IMG/VR virus record: IMGVR_UViG_3300019487_000045
Coordinates: 1 to 46,712 of that record
Reading direction: 5' to 3' (one strand)
DNA length: 46,712 nucleotides
DNA from: a virus
Each line of letters opens with the position of its first letter. Position 1 is the first letter of the stretch. The notes under the pieces are model-generated. The model did not search any database, was not told where the DNA came from, and saw only the letters and a list, made by a program, of their open reading frames with translations. The position numbers were made by a program, and so were the translations under genes. This document shows, piece by piece, positions 1-46,712 of this stretch.

Positions 1-757
1 CGTTCCCCCAGCCCGCCGAGGGTTTGAAATTCACGCTATCGACCAGACTGACCTGCCCGGTTCCGTAGTTTCTAGCCACCGCCCGCAGGCGGAGCGCGCT
101 TTGGAAGATGGCCCTGCCGCCCAGGACGCGAATACTGGCCGGAACACTGCTCCGAGGAGAGAAGTAAAACTTCGGCAGGATCTCGCCCACTCCCGTGGGG
201 GTAGTTGATCCAACTCCCAGACGAACAATGGCTACGGTGTTGGTCAGGGGATTCAGCACCACCTCACAGGCCACATAATCGCACAGCTTCTGGAGGGCCA
301 GATCAGCCCGTGCATTCTGCCATTCAGCAGGCGGGAAGACGCCTGTGGGCATCTGGCTGACGTCGTAAGCCCCCTCCCCTAAGGCGGCCAAGATCAAGCC
401 AGCCAGCTCTCCCGGCGTCTTCCTGGTAGCGTCGTCCACCAGTCCAGCTGCCGTCCGGCGGTTCCATGATCCGCTCACTGTCTTTCCTGCCCACCGCCAC
501 CTGCGGTCCTTGAGGTAGACCGTCATGAGCGGGTGCCGTCCGTCCTGCCGGCGGCGAAGATGGGCCGAGGCCACGGCCATGTCCGGGATAGCGATCGTTC
601 CTCCGTTGTAGTTCAGGGCCAGCGGACCGGTGGGGTCGATCTGCTGGGGGACGCAGTAGATGCAGGCTACCGACGGAGTGACGCCCCGGCCGAACGGGAA
701 CCGCAGCGCCCTGATCCCCGTGGTTCCACCATACGATACTGAGCTGTCTAGAGGCAT
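1..757 (-). CDS. Tail fibre protein, N-terminal part (gene continues at 46712)
   Basis: This frame opens at the ATG at 757 (protein begins MPLDSSVSYGG) and stays open to base 1. The split codon at position 1 is completed by 46712-46711, and the frame runs on to the TAG at 45109, giving 786 aa in all. The visible 252 residues look globular (FPFGRGVTPS, TVYLKDRRWRW, VDSVNFKPSAGWG) and would be the particle-attached head of a fibre whose distal part is a Ser/Asp-rich coiled coil. The start has only a weak AGG upstream, so it could be a little off. The fibre role rests on the joined architecture and late-operon position; no family is recognised for this part. Confidence 0.7.
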   Translation of the reverse strand, partial: MPLDSSVSYGGTTGIRALRFPFGRGVTPSVACIYCVPQQIDPTGPLALNYNGGTIAIPDMAVASAHLRRRQDGRHPLMTVYLKDRRWRWAGKTVSGSWNRRTAAGLVDDATRKTPGELAGLILAALGEGAYDVSQMPTGVFPPAEWQNARADLALQKLCDYVACEVVLNPLTNTVAIVRLGVGSTTPTGVGEILPKFYFSPRSSVPASIRVLGGRAIFQSALRLRAVARNYGTGQVSLVDSVNFKPSAGWGN

Positions 758-779
758 CCGTGCCTACGAGCAAGAAATG

Positions 780-2120
780 TCATGAGAAAGTCAGGGTTTT
801 TCCTGGCTGCGTGTCGATAAAAACGTCCGCCAGCTTGCAGTCCCTTAATTGCACACTAATATTCCCGGTGCGGCCTTGGGGATCAATGAACCGGCTTCCG
901 GACGACATCGTAACCGCGTTGGTGATGGCAAAACTGGCCGTGCCTTTTGTGCAGTCGAACTCCCCGCCATTCAGGTCGAGCGTGGTGACTGTAGCGGCCC
1001 CCATCGGCTGAAACCTGGCCCCTTTATTAACGGTGAGGCTGGTGATTGTCCCTGAGCGATGTTGCCAGACTCCGCCATTCGCTACGCCGGTAGCCAGGGC
1101 GCTGGAGGTATCCAGGGTTCCGCCGTTGATCGTGACTGTAGCGGAGTTGAACGTCACGCCTGCCCCACAGACGGTGCTGGCCTGAGAGTTAGGGCCGTCG
1201 CCCGTCACCAGAGTCGCCAGGGTGGCTGCTTCTCCAGGATAGAACGCCACCCCCACATCTCCGGCCAGGTTTCGCACAACATTGGCGTTATTGGCCCCAA
1301 TAATGAGCACACAGGGAATGCCAGTTTCAACGCGAGTGCCCTTTCCGAAGATGTTGTAGGTCGAGGCGACTGTGCCGCCGTCCAGGTAGATCCGGCCGCT
1401 GCCGGGCCCCTCCCCAGTCTCCAGGTCGGCGTTCGTGAACCCATCCGCCGTCAGGTATCGCGGGGTGCGGTATTCGAAGTACGGCTTCGCCGTGTTGTCT
1501 TTGTTGTAGCGCGAGACGCCGATCTCGCCGCTATAGGTCTTTGTTTTCGTGAACTGGGCCACCAAAATCGACCCTAAGTCCAAGGCGTAGCGGCAATGGA
1601 CATTTCCGGAGTCGAAGACAACCGTATCGCCATCGCCTGGCACCGCATTGGCATCCCAGTTGTCGGCCTGATTGGCGTGGTACTGGCTAGTGGCGGTCGT
1701 GAAGGTGCTTTCCGTAGCCGCTTCATCTCCCGTGACGGCTTCTGTGACTGTCAGGACGATTGGCTTTCCGGCTATCGTTCCCGTCCCGTTGGCCAGGAGA
1801 TCCACTCGGCCAGCCGTGTCGTTCGTAGCCGTGAATTCACTGAACTGGGGAATCGCCTTCATGCCGCCGTCGGCGATCGTGAAGCCGGTGAGTGTGCAGG
1901 CTGTATCGGTGAGCGTGATCCCCTCCCAGGCCTGATAGATCGTGGTGGCTACCTGAGCATCGGTAAATAGTGACGAGGCCCCCAGTGTGATCGTGCAGCT
2001 GACGCTGGCAATCGTGAACGTGATCGCATCCGTAGAGACCCAGTCCCCGGTGCCGGTGCAGGTGATCCGGTCTTTTTGCCGGACATTGGCTCCAGCTCCA
2101 ATCCACTTGGCGGTTGCCAT
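780..2120 (-). CDS. Beta-helix tail or receptor-binding protein
   Basis: 446 aa. An AAGGA sits 9 nt before the ATG. The N-terminal 150 residues are Thr/Ala/Gly-rich beta-type sequence. The motif NWDANAVPGDGDTVVFDSG near residue 155 is typical of bacterial and phage surface proteins with a right-handed beta-helix. The C-terminal half has regularly spaced short strands and turns (NGGTLDTSSA, VWQHRSGTITSLTVNKG, TTLDLNGGEFDCT) like pectate-lyase-type coils. It lies between other tail genes and just before the coiled-coil fibre, so a host-surface-binding appendage is likely. No catalytic residues could be assigned, so binding is a better guess than hydrolysis. Confidence 0.65.
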   Translation of the reverse strand: MATAKWIGAGANVRQKDRITCTGTGDWVSTDAITFTIASVSCTITLGASSLFTDAQVATTIYQAWEGITLTDTACTLTGFTIADGGMKAIPQFSEFTATNDTAGRVDLLANGTGTIAGKPIVLTVTEAVTGDEAATESTFTTATSQYHANQADNWDANAVPGDGDTVVFDSGNVHCRYALDLGSILVAQFTKTKTYSGEIGVSRYNKDNTAKPYFEYRTPRYLTADGFTNADLETGEGPGSGRIYLDGGTVASTYNIFGKGTRVETGIPCVLIIGANNANVVRNLAGDVGVAFYPGEAATLATLVTGDGPNSQASTVCGAGVTFNSATVTINGGTLDTSSALATGVANGGVWQHRSGTITSLTVNKGARFQPMGAATVTTLDLNGGEFDCTKGTASFAITNAVTMSSGSRFIDPQGRTGNISVQLRDCKLADVFIDTQPGKTLTFS

Positions 2121-2149
2121 TTCACACCATCCTTGGCGTTATTAAGTGT

Positions 2150-2178
2150 TTGCAAAATCGTTAGTATTACGATATAGT
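2150..2178 (+). promoter_or_regulatory. Sigma70-like promoter of the antisense HNH gene
   Basis: TTGCAA (2150-2155) and TATAGT (2173-2178) are separated by 17 nt, both close to consensus. The expected start of transcription falls around 2185, at or just before the ATG at 2187. No Shine-Dalgarno is seen, so the message would be leaderless or nearly so. The promoter lies in the 66-bp gap between divergently arranged genes. Confidence 0.6.
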
Positions 2179-2186
2179 TCCTGATT

Positions 2187-3098
2187 ATGGCAAGAACTGG
2201 ACGGCCGCGGCAAAGTAAGGAGTCGAGTACCTATTTTACACTAATAGGCACTCGTTTTAATTCACTCACCATACTTGACCTTGTCAGGTCGGAAAAAAGA
2301 GGGTGGGGAGGCTTTGTGCTGCTCTGTCGCTGTGACTGCGGAGAGGTGCTTGAGCGGAGGCCACTGGACGTTGTCACTGGAGCCGTTGGAAGGTGCGGGT
2401 CGTGCGGCATTGAGGTCAGGGGCACTAATATCAGGAACTCAAAGAGGAAGTGGCAGGATGACAGGCTGTCTGGGTTAACGGGTAAGAAGTTCGGCTGCCT
2501 GACTGTTATTGGTCACGGCGGCTGGGGTGGAAAGCATCGCTCTCTAAAGCTACTCTGCCGATGCGACTGCGGGAAAGAGCACTCGGCGTCGTGGGGAAAT
2601 ATTCGGGCAGGGGTGACCAAGAGGTGTCCGGCCTGCTACGAACTGAACAGGAGGAAGAGAGGCACAAAGCATGGAATGTCCTGGACGAGGGAGTGGAGGA
2701 TATGGACCCACATGAAGGGACGGTGCGGCAACCCAAAGGGGAGACACTATGCTTACTATGGTGGACGAGGAATAGGATTCTGCCTCAGGTGGGAGGAATT
2801 TACGAATTTCCTCCACGATATGGGGCCTGCCCCAACAGCCTCTCACACGCTTGATCGCATTGACAGCAATGGGAACTACGAACCAAGCAACTGCCGCTGG
2901 GCCACCCGCAAAGAGCAGCAGCGTAATTTACGCAACACAAAGAGAGCGACGTTCCGCGGGACGGTTGCCAGTGCAGCAGACATATCTGACGCCTTGCACA
3001 TCAGCCGAAGATTCGCAAATGAATGCCTGAGGATGGGATTCACCGGGGATCAGGTCGAAGTTTTCATGTCTCAGCCGAGGCTACTGAGAGAAGGGTAG
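2187..3098 (+). CDS. HNH homing-type endonuclease with duplicated zinc ribbon
   Basis: 303 aa. Two zinc-ribbon-like modules (LLCRCDCGEV...CGSCG near residue 47 and LLCRCDCGKE...CPACY near 122) each follow a G-x-RF/KFGxLT-type lead-in. They are followed by HGMSWTREWRIW, YYGGRGIGFC and an HNH core (HTLDRIDSNGNYEPSNCRWA, residues about 222-241). This is the common phage free-standing HNH architecture, also seen in the gene at 4425-5072 but with one ribbon more. It lies on the opposite strand to the surrounding tail genes and overlaps the end of its convergent neighbour by 18 nt. It has its own promoter, as expected of a selfish insertion. Confidence 0.85.
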   Translation: MARTGRPRQSKESSTYFTLIGTRFNSLTILDLVRSEKRGWGGFVLLCRCDCGEVLERRPLDVVTGAVGRCGSCGIEVRGTNIRNSKRKWQDDRLSGLTGKKFGCLTVIGHGGWGGKHRSLKLLCRCDCGKEHSASWGNIRAGVTKRCPACYELNRRKRGTKHGMSWTREWRIWTHMKGRCGNPKGRHYAYYGGRGIGFCLRWEEFTNFLHDMGPAPTASHTLDRIDSNGNYEPSNCRWATRKEQQRNLRNTKRATFRGTVASAADISDALHISRRFANECLRMGFTGDQVEVFMSQPRLLREG

Positions 3099-3809
3099 GA
3101 ACTCCGCGGGGCCAAAGGAAGCAAAATCTCTATACATTACATAGGACCACTTGATCGGAAAAAACCGCAGCCCGTTGCCTAGTTGTTGGGCGCTCATGCG
3201 GGTAATCCTACGTGCCGCCCGCATCTCGCCGGCTGGATTCACAGGACCAGGAGGCGTTGGATACGCCGAGTACCCCACGGCCATTCCCCGTTGATTGTAG
3301 GCGACGACGGTATTATTGGCCGTAACGATCCCCACCGGGACCGTCAACGCGCTCTCTAAGATAAAGAACCTGGGGCCGCCATCGCCAACCGTCTCCACGC
3401 TCTCCTGCCAGGAGACGAGGTCATCGTCCACGGCGTCATAGACGGCCTGGACGGTGAATGAGAACGAGCGCCGGTTGGCCAGTTCCGTGCCATCCCCTTT
3501 CGGGAAGGACTTCTGCACGATCCTGGTCCCGCTGAGGCAGCTGGAGTCGTTCAGCATCGCGTGGGCAATCGAGCCAGCTACGGTGTAACGAAAGTCCTGA
3601 TTATTGACCGACAGGGCGGCGTCGTAGGCGTTGGCTTGGGCGACGATCAAGGCCACGTTGGCGGCCTGGATCTCGCCAAAGCACTGCATCGAGACGATGT
3701 TCTGAAGGCGGCGGTTCCGTTGGCTGAACCGACTGGTCGTGTTGACGTTGACCAGATTCACTTCATTGTCGGCGAACGACGTGCTGCCCCAAGTTGCCAC
3801 TGAAGCCAT
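3081..3809 (-). CDS. Tail-associated protein, function unknown
   Basis: 242 aa. The ATG at 3809 overlaps the TGA of the preceding gene (ATGA), and GGGAGG lies about 5 nt upstream. The protein opens MASVATWGSTSFADNEVNLVN, the sort of beginning seen in tail and baseplate proteins that act on beta-sandwich tail rings. It continues with mixed alpha/beta sequence (SFTVQAVYDAVDDDLVSWQESVETVGDGG). Its place after the tail-tube-like gene and before the beta-helix and fibre genes suggests a distal tail component. No specific family is recognised. Its last codons overlap the convergent HNH gene. Confidence 0.6.
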   Translation of the reverse strand: MASVATWGSTSFADNEVNLVNVNTTSRFSQRNRRLQNIVSMQCFGEIQAANVALIVAQANAYDAALSVNNQDFRYTVAGSIAHAMLNDSSCLSGTRIVQKSFPKGDGTELANRRSFSFTVQAVYDAVDDDLVSWQESVETVGDGGPRFFILESALTVPVGIVTANNTVVAYNQRGMAVGYSAYPTPPGPVNPAGEMRAARRITRMSAQQLGNGLRFFPIKWSYVMYRDFASFGPAEFLPFSQ

Positions 3810-4411
3810 CAGAGCCTCCCGCGTTCAAGGCCCTCCAACAGCCCATCCAGCTGCTGGCTGTGGTCGATGAGGAAGTCGTTTTGGGCCCGCGCCAGGGAGA
3901 AGCTGGAGTCGAGGTGCTGTTTCAGCGGGTCGATAGGGCCATCCTGGCTGGCCCTCGGCATTCCTGGCAGGGAGCCGGTTCTTCCGTCCGTCTCGCCACC
4001 CTGCTCTAGAAACTTGCCGAAGGATTCCGGAGGGAAGCCGATCTCGTCATCGGGCTCGTCCATCAGATTGGCATCGGGAGCCGAGACATTCGGCGCTTCC
4101 GGTGCTTCTGCGGAGGCTTGCTGAAAGTCGAACGGCTCCGTTCCTTCCAGGGTTTGGAGCTGCTCATCAAGGGCCCCTCCCTCCGGGATGGCGGGCGCGT
4201 TGTCGGAAAACATCTCGGCCGTGGGTGGAATACCTGGATCTGCCACCTCCGGCTCACCGGCAAACTCGAAGTCCTGCTCAGCGTCAAACTTCTCCAGTTG
4301 AGCTTGAAGCTCCTCGCCGACATCCTCCGGGTCGACAGGAGCGGTCTCCTCCCTGGCCTCGTCCTCCAGAGGGCCGTCTTCCCATTCGTCGTCTTCGTAG
4401 GTGCCAGCCAT
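3809..4411 (-). CDS. Acidic protein between tail genes, possible tail assembly factor
   Basis: 200 aa from the ATG at 4411 (MAGTYEDDEWEDGPLEDE); the frame is open for 25 codons upstream, but this start is followed by the coherent acidic sequence. It is very rich in Glu, Asp and Pro over the first 150 residues, so largely disordered. The C-terminal end is helical (LKQHLDSSFSLARAQNDFLIDHSQQLDGLLEGLERGRL). It lies one HNH gene downstream of the tail-tube-like gene, where siphophages usually encode tail assembly chaperones. I see no slippery site supporting a G/GT-type frameshift, so that role is only positional inference. Confidence 0.5.
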   Translation of the reverse strand: MAGTYEDDEWEDGPLEDEAREETAPVDPEDVGEELQAQLEKFDAEQDFEFAGEPEVADPGIPPTAEMFSDNAPAIPEGGALDEQLQTLEGTEPFDFQQASAEAPEAPNVSAPDANLMDEPDDEIGFPPESFGKFLEQGGETDGRTGSLPGMPRASQDGPIDPLKQHLDSSFSLARAQNDFLIDHSQQLDGLLEGLERGRL

Positions 4412-4424
4412 GGCAAGCTCTTTT

Positions 4425-5072
4425 TTACTGCTTTCGGCGGCGGCGAGTCCAGCGAGTCTGCTTAGGAAGCGACAGGGCTTGCTCAACGGTCCAGCCGAGC
4501 CTCATAATTCTGTTACGCAAGGCGCGGGGATGTATGCCTGTCTCATCCGCCCAATCAGCCAAGCACTGCGTCTTCCCATTGTAGGTCAGGTAGTGATTAT
4601 CGCGACAATTTCTTGTCTGCCTCTTGGGGGTCGTCCACAGGCAATTATCGTGGCAGTAATCGCCATTTACATTCTTGCGGTCGATGCTTGCGCGAGGGAA
4701 CGGTTTCGGCCCCATGTCGGCTAGGAAGTTACTGAAAGACAATCGCCATCTAGGGCATACCGAAATGCCGCGACCGCCGTAATGCTTGTAGTCTGGGCGA
4801 TTCGGCTTCTCGCACCTCGCGATCATATTGCACCAAGTGTTGTACTCTGGCGAACGCGACATGCCATGGGTGAGGCTTCTTTTTCTGGTGGATTCAAGCT
4901 TTAGGCATCCGCATGATTTGGTGTTCCCACAAACCACCCTGTTCCCTGGAGCCTCAAGTTTATTTCCGCACGAGCATAACCACAGCCAAATCACATTGTC
5001 GCCAGGCCTCCTGGCTACCGAAACGGCCGTAAGTCTATGAAATGTTTGGCCAGTTAGGTCCCTGAATGCCAC
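4425..5072 (-). CDS. HNH homing-type endonuclease
   Basis: 215 aa from the GTG at 5072, preceded by GGAGG at an 8-nt distance and giving the family-typical start MAFRDLTGQTFHRLT; an upstream GTG at 5096 is also possible. One zinc ribbon (WLCSCGNK...CGNTKSCGC), then HGMSRSPEYNTW, HYGGRGISVCPRW, an HNH core (RASIDRKNVNGDYCHDNCLW) and a C-terminal DNA-binding tail (LTYNGKTQCLADWADETG). It sits within the late operon, in the same orientation, between the tail-tube-like gene and the acidic gene. It is probably a selfish gene that needs no promoter of its own. Confidence 0.85.
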   Translation of the reverse strand: MAFRDLTGQTFHRLTAVSVARRPGDNVIWLWLCSCGNKLEAPGNRVVCGNTKSCGCLKLESTRKRSLTHGMSRSPEYNTWCNMIARCEKPNRPDYKHYGGRGISVCPRWRLSFSNFLADMGPKPFPRASIDRKNVNGDYCHDNCLWTTPKRQTRNCRDNHYLTYNGKTQCLADWADETGIHPRALRNRIMRLGWTVEQALSLPKQTRWTRRRRKQ

Positions 5073-5111
5073 TGCCAGCACCTCCGTAAAGGGCACTGTA
5101 ACATATGATAC

Positions 5112-6050
5112 CTAAACTACTTCGTCAACCGTTACCACCAAGCTCCCGATACTGCTCAGCCGTCTAGCGCTCATCTTTAGCTCCAGGTCGATCTCACGCT
5201 TGCCACTGACGACTGGTGTCAGGATATCGGCCTGAAGCGTGGCAAACGTGAACAGGATGCTGGTGCTGCTGTTGGAGAATGTCAGGGTGCCGGCCGCTCC
5301 CGCTACCGCGGCGTTGTAGAGGGCGCTAGTGCCGGAGTCGTAGGGATGTGTGGTAGTCAGGTTGATCGTCCGCCTGGTAGGGCAGAGGGCTGTCGGCTCG
5401 AGGGCGTTTACATACCGCGGCTCGATGTGGTTGTTGATGTCCAGCACGAAGGACTTGTACTCACGAGCCGCTCCGCCCAGGACTAATTGGGACGTTCCGC
5501 CACTGTCACTGTCCTCAAACACTAGCGGGGCCAAGTCACCCGTCACGCCCAAAGTGACAGACGGATAAGCCTCTGAAGATCCGGGGGCTAGGTAGCTGCG
5601 AAAGATGCACTGGACGGCGCAAGTTAGCCAATTTGGAGAACCTTCTGGACCGTTCTGCCGGCCAGTGATAATCGCCCGGTTGACGTGTCCGTTGTAGAAC
5701 TCATGAACGCCTGTAACTTTATCGACCAGCATCCCAAAGGTTTGCAGGGTCTCTGCCAGGGCGAATGTGTTGGTGCTCTCGTCGGAGCCGAGGATCCAGG
5801 GAAAGAAGAAGTCCGCGAATCCAGCAGATAAGGGGAACACTACCCAGCCGCCGTAGAAGATTGGGCCAAACCGGGCCCGCTCCGAGATCTCTTCGCGAGA
5901 ACCGATGATAAGATCAGGGTGGCCGATCCTCTGGCGCTTCTGGAGCGACTCACGAAAGAATGGAAATCCGGTCGCCCCCGACGAGAAATCGATGGCTCCA
6001 CTGCCTTCCTTCATACATAGTTGGGCCATTGACCCCTGCGAGCAAGGCAT
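5112..6050 (-). CDS. Major tail tube protein candidate (Phage_tube_2-like)
   Basis: 312 aa. The stretch SREEISERARFGPIFYGGW, VVFPLSAGFADFFFPWILG, then NTFALAETLQTFGMLVDK and FYNGHVNRAIITG follows the pattern of the Phage_tube_2 tail-tube family: a charged loop, a beta strand, a conserved LS...F...LG block and a strand-turn-strand region. The C-terminal part has further beta strands and an LELKMSARRL strand near the end. Its ATG overlaps the stop of the upstream HNH gene (TAATG). A long non-contractile tail is implied, yet no tape-measure gene is obvious. The assignment is by pattern, not by alignment. Confidence 0.6.
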   Translation of the reverse strand: MPCSQGSMAQLCMKEGSGAIDFSSGATGFPFFRESLQKRQRIGHPDLIIGSREEISERARFGPIFYGGWVVFPLSAGFADFFFPWILGSDESTNTFALAETLQTFGMLVDKVTGVHEFYNGHVNRAIITGRQNGPEGSPNWLTCAVQCIFRSYLAPGSSEAYPSVTLGVTGDLAPLVFEDSDSGGTSQLVLGGAAREYKSFVLDINNHIEPRYVNALEPTALCPTRRTINLTTTHPYDSGTSALYNAAVAGAAGTLTFSNSSTSILFTFATLQADILTPVVSGKREIDLELKMSARRLSSIGSLVVTVDEVV

Positions 6051-6634
6051 TATGCACCCCCAATTTCATTGGCCGAATAGCGGTTCTTTGACAGATTCTC
6101 GTGGGCCCACAAAGGCTGCATGTTGCTGTAGTGGCAAGCCTTTAGAATCTGCTCCCTGACGGTCAGATCGAAATCGCACAGAGGCCTAATGTGATCGAGA
6201 TGCCATCTACCCCAGTTATCCCAAGACATCCCATCCCTGAATCTGGCAGCGATATACTCCATGAAGAATTGAATACTGCACCCCAGGTCCCGCACGGCTG
6301 AGGCAGTTTTGCCTCGCCGTCGTCCCTGGGCGACGTAAATGGCCTCGCGCAGCCTGCACCGTAGGTTGTGCTTGAGCCTGGCAATCGGGTCGCTCTTGAC
6401 GCGAGCTTGGCTGGATGCGATGAGCCTCTCCCTGTTCGCTGCGTAGTAGTTTCGCTGTCTGAGCTTTATGTGTGCCTTGACCTCTGGCCGGTCCCTGTGC
6501 CCTGCGAGCCACTCAGACGCCTCGCGATCAACATTTGGCGGATAGCGCCCAGGCGGCCAGCGATCACGCTGGTCGTAGTACCATTGTCGAGCCTGTGCTC
6601 GCCGTCGCTCTAGAGCAGCTCCCTCGCAGGGCAT
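6050..6634 (-). CDS. HNH endonuclease
   Basis: 194 aa. GGAG lies 9 nt before the ATG. The first 100 residues are Arg/Gln-rich and helical, likely DNA-binding. The HNH core is WHLDHIRPLCDF...HYSNMQPLWAHENLSKNR (residues about 143-187), with the first His in HLDHI, the Asn in NMQPL and the last His in AHENLSKN. It differs from the zinc-ribbon HNH proteins at 2187 and 4425, so it is a separate invasion. It is wedged between a connector-like gene and the tail-tube-like gene, and its stop overlaps the next start, so it is co-translated with late genes. Confidence 0.85.
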   Translation of the reverse strand: MPCEGAALERRRAQARQWYYDQRDRWPPGRYPPNVDREASEWLAGHRDRPEVKAHIKLRQRNYYAANRERLIASSQARVKSDPIARLKHNLRCRLREAIYVAQGRRRGKTASAVRDLGCSIQFFMEYIAARFRDGMSWDNWGRWHLDHIRPLCDFDLTVREQILKACHYSNMQPLWAHENLSKNRYSANEIGGA

Positions 6635-6655
6635 TGGTCGGGACTCCGTTCCCGT

Positions 6656-7132
6656 TTAAGGAATGGCTGGATTGACTTCCCTGAGCCATACCGACACCAC
6701 CACCCGGCTGATCGCCCAGTTGGGGTATTTCTTGGGGTTCGTGAGGCCCTCGCCGGAGCGGCTCACGATCATTACGTGTTCAGCCGGGTCGGTGGCCCCA
6801 GGGATTGTAACATTCAGCCGCTGGTCCGTGCAGCGACGCCGGACCAGCTCCCGCCAGGCAATCAGTTGATCGCTGTCGAGGGTGGCGTCCATGTCGTCCT
6901 TTTGGGCGAATACGATCCCGCAGCGGTAACCGATGTCCTGAGTGCCAATAGTGCCTTCGTGGTATTGCTCGCCCAGGTCGTAGATCGAAATGCCCCGCAT
7001 CGGCTCGCCATTGAACAGCCAGCTGGGGCGGATTGCGACCTCGGTGTCGTGACAATCAGCGGGTTGGAGGCTCAGCACCAGCTCCTGGAGAGCCACCATA
7101 ATGTGCCCGTGATTACTGGAATAGTCAGGCAT
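6656..7132 (-). CDS. Possible tail terminator or head-tail completion protein
   Basis: 158 aa. Order of genes (portal, connector-like proteins, this gene, tail tube) and size fit a tail-completion or tail-terminator protein. The sequence has an N-terminal helix (MVALQELVLSLQ), beta strands (VAIRPSWLF, YRCGIVFAQ) and C-terminal strands (VMIVSRSGEGL, ISRVVVSVWLREV), an alpha/beta mix common in such proteins. No signature motif allows a firm name. It begins 3 nt after the stop of the 7136-8329 gene, so the two are translated from one message. Confidence 0.45.
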   Translation of the reverse strand: MPDYSSNHGHIMVALQELVLSLQPADCHDTEVAIRPSWLFNGEPMRGISIYDLGEQYHEGTIGTQDIGYRCGIVFAQKDDMDATLDSDQLIAWRELVRRRCTDQRLNVTIPGATDPAEHVMIVSRSGEGLTNPKKYPNWAISRVVVSVWLREVNPAIP

Positions 7133-7135
7133 CTA

Positions 7136-8329
7136 TTACGGCTGCACTCCGCCGGTGGTCAGGTTGATGTTTCCAGCCACCTCGGCCAGGCTGGTTGGGG
7201 CCCAGCCAGAAGGCGTGCTGTCCACGACCCGCTGATCGGCGTGCAGGGCCAGAATCAGGGCCTTCTCGTAACGAGCCTCCCGCTCCTCAGACCGCTGCCG
7301 GTCCTGGGTGGCGAAGCGGGCCTCGCAGCACCGCAGGAAGGCGTTTCGCATGGCCCCGGCTTCGATATCGATGCGGGAGCTGATGCGGTATCCGGAACCG
7401 GTCAGAGTCTGGTCCGCAGCCTGCTCTAGGGTCAAGGTGGCAGCCGCATCACGGGTCTTAATGACCCGCTGCATGGCGTAGGGCTCGAGCCGGTTTTTAT
7501 CGATCTCGCCCTGGAGGTCGGTGGGGATCTTTGTGACCCCAGTGGGGCTGAAGCGAATCACCGCCCCGTTCATGTCGCTCGTGAAGGCAGTGCTCGTCCC
7601 CGTCACCTGGTCGCTATCGGCCGTGGTGGCCACTGACCCTAATTGGTAATCCAGGATCTTCAGCTCCAAAGGGTCGAACAGACCCAGCCCCTGATAGATC
7701 AGGGCCGAGTTGGGAGAGGGGGCGAAATGCACCGCTAGGGCCCCGGAAAACCTCTCCGACCGGTAGACGCTGTAGCACAACGGCTGGCCAGCCCCTCGCT
7801 GGACGCGCTGCCGCCAGATAATGTCACCTGGGTCTACACGCGATACAAGCCTCCCCGGAGCCTGCGCGTCATACAGCTCCAGTAGTGCCCGGCAGTTGTC
7901 CGGAAGCTCGTACGTGTCTCTGGCGAGCGTATACGAGGTTCCAGCGGCAATGTCGGCAACCGGGGCGTCCTTCTCGTCCAAAACCAAAACCGTGCTGGAG
8001 CTGCGGGTGGCCACACTGTACCGCTTGCCATCGATATACAGGGCATATTTCGTGGCCTCCGTCGGCCAGGTCCCGGCGGCCAGGGTGACCGAGCGGCTGG
8101 ACGCCGTATAGGTGATTGTGCTGGAGGTCTGGCTGGCCACTGTCTGGATCGTCAGCGGGCGATAGAAGTACCGCCATTTTCGCCGGTCGGCGATTTCGTT
8201 GTAGGCCTCCTGGACGGCCCGCACGGCCTGTCGCCGATTGCGGGGCGATCCATCGCCGCCGACTACCTGATCCAATACATGATCGCAGGCGTCATGAAAC
8301 GTCAGGTGACGGTACGTGGTGATGGCCAT
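7136..8329 (-). CDS. Head-tail connector/adaptor-like structural protein
   Basis: 397 aa. The N-terminus (FHDACDHVLDQVVGGDGSPRNRRQAVRAVQEAYNEIADRRKWRYFYRP) resembles the helical opening of phage head-tail adaptor proteins that plug the portal. A long beta-rich centre follows, then a C-terminal helical pack (RNAFLRCCEARFATQDRQ) with a Lys/Arg/Glu-rich helix. The start overlaps the end of the glycosyltransferase gene by 38 nt. The adaptor role is inferred from gene order and from the N-terminal pattern; the length is above that of most small adaptors. Confidence 0.5.
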   Translation of the reverse strand: MAITTYRHLTFHDACDHVLDQVVGGDGSPRNRRQAVRAVQEAYNEIADRRKWRYFYRPLTIQTVASQTSSTITYTASSRSVTLAAGTWPTEATKYALYIDGKRYSVATRSSSTVLVLDEKDAPVADIAAGTSYTLARDTYELPDNCRALLELYDAQAPGRLVSRVDPGDIIWRQRVQRGAGQPLCYSVYRSERFSGALAVHFAPSPNSALIYQGLGLFDPLELKILDYQLGSVATTADSDQVTGTSTAFTSDMNGAVIRFSPTGVTKIPTDLQGEIDKNRLEPYAMQRVIKTRDAAATLTLEQAADQTLTGSGYRISSRIDIEAGAMRNAFLRCCEARFATQDRQRSEEREARYEKALILALHADQRVVDSTPSGWAPTSLAEVAGNINLTTGGVQP

Positions 8330-9044
8330 CCTGGGCTCCCCGGAGAGCGTCTTCCAAACGCAGGGCTACGAGCGGATCCGCCCGATACACCTTGGGCCCC
8401 ACATGCCCCAGCTGAATCGTGAGATCCAAGTGAATATCATACCCCAACTCCAGCAAGTCGGCGAAGAAGGCCATGTCTTCGTGGCGAATATCGGGATGCT
8501 CGCGACCCCGGTCCACGGTATCCAGGCGAAACACGTCCCGAATCCTGCGTTGCTCGACCGGGTCGAACACAAATGGCTTGGCGGCTGAGATCCTTTCGGC
8601 CACTTCCCTGGTGATGACGGTAAAGCCTAGCCCCGCCCCCTCCACCTTAATCAGGCCGTGCGGGTTGATCTCGAAATGCTCCAGGTTCTGGCGGCGAATA
8701 ACAATCGTCTGCTCATCTGTCTTTTGGGGGTAGGTGGCGCAGACCACTGGGTACTGGGTGTTCAGGGCCAGCAGCCTTAGAAATTGCTCCGGCTCCCATT
8801 GAATGTCTGAGTCGATCCAGAAGAGATGCCGGGCCTTCCCTTGCAGGAAGGTGTCGAGGACCTTCGTGCGGGCCCAGGTTACTACCGAGGAGCCGGCGAT
8901 GCAGGCCACCCCGACGGCAATCCCCCGCTCCGTGCAGTACTTGACCGTCTTGGCGAGGGAGAGGCTGGTCTGCCACGGAATCAGCGGTCCCGTGGGTAGG
9001 CCAATGTCTACGCTCAGTTCGGCTGGATCGACCGAGAGGGTCAT
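8292..9044 (-). CDS. GT-A-type glycosyltransferase
   Basis: 250 aa from the ATG at 9044, chosen because it follows the previous stop (9061) and opens MTLSVDPAELSVDIG; the frame is open for 39 codons further upstream. The block LDTFLQGKARHLFWIDSDIQW carries the DxD metal/nucleotide-sugar site at about residues 90-92. LALNTQYPVVCATYP and GAGLGFTVITREV are typical of phage-encoded GT-A enzymes. GREHPDIRHEDMAFFADLLELG would be the acceptor-side acidic motif. The target could be virion proteins, DNA or the host surface; nothing in the sequence decides. It is one of two glycosyltransferases inside the structural operon. Confidence 0.75.
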   Translation of the reverse strand: MTLSVDPAELSVDIGLPTGPLIPWQTSLSLAKTVKYCTERGIAVGVACIAGSSVVTWARTKVLDTFLQGKARHLFWIDSDIQWEPEQFLRLLALNTQYPVVCATYPQKTDEQTIVIRRQNLEHFEINPHGLIKVEGAGLGFTVITREVAERISAAKPFVFDPVEQRRIRDVFRLDTVDRGREHPDIRHEDMAFFADLLELGYDIHLDLTIQLGHVGPKVYRADPLVALRLEDALRGAQDGHHHVPSPDVS

Positions 9045-9060
9045 GCCGTCCAGTGTCTCA

Positions 9061-9612
9061 TTAGGCGAAACCACTCGCCAGGGTCCCCGACCCAGTGAAG
9101 CTGATGTCAACCAGCCAGGCGTCGGTGGCGATATCAATGGCTTCCAAGCGATCCCCACCATCCCCGCCCGTGGTGGTGATGTTGAACGTGTACTTGATAT
9201 CCGCCGCAGTGGGATAGAACAAGTCGCTCGCCCCCGCCGTCAGGTGATGACCGACCGCCTTCCCGTACAGGATGTCTCCGGCCAGGGCCGTGATCGTCAG
9301 CGACAGCGTCTGGACGCCGTTGTTGTACACGGAGTACCGGTTGCCGGTTCCAGTAGCTGCCGGCAGGGTGATCGTCAGGCCTGCCGAGGTGATGATCGGA
9401 ACCAGAACGATCCGCTCAGCGTGGAGCGTCTCGGTGAGGGCCAAGGCTGTAGCCGAGGCAGCAACATTCACAATGCGGGCACTGGCGTCGGCGACGCGGC
9501 CGATTTCAGCACCCGTGGCGTTGCTGCTCAGGGCGGTGATGAGCTCCGTGGCAGCCCCTGCGCTGCCGAGCCCGGCCCGCAGACGGTTTGTGAGATTCCG
9601 TGAGAACGACAT
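9061..9612 (-). CDS. Probable virion surface or decoration protein
   Basis: 183 aa with AAGGA 9 nt before the ATG. The N-terminus is a short Arg-containing helix (MSFSRNLTNRLRAGLGSAGAA). The rest is Ala/Thr/Gly-rich beta sequence (ALTETLHAERIVLVPIITSAGLTITLP, YSVYNNGVQTLSLTITALAG, YTFNITTTGGDGGD) similar in style to capsid spike or decoration domains. It lies upstream of a glycosyltransferase and downstream of two small portal-linked genes. No family is recognised. Confidence 0.5.
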   Translation of the reverse strand: MSFSRNLTNRLRAGLGSAGAATELITALSSNATGAEIGRVADASARIVNVAASATALALTETLHAERIVLVPIITSAGLTITLPAATGTGNRYSVYNNGVQTLSLTITALAGDILYGKAVGHHLTAGASDLFYPTAADIKYTFNITTTGGDGGDRLEAIDIATDAWLVDISFTGSGTLASGFA

Positions 9613-9663
9613 AGGAGCGAATCCTTTCGACTATGTCCTAAGCATCCCGGAGGTCGGGAGAGG

Positions 9664-10350
9664 CTAAGAACGTGAGGGGCCAAACTTTTCGAGCACTTTC
9701 TCCCGCATTTCCTGGCGGTGAAGCTTCTTCAGGCTGGGGTCTAATCTTACCAAATCGCTGGTTTTCTGGCGAATCACCTTCTCGCTGAGAGGGCAGTTCT
9801 CATTAGCCAGCAGATCCGCGTCCGGCTCCCGATGTTTGACATTCACCGCCCCTGTGGCGGCCCAGCCGCGAGTTTCGCAGAGCTTCTTGATATAGCTCCT
9901 GGCCCCGCCGAACGGGACCACGGCCTCCGGGTCACCGACGAACCGAGCCAGCTCCGGCATATATTCATCGCCGGCCTTGATATTAAATCCGTTCTCTGCC
10001 AGCTTCTTCTTGACATTAGCCGCGTAGTCGGCCGTGTACAGCTCGTGCCAGGGCTTCCGGCCGCCCCAGAACGTGTCGGTGGTCTGGATGCCGGGAAAGG
10101 CGTTGAGGGCCAGCATGGAGGCCCACTTGTCGCCGGCCTCTCGCTTGTCCTCCCGCCGGACACGCAGGTAGACGGCCCCCCTGGTCACGGACCCGCCGCC
10201 TTCGTTGACGAACTCCATGCAGCGGGCCAGGACTTCCGGGCAGATGTCAGAAAATTCCGACATCATCTCCTCTGGTAGTGGAGGCAGAGCGACCAGGTCT
10301 GAGTATTTGCGCCAGTCCTCGTTATCGCGAAAAAATGCCTCTAGATTCAT
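9664..10350 (-). CDS. Unknown late-operon protein
   Basis: 228 aa, starting 3 nt after the stop of the preceding gene. It is a soluble, mixed-charge protein without signal or membrane segments. Visible features are an acidic N-terminus (FFRDNEDWRKYSDL), a WHELYTADYAANVKKKLAENGF helix region and a basic Lys/Arg-rich C-terminus (SLKKLHRQEMREKVLEKFG). It stands directly downstream of the portal and of a small helical gene, where capsid maturation or internal virion proteins often lie. No catalytic motif is seen. Confidence 0.5.
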   Translation of the reverse strand: MNLEAFFRDNEDWRKYSDLVALPPLPEEMMSEFSDICPEVLARCMEFVNEGGGSVTRGAVYLRVRREDKREAGDKWASMLALNAFPGIQTTDTFWGGRKPWHELYTADYAANVKKKLAENGFNIKAGDEYMPELARFVGDPEAVVPFGGARSYIKKLCETRGWAATGAVNVKHREPDADLLANENCPLSEKVIRQKTSDLVRLDPSLKKLHRQEMREKVLEKFGPSRS

Positions 10351-10353
10351 TTA

Positions 10354-10677
10354 CTAATCCAGGTCCAGATTGCGGAGTATGTCACTCACCTTGGTGGTGA
10401 TGTTAGAAGCCAGGGTGGTGGCTGCATTGATCTGGCCCGCCAGCTCGCATCGCGTTGCCGCTTCGCGGCATGAGCCTGGCTCTTCCGGCACTGGAACCGG
10501 CCTGTCAGTGATGACCATGGCCAGCCCTAATCTCAGCCTGCCGGTAACGTCATCAAGAGCCTGAAGCTGGACGTAGAGGTCGCGGATCTCCGCCGCAACG
10601 GTCGCTGGGAGGACCTCATGCGCACCAACCTGGACTCGGTCGGGGGCCATCTGGCTGTGTAATCCGTAGCTGTTCAT
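10354..10677 (-). CDS. Small helical protein coupled to the portal gene
   Basis: 107 aa. The ATG at 10677 overlaps the TAA of the portal gene (TAATG), indicating translational coupling. Largely helical, with DLYVQLQALDDVTGRLRLGLAMV near the middle and AATTLASNITTKVSDILRNLD at the end, two stretches that could form a short coiled coil. The role is unknown; a portal- or capsid-associated small protein is a positional guess. Confidence 0.5.
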   Translation of the reverse strand: MNSYGLHSQMAPDRVQVGAHEVLPATVAAEIRDLYVQLQALDDVTGRLRLGLAMVITDRPVPVPEEPGSCREAATRCELAGQINAATTLASNITTKVSDILRNLDLD

Positions 10678-13103
10678 TACTTACTCCCTGAAGAGTTGGG
10701 CTTGGCCGCTGCCAGCGACTTCGTGGCAGCGACTTTCGCCTGAGATTGATCTTTCGTGGCCTGCACCTGGGCGATGTTGGATTGTTTCCGCTGCTGGAGC
10801 TTCTGCTGGCCTTGTTTAAGCTGGAGGTTGCCTTGCTGTTTCTGCTGAGTGATCTGCTGGCGGCCCTGCTCGATCTGCTGGGCCCCCAGCGCCTCCTTAA
10901 CGGCTAGATCGGTCTGGCTGCTCTCCCGCTGGAACTGCATCTCCTGAGCGTGTTCGGTGGCCTTTATCTGCATTTCCATCTGCTTCTCTTGCAGCTTCAT
11001 CTGAAGCTCAGCCATCTTGGCTTGCAGCTCGGCCTTCAGCTTCTCAATCTCCATCGCCACGCGGGCCTCTTCAGCCTTCTGCTCTAGCCGGATCTCTTGC
11101 TGCTTAAACTGGGCTTCCATCTGGATCTCGGTCAGGGGGTTAGCCTGGGCTTCGCCCTGAAGCTTCAGGGCTTCCGCCTGGGTCTTCTGGACCTCGGCCT
11201 GTTTCAGCTGCTGATCGAGCTGGGCATTGGGGTCATTGGGATCCTTCTCCGGGATCGCCAGAGCCCCTAGGTCCATATCGTGCAGCTCGCCCCAAATCTG
11301 CATCGTGCCGTTCACGGGCGTGTAGTTGCCGGATAGCTCGCCGTAGGCTTGCAAGAGCGGCAGGTAGCGACCCATCACCTCCTGGAGGTTGGCGATATCA
11401 CGCTCCTTGTTGGGCCGCCGCATCGAGGAGGCCGCCACCTCGTAGCTCATTTGCCGGACTACCGTCTCTTGATCGGCGTTCTCGATGTACTGCTGCCAGA
11501 GGCCGGCACCTACTGGCCCTAGAAGCTGTTCGACATCCCGGCCCTTCACGAACATCCAGGACAGCATCGCCTCGACGCCAGCCACCCGACTTTGCCAGGC
11601 CACGACCTTTTTTTGCATGTATTCGGGGCGGGCACTCACAGCGGACTTGCGGGCCTCTGTCGTTGAGGCGGTGCGATCCTGGGTTCCATCTTCGTTCTGA
11701 CCATAGACGAACGGGGTCATGCCCATTCGTTTGTCGAAGGCGTTGCTGAGCAGCTCCAGAACGGCCCAAGCATCCCGATTGACCTCCTTCTGCTCAATCA
11801 GCTGGAGAACCTTCTTCACGTCCTCGGCTCCCGGCGGGAGTGGGAAGACACTACAGTCATCTCCATCGTCCAGCACCTTCTTCATGTCGTCGTGGTATTG
11901 CCCCAGGACGGCCCACATCTGGCGGCTGGCGTGCCAGGTGCGGTTCACGAGCCAGGAGACAATGCAGTTGATGGCCTTCAGCTCTCCGAGTGCCGGGGAT
12001 AACGGGGGTACGCCGTACGGACTTTCGGGATCCTCCCAGAAGATGAGCCGCTCCACGGGCCAGCGGTCATCCGCCCAGAGCGGGACGGGCCACTCGAAGT
12101 GCAGTCGGATCTCCTCATCGGTGGCCCCCCGCCGAATCTTGTCGGCCGGGCAGTTGAGCGGATACGGACAATCCGGACAAACAGCCAGGTACGCATAGTC
12201 CCCGACAACCTCCTCCAAGTGATTCTTCAGTAAGCTCGTCATCCCGGTCAGGCGGGCCCCCACGCCCATCTTCGACCAGACCTCGTACCACACCACCAGA
12301 TCGTTCGTCTTACCGCTCGCCCGTTCCGCGGCGAACCCGTCTTTCGTATTGGCCTCGGCGTGGTGCCAGCCTGACTCTAGCGTGGCCTTCCCTTTCAGGG
12401 AGCCGGCGGGGAGCCGGAACTTCTTCTCGACCTGCCAATGGGGCTGAATGTGCCTCAGGGCGATCCACTTACATTCCTGGGAGGTCTTAAAGTCCGGATC
12501 GAAGACCAAGTCCTCTGGGGCTTTATGGAAGCAGCCCGTGAGCATCTTGTCGGACCCTGGCATGGAATAAGGGGCGGGCCAGAGGTGCCCAGAACCCTTC
12601 AGGAGAGCATCCAAGAGGGCCATCTCGCTGTGCCACTCCAGGCCCCCCCCCGGCATCTCCCTGGGCGTGTAGTTCAGCCAGCCCTGCATCAGGTGGGCCG
12701 TGAGCCGATCGACCGTGCTCTTCTGCTGGATCTGCTGAGCCAATGCCTGCCTGACATTCGGATGGGAGATTAGATCGGGAGGCAGTTCAAGGCTGTCTTT
12801 CGGAGAGACCGTGCGATGGGGGACGTCCCACATCAGGTTAGGGAGGTAGATAGCCGTAAACTCAAAGGCCTTATTGATGTTCACTCGGAATCGCGGCGAC
12901 TTCACCCCCCGCCAGAACTTCTTGGCGTACATGGGGTCCCACATGGCCGCCGCCGACTTGTTGTAGAACATCTGGCATTCGCTGCCGACGTCCAGCCACC
13001 GCTTCCTGCCTGGCGATGTCAGCGCAGCCTCGATCTTGGAGAGCCAGCCGGCGATCAACGGACGCAGGAATTCGTAATTCCTTAAATCATCGAGGTCGAG
13101 CAT
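10677..13103 (-). CDS. Portal protein with long C-terminal coiled coil
   Basis: 808 aa. The first 560 residues show portal-like sequence (YAKKFWRGVKSPRFRVNINKAFEF, VSWLVNRTWHASRQMWAVLGQ, SNAFDKRMGMTPFVYG) that would form the dodecameric ring for DNA entry and tail attachment. From about residue 600 to the end is a 200-residue Gln/Lys/Glu/Ala-rich coiled coil (QQLKQAEVQKTQAEALKLQ and many similar repeats). It follows terminase and one small gene, the standard place for a portal. The C-terminal extension is longer than in most portals and might reach into the capsid or act as an internal scaffold. Confidence 0.7.
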   Translation of the reverse strand: MLDLDDLRNYEFLRPLIAGWLSKIEAALTSPGRKRWLDVGSECQMFYNKSAAAMWDPMYAKKFWRGVKSPRFRVNINKAFEFTAIYLPNLMWDVPHRTVSPKDSLELPPDLISHPNVRQALAQQIQQKSTVDRLTAHLMQGWLNYTPREMPGGGLEWHSEMALLDALLKGSGHLWPAPYSMPGSDKMLTGCFHKAPEDLVFDPDFKTSQECKWIALRHIQPHWQVEKKFRLPAGSLKGKATLESGWHHAEANTKDGFAAERASGKTNDLVVWYEVWSKMGVGARLTGMTSLLKNHLEEVVGDYAYLAVCPDCPYPLNCPADKIRRGATDEEIRLHFEWPVPLWADDRWPVERLIFWEDPESPYGVPPLSPALGELKAINCIVSWLVNRTWHASRQMWAVLGQYHDDMKKVLDDGDDCSVFPLPPGAEDVKKVLQLIEQKEVNRDAWAVLELLSNAFDKRMGMTPFVYGQNEDGTQDRTASTTEARKSAVSARPEYMQKKVVAWQSRVAGVEAMLSWMFVKGRDVEQLLGPVGAGLWQQYIENADQETVVRQMSYEVAASSMRRPNKERDIANLQEVMGRYLPLLQAYGELSGNYTPVNGTMQIWGELHDMDLGALAIPEKDPNDPNAQLDQQLKQAEVQKTQAEALKLQGEAQANPLTEIQMEAQFKQQEIRLEQKAEEARVAMEIEKLKAELQAKMAELQMKLQEKQMEMQIKATEHAQEMQFQRESSQTDLAVKEALGAQQIEQGRQQITQQKQQGNLQLKQGQQKLQQRKQSNIAQVQATKDQSQAKVAATKSLAAAKPNSSGSK

Positions 13104-13118
13104 CCTTGCTCACTTTCA

Positions 13119-13628
13119 TTACATCCGCTCAGTGGGGGCAGGCAGCGGTTCTGGCGAGAGCACTTTCTTCTTTTTAGCGACGGTGGCCGTGGCTCGGCTG
13201 GCGGCTGCCTCGGCCATCAACTCTTCTCGTTCCAGTAATTTTTCGGCGAACCTCGCGGAAGCCTTCCTGGCTTCTTCCTCAGCTCGAAGTAGGTTCTCCT
13301 CCCGCCTGGCTACCTCGGCCTCAAACAGCTTGTAATGGTTGTCCTCCGGGTAGTAATCCCAGGAGCCGCAGCGCCCGGTGGTGGGGTTGCCTTTTTGGTC
13401 GTGGACCTTGGCTGATACATGGTACACCCCCGACTTGTGCTGCATAAAGGTGTTGATGGGGAATGCCACCAATTTAAGGCGGCCGGGCCCTTCGATGCCA
13501 GACACCAGGGCCGGCACTGGATCGGAGGTGTTGCCGCTGCGATACCACTGCACGGCATATCCGACCGGGGGGGTCGGTTGGGGCCGCTTCTTGTCGGCCT
13601 CCAGATCATTCCAAGCTTTTTCGTTCAT
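13119..13628 (-). CDS. Unknown protein between terminase and portal
   Basis: 169 aa with AAGGA a few nt upstream of the ATG. The N-terminal 90 residues are a small beta-rich domain (VGYAVQWYRSGNTSDPVPALVS, LKLVAFPINTF, SGVYHVSAKVHD, CGSWDYYPED). The second half is a charged coiled coil (YKLFEAEVARREENLLRAEEE, LLEREELMAEAAA) ending in a basic tail (VAKKKKVLSPEPLPAPTERM). It could be an accessory packaging or portal-binding protein. No family is recognised. Confidence 0.55.
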   Translation of the reverse strand: MNEKAWNDLEADKKRPQPTPPVGYAVQWYRSGNTSDPVPALVSGIEGPGRLKLVAFPINTFMQHKSGVYHVSAKVHDQKGNPTTGRCGSWDYYPEDNHYKLFEAEVARREENLLRAEEEARKASARFAEKLLEREELMAEAAASRATATVAKKKKVLSPEPLPAPTERM

Positions 13629-13650
13629 CGAAATCCTTTCCTGGGGTGCG

Positions 13651-15903
13651 TTAGGCGAAACTGAGTGATTGCTCTCCGGGTCCTAGGTGGACATACGGAC
13701 CACCCGCCTCCCTGGCCTGCTTTTGCATCATCCGCATGGCGGCGTGATAGGCGGGACTGCCCCCAGCCCGCCGCTCGGCGGGGGCCACGTAAGCGGTGCC
13801 ATCCAGGAAGCGATGGGAGATGTACTCGCAGAGGTACTCCGTCGCTGCCATGCAATCATGAATCCGCTCGTTGACCGGCTCGTCGATGGGCACCATATTA
13901 CCCTCGTTGTCGGCCACTTCCTTCTTGCGGTAGGAGTAAAACTCCTTGATTGTGTAGTGGCATTTTGAGGATATCCACAGCTTCGGCCAGCCGTCCTCGA
14001 CAGGCTCTAGGAACGCCCGGACCGTCCGCCGGCGCAGCTCCTTATCGTCGCAGCCCCGCATAAACCCGGCCTTCGTCAGCCGGGAGAGGATGCCCCGCTT
14101 GCGAAATTCTCGCTCATAGGACTCGAACACCGTCACATCGTTGCCGATGTTGGTTTGCCGGCCAGCCCGCTGGTCCATCACAAACGCCTCCAACGAGAGG
14201 CCTTCCGTCAGCGGCATTAAGGCGGCTGCGAACATCGCCGGAGTGTGCTTCTTGACGATCAGCTCTCGCTCGATGATAAGCCGGTCCCCCATGACCACCC
14301 GGTTCACTTCCGGCGGCGGGACCACCCCGAACAGGCAGGCTGTGCGAGTATGGCTAGGATCAATCACCAGGTAGCGGGTCCAGTCGTGCGGCAGCTGCGC
14401 GTCCCGGAGGCAGTTGCAGACAATCTGGTGGGCGGTTGCAGGCTCTGGCAGCGGCTCGTCGTACGGCTTGACGACGTGAATCGCCGAACCGAAGTCGTAC
14501 ATCCTCCGGCCGGAGACAAAGGCGGAGATGTCGCCCCGGTCACGATGGGCCTCGTCATCGTCACCATCCATGCGCAGCAAGCCTTCCTGAATACCCTGGC
14601 GGTCGGAGTAGGGGTTGTCCGAACCGGTAAGCTGAAAGACCTGAATCGGCGGCTTTTCGTCGTCCTGGTGGCGCTTGGCCCGCTCGATGGTTTTGATGAG
14701 GGCTTCGTTGTGGATCTTGGGCCATACCGACCACAGGAACCAGCCCCGCACGCTCATCAAGCGGTCCTGCCACTCCTTTAAAAAGGCGGCATTGGCCGTG
14801 TCCTCGTCCAGCCAGATTCCGTGTACTGCATCGCCCTGCTTGGGATGGTCGCCGGTGGTGGGGTAGGCGCACATCGTCACGCCGTTAATGATCCGCACAC
14901 TGTGGAAGATATTGCCGGCCGAGCTCTCCATGTGCCAGCTGTTGGGAACGATCAAGTGCTCACCAAATAAGGGCGGCGAGAGCACACTTTCCTCGAACCT
15001 CTCCACGTCGAAATTGGGGTTATAGGCCCGCCATTTCTTGGTCTTATGGTCACGGAGGATGCGGAACTCGCACCCCAGTCCAGGTGAGAAGAGGCGGTGG
15101 TAGATCGTCTGGCCAATGTGTTTCACGTCCAGCCCAATGACCCAATACAGACCGTTGTTTCTTTTAGACGGAACACGGAACCGCTTCTTGATAGGCGTAC
15201 CATCAGGGCGAATGATCGGAATGCCCAGTAAGCGGCTGGCGAATTCCATGACGACGGCTAGCGTGTTATGAGTGACGACAAAGTCCCTTGTAACATACGT
15301 ATGATCGGGACATGACACGCTAATACACACGCAATCTGCCGCCCCGTCAGGCTTAATCGACCTTAGTATTTTGACGGCCTTCTCCTGGGCTGTTTTCCGC
15401 CAGTTCTCCCAGGCGGGGACCGCTGGTCGATCGCCTGGCAGCGGCTCGTCGCCCCACTCATCGATTATTTGCTGAGCGGAATACACCTGCCACTGTCCGT
15501 CGCCGCGAAGCCTTTGACGGCCTGTCTGGATTAACCACAGATGCTCACCACAACATCTAGTCCACGAGCCATCGCTGAACGTAACGCGGAAAACATCCTT
15601 CATGCCCTGCGGGAACACTCCAGTTACGGTACACGGCTTACCGTCACCGCCAATAACAATATCACCTTGAGCCAGCTCACCTATCGGTCTCCACCCATTC
15701 GGTGTCAGGATCGGCTCGTCCTTGGGTTGCGCTTTCCCGCTGCGCTTTCCGCCCGTCACGATGTTTTCGCTGGCCTGAGACTCATGGATCGGCAGCTGCT
15801 GATCCGACGGCCGATAGACCCGGAGCGGGTGCTGCTCGCGTAGCTCCAGCTCGGCGATCCCCCTCTGGATCTCGGCCAGCTCGTACTTCAGGCTGCCTGC
15901 CAT
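13651..15903 (-). CDS. terL: Terminase large subunit, split by an intein
   Basis: 750 aa precursor; about 594 aa after removal of an intein at residues 58-213. The ATPase Walker A is GGKRSGK followed, across the intein, by TLAVV. Walker B is GIWLDEDTAN (about 363-371). The RNase H-like nuclease has YLVIDPSH (D515), FVMDQRAG (D577) and RIHDCMAA (D683), the usual three acidic positions. It would pump DNA into the prohead and cut at packaging ends. The ATG is 3 nt beyond the stop of the small upstream gene. Splicing is essential because the intein separates the catalytic Lys from the Thr of Walker A. Confidence 0.93.
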   Translation of the reverse strand: MAGSLKYELAEIQRGIAELELREQHPLRVYRPSDQQLPIHESQASENIVTGGKRSGKAQPKDEPILTPNGWRPIGELAQGDIVIGGDGKPCTVTGVFPQGMKDVFRVTFSDGSWTRCCGEHLWLIQTGRQRLRGDGQWQVYSAQQIIDEWGDEPLPGDRPAVPAWENWRKTAQEKAVKILRSIKPDGAADCVCISVSCPDHTYVTRDFVVTHNTLAVVMEFASRLLGIPIIRPDGTPIKKRFRVPSKRNNGLYWVIGLDVKHIGQTIYHRLFSPGLGCEFRILRDHKTKKWRAYNPNFDVERFEESVLSPPLFGEHLIVPNSWHMESSAGNIFHSVRIINGVTMCAYPTTGDHPKQGDAVHGIWLDEDTANAAFLKEWQDRLMSVRGWFLWSVWPKIHNEALIKTIERAKRHQDDEKPPIQVFQLTGSDNPYSDRQGIQEGLLRMDGDDDEAHRDRGDISAFVSGRRMYDFGSAIHVVKPYDEPLPEPATAHQIVCNCLRDAQLPHDWTRYLVIDPSHTRTACLFGVVPPPEVNRVVMGDRLIIERELIVKKHTPAMFAAALMPLTEGLSLEAFVMDQRAGRQTNIGNDVTVFESYEREFRKRGILSRLTKAGFMRGCDDKELRRRTVRAFLEPVEDGWPKLWISSKCHYTIKEFYSYRKKEVADNEGNMVPIDEPVNERIHDCMAATEYLCEYISHRFLDGTAYVAPAERRAGGSPAYHAAMRMMQKQAREAGGPYVHLGPGEQSLSFA
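15265..15732 (-). other. Class 3-type mini-intein in TerL
   Basis: 156 residues (TerL A58 to N213), starting with Ala rather than Cys or Ser and ending THN before the extein Thr. The class 3 marker triad is visible: Trp in block B (EHLWLI, intein residue 66), Cys in block F (CVCISV, residue 136) and Thr in block G (VVTHN, residue 154). In class 3 inteins the block F Cys starts splicing by making a branched intermediate, so an Ala1 is tolerated. Between blocks there are only about 60 residues, with no endonuclease motif, so this is a mini-intein that cannot home by itself. Confidence 0.85.
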
Positions 15904-15906
15904 GGC

Positions 15907-16446
15907 TTACCCTGGACCGTCCTCTTGGCCGAGCAGGTAGCTCAGCGCGTCCTTTTTGCCGCTTTCCTCGGCCGCCTCGGCCATCAGCTCCATCAACCGC
16001 AGCTTGAGCGTGTCGCGGATCGTGGCGTCGTCCATCTGTTTCCAGTCATCCTCTAGCTTCATGCGATCAACCTTGGCGTGCAGGGCCAGGAGCTTCGTGG
16101 CCGCGTTCACCGCAGCCCCCTTGCCCCGCCCCTGATCGGCCAGATCTTTAATCCAGCCCACCACGTCCTCGCAGAAGGCCGCTGGGCCGCCCCAGGCGTC
16201 GTAGCACTGGCTAATCATCCGCTCCAGGGGCTTGAGCTGCTTGCCGGCCTGGTTGGCATCCAGGATGCGGGACAGTTTTTGTCCCGCCATCTGGACCCGC
16301 TGGTCGTAAATCTGCATTGCCTCGCCAGTGGTGACGCAGGAGTTGCAGCGAGCGTCCACGGGCAGCCCCTCGAATGCACTCAGGGGCCGCCGGCTTTTAC
16401 ACTGCGGACATTCACGCACTTCCTCGAGTACGATCCGATCAAGCAT
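15907..16446 (-). CDS. Small terminase candidate with zinc finger
   Basis: 179 aa from the ATG at 16446 (MLDRIVLEE), which overlaps the preceding stop; GGAG is 9 nt upstream. An N-terminal CPQC...CNSC pair (18 residues between) could bind zinc and contact DNA. The remainder is helical, with a coiled-coil middle (QKLSRILDANQAGKQLKPLERM) and a charged C-terminus (LRLMELMAEAAEESGKKD). It lies immediately before terL with a 3-nt gap, the normal place of terS. The zinc pair is not typical of TerS, so another terminase-linked protein is possible. Confidence 0.5.
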   Translation of the reverse strand: MLDRIVLEEVRECPQCKSRRPLSAFEGLPVDARCNSCVTTGEAMQIYDQRVQMAGQKLSRILDANQAGKQLKPLERMISQCYDAWGGPAAFCEDVVGWIKDLADQGRGKGAAVNAATKLLALHAKVDRMKLEDDWKQMDDATIRDTLKLRLMELMAEAAEESGKKDALSYLLGQEDGPG

Positions 16447-18196
16447 TGACAGGGGCTCCGATCTCAATGGCCCACACGTCGCCGTGGCGAACCACCTCTC
16501 GGCCTAGTGACTTGGCGTAGGCCTCCACCGAACGGCTGCTGCCTAGGCCTGCCAGGATGCCGCCGTGAGCCACGGCCTCCCCCCAAGCTTTAATAATCCT
16601 GACGCTCGGAGTCCGCTCGATGAACACCAGGCTGAACGTCTGACCGGGGAGCGGCTTAGGCATCCCGCTGCACACCAGATTAGCGAGCACGCGGCCCTGC
16701 TCCAGCTCGGCACGAAAGAACTTATTGAATTGCGCGAACCGCTCCGGGTCGTAGGCGTCGTAGGCGTAGAGATGGGATCCTGCCGGCAGCTCTGGCTCAA
16801 CAGCAGCCAGCGATTGCCCGGCCCCACAATTTACCACCGCCACATCCACCTGCCCCTTCGTGGCCACATATTTGGCTAAGCCGGCGATCTCATTGAGAGT
16901 GAGGTCGGGGATCTCGGAGGGGAGGAGAGCTACCTTCCGGCCGTTGACCATTTTATGCTTAAGAAGCAGTGGCTGGCCGTTCTCCTTAACAGGACCGCCA
17001 CTAGAGGTGTAATCCGGGTCGCTGGCCGGCTCCCACACGTCTGTGCCGTCAACATCAGTGTCATCCTCCTCACCGCTGGGACAAGCGGCCAGCTCCTGCT
17101 CTACCAGCTGCCGAGCCTCAGCCAGGTCGGCATCCGTGAGGTAGACATAATCCTGGTCCGGGCCCAGCTCCAGGTGCCTCAGGCCAATCCGCGAGCGGTC
17201 AATAGGAATATCCGCAGGAGCGTCCGCCGGAACGCGCGCTCCCCTTCGCGGATCGGGGTCCTGGGGCGGATTCGGATCGACCTCGGCCCGGTCGGTCCCC
17301 GCAAAATTGACGTACTTAATCGATTCATTGGCCGAAAGATTATCGCGGATGACATCCGCGAACGTCTGGGAGATCGACTCCATCGGCACATACTGCGGGC
17401 GGCCGACCTTCTTGGTCTTGTGGTGCAGGGCCCAAGAGTCGCAGGTGGCCCACAGCACGTCGTAGCCCTTCGTGATCTTCCAGTACAGGCTGATGTCGCG
17501 GGTAGCGACAACATCCTCGGTACTCTGTTTTTGGGCCCCATCATCGGTCATCTCGTACTTGAAGTACGGCTGAGGCAGGCCCTCGAAGGCGCTGAGCGTG
17601 AACAAACACACGCCCGTGGGCAGGGCGGCGACCGGGAAGATGCCCGTCAGCTGGGCCGCCTCGTTGCGGGTCAGGATGTCGAGCTTAACCGTCGCGTGAG
17701 GATTGTCGCTCTCGCGGTTGCCCCAGCGAAACAGGTAGGGCACCTCCCCGCCATACAGCTCCGAGTACACCACATCACCATTCTTGACGTAGCTGGGATT
17801 TTCCACTGGCGGGGGGGGCGGTCCACAGTAGGGGGCCGCGATCACCGTGGGAATATCCCGGATTAGCCGCTCGTAGGCAAAGTTGAAGGCCGTCTTCCAG
17901 AACGGCTTGGCATCGGTGTGGTTCGACAGGTAGCCATCGGGCTCATTATCAGAGTCCAACATCAGGATCATGTCGAAGCCCAATGACCTGGCGTCGCGGA
18001 CGGCGGCGTTGCGGGTCAGGGTCACTGGCGTATCTGAGTAAACCTTGATCGCAACGCCACCGATCCTCTCATCGGTCCTCAGCTCGTAGTATGTTTTGGC
18101 GAGCCAGATCGCCAACTCTGGGATGGTCGAGGCCACCCCGCCGTTACCTGAGTAAGCAAACAAAGCGACAAACACATTGACTTGAGCTTTCTTCAT
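16439..18196 (-). CDS. Glycosyltransferase fused to a methyltransferase-like domain
   Basis: 585 aa from the ATG at 18196 (MKKAQVNVFVALFAYSGNGG), with AAGGA 10 nt upstream; codons further up run through a terminator hairpin and are not coding. The N-terminal 300 residues look like a GT-A enzyme: VTLTRNAAVRDARSLGFDMILMLDSDNEPDG holds the DxD site, with acceptor-side DISLYWKITKGYDVLW later. An acidic linker leads to a Rossmann-like domain (VDVAVVNCGAGQSLAAVE, SHLYAYDAYDPERFAQF) resembling class I SAM methyltransferases. The enzyme may modify a glycan stepwise. The terminator before it suggests weaker expression than the capsid genes. Confidence 0.7.
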   Translation of the reverse strand: MKKAQVNVFVALFAYSGNGGVASTIPELAIWLAKTYYELRTDERIGGVAIKVYSDTPVTLTRNAAVRDARSLGFDMILMLDSDNEPDGYLSNHTDAKPFWKTAFNFAYERLIRDIPTVIAAPYCGPPPPPVENPSYVKNGDVVYSELYGGEVPYLFRWGNRESDNPHATVKLDILTRNEAAQLTGIFPVAALPTGVCLFTLSAFEGLPQPYFKYEMTDDGAQKQSTEDVVATRDISLYWKITKGYDVLWATCDSWALHHKTKKVGRPQYVPMESISQTFADVIRDNLSANESIKYVNFAGTDRAEVDPNPPQDPDPRRGARVPADAPADIPIDRSRIGLRHLELGPDQDYVYLTDADLAEARQLVEQELAACPSGEEDDTDVDGTDVWEPASDPDYTSSGGPVKENGQPLLLKHKMVNGRKVALLPSEIPDLTLNEIAGLAKYVATKGQVDVAVVNCGAGQSLAAVEPELPAGSHLYAYDAYDPERFAQFNKFFRAELEQGRVLANLVCSGMPKPLPGQTFSLVFIERTPSVRIIKAWGEAVAHGGILAGLGSSRSVEAYAKSLGREVVRHGDVWAIEIGAPVNA

Positions 18197-18216
18197 CTGA
18201 ATCCAATCCTTAGCGC

Positions 18217-18259
18217 AAAAAAACCACCCCTGATGGAGTGCAGGCTCCTTCAAGGGTGG
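18217..18259 (-). terminator. Intrinsic terminator after the capsid genes
   Basis: On the minus strand a 10-bp stem (CCACCCTTGA with TCAGGGGTGG, one wobble) encloses a loop that can form a second GGAG/CTCC hairpin. It is followed directly by seven T residues (complement of 18217-18223). It lies between the 18355-18975 gene and the glycosyltransferase gene and would confine high-level transcripts to scaffold, capsid and decoration genes. Confidence 0.85.
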
Positions 18260-18354
18260 CCCCCGGTTTTGAATGGCGTAACCATCACAAAACCACACGC
18301 CGCTCAGGGACGGCATGTGCTATGTCCGCTGCCTGCCCAGCGGGGTTTCGGTCA

Positions 18355-18975
18355 TCAGGAAACTGGCAGATCGACGTACACGAGCACGTCGGCTCCGGGC
18401 GTAGCGGTCGTGCTCATCGCCTGACCGATACGATTCAAGGCATGGCTCAACGTCGTGGTTGATTCGCTGGTGGCCGCGACCGCCACGATGCGACCGGCGG
18501 TCGTCGAGGTGGTGCTGGCCGCGGCCGTGATAGCCGCCACCCACGCTTTGTGAACAATCGTGCTAGCGCTGGCGGCGTTAATGCACCGCGAGGGCCCGTT
18601 GGTCACGATCCAGAACAAGTCGTTGGCCGCAGCCCCGGCAGCTGGCAGCCACTCGTCCACAATCCCGGCCACGCCGGGACCGCTTTCAACTACCGTGAAC
18701 CCATCGACCTCCTTACCGACCTTGCCGTTGGCCCAGGTTACGGCCATTTTCGGCAAGGCCGTGCGACCCATGCCGTTCCGCACTAGCACGCAGCGGCAGT
18801 AGCCGCCAGTGCGGGGGGCGTAAACGCCCGTCGTGCTGGAGTAGTCCAGGTCCTTGAAAGTCTTTTTGATGCCCTCAATGGCCTTGCTCGTGGTGCCCGT
18901 GGAGGCTGCCGTGCGGTTGGGGCCAGTTAGGTACGTCTTGCCCCGGCCGGGAAGGCCGATCACATTGTCAGACAT
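18355..18975 (-). CDS. Capsid decoration or minor capsid protein candidate
   Basis: 206 aa with AAGGA 8 nt before the ATG. The sequence is Thr/Ala/Gly-rich, with strands such as GYCRCVLVRNGMGRTALPKM, FTVVESGPGVAGIVDEWLPA and a C-terminal VLVYVDLPVS. The block GIVDEWLPAAGAAANDLFWIVTNGPS resembles beta-tulip or beta-barrel decoration proteins of the kind found next to HK97-fold capsid genes. It lies between the major capsid gene and a strong terminator, so it is likely made in large amounts. Confidence 0.55.
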   Translation of the reverse strand: MSDNVIGLPGRGKTYLTGPNRTAASTGTTSKAIEGIKKTFKDLDYSSTTGVYAPRTGGYCRCVLVRNGMGRTALPKMAVTWANGKVGKEVDGFTVVESGPGVAGIVDEWLPAAGAAANDLFWIVTNGPSRCINAASASTIVHKAWVAAITAAASTTSTTAGRIVAVAATSESTTTLSHALNRIGQAMSTTATPGADVLVYVDLPVS

Positions 18976-19060
18976 TGGGAAATCCTTTTCCTGGGGGCAG
19001 TCGGTTTCTACCCTTTACCCGGTTCCTGAAAAAGTGGGGTTTTATTGGTTACCATTCGCC

Positions 19061-20176
19061 TTAGGCGTAGTTATAGAGCTTGCCAAGGTGCTTCGGGCTC
19101 TCGATTTTCAGCTGCCCGTAGAAGCCGCTCGACCAGAGGATGTCGTAGCCGCTGCGAGGATCCTTGTCGGGACCTTCCATCCATATCAGCTCCGGCGTTA
19201 GGCAAGCCATCTCCAGGTTGGAGAAGTTGACCATATAGCCGGTGTTAACCGGGCAGTCATAGTCGCCGCTGATCGCACAGCCGTCCTGGTTGAGGGTGTT
19301 GCCGGAAAACCCCAGGTCATTGGCGGCCTTGTGGGGGATGTTGATGCGACGGATGGCCTCTTCGTGATTCTTGTAATCCTGGAAAAGCTTAGGGTTGAGG
19401 ACGCAGATGTCCGGCATCCCGTCGTCACCGCCCGTGGTAGTGAGCCAGGTGATGGCCTGACCGATCACCCGCCAGCAGTTGTCCTCGAAGGTCGTGGAGC
19501 CAGTGCCCCAGCCCGTGCCCGACCAGTTGACCAGCTTCGGAGCGAAGTAGTCATACTCAGAGTCCCCCTGCCCATTGGGCCAGTTGTTGGCCAGCGTGGC
19601 ATTCGGGAAGTCTGATCCCGTGGCGCTCCATGTCCCGCCCTGGTTGGCGAGGGCCGTGGAGAGCGTGGCATAGGTCGTGCTGGGCTCAGCAATCTCGTCC
19701 GAGGCCGCGGGGGCGGTTCGCTCGGTGAGGGCCGTCTCTAGGCCGTAGATGCAGTTTTCGCGGCCCGAAGTCCCGCCGGTGCGGTAGATTTCCCCAGCCA
19801 TACCGTCTTGGAGTTTCTTCGTGGTCCGACCCTGCTTCGTCCTGAATAAGTTAATCAGGGCCTCCTCGCCCTTATTCATCAACTGTTGCTTCTTGGTGAT
19901 CGAGTCGGGGACCACATAGCCCGACCAAGGCAAGGTAGCCTGGCGGAAGGCGTCGTGGTTGGTGAAATCGATCATCGAGCCGTCGCCGTGCTGGTGCATT
20001 GTCGGCTGACTGAATTCCACCTGCCACTTGAATTCGTCGCCGCCGTTGTTGTAGGTGATCGAGCCCTTTCGCTTGAACATCGCCAGGAAGAGACGCCGGC
20101 GGACGGTCATGTCCGAAGCCATCTTCATGTATTTGGGCTTCGTAGTGTGGATAATTCCAATCCATTCGTCAGACAT
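19061..20176 (-). CDS. Major capsid protein
   Basis: 371 aa with AAGGA 9 nt before the ATG. Features typical of phage capsid proteins are an N-terminal basic helix (MTVRRRLFLAMFKRKGSI), an E-loop-like region (GDEFKWQVEFSQPTMHQHG), a central domain with MPDICVLNPKLFQDYKNHEEAIRRI, and a C-terminal LTPELIWMEGPDKDPRSGYDILWSSGFYGQLKIESPKHLGKLYNYA. The late block on which the protein's contact with its antigenic mates would rest ends with this strand-rich segment. The gene follows a scaffold-like gene and precedes a decoration-like gene and a terminator. The assignment rests on size, composition and context. Confidence 0.7.
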   Translation of the reverse strand: MSDEWIGIIHTTKPKYMKMASDMTVRRRLFLAMFKRKGSITYNNGGDEFKWQVEFSQPTMHQHGDGSMIDFTNHDAFRQATLPWSGYVVPDSITKKQQLMNKGEEALINLFRTKQGRTTKKLQDGMAGEIYRTGGTSGRENCIYGLETALTERTAPAASDEIAEPSTTYATLSTALANQGGTWSATGSDFPNATLANNWPNGQGDSEYDYFAPKLVNWSGTGWGTGSTTFEDNCWRVIGQAITWLTTTGGDDGMPDICVLNPKLFQDYKNHEEAIRRINIPHKAANDLGFSGNTLNQDGCAISGDYDCPVNTGYMVNFSNLEMACLTPELIWMEGPDKDPRSGYDILWSSGFYGQLKIESPKHLGKLYNYA

Positions 20177-20284
20177 CGCTTTTCATCCTTGAAAAGATCG
20201 AATGCCAGGGCAGGCCGCCAAGGCTGCATCGTGCAGCTTTAGAAAGGCGTGATGCCTGAACAGTCCGATTGTTCGCTTTAAGCC

Positions 20285-20309
20285 AGCCCGGTTTACGATG
20301 CGCCGGGCT
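20285..20309 (-). other. Hairpin in the capsid gene leader
   Basis: A 7-bp stem (AGCCCGG with CCGGGCT) around an 11-nt loop lies just after the scaffold-like gene stop and about 110 nt before the capsid start. No T-run follows, so it is more likely an RNA-stabilising or processing hairpin than a terminator. It would form the 5' part of the capsid message if the RNA is cut here. Confidence 0.4.
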
Positions 20310-20314
20310 CGCTT

Positions 20315-21379
20315 CTAGGTCGCGCCGACCGCTTTTTGTTTGCGGTAATCAGAGACCCAGAGGTTGTCTAGATCTTTTTGATTGGCGACCGTGAATTCCT
20401 CACCGCCGTCCGAATAACCGCCTTGATTGCTGCTAGCCGCAGCTTTCCGGCGTGCGGACTCAATGAAGGATTCTTGTTTCGTCTGGGGCGGAGCGGCGGG
20501 AGCCGGCGTCCCTGCCGGCACAAAGCGTCCGTGCTCATCCCGCTGCCGTCCGTCGTTATTCGTCGCCTGAGGTGGGGGGGCAGTTATCTGAGGATTCACT
20601 ATTCTCATCGCCAGCTCGGCCAGGTCTTGTGGATTGGTGATCCCTTTCTGGCGGAGCTGGGCGACTGTGTCCCGGAACTTCTGTCCGTCGGGAGTGAACG
20701 CCCCGTCAGTAGTATAAAGCCAAGCCGTGTTTTCGTCAGCAAACTTTTGAGCAAAGGCTTCCTGGTCGCGAGCCGAGAAGCTGGCGGTGGTGTACTGCTG
20801 GATCTCTTTGAGCATCTCCTGCTTCAGGGCGGGGAGGATTCCGTCGTAGACATTCCGGTAGAAGTTGCCCTCGAACAGCTTCTGCCGCTGCTGCTTTTCG
20901 GCGACATGGGCCTGGTTGATGTTATTGAGCAGCGGCAGGGCCATGGCCTCGAAGCCTTCGGCGGCTTCGTACATGCCATTCGAGGCCAGCCGCACAATCC
21001 CGTTTTCCAGGGCGAACTGGCTGGGGGCGTCGAGCGTGTGCGTGTTCCATAATGCGCCGAAGTGGCCGTCCAGATCAAACGCCTCCTCCTGCTGAGGAAC
21101 TGGCGGTGGCTGTGGCTCAGGGGCCGCAGCAGGACGGGCCAGCGACTGACGGCCGTGGTCCGCATAGGGGCGATTCTGGATGTATTGATCGAGCAGGTAC
21201 TCGGCGAACTTGTCGCTGTTGTCGATCCCTTCGAGGTCCAGGCCGGCGCTGTGGGCCCGTGAGAGCAGGGACGGGGGAAGGGCTGGTGCGGCTGGAGTCG
21301 GATCCGGCGCAGGTGTTTCGACCGGCTCTGGAGTCGTCGAATCGTCAGCAGTTAAGAGATCTTCTAGTTCGTCTGGCAT
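20315..21379 (-). CDS. Scaffolding protein candidate
   Basis: 354 aa from the ATG at 21379 (MPDELEDLLTADDSTT), with AGGAGG 13 nt upstream, rather far. The N-terminus is acidic and Pro-rich. The centre is helical (LYQ-type helices such as HVAEKQQRQKLFEGNFYRN and LPALKQEMLKEIQQYTT). A Pro-rich stretch and a short basic C-terminus (DYRKQKAVGAT) follow, resembling scaffold proteins with a capsid-binding tail. It is first in the late operon, directly before the capsid gene, the usual place of a scaffold. Confidence 0.6.
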   Translation of the reverse strand: MPDELEDLLTADDSTTPEPVETPAPDPTPAAPALPPSLLSRAHSAGLDLEGIDNSDKFAEYLLDQYIQNRPYADHGRQSLARPAAAPEPQPPPVPQQEEAFDLDGHFGALWNTHTLDAPSQFALENGIVRLASNGMYEAAEGFEAMALPLLNNINQAHVAEKQQRQKLFEGNFYRNVYDGILPALKQEMLKEIQQYTTASFSARDQEAFAQKFADENTAWLYTTDGAFTPDGQKFRDTVAQLRQKGITNPQDLAELAMRIVNPQITAPPPQATNNDGRQRDEHGRFVPAGTPAPAAPPQTKQESFIESARRKAAASSNQGGYSDGGEEFTVANQKDLDNLWVSDYRKQKAVGAT

Positions 21380-21521
21380 ATGGGCTTTTTTGCCTCCTGA
21401 GATTCGCCGCGCATCTTGCGCAACTTGGGTATTCGAAATATTTACCAGCAAATCTGAGTGGTGGACTGGTCTATTTACAGTAAAATACGGTCGATCTCAC
21501 CCAGGCTAAGGGGAATTGTCC
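21380..21521. promoter_or_regulatory. Divergent intergenic region between late and early genes
   Basis: 142 bp separate the late operon start (minus) from the first early gene (plus). It holds an 11-bp palindrome TTTACAGTAAA (21474-21484) overlapping a TAAAAT that could be a plus-strand -10 (21481-21486), and a TTCGAA centre at about 21433. AT content is above that of neighbouring genes. No good -35 could be paired, so promoters here are likely but not defined; late genes may need an activator. Confidence 0.4.
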
Positions 21522-21752
21522 ATGAACAGGGCGATTGAGGACCGGGAGCATACGATTGCGCTTACGAGGCTGTGCAAGTTACTGCCAGACGAAGTGACGT
21601 ACGAAACGCTTCGTTATTGGTGCTTGAAGGGACGCCGCAAGGATCGCAATGACCCTAACTCTTGTGTTCGCATGGAAAGCGTCAAGAAGCCGTGCGGCCT
21701 CTCCTCGTCGGTGGAGGCCTATTGGCGGTTCATTGCGGCGCTCAACGACTAG
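21522..21752 (+). CDS. Small DUF1580-like DNA-binding protein
   Basis: 76 aa from the ATG at 21522 with AAGGGG 8 nt upstream. The pattern TRLCKLLPDEVTYETLRYWCLKG, then RRKDRNDPNSCVRMESVKKP and a C-terminal EAYWRFIAALND helix follows the winged-helix layout of the planctomycete DUF1580 and excisionase/MerR-like proteins: a helix-turn-helix, a wing and a closing helix. It precedes the serine recombinase, so a directionality factor or regulator is plausible. This is the main hint of a planctomycete host. Confidence 0.6.
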   Translation: MNRAIEDREHTIALTRLCKLLPDEVTYETLRYWCLKGRRKDRNDPNSCVRMESVKKPCGLSSSVEAYWRFIAALND

Positions 21753-21760
21753 CCCCCTAA

Positions 21761-21812
21761 AAGAAGCAAAATCGTCGCAGCGCCGCCGTTTTTGGTACTT
21801 TCGGGTGGTTTG
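21761..21812 (+). repeat. 52-bp imperfect direct repeat, copy 1
   Basis: Starts AAGAAGCAAAATCGTCGC and includes CGTTTTTGGTACTTTC and GGTGGTTTG. It aligns without gaps to 26581-26632 with 41 of 52 identical positions by my count. The second copy holds a perfect terminator hairpin; here the hairpin is degenerate. It lies between the DUF1580-like gene and the recombinase. Confidence 0.6.
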
Positions 21813-21830
21813 CAATTTCAGAGGCCTGCC

Positions 21831-22763
21831 ATGAGATTCAAGCAGCGATTCTTCTCGCCGCGCAGCTATGTTCCCAAGTTCTACGGCTATGCCCGCTTCA
21901 GCCACAGGCGGCGGCTCGATAAGTTCGATAAGGTCGATAGCGTCGCGGACCAAGAGATTCGGATCCGGGCGTTCTTTGAGATGTTAAAGGCGGAGAGGAT
22001 TCTAGAGTGGGGCGGCATGTTTTCGGAGCCCCTGGCCCAGAGCGCTCACAAGCGCCGCTTTTCTCGTCGGCCGGCCGGCCGGGAGTTGGTGGCCATCCTT
22101 AGACCCGGCGATCAGCTGTGCGTGGATAGGTACTACCGCCTGTTTCGCGACATGGAGGATTTTGCTCACCAGCGCCGCTGGTTTGCTGAGCGGGGAATCG
22201 GCCTGCACATCGTCTCGTTCTTGGGTCTCTCGATGGACGCCAACAGCCTAGGGGCCGAGATGATGTTCGTGATGTATGAGGCCTTTGGGGAGTTTGAATC
22301 ACAAATGAAGAGCGAGCTAGTCCGGGCGGCCAAGGCCAGCCTGCGAAGCCGGGGCCGGCACGACGGCGCTAAACTGCCTAAGTTCTGCCAGCTCGTGGAC
22401 TGCCCTCCCGGCGAAACAAACATCGGCCGGCGAATGTTCCTGCCCTGGGCCCTGCCGGCCATGGATATGATCGAAGACGCCGTGGACAGTGGCAGGAAGC
22501 TATCGTCCGCCATTGACGAGATCAAAGAGCAGTTCGGCGTCCGGCTGAATCGGAACTATGCGTCCGATTTATACTGGTTCACCAAGGCGTACAAAGAGCT
22601 GGGGCAGCCGGACATTAATACGCTTAATTGGCTGGACGTCATGGTGGAGTACAAGCAAGCCCACTGTGGAACCGACTTGGACCCCAGACCGCCCGCGACC
22701 GTTCGTAAGTATCTAGAAAGGAAGGAGGTCAGCGATGCCAAGGCCTACCTGCGGCGAGTGTAG
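21831..22763 (+). CDS. Serine recombinase (resolvase/invertase superfamily)
   Basis: 310 aa from the ATG at 21831 (MRFKQRFFSPRSYVPKFYG). The catalytic block is FYGYARFSH, with Ser24 as the nucleophile. It is followed by RRPAGRELVAILRPGDQLCVDRYYRLFRD, which matches the conserved GD...DR..R region, and by EFESQMKSELVRAAKASLRSRG, the long E helix and hinge. The C-terminal 120 residues (AMDMIEDAVDSGRKLSSAIDEI and on) would bind DNA. It is longer than resolvases and shorter than large serine integrases. It may serve as phage integrase, or belong to a mobile segment; no attachment site is proven. Confidence 0.85.
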   Translation: MRFKQRFFSPRSYVPKFYGYARFSHRRRLDKFDKVDSVADQEIRIRAFFEMLKAERILEWGGMFSEPLAQSAHKRRFSRRPAGRELVAILRPGDQLCVDRYYRLFRDMEDFAHQRRWFAERGIGLHIVSFLGLSMDANSLGAEMMFVMYEAFGEFESQMKSELVRAAKASLRSRGRHDGAKLPKFCQLVDCPPGETNIGRRMFLPWALPAMDMIEDAVDSGRKLSSAIDEIKEQFGVRLNRNYASDLYWFTKAYKELGQPDINTLNWLDVMVEYKQAHCGTDLDPRPPATVRKYLERKEVSDAKAYLRRV

Positions 22764-22989
22764 TTTTTGGTGCCCTAGTGAAGCTGAGGAGTTTCTAGGG
22801 AAGGGGGAGTGCCGGAGGAAATCTCCAGGGACGGATGGGATGGTGCCGGTGACCACGTTTGATTACTGGTGCGGTGAGCACAGCGAATGGTACAGGTACA
22901 TAATGGGCCGCAGTGATGAGCGTGTTAAGGAAGGAATCGAGACATGCCCACCATCCGCTTCGTCGGAGGCCCCTGGCACAACCGCCTAG
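22735..22989 (+). CDS. Small Cys-rich protein
   Basis: 84 aa. AGGAGG lies 6 nt before the ATG, and the gene overlaps the recombinase end by 29 nt. CGECSFWCP near the start, GKGECRRKSPG and FDYWCGEHSEW give a spaced Cys/His set (C6, C9, C13, C26, C46, H49) that could bind zinc. Such short proteins are common in phage early operons as DNA- or protein-binding factors. Function unknown. Confidence 0.7.
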   Translation: MPRPTCGECSFWCPSEAEEFLGKGECRRKSPGTDGMVPVTTFDYWCGEHSEWYRYIMGRSDERVKEGIETCPPSASSEAPGTTA

Positions 22990-23216
22990 AGGACGTGGAA
23001 CTCGCGCCGAGAGTGGAGCTTCACGGTCGTTGGCCGCCCTGCAAGTACTACCTTGTAATGCACTGCACGGGCCTGGGAACGAATTATTTCCAGTACGTAC
23101 ACAGCAGTTTGATTCTTGGAGGCCGCGTCCACAAATCAGCCAGCCGGGAGTATTTTTGCTCTTGGCTTATTGATCGGAAAGAACTCGAAAGCAGGCTCAG
23201 GGGGATTATGAAATGA
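22944..23216 (+). CDS. Unknown small early protein
   Basis: 90 aa; overlaps the previous gene by 46 nt in another frame, with AAGGAATCG before the ATG. It opens MPTIRFVGGPWHNRLEDVELA, a pattern found at the start of many small phage proteins of unknown role (two strands around a GGP-HN turn). Strand-rich middle (KYYLVMHCTGLGTNYFQYVH) and a C-terminal charged helix. Its last codon overlaps the start of the next gene. Confidence 0.65.
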   Translation: MPTIRFVGGPWHNRLEDVELAPRVELHGRWPPCKYYLVMHCTGLGTNYFQYVHSSLILGGRVHKSASREYFCSWLIDRKELESRLRGIMK

Positions 23217-23458
23217 CTTTCGGCAAGCTGCGGATGGAACGGCTGGAGGGGCAGGTCAAGGCCACCGAAACACGCCTCTTAGAGGTGGAGGGCATCGTCA
23301 AGGTCGCCCTGGCCGAAATGCTCGATATCATCCAGAGGCACAACCAGGCCCTTCTGGAGATCGAGAAGATGCTGCATGTCATCGGGGGGATCACCGGACC
23401 AGAAGCGACCCATCCGCTAACAGCTTCAGGACCAGCCTCACATACCCCTCCAGACTAA
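23213..23458 (+). CDS. Small coiled-coil protein
   Basis: 81 aa. The ATG overlaps the TGA of the previous gene (ATGA). Residues 5-58 form an amphipathic coiled coil (LRMERLEGQVKATETRLLEVE, MLDIIQRHNQALLEIEKML); the last 20 residues are Pro/Ser-rich and overlap, antisense, the 3' end of the ribbon-helix-helix gene. Role unknown; a multimerising regulator or structural adaptor. Confidence 0.65.
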   Translation: MTFGKLRMERLEGQVKATETRLLEVEGIVKVALAEMLDIIQRHNQALLEIEKMLHVIGGITGPEATHPLTASGPASHTPPD

Positions 23459-23567
23459 GGTTCTTCGCTTCCGCTAGTTTCTTCACCCTATCGTACCCAT
23501 TCTGGGTCAGACGGATGGCAACCACCTTATTCCGGACCAGTCCTGGAGGTAAACGAGGCCTGCCCAT
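23391..23567 (-). CDS. Ribbon-helix-helix DNA-binding protein
   Basis: 58 aa from the ATG at 23567. MGRPRLPPGLVRNKVVAIRLTQNGYDRVKKLAEAKNLSLEGYVRLVLK contains the RHH signature: a strand (VVAIRLT) followed by two helices (NGYDRVKKLAEAK and SLEGYVRLVLK) and a Gly-Arg-Pro N-terminal arm. Dimers of such proteins bind operators with the strand. It is the only clear minus-strand gene in the 21.5-44.1 kb arm and is convergent with the recombinase operon. That suits a repressor of the promoters about 550 bp away, although the link is inference. Confidence 0.75.
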   Translation of the reverse strand: MGRPRLPPGLVRNKVVAIRLTQNGYDRVKKLAEAKNLSLEGYVRLVLKLLADGSLLVR

Positions 23568-23710
23568 GGTGTATACCTGTTGCAGATTAGTGGGTTTAGC
23601 GTCACAAAATATGGGGTTCCTGTAATCTTTTATATCAGAAAGTTGGTGCAACGCCAATAATTTCCTGGAATAACGAGGAGAAGGAGGCCCTGGATTGGCT
23701 CTTGAGCAAG

Positions 23711-23857
23711 ATGAGCAGCCGCTCACTCCATATGAATGGCACCATAGAATTGAATATTCCAGCGTCAACCAGACGAGCGATCTTCAGGCACATCGCCAGG
23801 ACGCCGCTAGAGGCCGTTATGGCTGCTTTCCCGGCGTGCGAGAGAAGAGGCCAATAA
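23711..23857 (+). CDS. Possible small gene or gene remnant
   Basis: 48 aa (MSSRSLHMNGTIELNIPAST and on). The frame is open further upstream, through NNEEKEALDWLLSK, without an ATG; a TTG at 23702 stands 13 nt after GGAGG. The composition is protein-like but no family is recognised. It may be the tail of an eroded gene. Confidence 0.3.
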   Translation: MSSRSLHMNGTIELNIPASTRRAIFRHIARTPLEAVMAAFPACERRGQ

Positions 23858-24094
23858 CACAAAAGAAAGCCCTACAAAGCCTCCTATGAGTCCAGGTGGC
23901 GCATAACCTTAAGGGAGCATCACAGAATAGCTATGATAGGGCTAGATAAGTTGCCTATCTTGCCAAAGAGTGGAAATGGTCAGGCTCCGGGTGGCGAATC
24001 TTAAGCAAGAACCCTAGCGGATGGGGCCATACCCACTACTCACCCTAGCTGTAATTACCACCGCACCGGCTGGTTTATACGCCACCCTAGTAGT

Positions 24095-24155
24095 AGTATA
24101 GCCTGCTATATCCAGTGTAGTCATATTGACTACACCTGATGACATGCACTACACG
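24095..24155. promoter_or_regulatory. Operator palindrome across divergent promoters
   Basis: A perfect inverted repeat with 9-bp arms GTGTAGTCA and TGACTACAC around TAT lies at 24115-24135. On the minus strand ATGACT (24124-24119) and TATACT (24100-24095) are 18 nt apart and read toward the ribbon-helix-helix gene. On the plus strand TTGACT (24126-24131) and TACACG (24150-24155) are 18 nt apart and read toward the 24399 gene. A protein on the palindrome would cover both -35 boxes. Confidence 0.6.
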
Positions 24156-24319
24156 CTCCCGCCTGATCTACCCTCAGCCGCCAGTCTATGTCTGGCCTCC
24201 CCCCTGGGGCCGCTGTACCACGCGCCTCGCCACCTCCGCGGCGGGCCCAGGCCGGGCGGCGCGGGGCGGCGCGTGCGAGCCTTTCGCGGGGGGGGCGGGT
24301 TTCCGGGGAGGCGCGGGGC

Positions 24320-24348
24320 TTGACTTCGCCGCAGTCACGGACTACACT
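24320..24348 (+). promoter_or_regulatory. Sigma70-like promoter
   Basis: TTGACT (24320-24325), 17-nt spacer, TACACT (24343-24348). The -10 box is embedded in ACTACACTGG (24341-24350), which is the exact reverse complement of CCAGTGTAGT at 24112-24121 in the upstream operator. The same regulator may act at both. The start of transcription would be near 24355, just ahead of the microsatellite. Confidence 0.65.
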
Positions 24349-24358
24349 GGTAGCTGCC

Positions 24359-24388
24359 ACTCACCTACCTACTCACTTACTCACTTAC
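24359..24388 (+). repeat. CTCACTTA-type microsatellite, locus 1
   Basis: Short tandem units of CTCACTTA with CTCACCTA variants. The tract would be at the very 5' end of the 24399 transcript, 10 nt before the start codon. Similar tracts occur at 25877-25916 and 26656-26703. Confidence 0.75.
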
Positions 24389-24398
24389 GAGGCACGCC

Positions 24399-25037
24399 AT
24401 GCTCACTTATGCGTCTTTTAGCGGCGGAGAACTCACGCTGCTGCCAGCTCCCACCTCCCCTCGCTCTTTCTGGCGAGATATGCGGCGGAGGGAGGCGGAG
24501 TACCTGGAGTCGCGGCGGTGGCGCGACTCCATAGACCCAGACGAGCCACCCCGGCCCATGCCCCTCCGGCCAGACGGCCAGAGCGCCCGGAGGGAGGCGC
24601 TGACGCCATATATGCGACTCGAGGAGCGGCACCCGAATCACCGCGACTTCGGCGAGGAGGAGCTCGCCGAAGTCGCCGCGGCTAATGAGCGCGACTGGCA
24701 GGCAGTGTGCGAATTTCTGAGAGGCAAACTACCCCTCCATTCGGGGATACACACCGTAGTAGACGAGCAGGGGCTGCCGTTCCCCATGCATGTACGTATA
24801 GCCACCTCCGGGCTGCCGGTGGCGGAGACCACGAGACCGAGGTATGAGCCGCCAGCGCCGCTAAACAGGCCCTGCTCGTATATGTGCCACTCACCAGAGG
24901 CGGTGCACTGTATGCCCGGCGTCTGCCGGGCCACACCAGAGGCCGCGCGGCGGTACGTGCCTGGCACCAAAGTGCTCCTGGAGTTCGCCTGCCGCTACGC
25001 CGCGGAGACTCTCCGCGAGCTCGGATTTGAGGCATGA
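24399..25037 (+). CDS. Unknown protein of the GC-rich island
   Basis: 212 aa. GAGG lies 7 nt before the ATG, right after the microsatellite. The N-terminal half is Arg/Pro/Glu-rich (RSFWRDMRRREAEYLESRRWR, PDEPPRPMPLRPDG). The second half has a Cys cluster (CSYMCHSPEAVHCMPGVC) and a C-terminal helix. Codon use is richer in GC than in neighbouring early genes, and the flanks are hairpin-dense, which suggests acquired DNA. No family recognised. Confidence 0.55.
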   Translation: MLTYASFSGGELTLLPAPTSPRSFWRDMRRREAEYLESRRWRDSIDPDEPPRPMPLRPDGQSARREALTPYMRLEERHPNHRDFGEEELAEVAAANERDWQAVCEFLRGKLPLHSGIHTVVDEQGLPFPMHVRIATSGLPVAETTRPRYEPPAPLNRPCSYMCHSPEAVHCMPGVCRATPEAARRYVPGTKVLLEFACRYAAETLRELGFEA

Positions 25038-25058
25038 GACATAGGTGCGGTCTATCAT

Positions 25059-25084
25059 CCGCCCCGCTGCAGTGAGCGGGGCGG
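25059..25084 (+). other. GC-rich hairpin after the 24399 gene
   Basis: A perfect 10-bp stem, CCGCCCCGCT with AGCGGGGCGG, around the hexaloop GCAGTG, begins 21 nt after the stop codon. No T-run follows, so it may stabilise the 3' end or pause polymerase rather than terminate. Confidence 0.6.
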
Positions 25085-25145
25085 CCAGATACACCGGCCA
25101 TGTTGGCCATAATCACAATTTCCCCCTAAAAGATGGAGACAGACC

Positions 25146-25610
25146 ATGAGCATGACCGCACAAGCAGCTAGCGCCTACTTAGATTCGTGCCTGGAGCCAG
25201 ACGGGCTCCCGCCGGCGGCGGCAGACGGGCGTGACGTACACGACGCCTATGCCGCTCTAGGGAGGGGGTTTGATGACTTTTTTGCCTGGCAAAGTAAACT
25301 CTTGGCCGCCGCGGCGGCTGGAACCGGCAGGGCCGGACCCTGCCCCATCAGCGAGGCCGAGTTCAGGGACCTGGCTCCGGAGCTCACTCTCACTCTATTT
25401 AGCAGGAAGGTAAATACAGTCAAAAAATACGGAAAACCGCGTGCCAATACAAAAACTGGGCAGCTCAGCGGGGGCCGCTTCGAGTCAGGCGCATTCGGCT
25501 ACTGGTTTGGTGGTCAAATTACCCTCGAAATCGGGGGTAAGAACGTGATTTTTCAGTGCGGCGGAAAGCTAGTGGCCGTGAAAAGCCAAGACGGAAAAAA
25601 AATAGACTAA
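25146..25610 (+). CDS. Unknown protein of the GC-rich island
   Basis: 154 aa. GGAGA lies about 10 nt upstream of the ATG. The N-terminal half is helical and Ala-rich (AASAYLDSCLEPDG, LGRGFDDFFAWQSKLLAAAAAG). The second half is basic and strand-rich (VNTVKKYGKPRANTKTG, FGYWFGGQITLEIGGKNVIFQCGGKLVAV), possibly a nucleic-acid-binding beta domain. It is followed at 30 nt by a strong terminator, so this gene and the 24399 gene form one transcription unit from the 24320 promoter. Confidence 0.55.
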   Translation: MSMTAQAASAYLDSCLEPDGLPPAAADGRDVHDAYAALGRGFDDFFAWQSKLLAAAAAGTGRAGPCPISEAEFRDLAPELTLTLFSRKVNTVKKYGKPRANTKTGQLSGGRFESGAFGYWFGGQITLEIGGKNVIFQCGGKLVAVKSQDGKKID

Positions 25611-25639
25611 AAAATAGACTAGCCCCCCAGAGCGAGCAC

Positions 25640-25677
25640 ATAGCCCGGCGTACGCGAGTACGTACCGGGCTATTTTT
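25640..25677 (+). terminator. Strong intrinsic terminator with GCGA tetraloop
   Basis: Outer stem ATAGCCCGG/CCGGGCTAT (9 bp), inner stem CGTAC/GTACG (5 bp), a GCGA tetraloop and a TA bulge on the 3' side, followed by TTTT. The complementary strand also begins with A-rich sequence, but the T-run favours the plus direction. It ends the two-gene unit. Confidence 0.85.
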
Positions 25678-25680
25678 ATG

Positions 25681-25870
25681 CGCCCGCCCAGGCGGGCGGC
25701 CAGCCCCGCAGCTGGCGGGCCTAGGACGCGATCTGCGGCGTGCGGCAGGCCTGGCGGGCCGAGGCCAGGCCGGCCGCACGAGCACGCCCTGGCGGGCCGC
25801 TGGCGAGCGCACAGGGCCAGCCAGCGGCGAGCTGCCGGCGGGCGGGCTGGCGGGTAGCCGGCCCGCCGAG
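25681..25870. repeat. Very GC-rich iteron-like tract
   Basis: About 190 bp of almost pure G+C. It contains three exact CTGGCGGGCC decamers (25712-25721, 25751-25760, 25789-25798) and a fourth partial copy (25847-25854), spaced 39, 38 and 58 nt. It begins with a perfect 8-bp hairpin CGCCCGCC/GGCGGGCG with a 2-nt loop. No open frame here looks coding. It could be a replication origin, a protein-binding array or a packaging site; the sequence does not decide. Confidence 0.5.
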
Positions 25871-25876
25871 TGGAAT

Positions 25877-25916
25877 CACCCACCTACTCACCTACTCACC
25901 TACTCACTTACTCACC
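25877..25916 (+). repeat. CTCACTTA-type microsatellite, locus 2
   Basis: Units of CTCACCTA and CTCACTTA, about five in a row, directly after the GC-rich tract and 150 nt upstream of the next gene. Confidence 0.75.
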
Positions 25917-26068
25917 CGCACGGCCCCCAAGGAACACTTACTGGACCAAGGAAAACCTTGGCTCTTGGAAGCGGATAGCAGCCCATAATTCAGACTGGTA
26001 TTGATGCTAGGGGGCTGTTTTTGTAAACAGATTGTCAGGAAGTTAGCCGCTGCTTTAAGGAACATCTA
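25917..26068. other. Non-coding leader with hairpins
   Basis: Holds a perfect hairpin CCAAGG-AAAA-CCTTGG (25946-25961) and a weaker possible terminator, CAGCCC (25979-25984) with GGGCTG (26012-26017) followed by TTTTT. No gene is seen. AAGGA at 26057-26061 serves the GTG start at 26069. Confidence 0.4.
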
Positions 26069-26317
26069 GTGGACCCCAAAATAGACAGGCAAAACGCCAT
26101 CCAAGCCCTTAGCTGGTGTGACCAGATTTGCCAAGCGCTCCAAGACGGGGATGAGGACGCCATCCACCTCATGCGAGGCAAGTTGGTGTACTTTTTCGCC
26201 AAAGCTGAGGAGCTAGACATCGTGGCGGCGGTCGATCTGGTCAGAACTAAGGCACTGCTGGTCCTCAAAGAGCAAGGTAAACAAGGAGAACAAGGAGAAT
26301 CCGATGAATCGAATTAG
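26069..26317 (+). CDS. Small helical protein
   Basis: 82 aa from a GTG with AAGGA about 8 nt upstream. Predicted all-helical: QNAIQALSWCDQICQALQDG, DAIHLMRGKLVYFFAKAEEL, IVAAVDLVRTKALLVLKEQG, with a Gln/Gly/Glu-rich tail. The tail contains a short AAGGAGAA-type tandem (Lys-Gln-Gly-Glu repeats). Function unknown. Confidence 0.6.
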   Translation: MDPKIDRQNAIQALSWCDQICQALQDGDEDAIHLMRGKLVYFFAKAEELDIVAAVDLVRTKALLVLKEQGKQGEQGESDESN

Positions 26318-26418
26318 TCCACGGGACGCGATCGATGCGTCTATCGCCACGAGGATGGGACCACTGCTTATGCGGCAGCGATGGCTCACTTCAATCCACC
26401 AACCGAGGAATCGTCACT

Positions 26419-26589
26419 ATGCAACGTCGCTACCGAGTCAGTTGGCGCGGGCCGTACGACGGACAGAGAAATAACGACCGGATCCTGACGCTGACAGCCA
26501 AGAACAAGAAACAGGCCCTGGAATTGGTCGGTCGCCTGTTCCCGATGAAGAAGATAAGGGTGGAATACCTGACCACCCAGAAGAAGTAA
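26419..26589 (+). CDS. Small basic protein
   Basis: 56 aa from the ATG at 26419 (MQRRYRVSWRGPYDG); upstream codons in frame look non-coding and the usual small-protein start is here. Strand-helix-strand pattern: RRYRVSWRG, KNKKQALELVGRLFPM, KIRVEYLTT. Its stop codon lies inside the second copy of the 52-bp repeat, and a terminator follows at once. Function unknown. Confidence 0.55.
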   Translation: MQRRYRVSWRGPYDGQRNNDRILTLTAKNKKQALELVGRLFPMKKIRVEYLTTQKK

Positions 26590-26632
26590 TATCGTCGCTG
26601 CTGCGACGTTTTTACTACTTCCAGGTGGCTTG
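26581..26632 (+). repeat. 52-bp imperfect direct repeat, copy 2
   Basis: Counterpart of 21761-21812, same orientation, 41/52 identical by my count. It begins in the last codons of the 26419 gene and includes a terminator and the block TACTTCCAGGTGGCTTG. Confidence 0.6.
26593..26613 (+). terminator. Intrinsic terminator
   Basis: Perfect 6-bp stem CGTCGC/GCGACG with loop TGCT, then TTTTT, starting 4 nt after the stop of the 26419 gene. Confidence 0.85.
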
Positions 26633-26655
26633 ATATAGCAAACCAGCCGCACCCA

Positions 26656-26703
26656 CTCACTTACTCACTTACTCACTTACTCACTTACTCACTTACTCAC
26701 TCA
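26656..26703 (+). repeat. CTCACTTA microsatellite, locus 3
   Basis: The purest locus: five exact CTCACTTA units followed by a partial one. It lies between a terminator and the 26747 gene, so it is the probable upstream DNA of a new transcription unit. Confidence 0.85.
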
Positions 26704-26746
26704 CCACATTGTCCCTTGATTTCTGTTTTCTGGAGGGATTCGTCAC

Positions 26747-27013
26747 ATGCTAGCTTTATCGTTCGTGGACGCCATCCGCCAGGATGGCTATCGTCTCCTG
26801 CGCGTCTCGAGAACCAACCGGCGATACGCCGGCGAGCACGCCGTGCTCGCTATGGACCGGGACTACATCGTCACCTACGTCTTTGTGCCTCACGGCGGGT
26901 GCTATGGGGCGTGCTGCCACCGGCAGAAAATAATCCGGTCCACCGGTCGGGCCGAGGCACGGGTGGAGTTTCTACGAAGGTTTCCCCTAGCCGATGTGAT
27001 TCGAGTGGACTGA
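26747..27013 (+). CDS. Unknown protein carrying a palindromic in-frame insert
   Basis: 88 aa. GGAGG lies 10 nt before the ATG, with TTCGTCAC immediately before it. The segment NRRYAGEHAVLAMDRDY (residues about 24-40) is encoded by a palindromic repeat also found in the E1-like gene at 30545. The rest has a Cys-rich patch (GGCYGACCHRQKIIR) and a helical C-terminus. No family recognised. A strong hairpin follows the stop. Confidence 0.6.
   Translation: MLALSFVDAIRQDGYRLLRVSRTNRRYAGEHAVLAMDRDYIVTYVFVPHGGCYGACCHRQKIIRSTGRAEARVEFLRRFPLADVIRVD
26831..26856 (+). repeat. Palindromic element, copy A (in coding sequence)
   Basis: 26 bp identical to 30545-30570; the core hairpin is GCGAGCAC-GCC-GTGCTCGC (26832-26850). 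In frame it encodes GEHAVLAM. About 20 bp upstream are also clearly related between the two copies. Confidence 0.8.
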
Positions 27014-27028
27014 GTGACGGTGTGCATC

Positions 27029-27059
27029 CCCACCCACCGGCAGTTGTGCGGTGGGTGGG
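27029..27059 (+). other. 11-bp hairpin after the 26747 gene
   Basis: CCCACCCACCG pairs perfectly with CGGTGGGTGGG around a 9-nt loop, 16 nt after the stop codon. There is no T-run, so it is more likely an mRNA-end stabiliser or a factor-dependent terminator. Confidence 0.6.
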
Positions 27060-27156
27060 CTTATGTACCGTTATCGCGCTTCTCGTAGCTAAACGGCGCA
27101 GCACCGGTTGGCTATCAAAGAACAGCAGGGGAAATGGCCATAAAGGATCATAGCCA

Positions 27157-27456
27157 ATGAAGAATCTGCAATCATTTCACTGGGAGTGGCTGAAATCGCG
27201 ATCATTTACCTTAGAGCAGGCCGAGACCACAGCGAAACACATCGACCGGGCTTGCCGCCTGTCTCCGCTGCTCGGCGATGAGAGGGCTGATACCGTTGTC
27301 ATCAACAGTGAAGACGGATCAACTCTGACCATCAACTTAGCGTTCACCATTGCCTTAGGGCCGTGGACTGGCATTATTTCCGAGCACTTTCCGCCAATCA
27401 TTGTTCACAGCACAGACACCACCGTGGAGGTAAAGCCTGACCGATCCACTGGATGA
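27157..27456 (+). CDS. Unknown small early protein
   Basis: 99 aa with AAGGA about 9 nt before the ATG. A helical N-terminus (FHWEWLKSRSFTLEQAETTAKHI) precedes beta strands (DTVVINSEDGSTLTINLAFTI). It ends shortly before a small acidic frame that overlaps it. Function unknown. Confidence 0.65.
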   Translation: MKNLQSFHWEWLKSRSFTLEQAETTAKHIDRACRLSPLLGDERADTVVINSEDGSTLTINLAFTIALGPWTGIISEHFPPIIVHSTDTTVEVKPDRSTG

Positions 27457-27574
27457 CGACAGAGATCAAACCAACCCCAACGACATGAATGGGGATGATT
27501 GGGCTGAGTTTTATCACGAACTCGGCCCGGACTACGAGGATTACATGGACCACGACCACTCAATGGACGCTTAA
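27437..27574 (+). CDS. Possible small acidic protein with CTG start
   Basis: 45 aa if read from the CTG at 27437, which has GGAGG 6 nt upstream inside the previous gene; from the ATG at 27485 it is 29 aa. It contains DDDRDQTNPND and EFYHELGPDYEDYMDHDH, extremely acidic like some phage DNA-mimic or anti-nuclease peptides. Its stop is followed by the AAGGAG of the next gene. CTG starts are rare, so caution is due. Confidence 0.4.
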   Translation: MTDPLDDDRDQTNPNDMNGDDWAEFYHELGPDYEDYMDHDHSMDA

Positions 27575-27590
27575 CATAAGGAGAAACCTA

Positions 27591-28094
27591 ATGCAGAGTT
27601 TCAGACTGGGAATTGGACATCACCCACAAGGACCGTCGGGAGGGGTGGGCTGCGTCAACGAGATCGCCTCGGTGCTGGCCGGCGAGAAGTGGAGCGATAA
27701 CGCTTCCTGCGTCGATCAGTTCTGCCGGGAGATGGCAATTGCCTACAACGACTCGTTTGACGACGACGACGAACTGAACGCCGATGAGTATACCCAGGGA
27801 TTGCCTTGGAGGCTGGTCGGCACGGCCAGCGAGAAGCAGGGGAAGGCGCGTCGGAAAATGCTGGCTGAATTCTACGAGTCCTACAGCGACGACTATAGTC
27901 CAGAGACCCACTGCGATATCCTCTCTAGCGAGAGGATTGGTTCATTAGCCGGAAGACTTATCGTTACCGCGACGACTCGTCCAGACGCCAGGCGGTGCCT
28001 GGAAGAGATGCTGGCCCTCACCGAGATCAAGGAACCGGCCTGTCAGGACGTATGCCTGGTGGGGGCCGCCGGAAACGAAGGACCGAACATCTGA
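27591..28094 (+). CDS. Conserved hypothetical protein (AGExWSD...CVxxFxR type)
   Basis: 167 aa from the ATG at 27591 with AAGGAG 8 nt upstream. CVNEIASVLAGEKWSDNASCVDQFCREMAIAYND followed by LPWRLVGTASEKQGKARRKMLAEF is a pattern I recognise from a widespread phage and actinobacterial hypothetical family: two spaced Cys, a WSD motif, then an LVGT motif. The biochemical role is unknown. It is the last gene before the ubiquitin-like cassette and is separated from it by 119 bp containing a hairpin. Confidence 0.65.
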   Translation: MQSFRLGIGHHPQGPSGGVGCVNEIASVLAGEKWSDNASCVDQFCREMAIAYNDSFDDDDELNADEYTQGLPWRLVGTASEKQGKARRKMLAEFYESYSDDYSPETHCDILSSERIGSLAGRLIVTATTRPDARRCLEEMLALTEIKEPACQDVCLVGAAGNEGPNI

Positions 28095-28130
28095 CAAATG
28101 TCACGCCCGCATTTTCGTCACACTGCTTAA

Positions 28131-28151
28131 AGCGAGCACCCTGTGCTTGCT
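28131..28151 (+). repeat. Palindromic element relative (intergenic)
   Basis: AGCGAGCAC pairs with GTGCTTGCT (one wobble) around a 3-nt loop, followed by TAGCGCTGGCTGGCTTGC. It is related to the hairpins at 26831, 30545 and 33059. It lies in the leader of the ubiquitin-like gene between two TTCGTCAC motifs (28114-28121, 28188-28195). Confidence 0.6.
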
Positions 28152-28213
28152 AGCGCTGGCTGGCTTGCTTAGGCAGGAAACTTACGTTTCGTCACTTTTT
28201 TAGGAGGATTAGT

Positions 28214-28438
28214 ATGCGCGTCACGATTCGGTATGGGACCGGCAACGAAACAACCACGGAGTTTCCAGATGGAACCACGCTGAGCGATGTCATTGGTAAC
28301 CCCAATGTGCGCGGTCTCTTGGGCTACGGCCAGAATGTCGTCGGCCACATCGGCGGCATTCCTCAGCAGGACTCCCTGACTCTGTTTAATGGGGTTGTGG
28401 TGGAGATCCACGACAAGCAGAGCCAAAAGGGGTCATAG
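28214..28438 (+). CDS. Ubiquitin-like (beta-grasp) protein
   Basis: 74 aa with AGGAGG 7 nt before the ATG. The layout is beta-grasp: strands MRVTIRYG and ETTTEFPDG, TTLSDVIGNPNVRGLLG as the helix, then NVVGHIGG, a SLTLFNGVVVEIHD strand and a short free tail DKQSQKGS. The C-terminus is Lys-Gly-Ser rather than Gly-Gly. In PRTRC systems the C protein (Prok_Ub family) has this size and fold and often ends near a single Gly. Genes for E2-like, E1-like and JAMM proteins follow within 4 kb, so it is the likely conjugated or carrier protein of the cassette. Confidence 0.75.
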   Translation: MRVTIRYGTGNETTTEFPDGTTLSDVIGNPNVRGLLGYGQNVVGHIGGIPQQDSLTLFNGVVVEIHDKQSQKGS

Positions 28439-28538
28439 AAAGAGGACGGATCGCGAATAGGGGCGACCTGGGGGCGGGGCCAAGACTGCCCCTGGGTTGG
28501 CCTCTACTCCCGATTCCTCGTCAGTAAAAGGAGAGGGT

Positions 28539-28817
28539 ATGCCGTATGTAAGAATTGTCTACGTCCCCATCGATAGCAGCCACCGTTATTGCGGGCTCGA
28601 GGGAGCCATTGTCCGCGTGAACTACCTTCCGGCAAGCGGAATAGAAGTCGTCTATGCGGCGGACAGACTCCCGTGCCGGCCCGGATGCGAATCCGACCAT
28701 CCCCAGTCGGTGGGTGCTTTCTGTGAAGAAGTCCCAGCACATCTAGTACAGCCTGGGGGTCCAGGCACGCACGAACTCGGACCAATCTTTATCCCGCCAA
28801 TCACTAACCCTAACTAG
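28539..28817 (+). CDS. Cys-containing protein of the ubiquitin-like cassette
   Basis: 92 aa from the ATG at 28539 with AAGGAG 6 nt upstream. It has five Cys including LPCRPGCESDHP, and a strand-rich N-terminus (YVRIVYVPIDSSHRYC, AIVRVNYLPASGIEVVYA). It sits between the ubiquitin-like and E2-like genes and is separated from the latter by only 9 nt. It might be a RING-like adaptor, but the Cys spacing does not match a RING or treble clef, so no function is assigned. Confidence 0.6.
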   Translation: MPYVRIVYVPIDSSHRYCGLEGAIVRVNYLPASGIEVVYAADRLPCRPGCESDHPQSVGAFCEEVPAHLVQPGGPGTHELGPIFIPPITNPN

Positions 28818-28826
28818 GAGAATGTT

Positions 28827-29588
28827 ATGGCAATGAAAAATTGCATCGTCATCGACGAGGATGGAGTGGCCCAAAAAGTCACAGTCAAAACCTTCGAAGC
28901 CGGGGAGATACAAAACGCCCTCTACAGGGTCTCACAGAGCGGGTTCCACAGGATCGATTCGGTGTTTATGGTGGACGGCCAGCCCGTGACTATGGCACTC
29001 AACAACAACGGAGTGACTCTGGCGGCGGTCCAACTCCGGCAACTGCCGATCACCACCAACTACATGCTGAATGATAGTGTGCTGAACCCTTGCTGGGCGA
29101 CACTGACAGACGGTGTGCGCATGACTTGCATCTTCGTACCACCAGACAACATGAAGCTATGGCTGACCGTGGAACTCGTGAGCATAGAGAAGCGGACCAC
29201 GATCCGTGAACTCGTGAGCATAGAGAAGCGGACCACGATCCGTAACGTGTTGATCTATGCCCAGGCGGCTGGGCAGACCGGCTACTTCCGGCTCCCGCTC
29301 CCTAATATTCACACCGATAGCCGGCTGTGCCCGAACCGGGAGCATGAAGAATGGGCGAACCACCTCACCGGAGAAAATGCAAACAACATCGAGCTGTTGC
29401 TCAAAAAAGCCATCCGTCACGTCGTTGAGAGCGTCTGGAATAAGGACCTGGCTCCAGCCAACTCAGCGACCAGGCAAATATTCAGTTTCGATCCCCAGAC
29501 ACTCACCAACCAGACCATCCCCAGCGAGTGGTGGACGAGCTGCCAGCGCGTCTCGCGGCTAGAAATGGAGGTTCTCCATGCTAACTAA
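28827..29588 (+). CDS. E2-like protein (PRTRC-B/Prok-E2_D type)
   Basis: 253 aa with AGGAG 7 nt upstream. The key block is YFRLPLPNIHTDSRLCPNREH, with Cys168 in the place of the active Cys of bacterial E2-D proteins, where PRTRC-B members have a PxxNxHxDGRxC-type motif. Upstream strands (VFMVDGQPVTMAL, TCIFVPPDN) and downstream helices (NNIELLLKKAIRHVVESVW) fit the family. An exact 36-bp tandem duplication repeats 12 residues (116-127 and 128-139) before the active block. The gene overlaps the next start by 11 nt. Confidence 0.7.
   Translation: MAMKNCIVIDEDGVAQKVTVKTFEAGEIQNALYRVSQSGFHRIDSVFMVDGQPVTMALNNNGVTLAAVQLRQLPITTNYMLNDSVLNPCWATLTDGVRMTCIFVPPDNMKLWLTVELVSIEKRTTIRELVSIEKRTTIRNVLIYAQAAGQTGYFRLPLPNIHTDSRLCPNREHEEWANHLTGENANNIELLLKKAIRHVVESVWNKDLAPANSATRQIFSFDPQTLTNQTIPSEWWTSCQRVSRLEMEVLHAN
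29172..29243 (+). repeat. Exact 36-bp tandem duplication in the E2-like gene
   Basis: Two identical 36-nt units (29172-29207, 29208-29243) starting GAACTCGTGAGC, in frame, encode ELVSIEKRTTIR twice. Perfect identity indicates a recent event or an assembly artefact. Confidence 0.9.
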
Positions 29589-29952
29589 CCCACAAATCGA
29601 TCAGCGAGTGAGTTCCCTCCTCCATCCGGATCAGCAGGGGATGATTGTTGAAATTATAGATGACTCGATTGGCGTCAGGTTTGATGCACCAAGCGAACCA
29701 GAGCCGGCTGCCGAGGAGAACCTCTATCGGCAGCTGCTGGTCGATTTTTCCGTCAGGTCTGGAGATCCAGACGAAATCCAGGGTATGGACTTACCTCTGT
29801 TTGTCCACTGGCTGTTCAAACGTAGCAGTGAATTCCCGCAACAGGTCCAGGAAATTAAGGACACCGTCATAAGCGCCCGGGGGCAAGTTATCGACCTGCT
29901 GCGATCTGAGATCGCACGTAGACTTATTCAGGAGATGTGCAATGAAACATAA
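29578..29952 (+). CDS. Unknown protein coupled to E2-like and E1-like genes
   Basis: 124 aa. The ATG (29578) lies before the E2 stop and its stop lies after the E1 start, so all three are translationally coupled; GGAGG precedes the ATG. First part: small strand-rich domain (GMIVEIIDDSIGVRF). Second part: helices (QLLVDFSVRSGDPDE, FVHWLFKRSSEFPQQVQEIK, VIDLLRSEIARRLIQEM). It is a conserved-position candidate for one of the unassigned PRTRC components (E or F), without sequence proof. Confidence 0.65.
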   Translation: MLTNPQIDQRVSSLLHPDQQGMIVEIIDDSIGVRFDAPSEPEPAAEENLYRQLLVDFSVRSGDPDEIQGMDLPLFVHWLFKRSSEFPQQVQEIKDTVISARGQVIDLLRSEIARRLIQEMCNET

Positions 29953-30661
29953 AGTCATCGGAGGTGGTGGGATAGGCAGTCGGGTGGTGGAGCAACTAGT
30001 TCGCCTCGTTGATCCTGCCACCGTCACCGTCATCGACGGGGATACGCTGGAAACCAAGAACCTGGACCGCCAGCTATTTAACCAGTCCGCTGTTGGCCGC
30101 AACAAAGCCGAGGCCTTGGCGGAGAAGTACGGCACCGGGTTTATTCCGGAGTATTACTCCTGCGGAGCATTCAATGGAATGGATAACACCACGCTCCTCT
30201 GGTGCTGTGCGGACAACAACACTTGCCGGCGGGAGGTGCTCGATGAATGCGACTTAAATCGCTGCTGGGCGATTCTCGCGGGCAACGAGTACACCGACGC
30301 TGAGGCCATGCTCTACGAGCGGGGACTGCGGAACGGGCCGCACGACCCCAGGACGATCTATCCAGCCATCCTCACGGATCACCAAAACGACCCTCTGGGG
30401 CCACCCGGCTGCGTAGAGCTGTCAGAGGACAGCCCCCAACTGGTCCTGGCAAATGTCTGGGCGGCCAGCTTTGCTTTGCATCTGTATTGGTTTCACTTCC
30501 GCGAACATCAGGCCGTGGACAAGAGAGCCAGCCAGCGCTGCACTGGCGAGCACGCCGTGCTCGCTATGGAGAAAGCCTACTGGCCCATCCATCACAAAGT
30601 GAACTTCCTCCAGTTTTCCACAATCCGGAGGCTCCACCGCCAGGAGGTGATAAATGCCTAG
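29942..30661 (+). CDS. E1/ThiF-like adenylating enzyme
   Basis: 239 aa. Rossmann nucleotide site GGGGIGSRVVEQL (7-19), IDGDTLETKNLDRQLF (31-46) with the ThiF/MoeB NLxRQ Arg, VGRNKAEAL, and the adenylation Asp in CCADNNTCRREV (D91). Cys157 in GPPGCVEL is placed like the catalytic Cys of PRTRC ThiF proteins and is followed by LVLANVWAASFALHLYW. It would adenylate the C-terminus of the ubiquitin-like protein. Residues about 194-213 include the palindromic-element peptide CTGEHAVLAMEKAY. Confidence 0.85.
   Translation: MKHKVIGGGGIGSRVVEQLVRLVDPATVTVIDGDTLETKNLDRQLFNQSAVGRNKAEALAEKYGTGFIPEYYSCGAFNGMDNTTLLWCCADNNTCRREVLDECDLNRCWAILAGNEYTDAEAMLYERGLRNGPHDPRTIYPAILTDHQNDPLGPPGCVELSEDSPQLVLANVWAASFALHLYWFHFREHQAVDKRASQRCTGEHAVLAMEKAYWPIHHKVNFLQFSTIRRLHRQEVINA
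30545..30570 (+). repeat. Palindromic element, copy B (in the E1-like gene)
   Basis: 26 bp identical to 26831-26856, in the same reading frame (GEHAVLAM). The hairpin is at 30546-30564. The preceding bases AGCCAGCCAGCGCTGCACT also match the 33059 family. Confidence 0.8.
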
Positions 30662-31259
30662 TGTCGGTTTTTCACAACCAACCGGAGTAAAACCTATGAC
30701 GGCCACGATTGGCAGCGTCCTGAAACGAGACTTGGGAGACACTATTTATGGGCTGCTGTGCCAGCCCAGCCCCCCGGACAACATCCGGGGCTTGGTGCTT
30801 CGGAAAACCGGGATCCCGATTCCAGAAAAAGAGAACCCCAGGTCCTGGCTGGAGGCTAACTACGAGACGGCCAAAGCGGCCCGGCCGGCACCCGCGGTAG
30901 CCAAACAAACGCCTCTCTATTACACAGTCTCCGGCGGCTACCACCGCCGGGAATATGGAAGCTGCGACTATGCCAACGACGCCAGCTACGCTGGGGAGCT
31001 GCGCGTCCCTGAAAGAGTGATCCGGGAGATCGTGGAGGAAAATGAAGGCGACTTAGATAACATGGTCGAGTACCTGAAGCAGTACGTCCGGGATAATGAG
31101 TCATTTGAAAACAACGGAGACGACTACTCCTACAACAACTATGAGCAAATCGGCTCAGACAGCAGGGAGGATGAGGAGTACAACGCCGCGGAGGTTCTAG
31201 ACGCCTTCCTTGCCGAGCACGGCAACGAGTTTGATGCGGAGGGGAACCGTATCGAGTAG
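30654..31259 (+). CDS. Unknown acidic protein of the cassette
   Basis: 201 aa from the ATG at 30654, which has AGGAGG 6 nt upstream and overlaps the E1 stop; an ATG at 30696 with CGGAG is an alternative. It begins with a helical, mixed-charge region (SVLKRDLGDTIYGLL, NPRSWLEANYETAKAA). A Tyr-rich middle (GGYHRREYGSCDYANDASY) and a strongly acidic C-terminus (ESFENNGDDYSYNNYEQIG, AFLAEHGNEFDAEG) follow. Placed between E1 and the JAMM gene, it may be a substrate or regulatory subunit. Confidence 0.65.
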   Translation: MPSVGFSQPTGVKPMTATIGSVLKRDLGDTIYGLLCQPSPPDNIRGLVLRKTGIPIPEKENPRSWLEANYETAKAARPAPAVAKQTPLYYTVSGGYHRREYGSCDYANDASYAGELRVPERVIREIVEENEGDLDNMVEYLKQYVRDNESFENNGDDYSYNNYEQIGSDSREDEEYNAAEVLDAFLAEHGNEFDAEGNRIE

Positions 31260-31406
31260 GAGGATGGCGAATAGGAACAGCCACCGCAAATTGCGTTCTA
31301 GCTTGACGCGGCGCGGTCAGTCGTTCCAGGCTTTCCTGGCTTTGCGTCTGGGGCGACTCTCCCTGCTTCGTTGTTCACCACACCTACACTCTGATTGGAG
31401 TCTCAA

Positions 31407-32432
31407 ATGTTTATTAAGTCCGAGGACAAGATTTATGAGATCATTAAGGCGGGCAGCTGGTCAGGACTGGCCGAGAGAAATATGGAAGAGATCCAGAACC
31501 CGGTCAATCTCTGGAGCGGGCCTAAGCGGACGCTGGCCCAGCACCAGCAGGTACTGGCTTTCTTTGAGTGGAGCTACCAGACACACAAAAACGAGGCTCA
31601 GGTCAACTGGTTCCTGAACGACACGGAGGGACGCTGGGAGCCGCTGGTGCTTCCCCAGCAGGGCCGCGGGCTGCACGTTAGCCTGTTGCAGGATCACCCG
31701 AACTACATCCCCACCTTCCAGCGGCTAGGGACCGGCTGGTCGCCGCAAGGGACCGACCATCACCATTGTTCTGCCCCAGCCTTTCAGTCGGGCACTGATT
31801 TTGGCGACGAAAAGACCAAGGAGGGGTTACATATCACAATCGGCGGGATAGGGAGCGATAAGTACAGCATCCACGCCCGTTCCAGCTTCCGACACACCAT
31901 CCGCCCGGTGAGGCTGTCTCAGTGGTATGAGCTGCCGGAGTGGGCCGTGAGCCTGCCCCTGAACCTGCAGGACACGATCCTGGAACATCTCCTCACCACC
32001 CCAGCCAAGGACGCGGCCTTCCCGGAGTGGTGGAAAGAGAACGTGATTCCCTTTCGCCAGGTCGCGGTCACGCACACGCCGCTATACAGAGCGTCCTACT
32101 CGCTGCCAACGACAACGCGGTATCCGGCGAAGGAGGACCGGCTGGCGGCGGCGCTCAAGGAGATCGCCGAGGAGCGGCACTGGACGCTGAAGGAATTTCG
32201 CGAGTGGGTGAACGCCATGCTGGAATGCAAGGCCACCTGCGACTTGTTCCGGGCCCTGGACAGCACATTTTGCGACCTCCGGGAGGCCGCGGACGTGCTG
32301 GAGGACATGATCGCTGAGGGGGTTGGTCTGGAATATAATCGCGACGAGGGCGACCTAGAGTTGGCCGCCTTGGAAGAGACGTGGGCGACTGGCGGAGAGT
32401 TGGCCCAGGGGCTAACCCAGGAAAGCCGCTAG
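31407..32432 (+). CDS. JAMM/JAB-domain protein (PRTRC-A-like isopeptidase)
   Basis: 341 aa from the ATG at 31407 with GGAG 8 nt upstream. GTDHHHCSAPAFQSGTDFGD shows the JAMM metal site H-x-H-x7-S-x-x-D (H118, H120, S128, D131), with the same spacing as in AMSH-type enzymes. E63 (KNEAQVNWFL) is a candidate upstream Glu. GLHITIGGI and SFRHTIRPV follow as in PRTRC-A proteins. The C-terminal 150 residues are helical. It would cleave or trim the ubiquitin-like protein. Its neighbours are E1- and E2-like genes. Confidence 0.8.
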   Translation: MFIKSEDKIYEIIKAGSWSGLAERNMEEIQNPVNLWSGPKRTLAQHQQVLAFFEWSYQTHKNEAQVNWFLNDTEGRWEPLVLPQQGRGLHVSLLQDHPNYIPTFQRLGTGWSPQGTDHHHCSAPAFQSGTDFGDEKTKEGLHITIGGIGSDKYSIHARSSFRHTIRPVRLSQWYELPEWAVSLPLNLQDTILEHLLTTPAKDAAFPEWWKENVIPFRQVAVTHTPLYRASYSLPTTTRYPAKEDRLAAALKEIAEERHWTLKEFREWVNAMLECKATCDLFRALDSTFCDLREAADVLEDMIAEGVGLEYNRDEGDLELAALEETWATGGELAQGLTQESR

Positions 32433-32447
32433 CATACCCTCGACCAC

Positions 32448-32473
32448 CCGCCCTGAGGGAAACCTTAGGGCGG
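32448..32473 (+). other. Stable hairpin with GAAA tetraloop
   Basis: CCGCCCTGAGG pairs with CCTTAGGGCGG (11 bp, one wobble) around a GNRA loop GAAA, 15 nt after the JAMM gene stop. No T-run. A 3'-end protecting element or pause signal is likely. The rest of the 170-bp gap holds a diverged GCGAGCACG motif and TTCGTCAC at 32570-32577. Confidence 0.6.
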
Positions 32474-32602
32474 AGACTCCTGGGATTGTCGGTACAGCTA
32501 TTGACTGCCAGGAAATCGGTGACTACAGTAGCGAGCACGCACCGCACAGGCGGCTTGCTTGGGCCACCATTCGTCACACCCTTTCTCACTAAGGAGGCTC
32601 CC

Positions 32603-33049
32603 TTGCCTACCGCTGCTCAGAAGAAACGCCTACACGACACGCGGGAGTATTTCCGCGAGAAGCTGCTCACGGTTGTGAATGATGTCGAGGAGGCCTGGCC
32701 GACGCTCCAGACCCGTTTCGGGATCAATCGCAGCCAATGGTCCCCGCTGAAACGTCAGCTCGGTGAAATACTGGCCGCCGCCAGGAAACACAATGGCAAG
32801 GTGGTAGCTAGTGATCCAGAGGACACGCCTCCTCTATTTAGCGAGCCGGAGGAAATCGTCATCCCCGCGGATATGCCTGTGGCTGCTAAGTCCGCCTTTA
32901 ATGTTTTACTGGCCAGAAATGGGCAGCTAGCTAATGAAGTGCGGGCCAGGGATGTGGAGATCGCCGCCATGCGTGGCGTGATCGCCAGCAACACCAAGCG
33001 GATCAACACGCTCCGGGGTGCCCTTAAGGACGTGATCGACGCAATATAA
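32603..33049 (+). CDS. Unknown coiled-coil protein
   Basis: 148 aa from a TTG with AAGGAGG 5 nt upstream; the open frame runs further up through non-coding-looking DNA. Helical N-terminus (KKRLHDTREYFREKLLTVVNDV) and C-terminal coiled coil (LARNGQLANEVRARDVEIAAM, NTKRINTLRGALKDVIDAI). An acidic Pro-rich linker lies between. Role unknown; a nucleoprotein or scaffold function is possible. Confidence 0.65.
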   Translation: MPTAAQKKRLHDTREYFREKLLTVVNDVEEAWPTLQTRFGINRSQWSPLKRQLGEILAAARKHNGKVVASDPEDTPPLFSEPEEIVIPADMPVAAKSAFNVLLARNGQLANEVRARDVEIAAMRGVIASNTKRINTLRGALKDVIDAI

Positions 33050-33058
33050 GCCAGCCTG

Positions 33059-33120
33059 GCGAGCTGTGCTCGCGCTAGCCAGCTGGCGCAGCGCCGGCGA
33101 GCACTCCACGCTCGCGCTAG
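33059..33120 (+). repeat. Double palindromic element next to the tRNA gene
   Basis: Two hairpins: GCGAGC-TGT-GCTCGC (33059-33073) and GCGAGC-ACTCCAC-GCTCGC (33097-33115), each followed by GCTAG. Between them lies AGCCAGCTGGCGCAGCGCC, which matches the bases before copy B at 30545. This looks like a tandem intergenic copy of the same element. Confidence 0.7.
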
Positions 33121-33139
33121 AAAGGGGCTTGTAGGTGCT

Positions 33140-33212
33140 GTGGTAGTAGCTCAAACGATTAGAGCGCTAGATGGTGAATCTAGAGGTGCGGATTCAACTT
33201 CCGCCTGCCACC
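33140..33212 (+). tRNA. tRNA-His(GUG)-like gene
   Basis: Acceptor GTGGTAG/CTGCCAC (7 bp, one G-U), D stem GCTC/GAGC, anticodon stem CTAGA/TCTAG with loop TGGTGAA (anticodon GTG at 33174-33176), and T arm GCGGA-TTCAACT-TCCGC. Discriminator base is C, as in bacterial tRNA-His. CCA is not encoded. Oddities: position 33 is G instead of the near-universal U, and the D loop lacks the GG pair. It may be a working but divergent tRNA, or a decaying or tRNA-like element. Confidence 0.65.
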
Positions 33213-33217
33213 CTTGT

Positions 33218-33265
33218 GAACGAGGCCGGCTATACCGGGATGAATCCAGCCGTTGTTCGTTTTTT
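33218..33265 (+). terminator. Probable terminator after the tRNA
   Basis: An imperfect stem GAAC...CGGCT with AGCCG...GTTC is followed by GTTTTTT (33259-33265). It ends 32 nt before the next start codon; TTCGTCAC overlaps the T-run end (33264-33271). Confidence 0.55.
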
Positions 33266-33297
33266 CGTCACATCGTCACCGCTAGGAGTATTTCTCA

Positions 33298-33600
33298 ATG
33301 GCCGATGTAATCAACCTGGAGCGGGCCCCTAGGCCTGAATTCACCGACCGCCAGATCAGCTTCGCTAAGAAACTAATTGGGATTGGACTGGCCCGACTCA
33401 CCATCGCCTCGCTGGTCCTGGGAATCGACTCACCCTCCCTTAACCACGCCCAGATCACCTCGTCCAACCGGATGATCTCCAAGGCGTACAAGGAGCTGGG
33501 GTATACCATCACCGACGCTCGGCATGGGGCTAGCCCCCAGACGGCCGCGGCGATCAATGCCTGCGCTCGTGAACTGCGAGTCCGGGTCCGGATTGCCTAG
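33298..33600 (+). CDS. Unknown protein, possible DNA-binding
   Basis: 100 aa with AGGAG 10 nt before the ATG. Two helical segments, TDRQISFAKKLIGIGLARLTI and NRMISKAYKELGYTITDARH, could form a helix-turn-helix-like unit. The C-terminus is basic (ARELRVRVRIA). Followed 8 nt later by a ribbon-helix-helix-like gene. No family assigned. Confidence 0.6.
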   Translation: MADVINLERAPRPEFTDRQISFAKKLIGIGLARLTIASLVLGIDSPSLNHAQITSSNRMISKAYKELGYTITDARHGASPQTAAAINACARELRVRVRIA

Positions 33601-33608
33601 GAGCACCT

Positions 33609-33842
33609 ATGAACAGCAAGAAGCCCAAGACCCGCGTAGAGCTGATGCTGCGGGTCCCGCCGTGGTTGAGATACGCCGTCAATGAGATGGCCTACAGCCG
33701 CCGCATGTCCGCCAATCAGCTTTGCCTGAACGCCCTCACGGCCCTCATTTCTCCGAAGGATCGCTATGTTGCTGAGCAGCACGTTCTTAGCCAAGATCGA
33801 AGCCAGCGGCCGGAGAGCCGCCCAGAGCGCAATTCCGCTTGA
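33609..33842 (+). CDS. Ribbon-helix-helix/Arc-like small protein
   Basis: 77 aa with AGGAGC 6 nt upstream. The segment TRVELMLRVPPWLRYAVNEMAYSRRMSANQLCLNALTALI has a strand (VELMLRVP) and two helices, the Arc/HicB-type ribbon-helix-helix order. The C-terminal 30 residues overlap the next gene in another frame. A regulator or partner of the nearby plasmid-like genes. Confidence 0.6.
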   Translation: MNSKKPKTRVELMLRVPPWLRYAVNEMAYSRRMSANQLCLNALTALISPKDRYVAEQHVLSQDRSQRPESRPERNSA

Positions 33843-33978
33843 ACAGTGTCCGTTTACGTCTAGAACCCTCAAGGAGGCTTGGGAGATGGGCTGGTTTTCT
33901 GGCCGCCCTCAGGCCTTAGAAAGCAGTCCCCATGTCAGATCAAGCCAGTCGGACCGCCAAGATTACCCGGATCAGTGA
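33766..33978 (+). CDS. Rmf/CrpP-like small protein
   Basis: 70 aa with AAGGA 6 nt before the ATG, overlapping genes on both sides. IEASGRRAAQSAIPLEQCPFTSRTLKEAWEMGWFSGRP has the spaced G..A...CPF......W..GW..G pattern of the ribosome modulation factor and CrpP-type proteins. In bacteria Rmf acts on ribosome dimerisation; what a phage version does is unknown. The double overlap lowers certainty. Confidence 0.5.
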   Translation: MLLSSTFLAKIEASGRRAAQSAIPLEQCPFTSRTLKEAWEMGWFSGRPQALESSPHVRSSQSDRQDYPDQ

Positions 33979-34795
33979 CGGCGACAAGACCATCACCACC
34001 AAGGACGGCACGATCCTCTCGATTATCGAGGGAGATTTTGCCGACGGGTCGCTCTGGTCACATTACTGCCCACAAAGCAAGGCCCAGCAAGCGAAGAGCG
34101 ACCTCCAAGCCCTGGTGGGGGTTGAGGGGTTGTTTGTGTTGGTTTCTCAGGGTGAATACCAAGGGAAAAAGAAATGGAAGGTATCCGCCTGGCCAGGTAG
34201 GCCACAGCGAGCGCCATATCAGGGAGGTGGGCGGCACGGCAGCAGTGAAGGGAGTGGATTCATCCCTCGCTACCGGGATAGCCTGGATGGGTTTAATGAC
34301 GAGGGAGCCAGGATTGCTCGCTCCGTGGCCCTCCAGCAGGCGGTAGCCTTCTGCGATGAGCAGGACGCCATCCTGCCGCTGGCCGACAAGTTCTACGACT
34401 GGCTGATACAGGCCCTCCCCGCCCGGCCAGTCCCTCCCATTATCCAGGATCTCCAACAGATGATCCCTGGGATCCATACCGGAGCTGACATGAAAGGTAC
34501 GGCCCAAAAGGCGGCCGACACCATTGCCAAGGCCGCCGGGGAGGCGAACGCGACACTGCTGAACAAGTGCCGAGCTGGTGTCGCTGAGCGGTACGACGAA
34601 AAGGCGATTTCCCCAGAGGAACGAGATGATTTGGAGATCGCCCTGCTCGTTGCTGAGCTGACTATCGCCAAGCAGACGGAGATCGAAGCCTCCGGCAAAA
34701 CCTGCCGCGAAATATACGCCTCCCTGCTGGCCAAATCCGTGGCGGAGCAGAGGAAGCTACATCCAGACGTCCAGGAAGCACTGGACAGATTCTAG
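33932..34795 (+). CDS. Unknown replication-associated protein, possible OB-fold N-terminus
   Basis: 287 aa. The N-terminal 95 residues are strand-rich (KITRISDGDKTITTKDG, LSIIEGDFADGS, LFVLVSQGEYQGKKKWKVSAW), compatible with an OB-like nucleic-acid-binding domain. The middle is helical (LQQAVAFCDEQDAILPLADKF) and the C-terminus is a long charged helical bundle. It lies directly before the ParB-like gene. A ssDNA-binding or replication accessory role is plausible but not shown. Confidence 0.55.
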   Translation: MSDQASRTAKITRISDGDKTITTKDGTILSIIEGDFADGSLWSHYCPQSKAQQAKSDLQALVGVEGLFVLVSQGEYQGKKKWKVSAWPGRPQRAPYQGGGRHGSSEGSGFIPRYRDSLDGFNDEGARIARSVALQQAVAFCDEQDAILPLADKFYDWLIQALPARPVPPIIQDLQQMIPGIHTGADMKGTAQKAADTIAKAAGEANATLLNKCRAGVAERYDEKAISPEERDDLEIALLVAELTIAKQTEIEASGKTCREIYASLLAKSVAEQRKLHPDVQEALDRF

Positions 34796-34824
34796 TTCTC
34801 GTCGTCACCTCAGGAGAATTCTGA

Positions 34825-34998
34825 ATGGGTACTGCCATTGCCGAGCCGCGTCACAGCGCGGCCCCTAAAATCGAGATGCCCGACGAGGAGGTCTATGACA
34901 TCTCCAGCCTGGGAGGCGGAATCGTCCTCAAGCACCGAGAGACCATCGAACTAAAGGTGGAGAAGGCGGCTGATTTTCTAAACCACTCAGAGTTTTGA
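34825..34998 (+). pseudogene. 5' fragment of the ParB-like gene (ends at in-frame TGA)
   Basis: 57 codons from the ATG (AGGAG 9 nt upstream) to a TGA at 34996-34998. The protein ends KVEKAADFLNHSEF. The same frame continues after the TGA with INDVKVDRPVAEH (34999-35037); then a change of frame gives VIHLAREMLSG, which joins the 35061 gene. It looks like one ancestral gene broken by a stop and a frame change. A separate short protein with downstream reinitiation is the alternative. Confidence 0.6.
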
Positions 34999-35060
34999 AT
35001 TAATGACGTTAAGGTGGATCGGCCTGTGGCCGAACATCCGTCATCCATCTCGCCCGCGAA

Positions 35061-36512
35061 ATGCTCTCTGGCAACTTCCGCTGGGAGCAGGTCAATCTGG
35101 CCGTGGCTCATGTCAACGGCCAAATCTATCGCATGAACGGGCAGCACACCTGCTTTCCGGCAGGGACAAAAATACGCCTGGCCGACGGGACGCTTAAGCC
35201 AATTGAGCACGTCACGCTCATGGACAACGTCCTTACTGCCGAGGGGCGGTGCCGTGGTGTAAGGCAGGTCCATTCAATGCCGCACGTCGGGCACCTCTGC
35301 CGAGTGCGGCTCTGGGGTCACGCGCACCTCCGCTGCACCCCCAATCACGAGATTCTTACCAGGCGTGGATACGTCTCGGCAGATTCATTAACATCTGATG
35401 ACCATGTGAAAGTGCCGCGATATGCCCCGCAGTGGGCGTCTGTCATCACGACAGCCGAGCACGTAAGCGGATCGTCCGCAGCAAGCCGGGCCAAAAGCAC
35501 AACCTTTCCAGCCTCTAGCTTTTCACACGGCGGCCGGGTGAATCACAAGCCGGTCCCGGATGCAATTAAACTTGACAATGACTTTGGGCGACTGATTTGG
35601 CTTGCGCCATCCATACACCAAGAACTCACTAAGAACAGGCCAGTCTGGAAGGTGACGGTGGCCGTAGCGACGCTAGGAACTAGGCACCAGGGCCTCCCGG
35701 AGGTGGATTCCGACTCCACCTGGCGCAGGGTGCGGGCAATCGATAAAGAGAAATTTGCCGGCCTAGTGTACGACCTTGGCGTGGACGAAGATCACTCGTA
35801 CGTCGCTGAAGGGATTGGCGTGCATAACTGCTGGGCGCGTATCCAGGCCGATGAGGAGGGCCTCAGCAAAAAGACCCGCTGCCCAGTCCAGATGCTCCAG
35901 TACCAATGCAAGACCGTGGAGGACGCCCGGCAGCTGTACGCCTCCCTGGATCGTGGCCGGGGCCGCGGATCGGGGCTGGTAGTCACCTCTCTGCTGCTAG
36001 GCACCAAGGAATTTGCGGGATATACCGGCCCGCAGCTGAAGATGATGAGTGCTGGGTACGGTCTCTGGCGGTGGGATGAGGCGCACGCACGCAAATGGCA
36101 CAATGCCGATGAGCGAGCGGATATGATGAAGACCGAACATCACAAGCTAACCCTCATCGTGGGGTCGATCATCAGGGAGTCAAGGCAGCGGGACTTCAGG
36201 CACCTGAAGCGGGCGGCCGGGATTGCGGCCATGTTTGAAACCTGCAACAAGGCCCCGGCTATTGCTCGCGAGTTTTGGCTGGTGGTGCGGGACGGAATCG
36301 GCGTAACCAACAAGACCGATCCTCGCTACGCCCTGCGGGAGTACCTCAAGAACACGGCCCAGTGCAGTAGCGAAGCGGCTGGCAGCAACCTCCGCGTGGC
36401 CACCGTTGAGGACATCTACCGGGCCTGTATTCAAATGTGGAATGCCTTTCGGGCCGACAAGGAAGTTAGGCTGATCCGCATCGCCGAAGGCAACCGTCCA
36501 CTAGCGCGCTAA
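35061..36512 (+). CDS. ParB-like protein containing an intein
   Basis: 483 aa from the ATG at 35061. The reading without its intein (residues 31-256) runs LAVAHVNGQIYRMNGQHT-CWARIQADEEG, where NGQHT resembles the GxHR-type catalytic/nucleotide motif of ParB-like (sulfiredoxin-fold) proteins. The helical C-terminal region (KWHNADERADMMKTEHHKL, LREYLKNTAQC) would bind DNA or partners. No good Shine-Dalgarno precedes this ATG, consistent with its being the 3' part of a broken gene. In PRTRC cassettes a ParB-like protein is a hallmark component. Confidence 0.65.
   Translation: MLSGNFRWEQVNLAVAHVNGQIYRMNGQHTCFPAGTKIRLADGTLKPIEHVTLMDNVLTAEGRCRGVRQVHSMPHVGHLCRVRLWGHAHLRCTPNHEILTRRGYVSADSLTSDDHVKVPRYAPQWASVITTAEHVSGSSAASRAKSTTFPASSFSHGGRVNHKPVPDAIKLDNDFGRLIWLAPSIHQELTKNRPVWKVTVAVATLGTRHQGLPEVDSDSTWRRVRAIDKEKFAGLVYDLGVDEDHSYVAEGIGVHNCWARIQADEEGLSKKTRCPVQMLQYQCKTVEDARQLYASLDRGRGRGSGLVVTSLLLGTKEFAGYTGPQLKMMSAGYGLWRWDEAHARKWHNADERADMMKTEHHKLTLIVGSIIRESRQRDFRHLKRAAGIAAMFETCNKAPAIAREFWLVVRDGIGVTNKTDPRYALREYLKNTAQCSSEAAGSNLRVATVEDIYRACIQMWNAFRADKEVRLIRIAEGNRPLAR
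35151..35828 (+). other. Class 1 intein in the ParB-like protein
   Basis: 226 residues from Cys (CFPAGTKIRLADGTLKPIEH) to HN. Block B is CTPNHEIL (T-x-x-H), block F VYDLGVDEDHSYVAEG, and block G IGVHN before extein Cys. FGRLIWLAPSIHQEL in the centre recalls the first LAGLIDADG helix but lacks the acidic residue and a second motif, so any endonuclease is a remnant. It sits exactly after NGQHT. Confidence 0.9.
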
Positions 36513-36525
36513 AAGGAGTCGTTTG

Positions 36526-36762
36526 ATGCGACGGACGAAAGTTTCCCCGGAGGATCGCACGCGGCTCCTCTCGCTCAAGTTCCTAGAGGAAAGCAACTGC
36601 CGGCTCTGCAATTGCGCCGAGTGCGGCATCGAGCTACTCTCGGCCGTGAGCCGGATGAAATACTTCCTCACCAAGCCCAAGGGGGTGGAGTTTCCTCCGG
36701 CCGTTGCCGGACGAGCCAAGGATCGACCTTACTGTTCTAAATGCCTGCCTAATTGGAGATAA
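36526..36762 (+). CDS. Small zinc-binding protein
   Basis: 78 aa with AAGGAG 8 nt before the ATG. Cys pairs NCRLCNCAECG and YCSKCLPNW enclose a 44-residue loop, a zinc-ribbon-like spacing. The N-terminus is basic (MRRTKVSPEDRTRLLSLKF). Possible nucleic-acid-binding factor. Unknown function. Confidence 0.65.
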   Translation: MRRTKVSPEDRTRLLSLKFLEESNCRLCNCAECGIELLSAVSRMKYFLTKPKGVEFPPAVAGRAKDRPYCSKCLPNWR

Positions 36763-36764
36763 TA

Positions 36765-37364
36765 ATGGCTTGCCATATGGGCCATGCTCCCTACCGACCG
36801 AGAGAAAGCACCGTCGCATCAAAACTGCCATTCAAGGTCCTGGCCTACGACACAGTGAAGGCGGATTATCACGGGCAGGTTCAAGCCATACTCAGAAAGG
36901 CGGCTGCCTCCAAGTCGGCCTCTGTCCGCGGCCTGGTTGAAACCCCACAAGGATTTACTTGGTCGGTCGCCTGGAGCCTGTGCGACAACGCGCCGCTCAC
37001 GGCGAGTCACATGGATGCGATCAGAAGCCATCTCGCCGCCAATAGCCAGTTTTACCTGAAGGCCTCTGCTATACGGGGAAGGAGCGTGACCATGGAGCCG
37101 ATCCATGCCGTCCCTACCCCAGTGGCTTCCCTCTTAGAGCAAAAAGCCCGCAGGATCTATGAGAACCGCAAGTTCGCCGTAGTAAATAACGAGGAGCCGC
37201 GACAGCTCATCGCCTCGAATAGCGAGCACTCCAGGGACATCATGGCGGCCCTCGAGGGCTGGTTGGCGACCCATCCAGGTGCCCATGAGGGTCTGGCCAC
37301 TGTCGCCAGATCTGTGATATTTCAGCTGCTTAAGTCCACCCACACCACGAACCAACATGGCTAA
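36765..37364 (+). CDS. Unknown early protein
   Basis: 199 aa from the ATG at 36765 with GGAG 6 nt upstream. Mixed alpha/beta: STVASKLPFKVLAYDTVKADY, QVQAILRKAAASKSASVRG, HMDAIRSHLAANSQFYLKASA, and a C-terminal helix (LATVARSVIFQLLKS). No catalytic pattern seen. It starts 2 nt after the zinc-protein stop, so the two are co-translated. Confidence 0.6.
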   Translation: MACHMGHAPYRPRESTVASKLPFKVLAYDTVKADYHGQVQAILRKAAASKSASVRGLVETPQGFTWSVAWSLCDNAPLTASHMDAIRSHLAANSQFYLKASAIRGRSVTMEPIHAVPTPVASLLEQKARRIYENRKFAVVNNEEPRQLIASNSEHSRDIMAALEGWLATHPGAHEGLATVARSVIFQLLKSTHTTNQHG

Positions 37365-37443
37365 GGCTTCTGAGGGGCGCACTGTTCTAGAGGCTCCCGC
37401 AGCCGCTAACTTAGAGTACGACCTCGGATTTGCCTGGAACTGA
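37357..37443 (+). CDS. Possible small protein
   Basis: 28 aa (MAKASEGRTVLEAP, ending LEYDLGFAWN), overlapping the preceding stop. No ribosome site stands out. It could couple translation to the next gene; kept as a weak call. Confidence 0.3.
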   Translation: MAKASEGRTVLEAPAAANLEYDLGFAWN

Positions 37444-37474
37444 CACCTCTACACACGCAATGGAGCTGCGGGTC

Positions 37475-38224
37475 ATGGGAAAGGACCTTCGCAAGATCGC
37501 CCTCAGGCAGGGGCAGATCACACTGTCCGGGATGCTGGAGAGCGTCAATAACCTGCACCGCGAGGCGATCTCTGACCTGAAGGGGTCGCTCTTAAAGTTC
37601 AAGGCGGCTGGGGAGCGACTACTGGAGATGAAGGAGCAGTGCAAGCACGGGACCTTTGAGGCCCTGATCGAGAGCGACGCTTGCTGCTTCGGACTCACCG
37701 CGGCCAAACTGTACATGAAGCTGGCTGGGGGCTGGGACATCCTTATGGAACTGCTGGGGCCGGGGAACCTGTATACCCTGAGCCTGGCTGCCGCCGTCAG
37801 AAAAATCCCCAGCCAGCGACGAGAGCCTAAAAAAGAAAGCCCGCCGCTGCCGCCTATAGCAGCGTCCGCTGATCGTGACACTTGCTTTAAAGGAGGGAAG
37901 CATGTGTGGGAAGGCGACCCAGAGCTGGAGGGAGAATATTGCGCCAAGTGCCACGAGCGACGACCCGATGTACGGGATGCCGCTGACGAGGGTACTGAGG
38001 AACATCCTGGCGATCCGGGGGGACAGGGAGCTGAAGAGGAAGCTGCTCAGGGCCTGGCTGTGGGGGGATTACCAGACCTGCGAGGACGGCTTAAGAAGGC
38101 ACTCCAGGACACGACCCGCCTCATCGATGAGTACTGCCAAGCGGCGGAAGACGAGTCGCTGCGAAAAACCATGCAAGACGGCCTCCGCACGGCTTGGGAG
38201 GCGTTCCAGAGAGCACCGCCGTGA
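37475..38224 (+). CDS. DUF3102-like protein with C-terminal zinc motif
   Basis: 249 aa from the ATG at 37475 (GGAG 9 nt upstream); an ATG at 37460 is also in frame. SDLKGSLLKFKAAGERLLEMKEQCKHGTFEALIES followed by LTAAKLYMKLAG resembles DUF3102 and KfrA-type plasmid/phage proteins: long helices and an HG.F motif. A CFKGGKHVW...CAKC segment may bind zinc. The C-terminus is a helix (TRLIDEYCQAAEDESLRKTM). Such proteins often act in partition or gene control; here inference only. Confidence 0.6.
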   Translation: MGKDLRKIALRQGQITLSGMLESVNNLHREAISDLKGSLLKFKAAGERLLEMKEQCKHGTFEALIESDACCFGLTAAKLYMKLAGGWDILMELLGPGNLYTLSLAAAVRKIPSQRREPKKESPPLPPIAASADRDTCFKGGKHVWEGDPELEGEYCAKCHERRPDVRDAADEGTEEHPGDPGGQGAEEEAAQGLAVGGLPDLRGRLKKALQDTTRLIDEYCQAAEDESLRKTMQDGLRTAWEAFQRAPP

Positions 38225-38306
38225 CAACCTGGGAAATACTCGGAACGGTGAGGGGATCGTTTGAGAGAGCTATTGAGCTGGCCTCCAAGTAGTCTAGAGA
38301 TCGGGA

Positions 38307-40862
38307 ATGGATTCTCTTGTCACCCTGCGGGATTATCAGAGCCTGGCTGTGAGGCAGGCTTTCGACGCCTGGAGAGCCGGACACCGCTCGGTGCTAATGT
38401 GCCTGGCTACCGGCTCCGGGAAGCGCAAGATTGCCCTCTACATCATGCACCTAGCAGCCCAGAAGAGGCGTAAGGTGCTGTTTGTTGGCAATCGGCGGCT
38501 ACTCATCAACCAGGCCGCCGACGACGCTGAGCACTGCGAGATCGACTACGGCGTCATTATGGCCGACGTCATGCAGGGTAATCACGGCTCCACCAACCAG
38601 ATCGCCTCCCTCCAGACCCTGGAGTCCAGGCACCTCTACGACAAGTGGAGCAACATCGCCACAGGAGATGGCCTGCCAGAGGCGAATCTCCTGGTACACG
38701 ATGAAGCTCATTCTGATACCGACAGGTTCTGGCACATCGCCTCGTTCTACCCCGATGCCAAGATCCTAGGGCTCTCGGCCACACCGGTAGGTAGAGAAGG
38801 CCGGGCACTGGTAAATAGCCCCTACGACGTCCTCCTGGAGCCGATCAAGAACTCAGCACTCATTGAGCGGGGGTTCCTGCTGCCCACGCGAGTCTGGGCT
38901 CCCTCCGAGCCCCAGCTCGATGGCGTCAAGATCGTCAAGGGCGAATACAACCAAACCGCCCTTGGTCGGCGGGTACAGGAATGCACGGTCGCTGGGGATG
39001 TGTTTAAGGAGTGGGACCAGCATCAAGACAAGGCCACGGTCTGCTTCGTTCCAGGCGTCCCCTTTGGCCGCTCACTCGTCCAACAATTCAACGCCAGGTA
39101 CGGCGCTGGCACGGCCCAAATCATCGCAGCCAAAACAAAGCCTGAAGAGCGACTAGACGCTATTGGGAGAATTGCTAAAGAGGGGCACGGTGTCCTGGTC
39201 TCATGCGATGTCCTCAAGGAGGGGTTTGACTGCCTGGACGCACAAACAGAAATCCTGACCGCCGGAGGATGGGTCGGGATCAACAACATCCCGGCAGCGG
39301 GAGAACTGATCTGGACGCTCAACTCAGATCGCAATGAGGCGGAGCTGGCACCGGTTTTGGCGTCAATTAGACGCCCCGTGCGGGCTGGAGAGAGGTTCTT
39401 GGTGGCATCCAACGAACACATAAATCTACGTGTAACTGAAGGGCACAGGCTGTACCATCGCGTTGATGACGAATGGTCATCCATAGCAGCTGGAGAGGCG
39501 ATTGGCTTGAGCGGCGATCTGACGCTCCCGCTGGCTTCCGAGGCGCTGTTTGAGGGAATCCCTCTTACTGACGATGAGATTCGATTCGTGGCCTGGTTTA
39601 TGACAGACGGCGGCTTGGGAAGCGGGAATCGCAGCTCAGTAATTGAGATCGCGCAATCCAAGGACTGGCACCACAACATTCGTGACCTCCTGAAACGGCT
39701 GGGATATAATTTCTCTGAAAGCGTCAAGTCGCCATCGCTAACTGGCTACAAAACAGATAAGAAATCGCACAGATTTTGCGTCCCCAGGGGTGTCCGCGGT
39801 AATGTTGTTGGCTGGGGCCGCCTGGCCCCCTATCTAGACCGGGACGTTTCCCCGCTCTTGATGCGAATGACAAAGCGACAGTTTACTGTCTTCTGGGAAG
39901 AACTCATGAAGGGAGCCGGGAGCCAGCAGGCCGGAAAAGGCGGGCAACTCATATGCTCTCGCCAGAGCCAAGCAGACCGTTACATGCAAATGGCGGTCAC
40001 TCGCGGAATGGCAACGTGCCTCCTGGAGTGCAAAACCAGAAAAGGCAAGGCGATCTATTACGTTCGAGTTCGGGACGCTTCATCTATTACTCTGCGGCTT
40101 ACTGACAAACGGTCCGCCAGATTCACGCTGGAAGAGTCACGCCAGGAAGATGAAGTGTGGTGCGTCACCACTAGGAATGACACCTTAATCACGAGGCGTA
40201 ACGGGAAAGTTCTAATAATAGGCAATTGCCCCGTGCTGTCATGTGGGATTGATCTACAGCCCAGCTCACAGCTCCGTTCGTATTGGCAAAAACTAGGGCG
40301 AATCAAGCGCACTTACGAGCATCAGACTGCTGCCGTCTGGCTCGATTTCGCCGGAAACTACTGGCGATTCCCTCATCCCGACGAAGACCCAGAGTGGCCC
40401 ACCTGTTCCCCGCAAACCACGCAGGAAATCATCGAGCGGAAGCGGGCGGAGGGCGGTGAAAAGCAGCCGATCATGTGCCCGAAGTGCTGGTACGTCCGGG
40501 CGCAAGGCCCCAGCTGCCCCAACTGCGGCCACGCGGCCGGTGAAGCCATCCGTCGTATCCGACTCGGACAAGGGCGACTTAAAGAGGTTCCGGCTCGCCA
40601 ACACCAGGCGCAGCGGCTGAGCGACGAGCAGAGATTATTAAATAAATGGAAATCCCGTCTTTACGGGGCCATGAAAAGCGGCTTAACCTACTCCCAATGT
40701 GCCGCCGTGTTTGCCAAGGAGACAGGCAGTGGGCCTAAGCCGGGTTGGCCGGGGACCTATGCCGCCCACGCTATGGATTGGTCCAGGCGACCTAAGCACG
40801 AGCACACCTTTCATTCGCTCACCAAGCTGTTCAACGCCTTCCAGGAGACACTGCGTGACTAA
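38307..40862 (+). CDS. SF2 DEAD/DEAH-type helicase interrupted by an intein
   Basis: 851 aa precursor, 519 aa after splicing. Motif I is LATGSGKRKI (34-39), motif II HDEAH (132-135) and motif III LSATP (156-160). Motif V is split as VLKEGFD/CPVLSCGIDL around the intein (residues 309-640), and motif VI is QKLGRIKR. A zinc ribbon (CPKCWYVRAQGPSCPNCG) lies in the C-terminal part. It resembles phage RAD25/UvsW-type helicases used in replication or recombination. The intein separates motif V, so unspliced protein should be inactive. Confidence 0.88.
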   Translation: MDSLVTLRDYQSLAVRQAFDAWRAGHRSVLMCLATGSGKRKIALYIMHLAAQKRRKVLFVGNRRLLINQAADDAEHCEIDYGVIMADVMQGNHGSTNQIASLQTLESRHLYDKWSNIATGDGLPEANLLVHDEAHSDTDRFWHIASFYPDAKILGLSATPVGREGRALVNSPYDVLLEPIKNSALIERGFLLPTRVWAPSEPQLDGVKIVKGEYNQTALGRRVQECTVAGDVFKEWDQHQDKATVCFVPGVPFGRSLVQQFNARYGAGTAQIIAAKTKPEERLDAIGRIAKEGHGVLVSCDVLKEGFDCLDAQTEILTAGGWVGINNIPAAGELIWTLNSDRNEAELAPVLASIRRPVRAGERFLVASNEHINLRVTEGHRLYHRVDDEWSSIAAGEAIGLSGDLTLPLASEALFEGIPLTDDEIRFVAWFMTDGGLGSGNRSSVIEIAQSKDWHHNIRDLLKRLGYNFSESVKSPSLTGYKTDKKSHRFCVPRGVRGNVVGWGRLAPYLDRDVSPLLMRMTKRQFTVFWEELMKGAGSQQAGKGGQLICSRQSQADRYMQMAVTRGMATCLLECKTRKGKAIYYVRVRDASSITLRLTDKRSARFTLEESRQEDEVWCVTTRNDTLITRRNGKVLIIGNCPVLSCGIDLQPSSQLRSYWQKLGRIKRTYEHQTAAVWLDFAGNYWRFPHPDEDPEWPTCSPQTTQEIIERKRAEGGEKQPIMCPKCWYVRAQGPSCPNCGHAAGEAIRRIRLGQGRLKEVPARQHQAQRLSDEQRLLNKWKSRLYGAMKSGLTYSQCAAVFAKETGSGPKPGWPGTYAAHAMDWSRRPKHEHTFHSLTKLFNAFQETLRD
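39231..40226 (+). other. Intein with LAGLIDADG-type endonuclease in the helicase
   Basis: 332 residues from Cys309 (CLDAQTEILTAGGWVGINNI) to Asn640. Block B is VTEGHRLYHR. The end is KVLIIGN before Cys, with Gly instead of the usual penultimate His. FVAWFMTDGGLGSGN and FWEELMKGAGSQQAGKG fit the two LAGLIDADG (dodecapeptide) helices, although the second has Ala for the catalytic Asp (KGAGS rather than GDGS). The endonuclease may be impaired. Confidence 0.85.
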
Positions 40863-40890
40863 TGCAAAGCGTACCAAGAGATGCAACGAC

Positions 40891-40977
40891 ATGAACATCG
40901 TTCAGGTCCGGCTGCCGGAGACAGACCCCTCCTCGTCGTCCAGCTGGACCGATATTTGTGAATTTGCCGCTACATGA
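40891..40977 (+). CDS. Possible small protein
   Basis: 28 aa (MNIVQVRLPETDPSSSSSW and on), starting 28 nt after the helicase stop. Plausible composition but no clear ribosome site. The following 135 bp to 41112 contain no supported gene. Confidence 0.3.
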   Translation: MNIVQVRLPETDPSSSSSWTDICEFAAT

Positions 40978-41112
40978 GATAGCAGCTAGACTTCGCGGAA
41001 TGACGGACGGCATGAGGCCGGAGCTGGGAAGGGATACCTCAGCCGCAGGGAACGCAACCGGGCATTGGAGGCCCATTTGAATCAACTTTCCTAAGTCCCA
41101 GGAACCTGACCC

Positions 41113-41631
41113 ATGCTCCAGGCCTACCACAACGACAAGTCCGTGAAGTCCAAGTACGTAAGACGCATGGCCGCTCACCGCAAGGCGGACGAGCTGTGCC
41201 AGAGAGTGGGCTGGAGGCCCGGTCAGAAGCCCGGTCAGAAGTCTCGCGGCTGTTCAGTCGGCTGCCTCTTCCATGCCTATAACCACTCCCGTGGTCCGAT
41301 CGAAATCGGCGTGCCGAAGGCCGAAGCGATGCAGTGGCCAGAGCTGTTTTTGAAAGCGATACCCGTAGGCGCAGACCTATCTCTCGTTTGGCCGCGCTTC
41401 GCCGTATGGCTACTGAGCGACGAGCATCATGGTGTGATTCGATTCGCCGGCGGAAGAAAGGACGTTGAGGCGGCGATTCAGGGCGTGGCGACCATGTTCG
41501 AGCGTGTCTTGGACGGCGAGTCTGTCGAGTATCGTGCCGCCGATGCCGCCGATGCCGCCGCCCGTGCCGCCAATGCCGCCCAATGGCGAGCGATGGCGGA
41601 TAGCATCATCCGCCTACTGGAGGACGCCTGA
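41113..41631 (+). CDS. MLQAYHND-type conserved hypothetical protein
   Basis: 172 aa. MLQAYHNDKSVKSKYVRRMAAHRKADELCQ then GCSVGCLFHAYNH, FLKAIPVGADLSLVWPRF and a C-terminal Ala/Asp run (AADAADAAARAANAA) match a family I know from planctomycetes and other bacteria, often encoded by phages and plasmids. Function unknown. A 12-bp unit CCCGGTCAGAAG is tandemly duplicated (GQKP) near residue 38. The Ala-rich tail comes from GCCGCCGAT-type triplet repeats. Confidence 0.7.
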   Translation: MLQAYHNDKSVKSKYVRRMAAHRKADELCQRVGWRPGQKPGQKSRGCSVGCLFHAYNHSRGPIEIGVPKAEAMQWPELFLKAIPVGADLSLVWPRFAVWLLSDEHHGVIRFAGGRKDVEAAIQGVATMFERVLDGESVEYRAADAADAAARAANAAQWRAMADSIIRLLEDA

Positions 41632-41768
41632 TGTTCGGCCACATCCTCCTGAATGCGGACGGGAAGAGGCTGACTGACGTGACTGCTCCGACGGGTGCCA
41701 GGACGCATGAACGGATTCCCCCAGGGCAGGCGACCCCGCTTTTCTTCAGGCGTGGCAAAGATCGCTAG
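41631..41768 (+). CDS. Small basic protein
   Basis: 45 aa; ATG overlaps the stop of the previous gene (TGATG). MFGHILLNADGKRLTDVTAP and FFRRGKDR; no motif. Coupled translation supports its being real. Confidence 0.5.
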   Translation: MFGHILLNADGKRLTDVTAPTGARTHERIPPGQATPLFFRRGKDR

Positions 41769-41778
41769 AGGCGATTGA

Positions 41779-42069
41779 ATGAACCCCTACATCTACGACG
41801 ACCGAGACACACGGGAGCTAGTGCGAGAGGAGAACTTTGCGATGCAGGAGCGGGTTGAACCGCCGGAAGAATACAAGTCGTGCGTAATGTGCCGATACAG
41901 CGTCGGGCTGGTGAATCCACTAAAGGGACGCCACATGTTGTATTGCCATTGGCTCGATGTGCAACTGCCTCCGCCAGTAGTGGAAGCAATTAGGCGCGTT
42001 GTTCCCGACGAGCCAATCGCTGAACAAGCTGCCACCTCCTGCCCTGTTTACGTAGAGGAGCCGCTGTGA
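41779..42069 (+). CDS. Small Cys-containing protein
   Basis: 96 aa. An acidic N-terminus (YIYDDRDTRELVREENFAM), CVMCRYSVG near the middle and two later Cys (YCHWLD, SCPVYVE) may coordinate zinc. The stop overlaps the start of the RecE-like fragment. Function unknown. Confidence 0.6.
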   Translation: MNPYIYDDRDTRELVREENFAMQERVEPPEEYKSCVMCRYSVGLVNPLKGRHMLYCHWLDVQLPPPVVEAIRRVVPDEPIAEQAATSCPVYVEEPL

Positions 42070-42326
42070 CAACCGAACTCCAACCAACGCCGACCATCGA
42101 CTACTACGCCGCCCCAGGCGTGAGCAAAACCGCCTTGTGGACGTTCCGCAACCGACGCCGGCTGTATGAAGCGGAGTACGTCACGCACACGGCACCGCCA
42201 AGGAAGGCGATGAAGGAACAGGATGTCGGTCTGACCACGGAATTATGGAGTCACCTCTACGCCGTGTGCCCGACTGAGCTGCTGTCGAAAGACGGCAAGG
42301 CGACAACGGCGGCATCTAAAAGGTGA
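42066..42326 (+). CDS. Truncated RecE/PDDEXK exonuclease N-terminal fragment
   Basis: 86 aa. IDYYAAPGVSKTALWTFRNRRRLYEAEYVTHTAPP, KAMKEQDVGL and VCPTELLSKDGKA follow the N-terminal region of RecE-type phage exonucleases (PF12684-like: YHA..., LK.FR..R..YE, AM..G...H). The conserved catalytic PDDEXK half is absent, and AMDIGTAVHA-type residues are altered (DVGLTTELW). It is probably a remnant, or a retained short protein of another use. Confidence 0.5.
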   Translation: MTTELQPTPTIDYYAAPGVSKTALWTFRNRRRLYEAEYVTHTAPPRKAMKEQDVGLTTELWSHLYAVCPTELLSKDGKATTAASKR

Positions 42327-42331
42327 GACAC

Positions 42332-42754
42332 ATGGGACGCAGCGGATATACCGAGGACTATGAAGACGATAATTTGGTCGTTGGCCGCTGGCGAGGTATG
42401 GTCGAAAGTGCCATCCGTGGCCGCCGCGGGCAAAAGTTTCTGCGGGATGTCTTGGCGGCGCTCGATGCCATGCCGGACAAGCGGTTGATTGCGGAAAAAC
42501 TCCAAGACGACGAAGGAAACGTATGCACGGTTGGTGTCGGCATGTTGGCCCGCGGCGTGCCGAACGTACATGAGATTGACCCGGCGGATCACGATCGAAT
42601 CGGCCAATTGCTTGACATCGCGCCGTGCCTTGTTCAGGAGCTGGAGTATTTGAATGACGAAGAGTGCCATCGCGCGGACGACGAGCAGCGATGGCACTTG
42701 ATGCGGCAATATATCGAGCGAATGGCGTCACGCCCAGCCGCAGGTGGCGCGTAA
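42332..42754 (+). CDS. Unknown conserved-looking protein
   Basis: 140 aa from the ATG at 42332 with AAGG upstream; a GTG at 42323 is possible. RWRGMVESAIRGRRGQKFLRDVLAALDAMPDKRLIAE, VCTVGVGMLARG and ADHDRIGQLLDIAPCLVQELEYLND are patterns seen in many uncharacterised phage and proteobacterial proteins. Soluble, helical. Function unknown. Confidence 0.65.
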   Translation: MGRSGYTEDYEDDNLVVGRWRGMVESAIRGRRGQKFLRDVLAALDAMPDKRLIAEKLQDDEGNVCTVGVGMLARGVPNVHEIDPADHDRIGQLLDIAPCLVQELEYLNDEECHRADDEQRWHLMRQYIERMASRPAAGGA

Positions 42755-42849
42755 CAGCGGTAGGGAGATGGCTTCATGACGACCACTCAACACGACCCGG
42801 CCCGTGTCTCCCGACGGCCGGGAAATTCACTCCTGTCACGGACGACGAT

Positions 42850-43119
42850 ATGGCTGACGAGCGAGCTCAACAGATATTCCAGGTGTGGAGCCGGAGACCA
42901 CATCGAACTGGGGGAGGGTACTCGCCAGAAGAGCACTTCCGGGACTGGGCCAACCGGACAGTTAACCGGTTCTTTGATATCGGGGCCATCTGGCCGGAGG
43001 AATATATCAGGCGGTGCTGCGTGCAGCTCAAGATCCCCTGTCCGGATATGGAGATCATGGAGTCCTACAGTGAAGACAGCCGCATCCAGGAGTCGCTCGA
43101 CAGCGGGCTGGGATGGTAA
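42850..43119 (+). CDS. Unknown small protein
   Basis: 89 aa from the ATG at 42850 (MADERAQQIFQVWSR); upstream in-frame codons (LPTAGKFTPVTDDD) are plausible too, so the start is uncertain. EEHFRDWANRTVNRFFDIGAIW and YIRRCCVQLKIPCPDME are helical. It overlaps the next gene by 7 nt. Function unknown. Confidence 0.5.
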   Translation: MADERAQQIFQVWSRRPHRTGGGYSPEEHFRDWANRTVNRFFDIGAIWPEEYIRRCCVQLKIPCPDMEIMESYSEDSRIQESLDSGLGW

Positions 43120-43562
43120 AATGCGGCTCTATGAGAAGGATCTCGGCGAAGAGACGGCGTAGGAACGCCGCAGTGGCCCCGTTCCGGGAGGCGCTAAAGC
43201 TTGAGATTGGCAAGTGTGAGTGGTGCGGGAAGCGGAGAGGACTCGTACTACACGAGATCAGTCGAGGACCAACTCGCTCTAAATCACTAGATCAGCGATG
43301 TGCTTTGATTTGTCTCTGCGACCCAGGCTGTCACCAAATTGTGGAGAGGTGGCCGAGGAGCCAGCAGTTAGCGCTAATCTTGATTCGCCGCCCCTACGAC
43401 TTCAATCTCCAGAGATACTGGGCTATTATTGCTCGTCGGCACCCGGAAATGGGCGATGTGCTGGAGTGGGTCGAGCAGCTGATGGAGCAGGACAATGGAT
43501 TACAACCAGGACGAAGTCAAGCAATTAGCCAAACGCAGCCAGAAAGAAACCTTAGAGAATAA
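43113..43562 (+). CDS. HNH-like nuclease
   Basis: 149 aa; ATG overlaps the previous end, with a second ATG at 43131. CEWCGKRRGLVLHEISRG...CALICLCDPGCHQIVE gives the layout of compact HNH proteins: a CxxC pair, a His-Glu motif, a CxxxC pair and a final His. The basic N-terminus (RRISAKRRRRN) would bind DNA. Unlike the three homing-type HNH genes it is embedded in the early operon, so it may serve phage DNA processing. Confidence 0.6.
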   Translation: MVKCGSMRRISAKRRRRNAAVAPFREALKLEIGKCEWCGKRRGLVLHEISRGPTRSKSLDQRCALICLCDPGCHQIVERWPRSQQLALILIRRPYDFNLQRYWAIIARRHPEMGDVLEWVEQLMEQDNGLQPGRSQAISQTQPERNLRE

Positions 43563-43890
43563 TTTTCTGTCCCACTGGGTGCTGATGTTTGGGAACCTGC
43601 CAGAGCCGGTCCGCCAGTATGCCGTCAGGAACCCGCACACAGGCCGAGACTGGAAGCTCGATTTTTGTTGGGCCAGTGAACTTTTGGCTGTCGAGATTCA
43701 GGGCGGCTCGTTTATTAAGGGCGGCCACAATACCGCCACGGGGCAAGCCCAAGACTATATCCGCCACAACACCCTCACTCGGATGGGCTGGCGGACGCTT
43801 TTTTACAACACCATTCAATGTAAACACATGGCCGACGTCGTGACCGAGGTGGCTGAGGTGCTCTGCCAAGCCAGGGAGATCGAAGCCTAA
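43495..43890 (+). CDS. PDDEXK-type endonuclease (Vsr/resolvase-like)
   Basis: 131 aa overlapping the previous gene by 68 nt. RDWKLDFCWASELLAVEIQGG holds the D-x10-E-x-Q catalytic core, then FIKGGHNTATGQAQDYIRHN and MGWRTLFYNTIQ; this order is seen in Vsr/DUF559-like nucleases and phage resolvases. It may resolve recombination intermediates or branched DNA before packaging. The exact substrate cannot be read from the sequence. Confidence 0.7.
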   Translation: MDYNQDEVKQLAKRSQKETLENNFLSHWVLMFGNLPEPVRQYAVRNPHTGRDWKLDFCWASELLAVEIQGGSFIKGGHNTATGQAQDYIRHNTLTRMGWRTLFYNTIQCKHMADVVTEVAEVLCQAREIEA

Positions 43891-43922
43891 AAGCTGTACA
43901 GCGTCGCTTTAGGAGAAAGCTC

Positions 43923-44093
43923 ATGAAATGGCCATTCCGCTACAGGTACTGGCTGGTCCGGGAGCATGGCAATCTAGTCGTCTCCCGCGCTCGCCGTAAT
44001 CCCAGCTGCTGGGCGTACTACCGGGACCTGCTCGACGGACCTTTTGATCGCCAGGAGGACGTGGTTCACGCCCTCAACTTCTGGCGGCTCTAA
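43923..44093 (+). CDS. Small basic protein at the end of the early arm
   Basis: 56 aa with AGGAG 8 nt before the ATG. MKWPFRYRYWLVREHG, SCWAYYRDLLDG and VVHALNFWRL; rich in Trp, Tyr and Arg. It is the last plus-strand gene, convergent with the late region 22 bp on. No terminator was found in the gap. Confidence 0.65.
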   Translation: MKWPFRYRYWLVREHGNLVVSRARRNPSCWAYYRDLLDGPFDRQEDVVHALNFWRL

Positions 44094-44115
44094 GACTCCC
44101 AGCCAAGCAGGCCAG

Positions 44116-44445
44116 CTATACGAGTTGATAGACAAGGTGGCCCATGACAGCGGCGGTTCCGGCCTCGATACTCAAGGCCGATCCGGCAGCCGTCTGGAGA
44201 TGGCCCACGGGACTGTAATCGCCACTTACTACCAAGTCAGCGGTTGTAGTCACCATCACGCCGCTCAGGGCCGTGCCGCCCGCTCCGCTCTCCCAGCGAA
44301 CCGTACCGGCCGCTGACTGGCGAATGTAGTACGATAAGACACGGATCCTCTTGCCGGCTACGGCCGCAACAACCTCCACGTCACCGGCTCCGGCGCTGGT
44401 AATCACGGCAAAGAATGGCTGGGAAGATGAGGCGGCTGGGGACAT
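44116..44445 (-). CDS. Small beta-rich virion protein
   Basis: 109 aa with AAGGA 8 nt before the ATG. Beta-strand pattern (FFAVITSAGAGDVEVVAAVAGKRIRVLSYY, TVRWESGAGG, DLVVSGDYSPVGHLQT) as in phage fibre-head or decoration proteins. Last gene of the late transcript. Function inferred only from context. Confidence 0.6.
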   Translation of the reverse strand: MSPAASSSQPFFAVITSAGAGDVEVVAAVAGKRIRVLSYYIRQSAAGTVRWESGAGGTALSGVMVTTTADLVVSGDYSPVGHLQTAAGSALSIEAGTAAVMGHLVYQLV

Positions 44446-44456
44446 CTAGACAATCC

Positions 44457-44807
44457 TTAATCTGATCCGTGATATTTGGCAGTGTATGGAATCCGGCGGC
44501 GGCCAATCCGGTCACTGGAGGCTGTGGCCAAGACCTCCAGAACGTACTCAGTGCCTGAGGTAATGGACGCGTTATCCTCTAGCACGCCCCGGTAGCAGCC
44601 CAGGGTCCCAGACACGTAGGCGCAGGTTCCGCTGCCGTTGGTGATTGCCGTGGAGCCGTCGGCGGCGTACAGCTGGAATGTCACCGTGGCGTCGTTGACG
44701 AACGAGCCGGTGTTGCGGTCGTACAGACCCGACCCAGGGTTCTCTGGGTCCCCCCACTCCACTAAGGCATCTTCGCCCACATACAAGTTCCCACCGCGGA
44801 TCGACAT
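44457..44807 (-). CDS. Small tail-appendage protein
   Basis: 116 aa with AAGGAGG before the ATG. Immunoglobulin-like or BppU-like strand pattern: DALVEWGDPENPGSGLYDR, ATVTFQLYAADGSTAITNG, YVLEVLATASSDRIGRRRI. Such domains often decorate the fibre or baseplate. It follows the long fibre gene and one small gene. Confidence 0.55.
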   Translation of the reverse strand: MSIRGGNLYVGEDALVEWGDPENPGSGLYDRNTGSFVNDATVTFQLYAADGSTAITNGSGTCAYVSGTLGCYRGVLEDNASITSGTEYVLEVLATASSDRIGRRRIPYTAKYHGSD

Positions 44808-44833
44808 GCCAGGCCTCCTTGCCGCTGCATATC

Positions 44834-45094
44834 TTACCCTCTCAGGCCCACCGAGCCATCCAGATAAGGCCGCAAACCACCCCAGCCACCTAAATGCGGC
44901 CGGAGCCTGACGAGGCCCGTAAGGGATGCTATGGTCCCTGGAGGGGCAGTGGCCGTGATCCCGGCATACAGGAAATCGATCTGCTGACGATCGGCGGCGG
45001 TCGAAAACGCGCCGTCCGGGTTTGGCATGGTCGGCGTGCTAGGCCGCCCCATGCTGAACATCGAAAAACGCTTGTCTCTAGTGTCAACAGCCAA
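44834..45094 (-). CDS. Small virion-associated protein
   Basis: 86 aa from a TTG with AGGTGG about 5 nt upstream. MAVDTRDKRFSMFSMGRPS, TMPNPDGAFSTAADRQQIDFLYAGI is a pattern I recognise from small proteins next to fibre genes in planctomycete-type phage contigs (DTRDKR start, PNPDG, DRQQ). The function is unknown. Confidence 0.55.
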   Translation of the reverse strand: MAVDTRDKRFSMFSMGRPSTPTMPNPDGAFSTAADRQQIDFLYAGITATAPPGTIASLTGLVRLRPHLGGWGGLRPYLDGSVGLRG

Positions 45095-45108
45095 ATGCCA
45101 CCTAAATA

Positions 45109-46712
45109 CTAGCCGAACTCGTTCCTGGTAGCCGTGGTCCCGTCGTCACTCACCACGGCCGAGGCTACCACCGTCGTGCCATTGTCGGCGTACAGAGTCT
45201 GCTTGGTGGCTGTCTGGGTCAGTTTATTGCGGCTCATTGTGGCCACCCAAGCCAACGCATCCCCGACGGTCGGAGTAGCCCCAATGACCGCCGTGGGGGC
45301 CGTCAGGGTAAAAGCCATAACTCTGCTGGCAATATCTGAGATGTCACTGGCTGAGATCGGCGAACGGACCACCGAGTCGACGTTCGAGAGCACGTCGCTC
45401 ATGACCGCCAGGTCGCTAGAAACGTCGCTCAGCAGGCTATACACGTCCGAGATGCGGCTTTGGTTAATCAGCACACGGCTGTTCGCTTGTTGGGCCGCGC
45501 TGGCCGCGTCGCTGGCCATACTTTGCACAACCGTCAATTGGCTCAGGAGGTCCGACGTGTCGCTGGCCAGCCGGGAATCTAAGTCAGAGAGCCGAGACTG
45601 GACGATTAAGGCGGCGCTGTAAGCGTCAGAGGCGTGGGAGGCTCCGAGGATGGCCGCCGAATGGGTGTCACTCAGCATCCCCGACAGGCCTGTCAAGTAG
45701 GACAGAAGGTCGCTCGCCAGGTCGGACAACTGGCTGCGAGCCGCGGGTTCCTTGGGAATTCGTGAATGAAAGTTGCTGTTGAGGTCGCTCAGCAAGGAGT
45801 AGATGTCGGAGACCGCCGAAGTGATCGGCAAAGCCGCCACCACGGCCGAAGCGATGTCGCTAATGTCGCTGGCGGTAATCGTGACCGAAACCGCCCCGAT
45901 CGCGCTCTTCAAGTCGCTGTGCGCATCTGATAAGGCCGAGCGAAGATCAGAAATATCGCTGACCAGCCGAGAGTCGAGATCGGACAGCCGGGACTGAACC
46001 AGCAACATCCGCGAGTTGCCCACGCCGGCGGCGGAGTGGGTGTCGCTGACTAGAGCCGAGAGGGCCGCGATTCCACTAATGATGTCCGACGTGTCACTAG
46101 CCAAACGGCTGTCGAGATCCGACAGTCGCGACTGGACCAGTAAAACGCGGCTATTTACCTGGGCCGCCGCACTGGCCGCGTCGGAAGCGGCTGACTGAAC
46201 CACCGTCAGCTGCGACACCACGTCCGAAAAGTCGCTCGCCAACCGACTATCTAAATCTGACAGGCGAGATTGAATCAACAGCGCGGCGCTATAAGCATCC
46301 GAGGCGTGAGAGGCTCCTAAGATCGCGGCGGAGTGGGTGTCGGAGAGCAGCGCCGACATGGCCAAGATAGCGCTCTCGTCGATGCCCCCGTCAATCACCA
46401 GCGTTTGGCGAGCACAGCCAGTCGCCGAGAGGGCGATAATATACTGGTCGTACCAAGCGGCCGAGGCGTCAGAGAGGTCGGCCTTCACGAGGGCCACGGT
46501 GTAAATTCCCGTGGCGGAGGCCCCGACATGCTTAATATCTCCACCCGTCATTGACCCCGCGCCACTGGACACAAAATACACCGTGTCGTTGGCCCGCAAC
46601 TTGCCATAGATCTTGATCGTCGTAGCGGCGGAGACGGCCGACTCAGGCGTGGCGAAATCGGTAGCGTCTACTTGGACGAAAGTCAAGTGGTTATTCGTCC
46701 TGCCCTTTACGA
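45109..46712 (-). CDS. Tail fibre protein, distal coiled-coil part (gene starts at 757)
   Basis: Residues about 253-786 of the joined gene. After a strand-rich link (DATDFATPESAVSAATTIKIYGKL) comes a long Ser/Asp/Ala heptad array. QSRLSDLDSRLASD occurs with small changes four times, ASDAYSAAL and LSDTHSAA blocks repeat, and SDIYSLLSDLNSNFHSR is a further variant. Such spacing suits a trimeric coiled coil. The C-terminal 80 residues (TAPTAVIGATPTVGDALAW, YADNGTTVVASAVVSDDG) form a compact tip. A TTG at 46686 lies in the frame but is not needed as a start. Confidence 0.75.
   Translation of the reverse strand, partial: VKGRTNNHLTFVQVDATDFATPESAVSAATTIKIYGKLRANDTVYFVSSGAGSMTGGDIKHVGASATGIYTVALVKADLSDASAAWYDQYIIALSATGCARQTLVIDGGIDESAILAMSALLSDTHSAAILGASHASDAYSAALLIQSRLSDLDSRLASDFSDVVSQLTVVQSAASDAASAAAQVNSRVLLVQSRLSDLDSRLASDTSDIISGIAALSALVSDTHSAAGVGNSRMLLVQSRLSDLDSRLVSDISDLRSALSDAHSDLKSAIGAVSVTITASDISDIASAVVAALPITSAVSDIYSLLSDLNSNFHSRIPKEPAARSQLSDLASDLLSYLTGLSGMLSDTHSAAILGASHASDAYSAALIVQSRLSDLDSRLASDTSDLLSQLTVVQSMASDAASAAQQANSRVLINQSRISDVYSLLSDVSSDLAVMSDVLSNVDSVVRSPISASDISDIASRVMAFTLTAPTAVIGATPTVGDALAWVATMSRNKLTQTATKQTLYADNGTTVVASAVVSDDGTTATRNEFG

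Follow-up and report, generated by a model that had tools for sequence, protein, structure and literature searches.

Why would a tailed phage carry genes for a protein like ubiquitin, for enzymes that would attach it to other proteins and for an enzyme that would take it off again? The question is raised by the window (the whole 46,712-nt stretch of viral DNA analysed), which, judged from its sequence, encodes such a full set: tag, attaching enzymes and removing enzyme. The phage had been called small, but the window is only a slice, bases 22315-69026, of a 70,638-bp (70.6-kb) contig. The genes at issue, all at the positions and on the single strand given in the original prediction, are these:

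28214..28438, + strand: ubiquitin-like (beta-grasp) modifier, from a leave-one-out profile, AlphaFold fold and position in relatives
28539..28817, + strand: orphan ORF of 92 aa between the modifier and E2 genes, Shine-Dalgarno sequence present
28827..29588, + strand: E2-like protein related to Prok-E2_D and PRTRC_B, from a leave-one-out profile and an invariant cysteine
29578..29952, + strand: gene X, 124 aa, a counterpart by position alone
29942..30661, + strand: E1-like adenylating enzyme of the ThiF superfamily, from PF00899, invariant columns and a tree
30654..31259, + strand: gene Y, 201 aa, from a profile of six relatives
31407..32432, + strand: JAMM/JAB metalloprotease, from a leave-one-out profile and motif
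34825..36512, + strand: linked 'NGQHT' protein, frame-disrupted (pieces 34825-34998, then 35061-36512)
35151..35828, + strand: intein within the linked 'NGQHT' protein, from PF14890 and TIGR01443

The first seven genes (28214-32432) make up the cassette, and a purine-rich, Shine-Dalgarno-like site lies upstream of every one of their starts. As had been noted, several of them overlap or nearly abut, with overlaps of 8-11 nt at the E2-X, X-E1 and E1-Y junctions. The JAMM gene most likely starts at ATG 31407.

Single-sequence scans of the modifier, E2 and JAMM against Pfam, NCBIfam and PHROG gave no usable matches, and singly the window's E2 and JAMM matched no Pfam model; tblastn of the E2 against plasmids and of the JAMM against phages found nothing. 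Profiles built without the window's sequence and run against its 428 ORFs ranked the expected ORF first of 428 in all three cases, with no runner-up above 4.8 bits. The modifier scored 58 bits (1.6e-17; 4e-12 when its whole subgroup was left out), the E2 79 bits (8e-24; 6e-7) and the JAMM 144 bits (3.6e-43; 1e-28). For the E1, the Pfam ThiF model gives 44.4 bits, above its cut-off of 28.1. On these grounds the earlier claim of a full Ub/E2/E1/JAMM cassette in a tailed phage holds.

The cassette is genuine and conserved. The arrangement Ub-E2-(X)-E1-(Y)-JAMM recurs, its order nearly always kept, at twelve further viral loci, those of uncultured phages, and on one contig of a MAG, making 14 distinct loci with the window; Ub is found in 14 of 14, upstream of E2 at the same place in the 13 relatives. 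A terminase match was found in 9 of the 15 contigs searched. Relatives are present in bacterial assemblies too, as seen from a short contig of the MAG's phylum (L075) with the order E2-JAMM-E1-Ub, and a JAMM search of 289 genomes of that phylum gave 3 matches. Alignment and structure prediction together establish the protein families, a predicted ubiquitin fold, apparently intact catalytic residues and the conserved gene order.

I propose, with a probability of about 0.65, that the region is a self-sufficient phage pathway of ubiquitin-like conjugation and deconjugation, with proteins of replication or recombination as its probable substrates. E1 would adenylate the C-terminus of the modifier and hand it, probably via E1 Cys157, to Cys168 of E2, which, partnered by Y and perhaps by X, would join it to target proteins. 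JAMM would trim the modifier where a tail is present and later strip it off its targets. That the cassette proteins carry out catalysis, maturation and conjugation is my inference. The likeliest targets would be the replication or recombination machinery of the phage (or that of the captured host).

How well do the proteins fit these parts? The modifier (74 aa, ending ...SQKGS) is predicted by AlphaFold to have a ubiquitin fold (pLDDT 86), and all 50 PDB matches listed for the model belong to the ubiquitin family (ubiquitin, NEDD8, SUMO, ISG15), with TM about 0.7. An identity with MtrA (17 bits, below cut-off, single member) was dropped once the ubiquitin fold was predicted. Near the C-terminus stands an invariant lysine, followed by Ala in 10 of 14 members, Gly in 2 and Asn or Gln in 2; most of the 14 have no terminal Gly or GG. 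A Lys-Ala end, as read from the alignment, would be unusual for an adenylated modifier, and it counts against the conjugation model.

The E1 has the expected motifs (GxGGxG, D32/D34, NLxRQ, K55, D91, Cys157), and its catalytic residues are invariant in relatives. In the E2, the candidate catalytic Cys168 lies within PLPN...C and is invariant in all 21 sequences aligned; 11 of the 21 family members match Pfam Prok-E2_D (best 1.3e-7). The zinc-site residues of the JAMM are E63, H118, H120, S128 and D131, a motif invariant in 16 sequences, 12 of which match Prok-JAB (best 1.4e-9); the PDB matches of its profile are all RPN11/PSMD14. Unrelated folds or lost catalytic residues had been named as the findings that would tell against the original prediction; the modifier is predicted to be a ubiquitin fold, and the catalytic residues are retained in relatives, so that by this check the prediction was not overturned.

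The E2 is also where the model fits less well. Neither the AlphaFold model (no significant fold match) nor the profile (no sequence match) found a counterpart in PDB, and among predicted viral structures the best matches of the model are uncharacterised phage proteins. The histidine downstream of the cysteine is absent at that place from the 21 aligned E2s, which have instead an N-x-D-L type motif; PRTRC_B sequences have FTH or FSH at this position. The apparent want of this class-6d His and of a significant PDB match for the predicted structure both count against conjugation, as does the lack of a Pfam match for the window's E2 and JAMM taken singly.

Operons of class 6d were described in 2006 by Iyer, Burroughs and Aravind (PMC1779556), and the likeness is considerable: a stand-alone ubiquitin-like protein, an E2 with one conserved cysteine, a JAB protein, an unfused E1 and an extra conserved protein. 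In class 6d, however, the modifier's C-terminal Gly is highly conserved and an active-site His lies downstream of the E2 cysteine (PMC1779556), whereas the window's cassette is phage-borne, its family of modifiers ends mostly in Lys-Ala and its E2s have the N-x-D-L motif in place of the His. The original prediction had likened the cassette to the PRTRC systems of plasmids, taken here as NCBIfam TIGR03736 (ThiF) with PRTRC A, B, C, E, F and ParB. These likewise cluster an E1, an E2-D-type E2, a JAB and a small ubiquitin-like protein, and homology of the components is borne out: HHalign gives 95.7% for E2 against PRTRC_B and 93.3% for JAMM against PRTRC_A, and PRTRC_ThiF is the top NCBIfam match of the E1 (49 bits, E 4.7e-13). 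Membership is another matter. The E1 match is far below the cut-off of 144.75 bits, and in the E1 tree the window and 12 relatives form one clade (100/98) and six plasmid PRTRC rows another (100/98). The modifier is unmatched to PRTRC_C (HHalign probability 4%, though the C-terminal ends align), and gene order and partners differ. An NCBIfam scan of the window's ORFs gave no match to PRTRC E or F. Sequence comparison places the cassette within the class-6d/PRTRC superfamily, yet outside PRTRC.

Three cultured large tailed phages, Bacillus KLEB27-3, Salmonella Arash and Vibrio D69, have the same enzymes. Their order, however, is E2-JAB-E1, their E1 falls outside the window's clade, and their modifier is of the PRTRC_C/Prok_Ub type, often in head-to-tail repeats ending in Lys-Gly, so that KLEB27-3, for one, has a polyubiquitin-like tandem precursor. 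Searches of open-access papers turned up no description of phage E1/E2/Ub/JAMM cassettes and no published function of class-6d or PRTRC operons. The remark that no version had been characterised in a small tailed phage agrees with the papers searched, though annotated ThiF or PRTRC_A genes do exist in cultured phages. What seems new, by sequence, is a compact phage variant with a Lys-Ala modifier end, an E2 lacking the class-6d His, and component Y; the kind itself has been known since 2006.

What might the targets be? Downstream of the cassette, the window's subgroup has RecT, a DUF2800/PD-(D/E)XK protein and a helicase; another subgroup has PolA, a primase and a UvrD-type helicase there, and the neighbours in subgroup II have no function assigned. 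Among distant relatives, a Lysinibacillus plasmid has dnaX directly 3' of its E1 gene, and a phage contig has a DnaN-like gene in that position. Such neighbours are weak evidence for targets because replication genes crowd the early regions of phage genomes, and the assignment to replication and recombination proteins is accordingly tentative. Eukaryotes modify PCNA, a likeness for control of a replisome. The broader idea that tailed phages run their own conjugation, with a Lys-Ala modifier, a His-less E2 and partner Y, to control the replisome is doubtful.

Counter-defence or control of superinfection is unlikely: proteins of the host or of a rival phage would be modified, or JAMM would strip the conjugates of CBASS, Bil or Bub. 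Bil and Bub are comparable cases of ubiquitin-like chemistry in bacteria. The cassette is spread across unrelated phages with otherwise different neighbours, the NCBIfam matches of the window's E1 include the anti-phage 6A-MBL cap2_3 model, and known bacterial E1/E2/JAB systems work in antiphage defence, as ubiquitin-like conjugation does in type II CBASS (PMC10449767). But stripping requires JAMM alone, yet modifier, E1 and E2 are retained together with their residues intact; and no gene for defence or counter-defence could be made out adjoining the cassettes (many neighbours are without assignment). A difference from CBASS Cap2/Cap3 is that no CD-NTase partner was recognised beside the window's cassette.

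A role in virion assembly, in which the modifier would be both joined to structural proteins and cut off them, a scheme put forward for proteins I and K of the lambda tail, is improbable. Lambda-type phages do pair a ubiquitin-like protein with a JAB protein (PMC1779556), and the E1 and E2 homologues of phage Arash were labelled 'structural protein' by their depositors, the basis not being given. The lambda pair, however, comes without E1 or E2, the relatives' cassettes adjoin replication genes, and the recognised head and tail genes of the window lie on the opposite strand, at least 8 kb from the cassette. A ThiS/MoaD-like sulfur carrier, charged by E1 and processed by JAMM, is very improbable: the E1 belongs to the ThiF superfamily and modifier members match ThiS weakly (best 0.0023), but the C-terminal GG needed for a thiocarboxylate is lacking, an E2 with an invariant cysteine is always there, and none of the genes nearby was recognised as a sulfur or cofactor gene.

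The faintest prospect, a true PRTRC system maintaining a plasmid-like prophage, draws on the homology of components and on a linked protein once read as ParB-like, and against it stand the separate E1 clade, searches that found no integrase (12 of 12 contigs) and no ParA (14 of 14) though positive controls were detected, and the linked protein itself. That gene, put forward as a PRTRC part, is split over two frames and interrupted by a 226-aa intein (PF14890 2.1e-13; TIGR01443 9.8e-8) inserted at NGQHT/C, and its product matches neither Pfam ParB nor PRTRC ParB. A homologue lies directly 3' of JAMM in one relative (L050), where the intein is missing at the corresponding point; it meets PRTRC ParB at E 3.7 only and has no Pfam match.

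Three unassigned genes within the run had been offered as candidate new components. The orphan at 28539 has no homologue detected in sequence searches and is absent from relatives, where (in the same subgroup) the Ub-E2 gap is about 50-95 nt only. Most relatives do have a gene of 100-185 aa in the E2-E1 slot, but the window's X (29578) was unmatched by a profile of theirs, and X as one sequence family was given up. Only the gene at 30654 bears out the suggestion, since relatives have detectable homologues of it in the corresponding position: Y scores 45.2 bits against a profile of Y from six of them (best of 500 shuffles, 5.4 bits). With its GxCxY motif and acidic C-terminal half, Y is, by sequence, a conserved new component in the window's subgroup.

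A compact version, catalytically intact by sequence and kept across divergent phages, opens the question to tests with laboratory phages and their hosts, as do the tandem precursors of cultured phages (KLEB27-3), and the Lys-Ala end would probe how strictly ubiquitin-like chemistry requires a C-terminal Gly. Within the cassette itself, the E2 gene contains a perfect in-frame 36-bp tandem duplication (29172-29243), and the C-terminus of the E1 includes a copy of an interspersed palindromic repeat.

Seven ORFs, running from 28214 to 32432 in the window, make up the cassette, which sits within a block of plus-strand genes:

28214, plus strand, ubiquitin-like (Ub) modifier
28539, plus strand, orphan ORF
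28827, plus strand, E2
29578, plus strand, X
29942, plus strand, E1
30654, plus strand, Y
31407, plus strand, JAMM protein

The overlapping run in one orientation that was originally predicted is borne out: genes from E2 through Y overlap by 8-11 nt, and a Shine-Dalgarno-like site is found at each of the seven ORFs. The phage had been supposed to be small, but the window covers positions 22315-69026 of a longer viral contig (IMGVR_UViG_3300019458_000006; 70,638 bp), which puts the phage at 70 kb or more. Among the minus-strand genes at 5-20 kb of the window, head and tail proteins are recognized. Upstream of the cassette are tandem octamer arrays of the TACTCACT type (24354-24409, 25861-25931 and 26638-26716), and downstream is a lone tRNA-His gene (33140-33213). 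A palindromic interspersed repeat with a GGCGAGCACGCCGTGCTCGC core occurs at 26805-26864, 30519-30578 and 33070-33129, with a related, inverted copy near 28131. One copy lies in frame within the C-terminus of E1, a stretch that relatives lack.

Single-sequence scans of the cassette recognized only E1, and so relatives had to be gathered, by searching viral contigs with an E1 alignment and adding one species-genome match, a Verrucomicrobia MAG contig of 5.9 kb. The loci so gathered are divergent. Iterated profiling of their ORFs found Ub-like, E2, E1 and JAMM genes in every locus with enough flank, on a common plan with three subgroups and one outlier. Of 15 of these contigs that were searched, nine match terminase (phrog_2).

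Gene order in the cassette loci (L-numbers denote contigs or loci compared with the window; the L069 contig stops before JAMM)
Subgroup I: window, L026, L050, L051, L052, L054, L069; Ub-E2-X-E1-Y-JAMM
Subgroup II: L053, L055, L058 and near-copy L068; as subgroup I, except that the gene in the Y position is larger
Subgroup III: L056, L059, L061; Ub-E2-X-E1-JAMM
Outlier: L027/L028; Ub-E2-x-JAMM-E1

A short contig, prophage or bacterial, from a genome assembly of the same phylum as the MAG (L075:374-3039) has the order E2-JAMM-E1-Ub, its modifier ending in KAAGEKG.

The E1 matches ThiF at 44.4 bits, over the cut-off; its best NCBIfam model is PRTRC_ThiF (49 bits, under that model's cut-off). To guard against circularity, profiles for the other three proteins were built without the window and again without its whole subgroup. 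Under both, the window's modifier, E2 and JAMM each ranked top of 428 ORFs by a wide gap. The modifier, modeled from a 14-row alignment (pLDDT 86), has the order beta-beta-alpha-beta-beta, and all 50 PDB matches listed are of ubiquitin, NEDD8, SUMO or ISG15 type. Every PDB match of the JAMM profile is RPN11/PSMD14; among 16 JAMM members, 12 match Prok-JAB. Prok-E2_D matches 11 of 21 E2 family members. The E2 model (pLDDT 82) found no significant match among PDB folds, and the UBC fold is therefore argued from sequence. The E2 gene also carries a perfect, in-frame 36-bp tandem duplication (29172-29243).

Invariant in the phage and PRTRC rows of E1 are the glycine loop, two Asp, Asn40/Gln44 (NLxRQ), Lys55, Asp91 and Cys157; in E2, Cys168 (21 rows), with N-x-D-L downstream; and in JAMM, E63, H118, H120, S128 and D131 (16 rows). 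Neither loss of catalytic residues in relatives nor an unrelated fold was thus seen, and the original reading of a conjugation cassette is not refuted on these grounds.

Is it PRTRC, the plasmid system it was said to resemble? The profile-to-profile comparison gives a divided answer: E2 matches PRTRC_B (HHalign 95.7%) and JAMM matches PRTRC_A (93.3%), but the modifier matches PRTRC_C at an unconvincing 4%. In a tree of E1 sequences, the window groups with 12 relatives in a separate clade (100/98); six plasmid PRTRC rows (100/98) and the T4-size phages fall outside it, and L027 is unplaced. The JAMM tree agrees, three bacterial-assembly sequences grouping with L027. In the class 6d operons described by Iyer et al. 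2006 (PMC1779556), the terminal Gly of the Ub-like protein is highly conserved, and the E2 has a conserved His downstream. Here, in contrast, the His is absent, and at the end of the modifier an invariant Lys precedes Ala (10/14), Gly (2/14) or Asn/Gln (2/14), with a short tail in about half of the 14 members. Judged by these sequence characters, namely the separate E1 clade, the mostly Lys-Ala modifier C-terminus and the E2 without His, I consider that the cassette belongs to the 6d/PRTRC superfamily as a phage branch in its own right and is not PRTRC.

Nor did the proposed ParB-like partner (34825-36512) hold up. Pfam recognizes ParB neither in it nor in its intein-free homologue directly after JAMM in L050 (29% identity), and that homologue does not match PRTRC ParB. 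The window gene is broken between frames (34825-34998 and 35061-36512), by sequencing error or decay, and contains an intein (35151-35828) at NGQHT|C. Three genes had been put forward as new components. Y is homologous to the same-slot gene of six relatives (45 bits vs 5.4, the best of 500 shuffles), X shares only its position with theirs, and 28539 has no counterpart in them.

Maintenance as a plasmid prophage is disfavored, because searches for integrase and ParA found neither. I favor, with modest confidence, replication or recombination proteins as the targets, because such genes are the neighbors: subgroup I has RecT, a helicase and a DUF2800/PD-(D/E)XK protein, subgroup III has PolA, primase and a UvrD-type helicase, and plasmid- or phage-borne relatives sit beside dnaX or dnaN. 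The confidence is modest because phage early regions are rich in these genes and the neighbors of subgroup II are not assignable. The window's ResIII-type helicase (38307-40862) has 851 aa vs 583 aa in L052, aligns with phage helicases as two separated pieces and likely contains a large insertion.

No description of phage cassettes of E1/E2/Ub/JAMM type was found in the open-access literature searched, in keeping with the original statement, but the cultured phages KLEB27-3 and Acinetobacter ME3 have single genes annotated as ThiF or as PRTRC protein A. In Salmonella phage Arash (L012:1519-4539), E1 and E2 homologues are labeled "structural protein". PRTRC_C-like modifiers occur in KLEB27-3, Vibrio D69 and T4-size relatives, several as head-to-tail repeats; gp199 of Bacillus phage KLEB27-3 has four near-identical Prok_Ub repeats (5e-27). 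Such polyubiquitin-like precursors (L011:676-1422, L013:2355-3143, L034:3586-4689, L035:3502-3921) have units with C-terminal Lys-Gly and vary in repeat number, with three in Vibrio phage D69 and five in L034. The two repeats of L035 are identical in protein and differ at 31 of 195 nucleotides, all synonymous.
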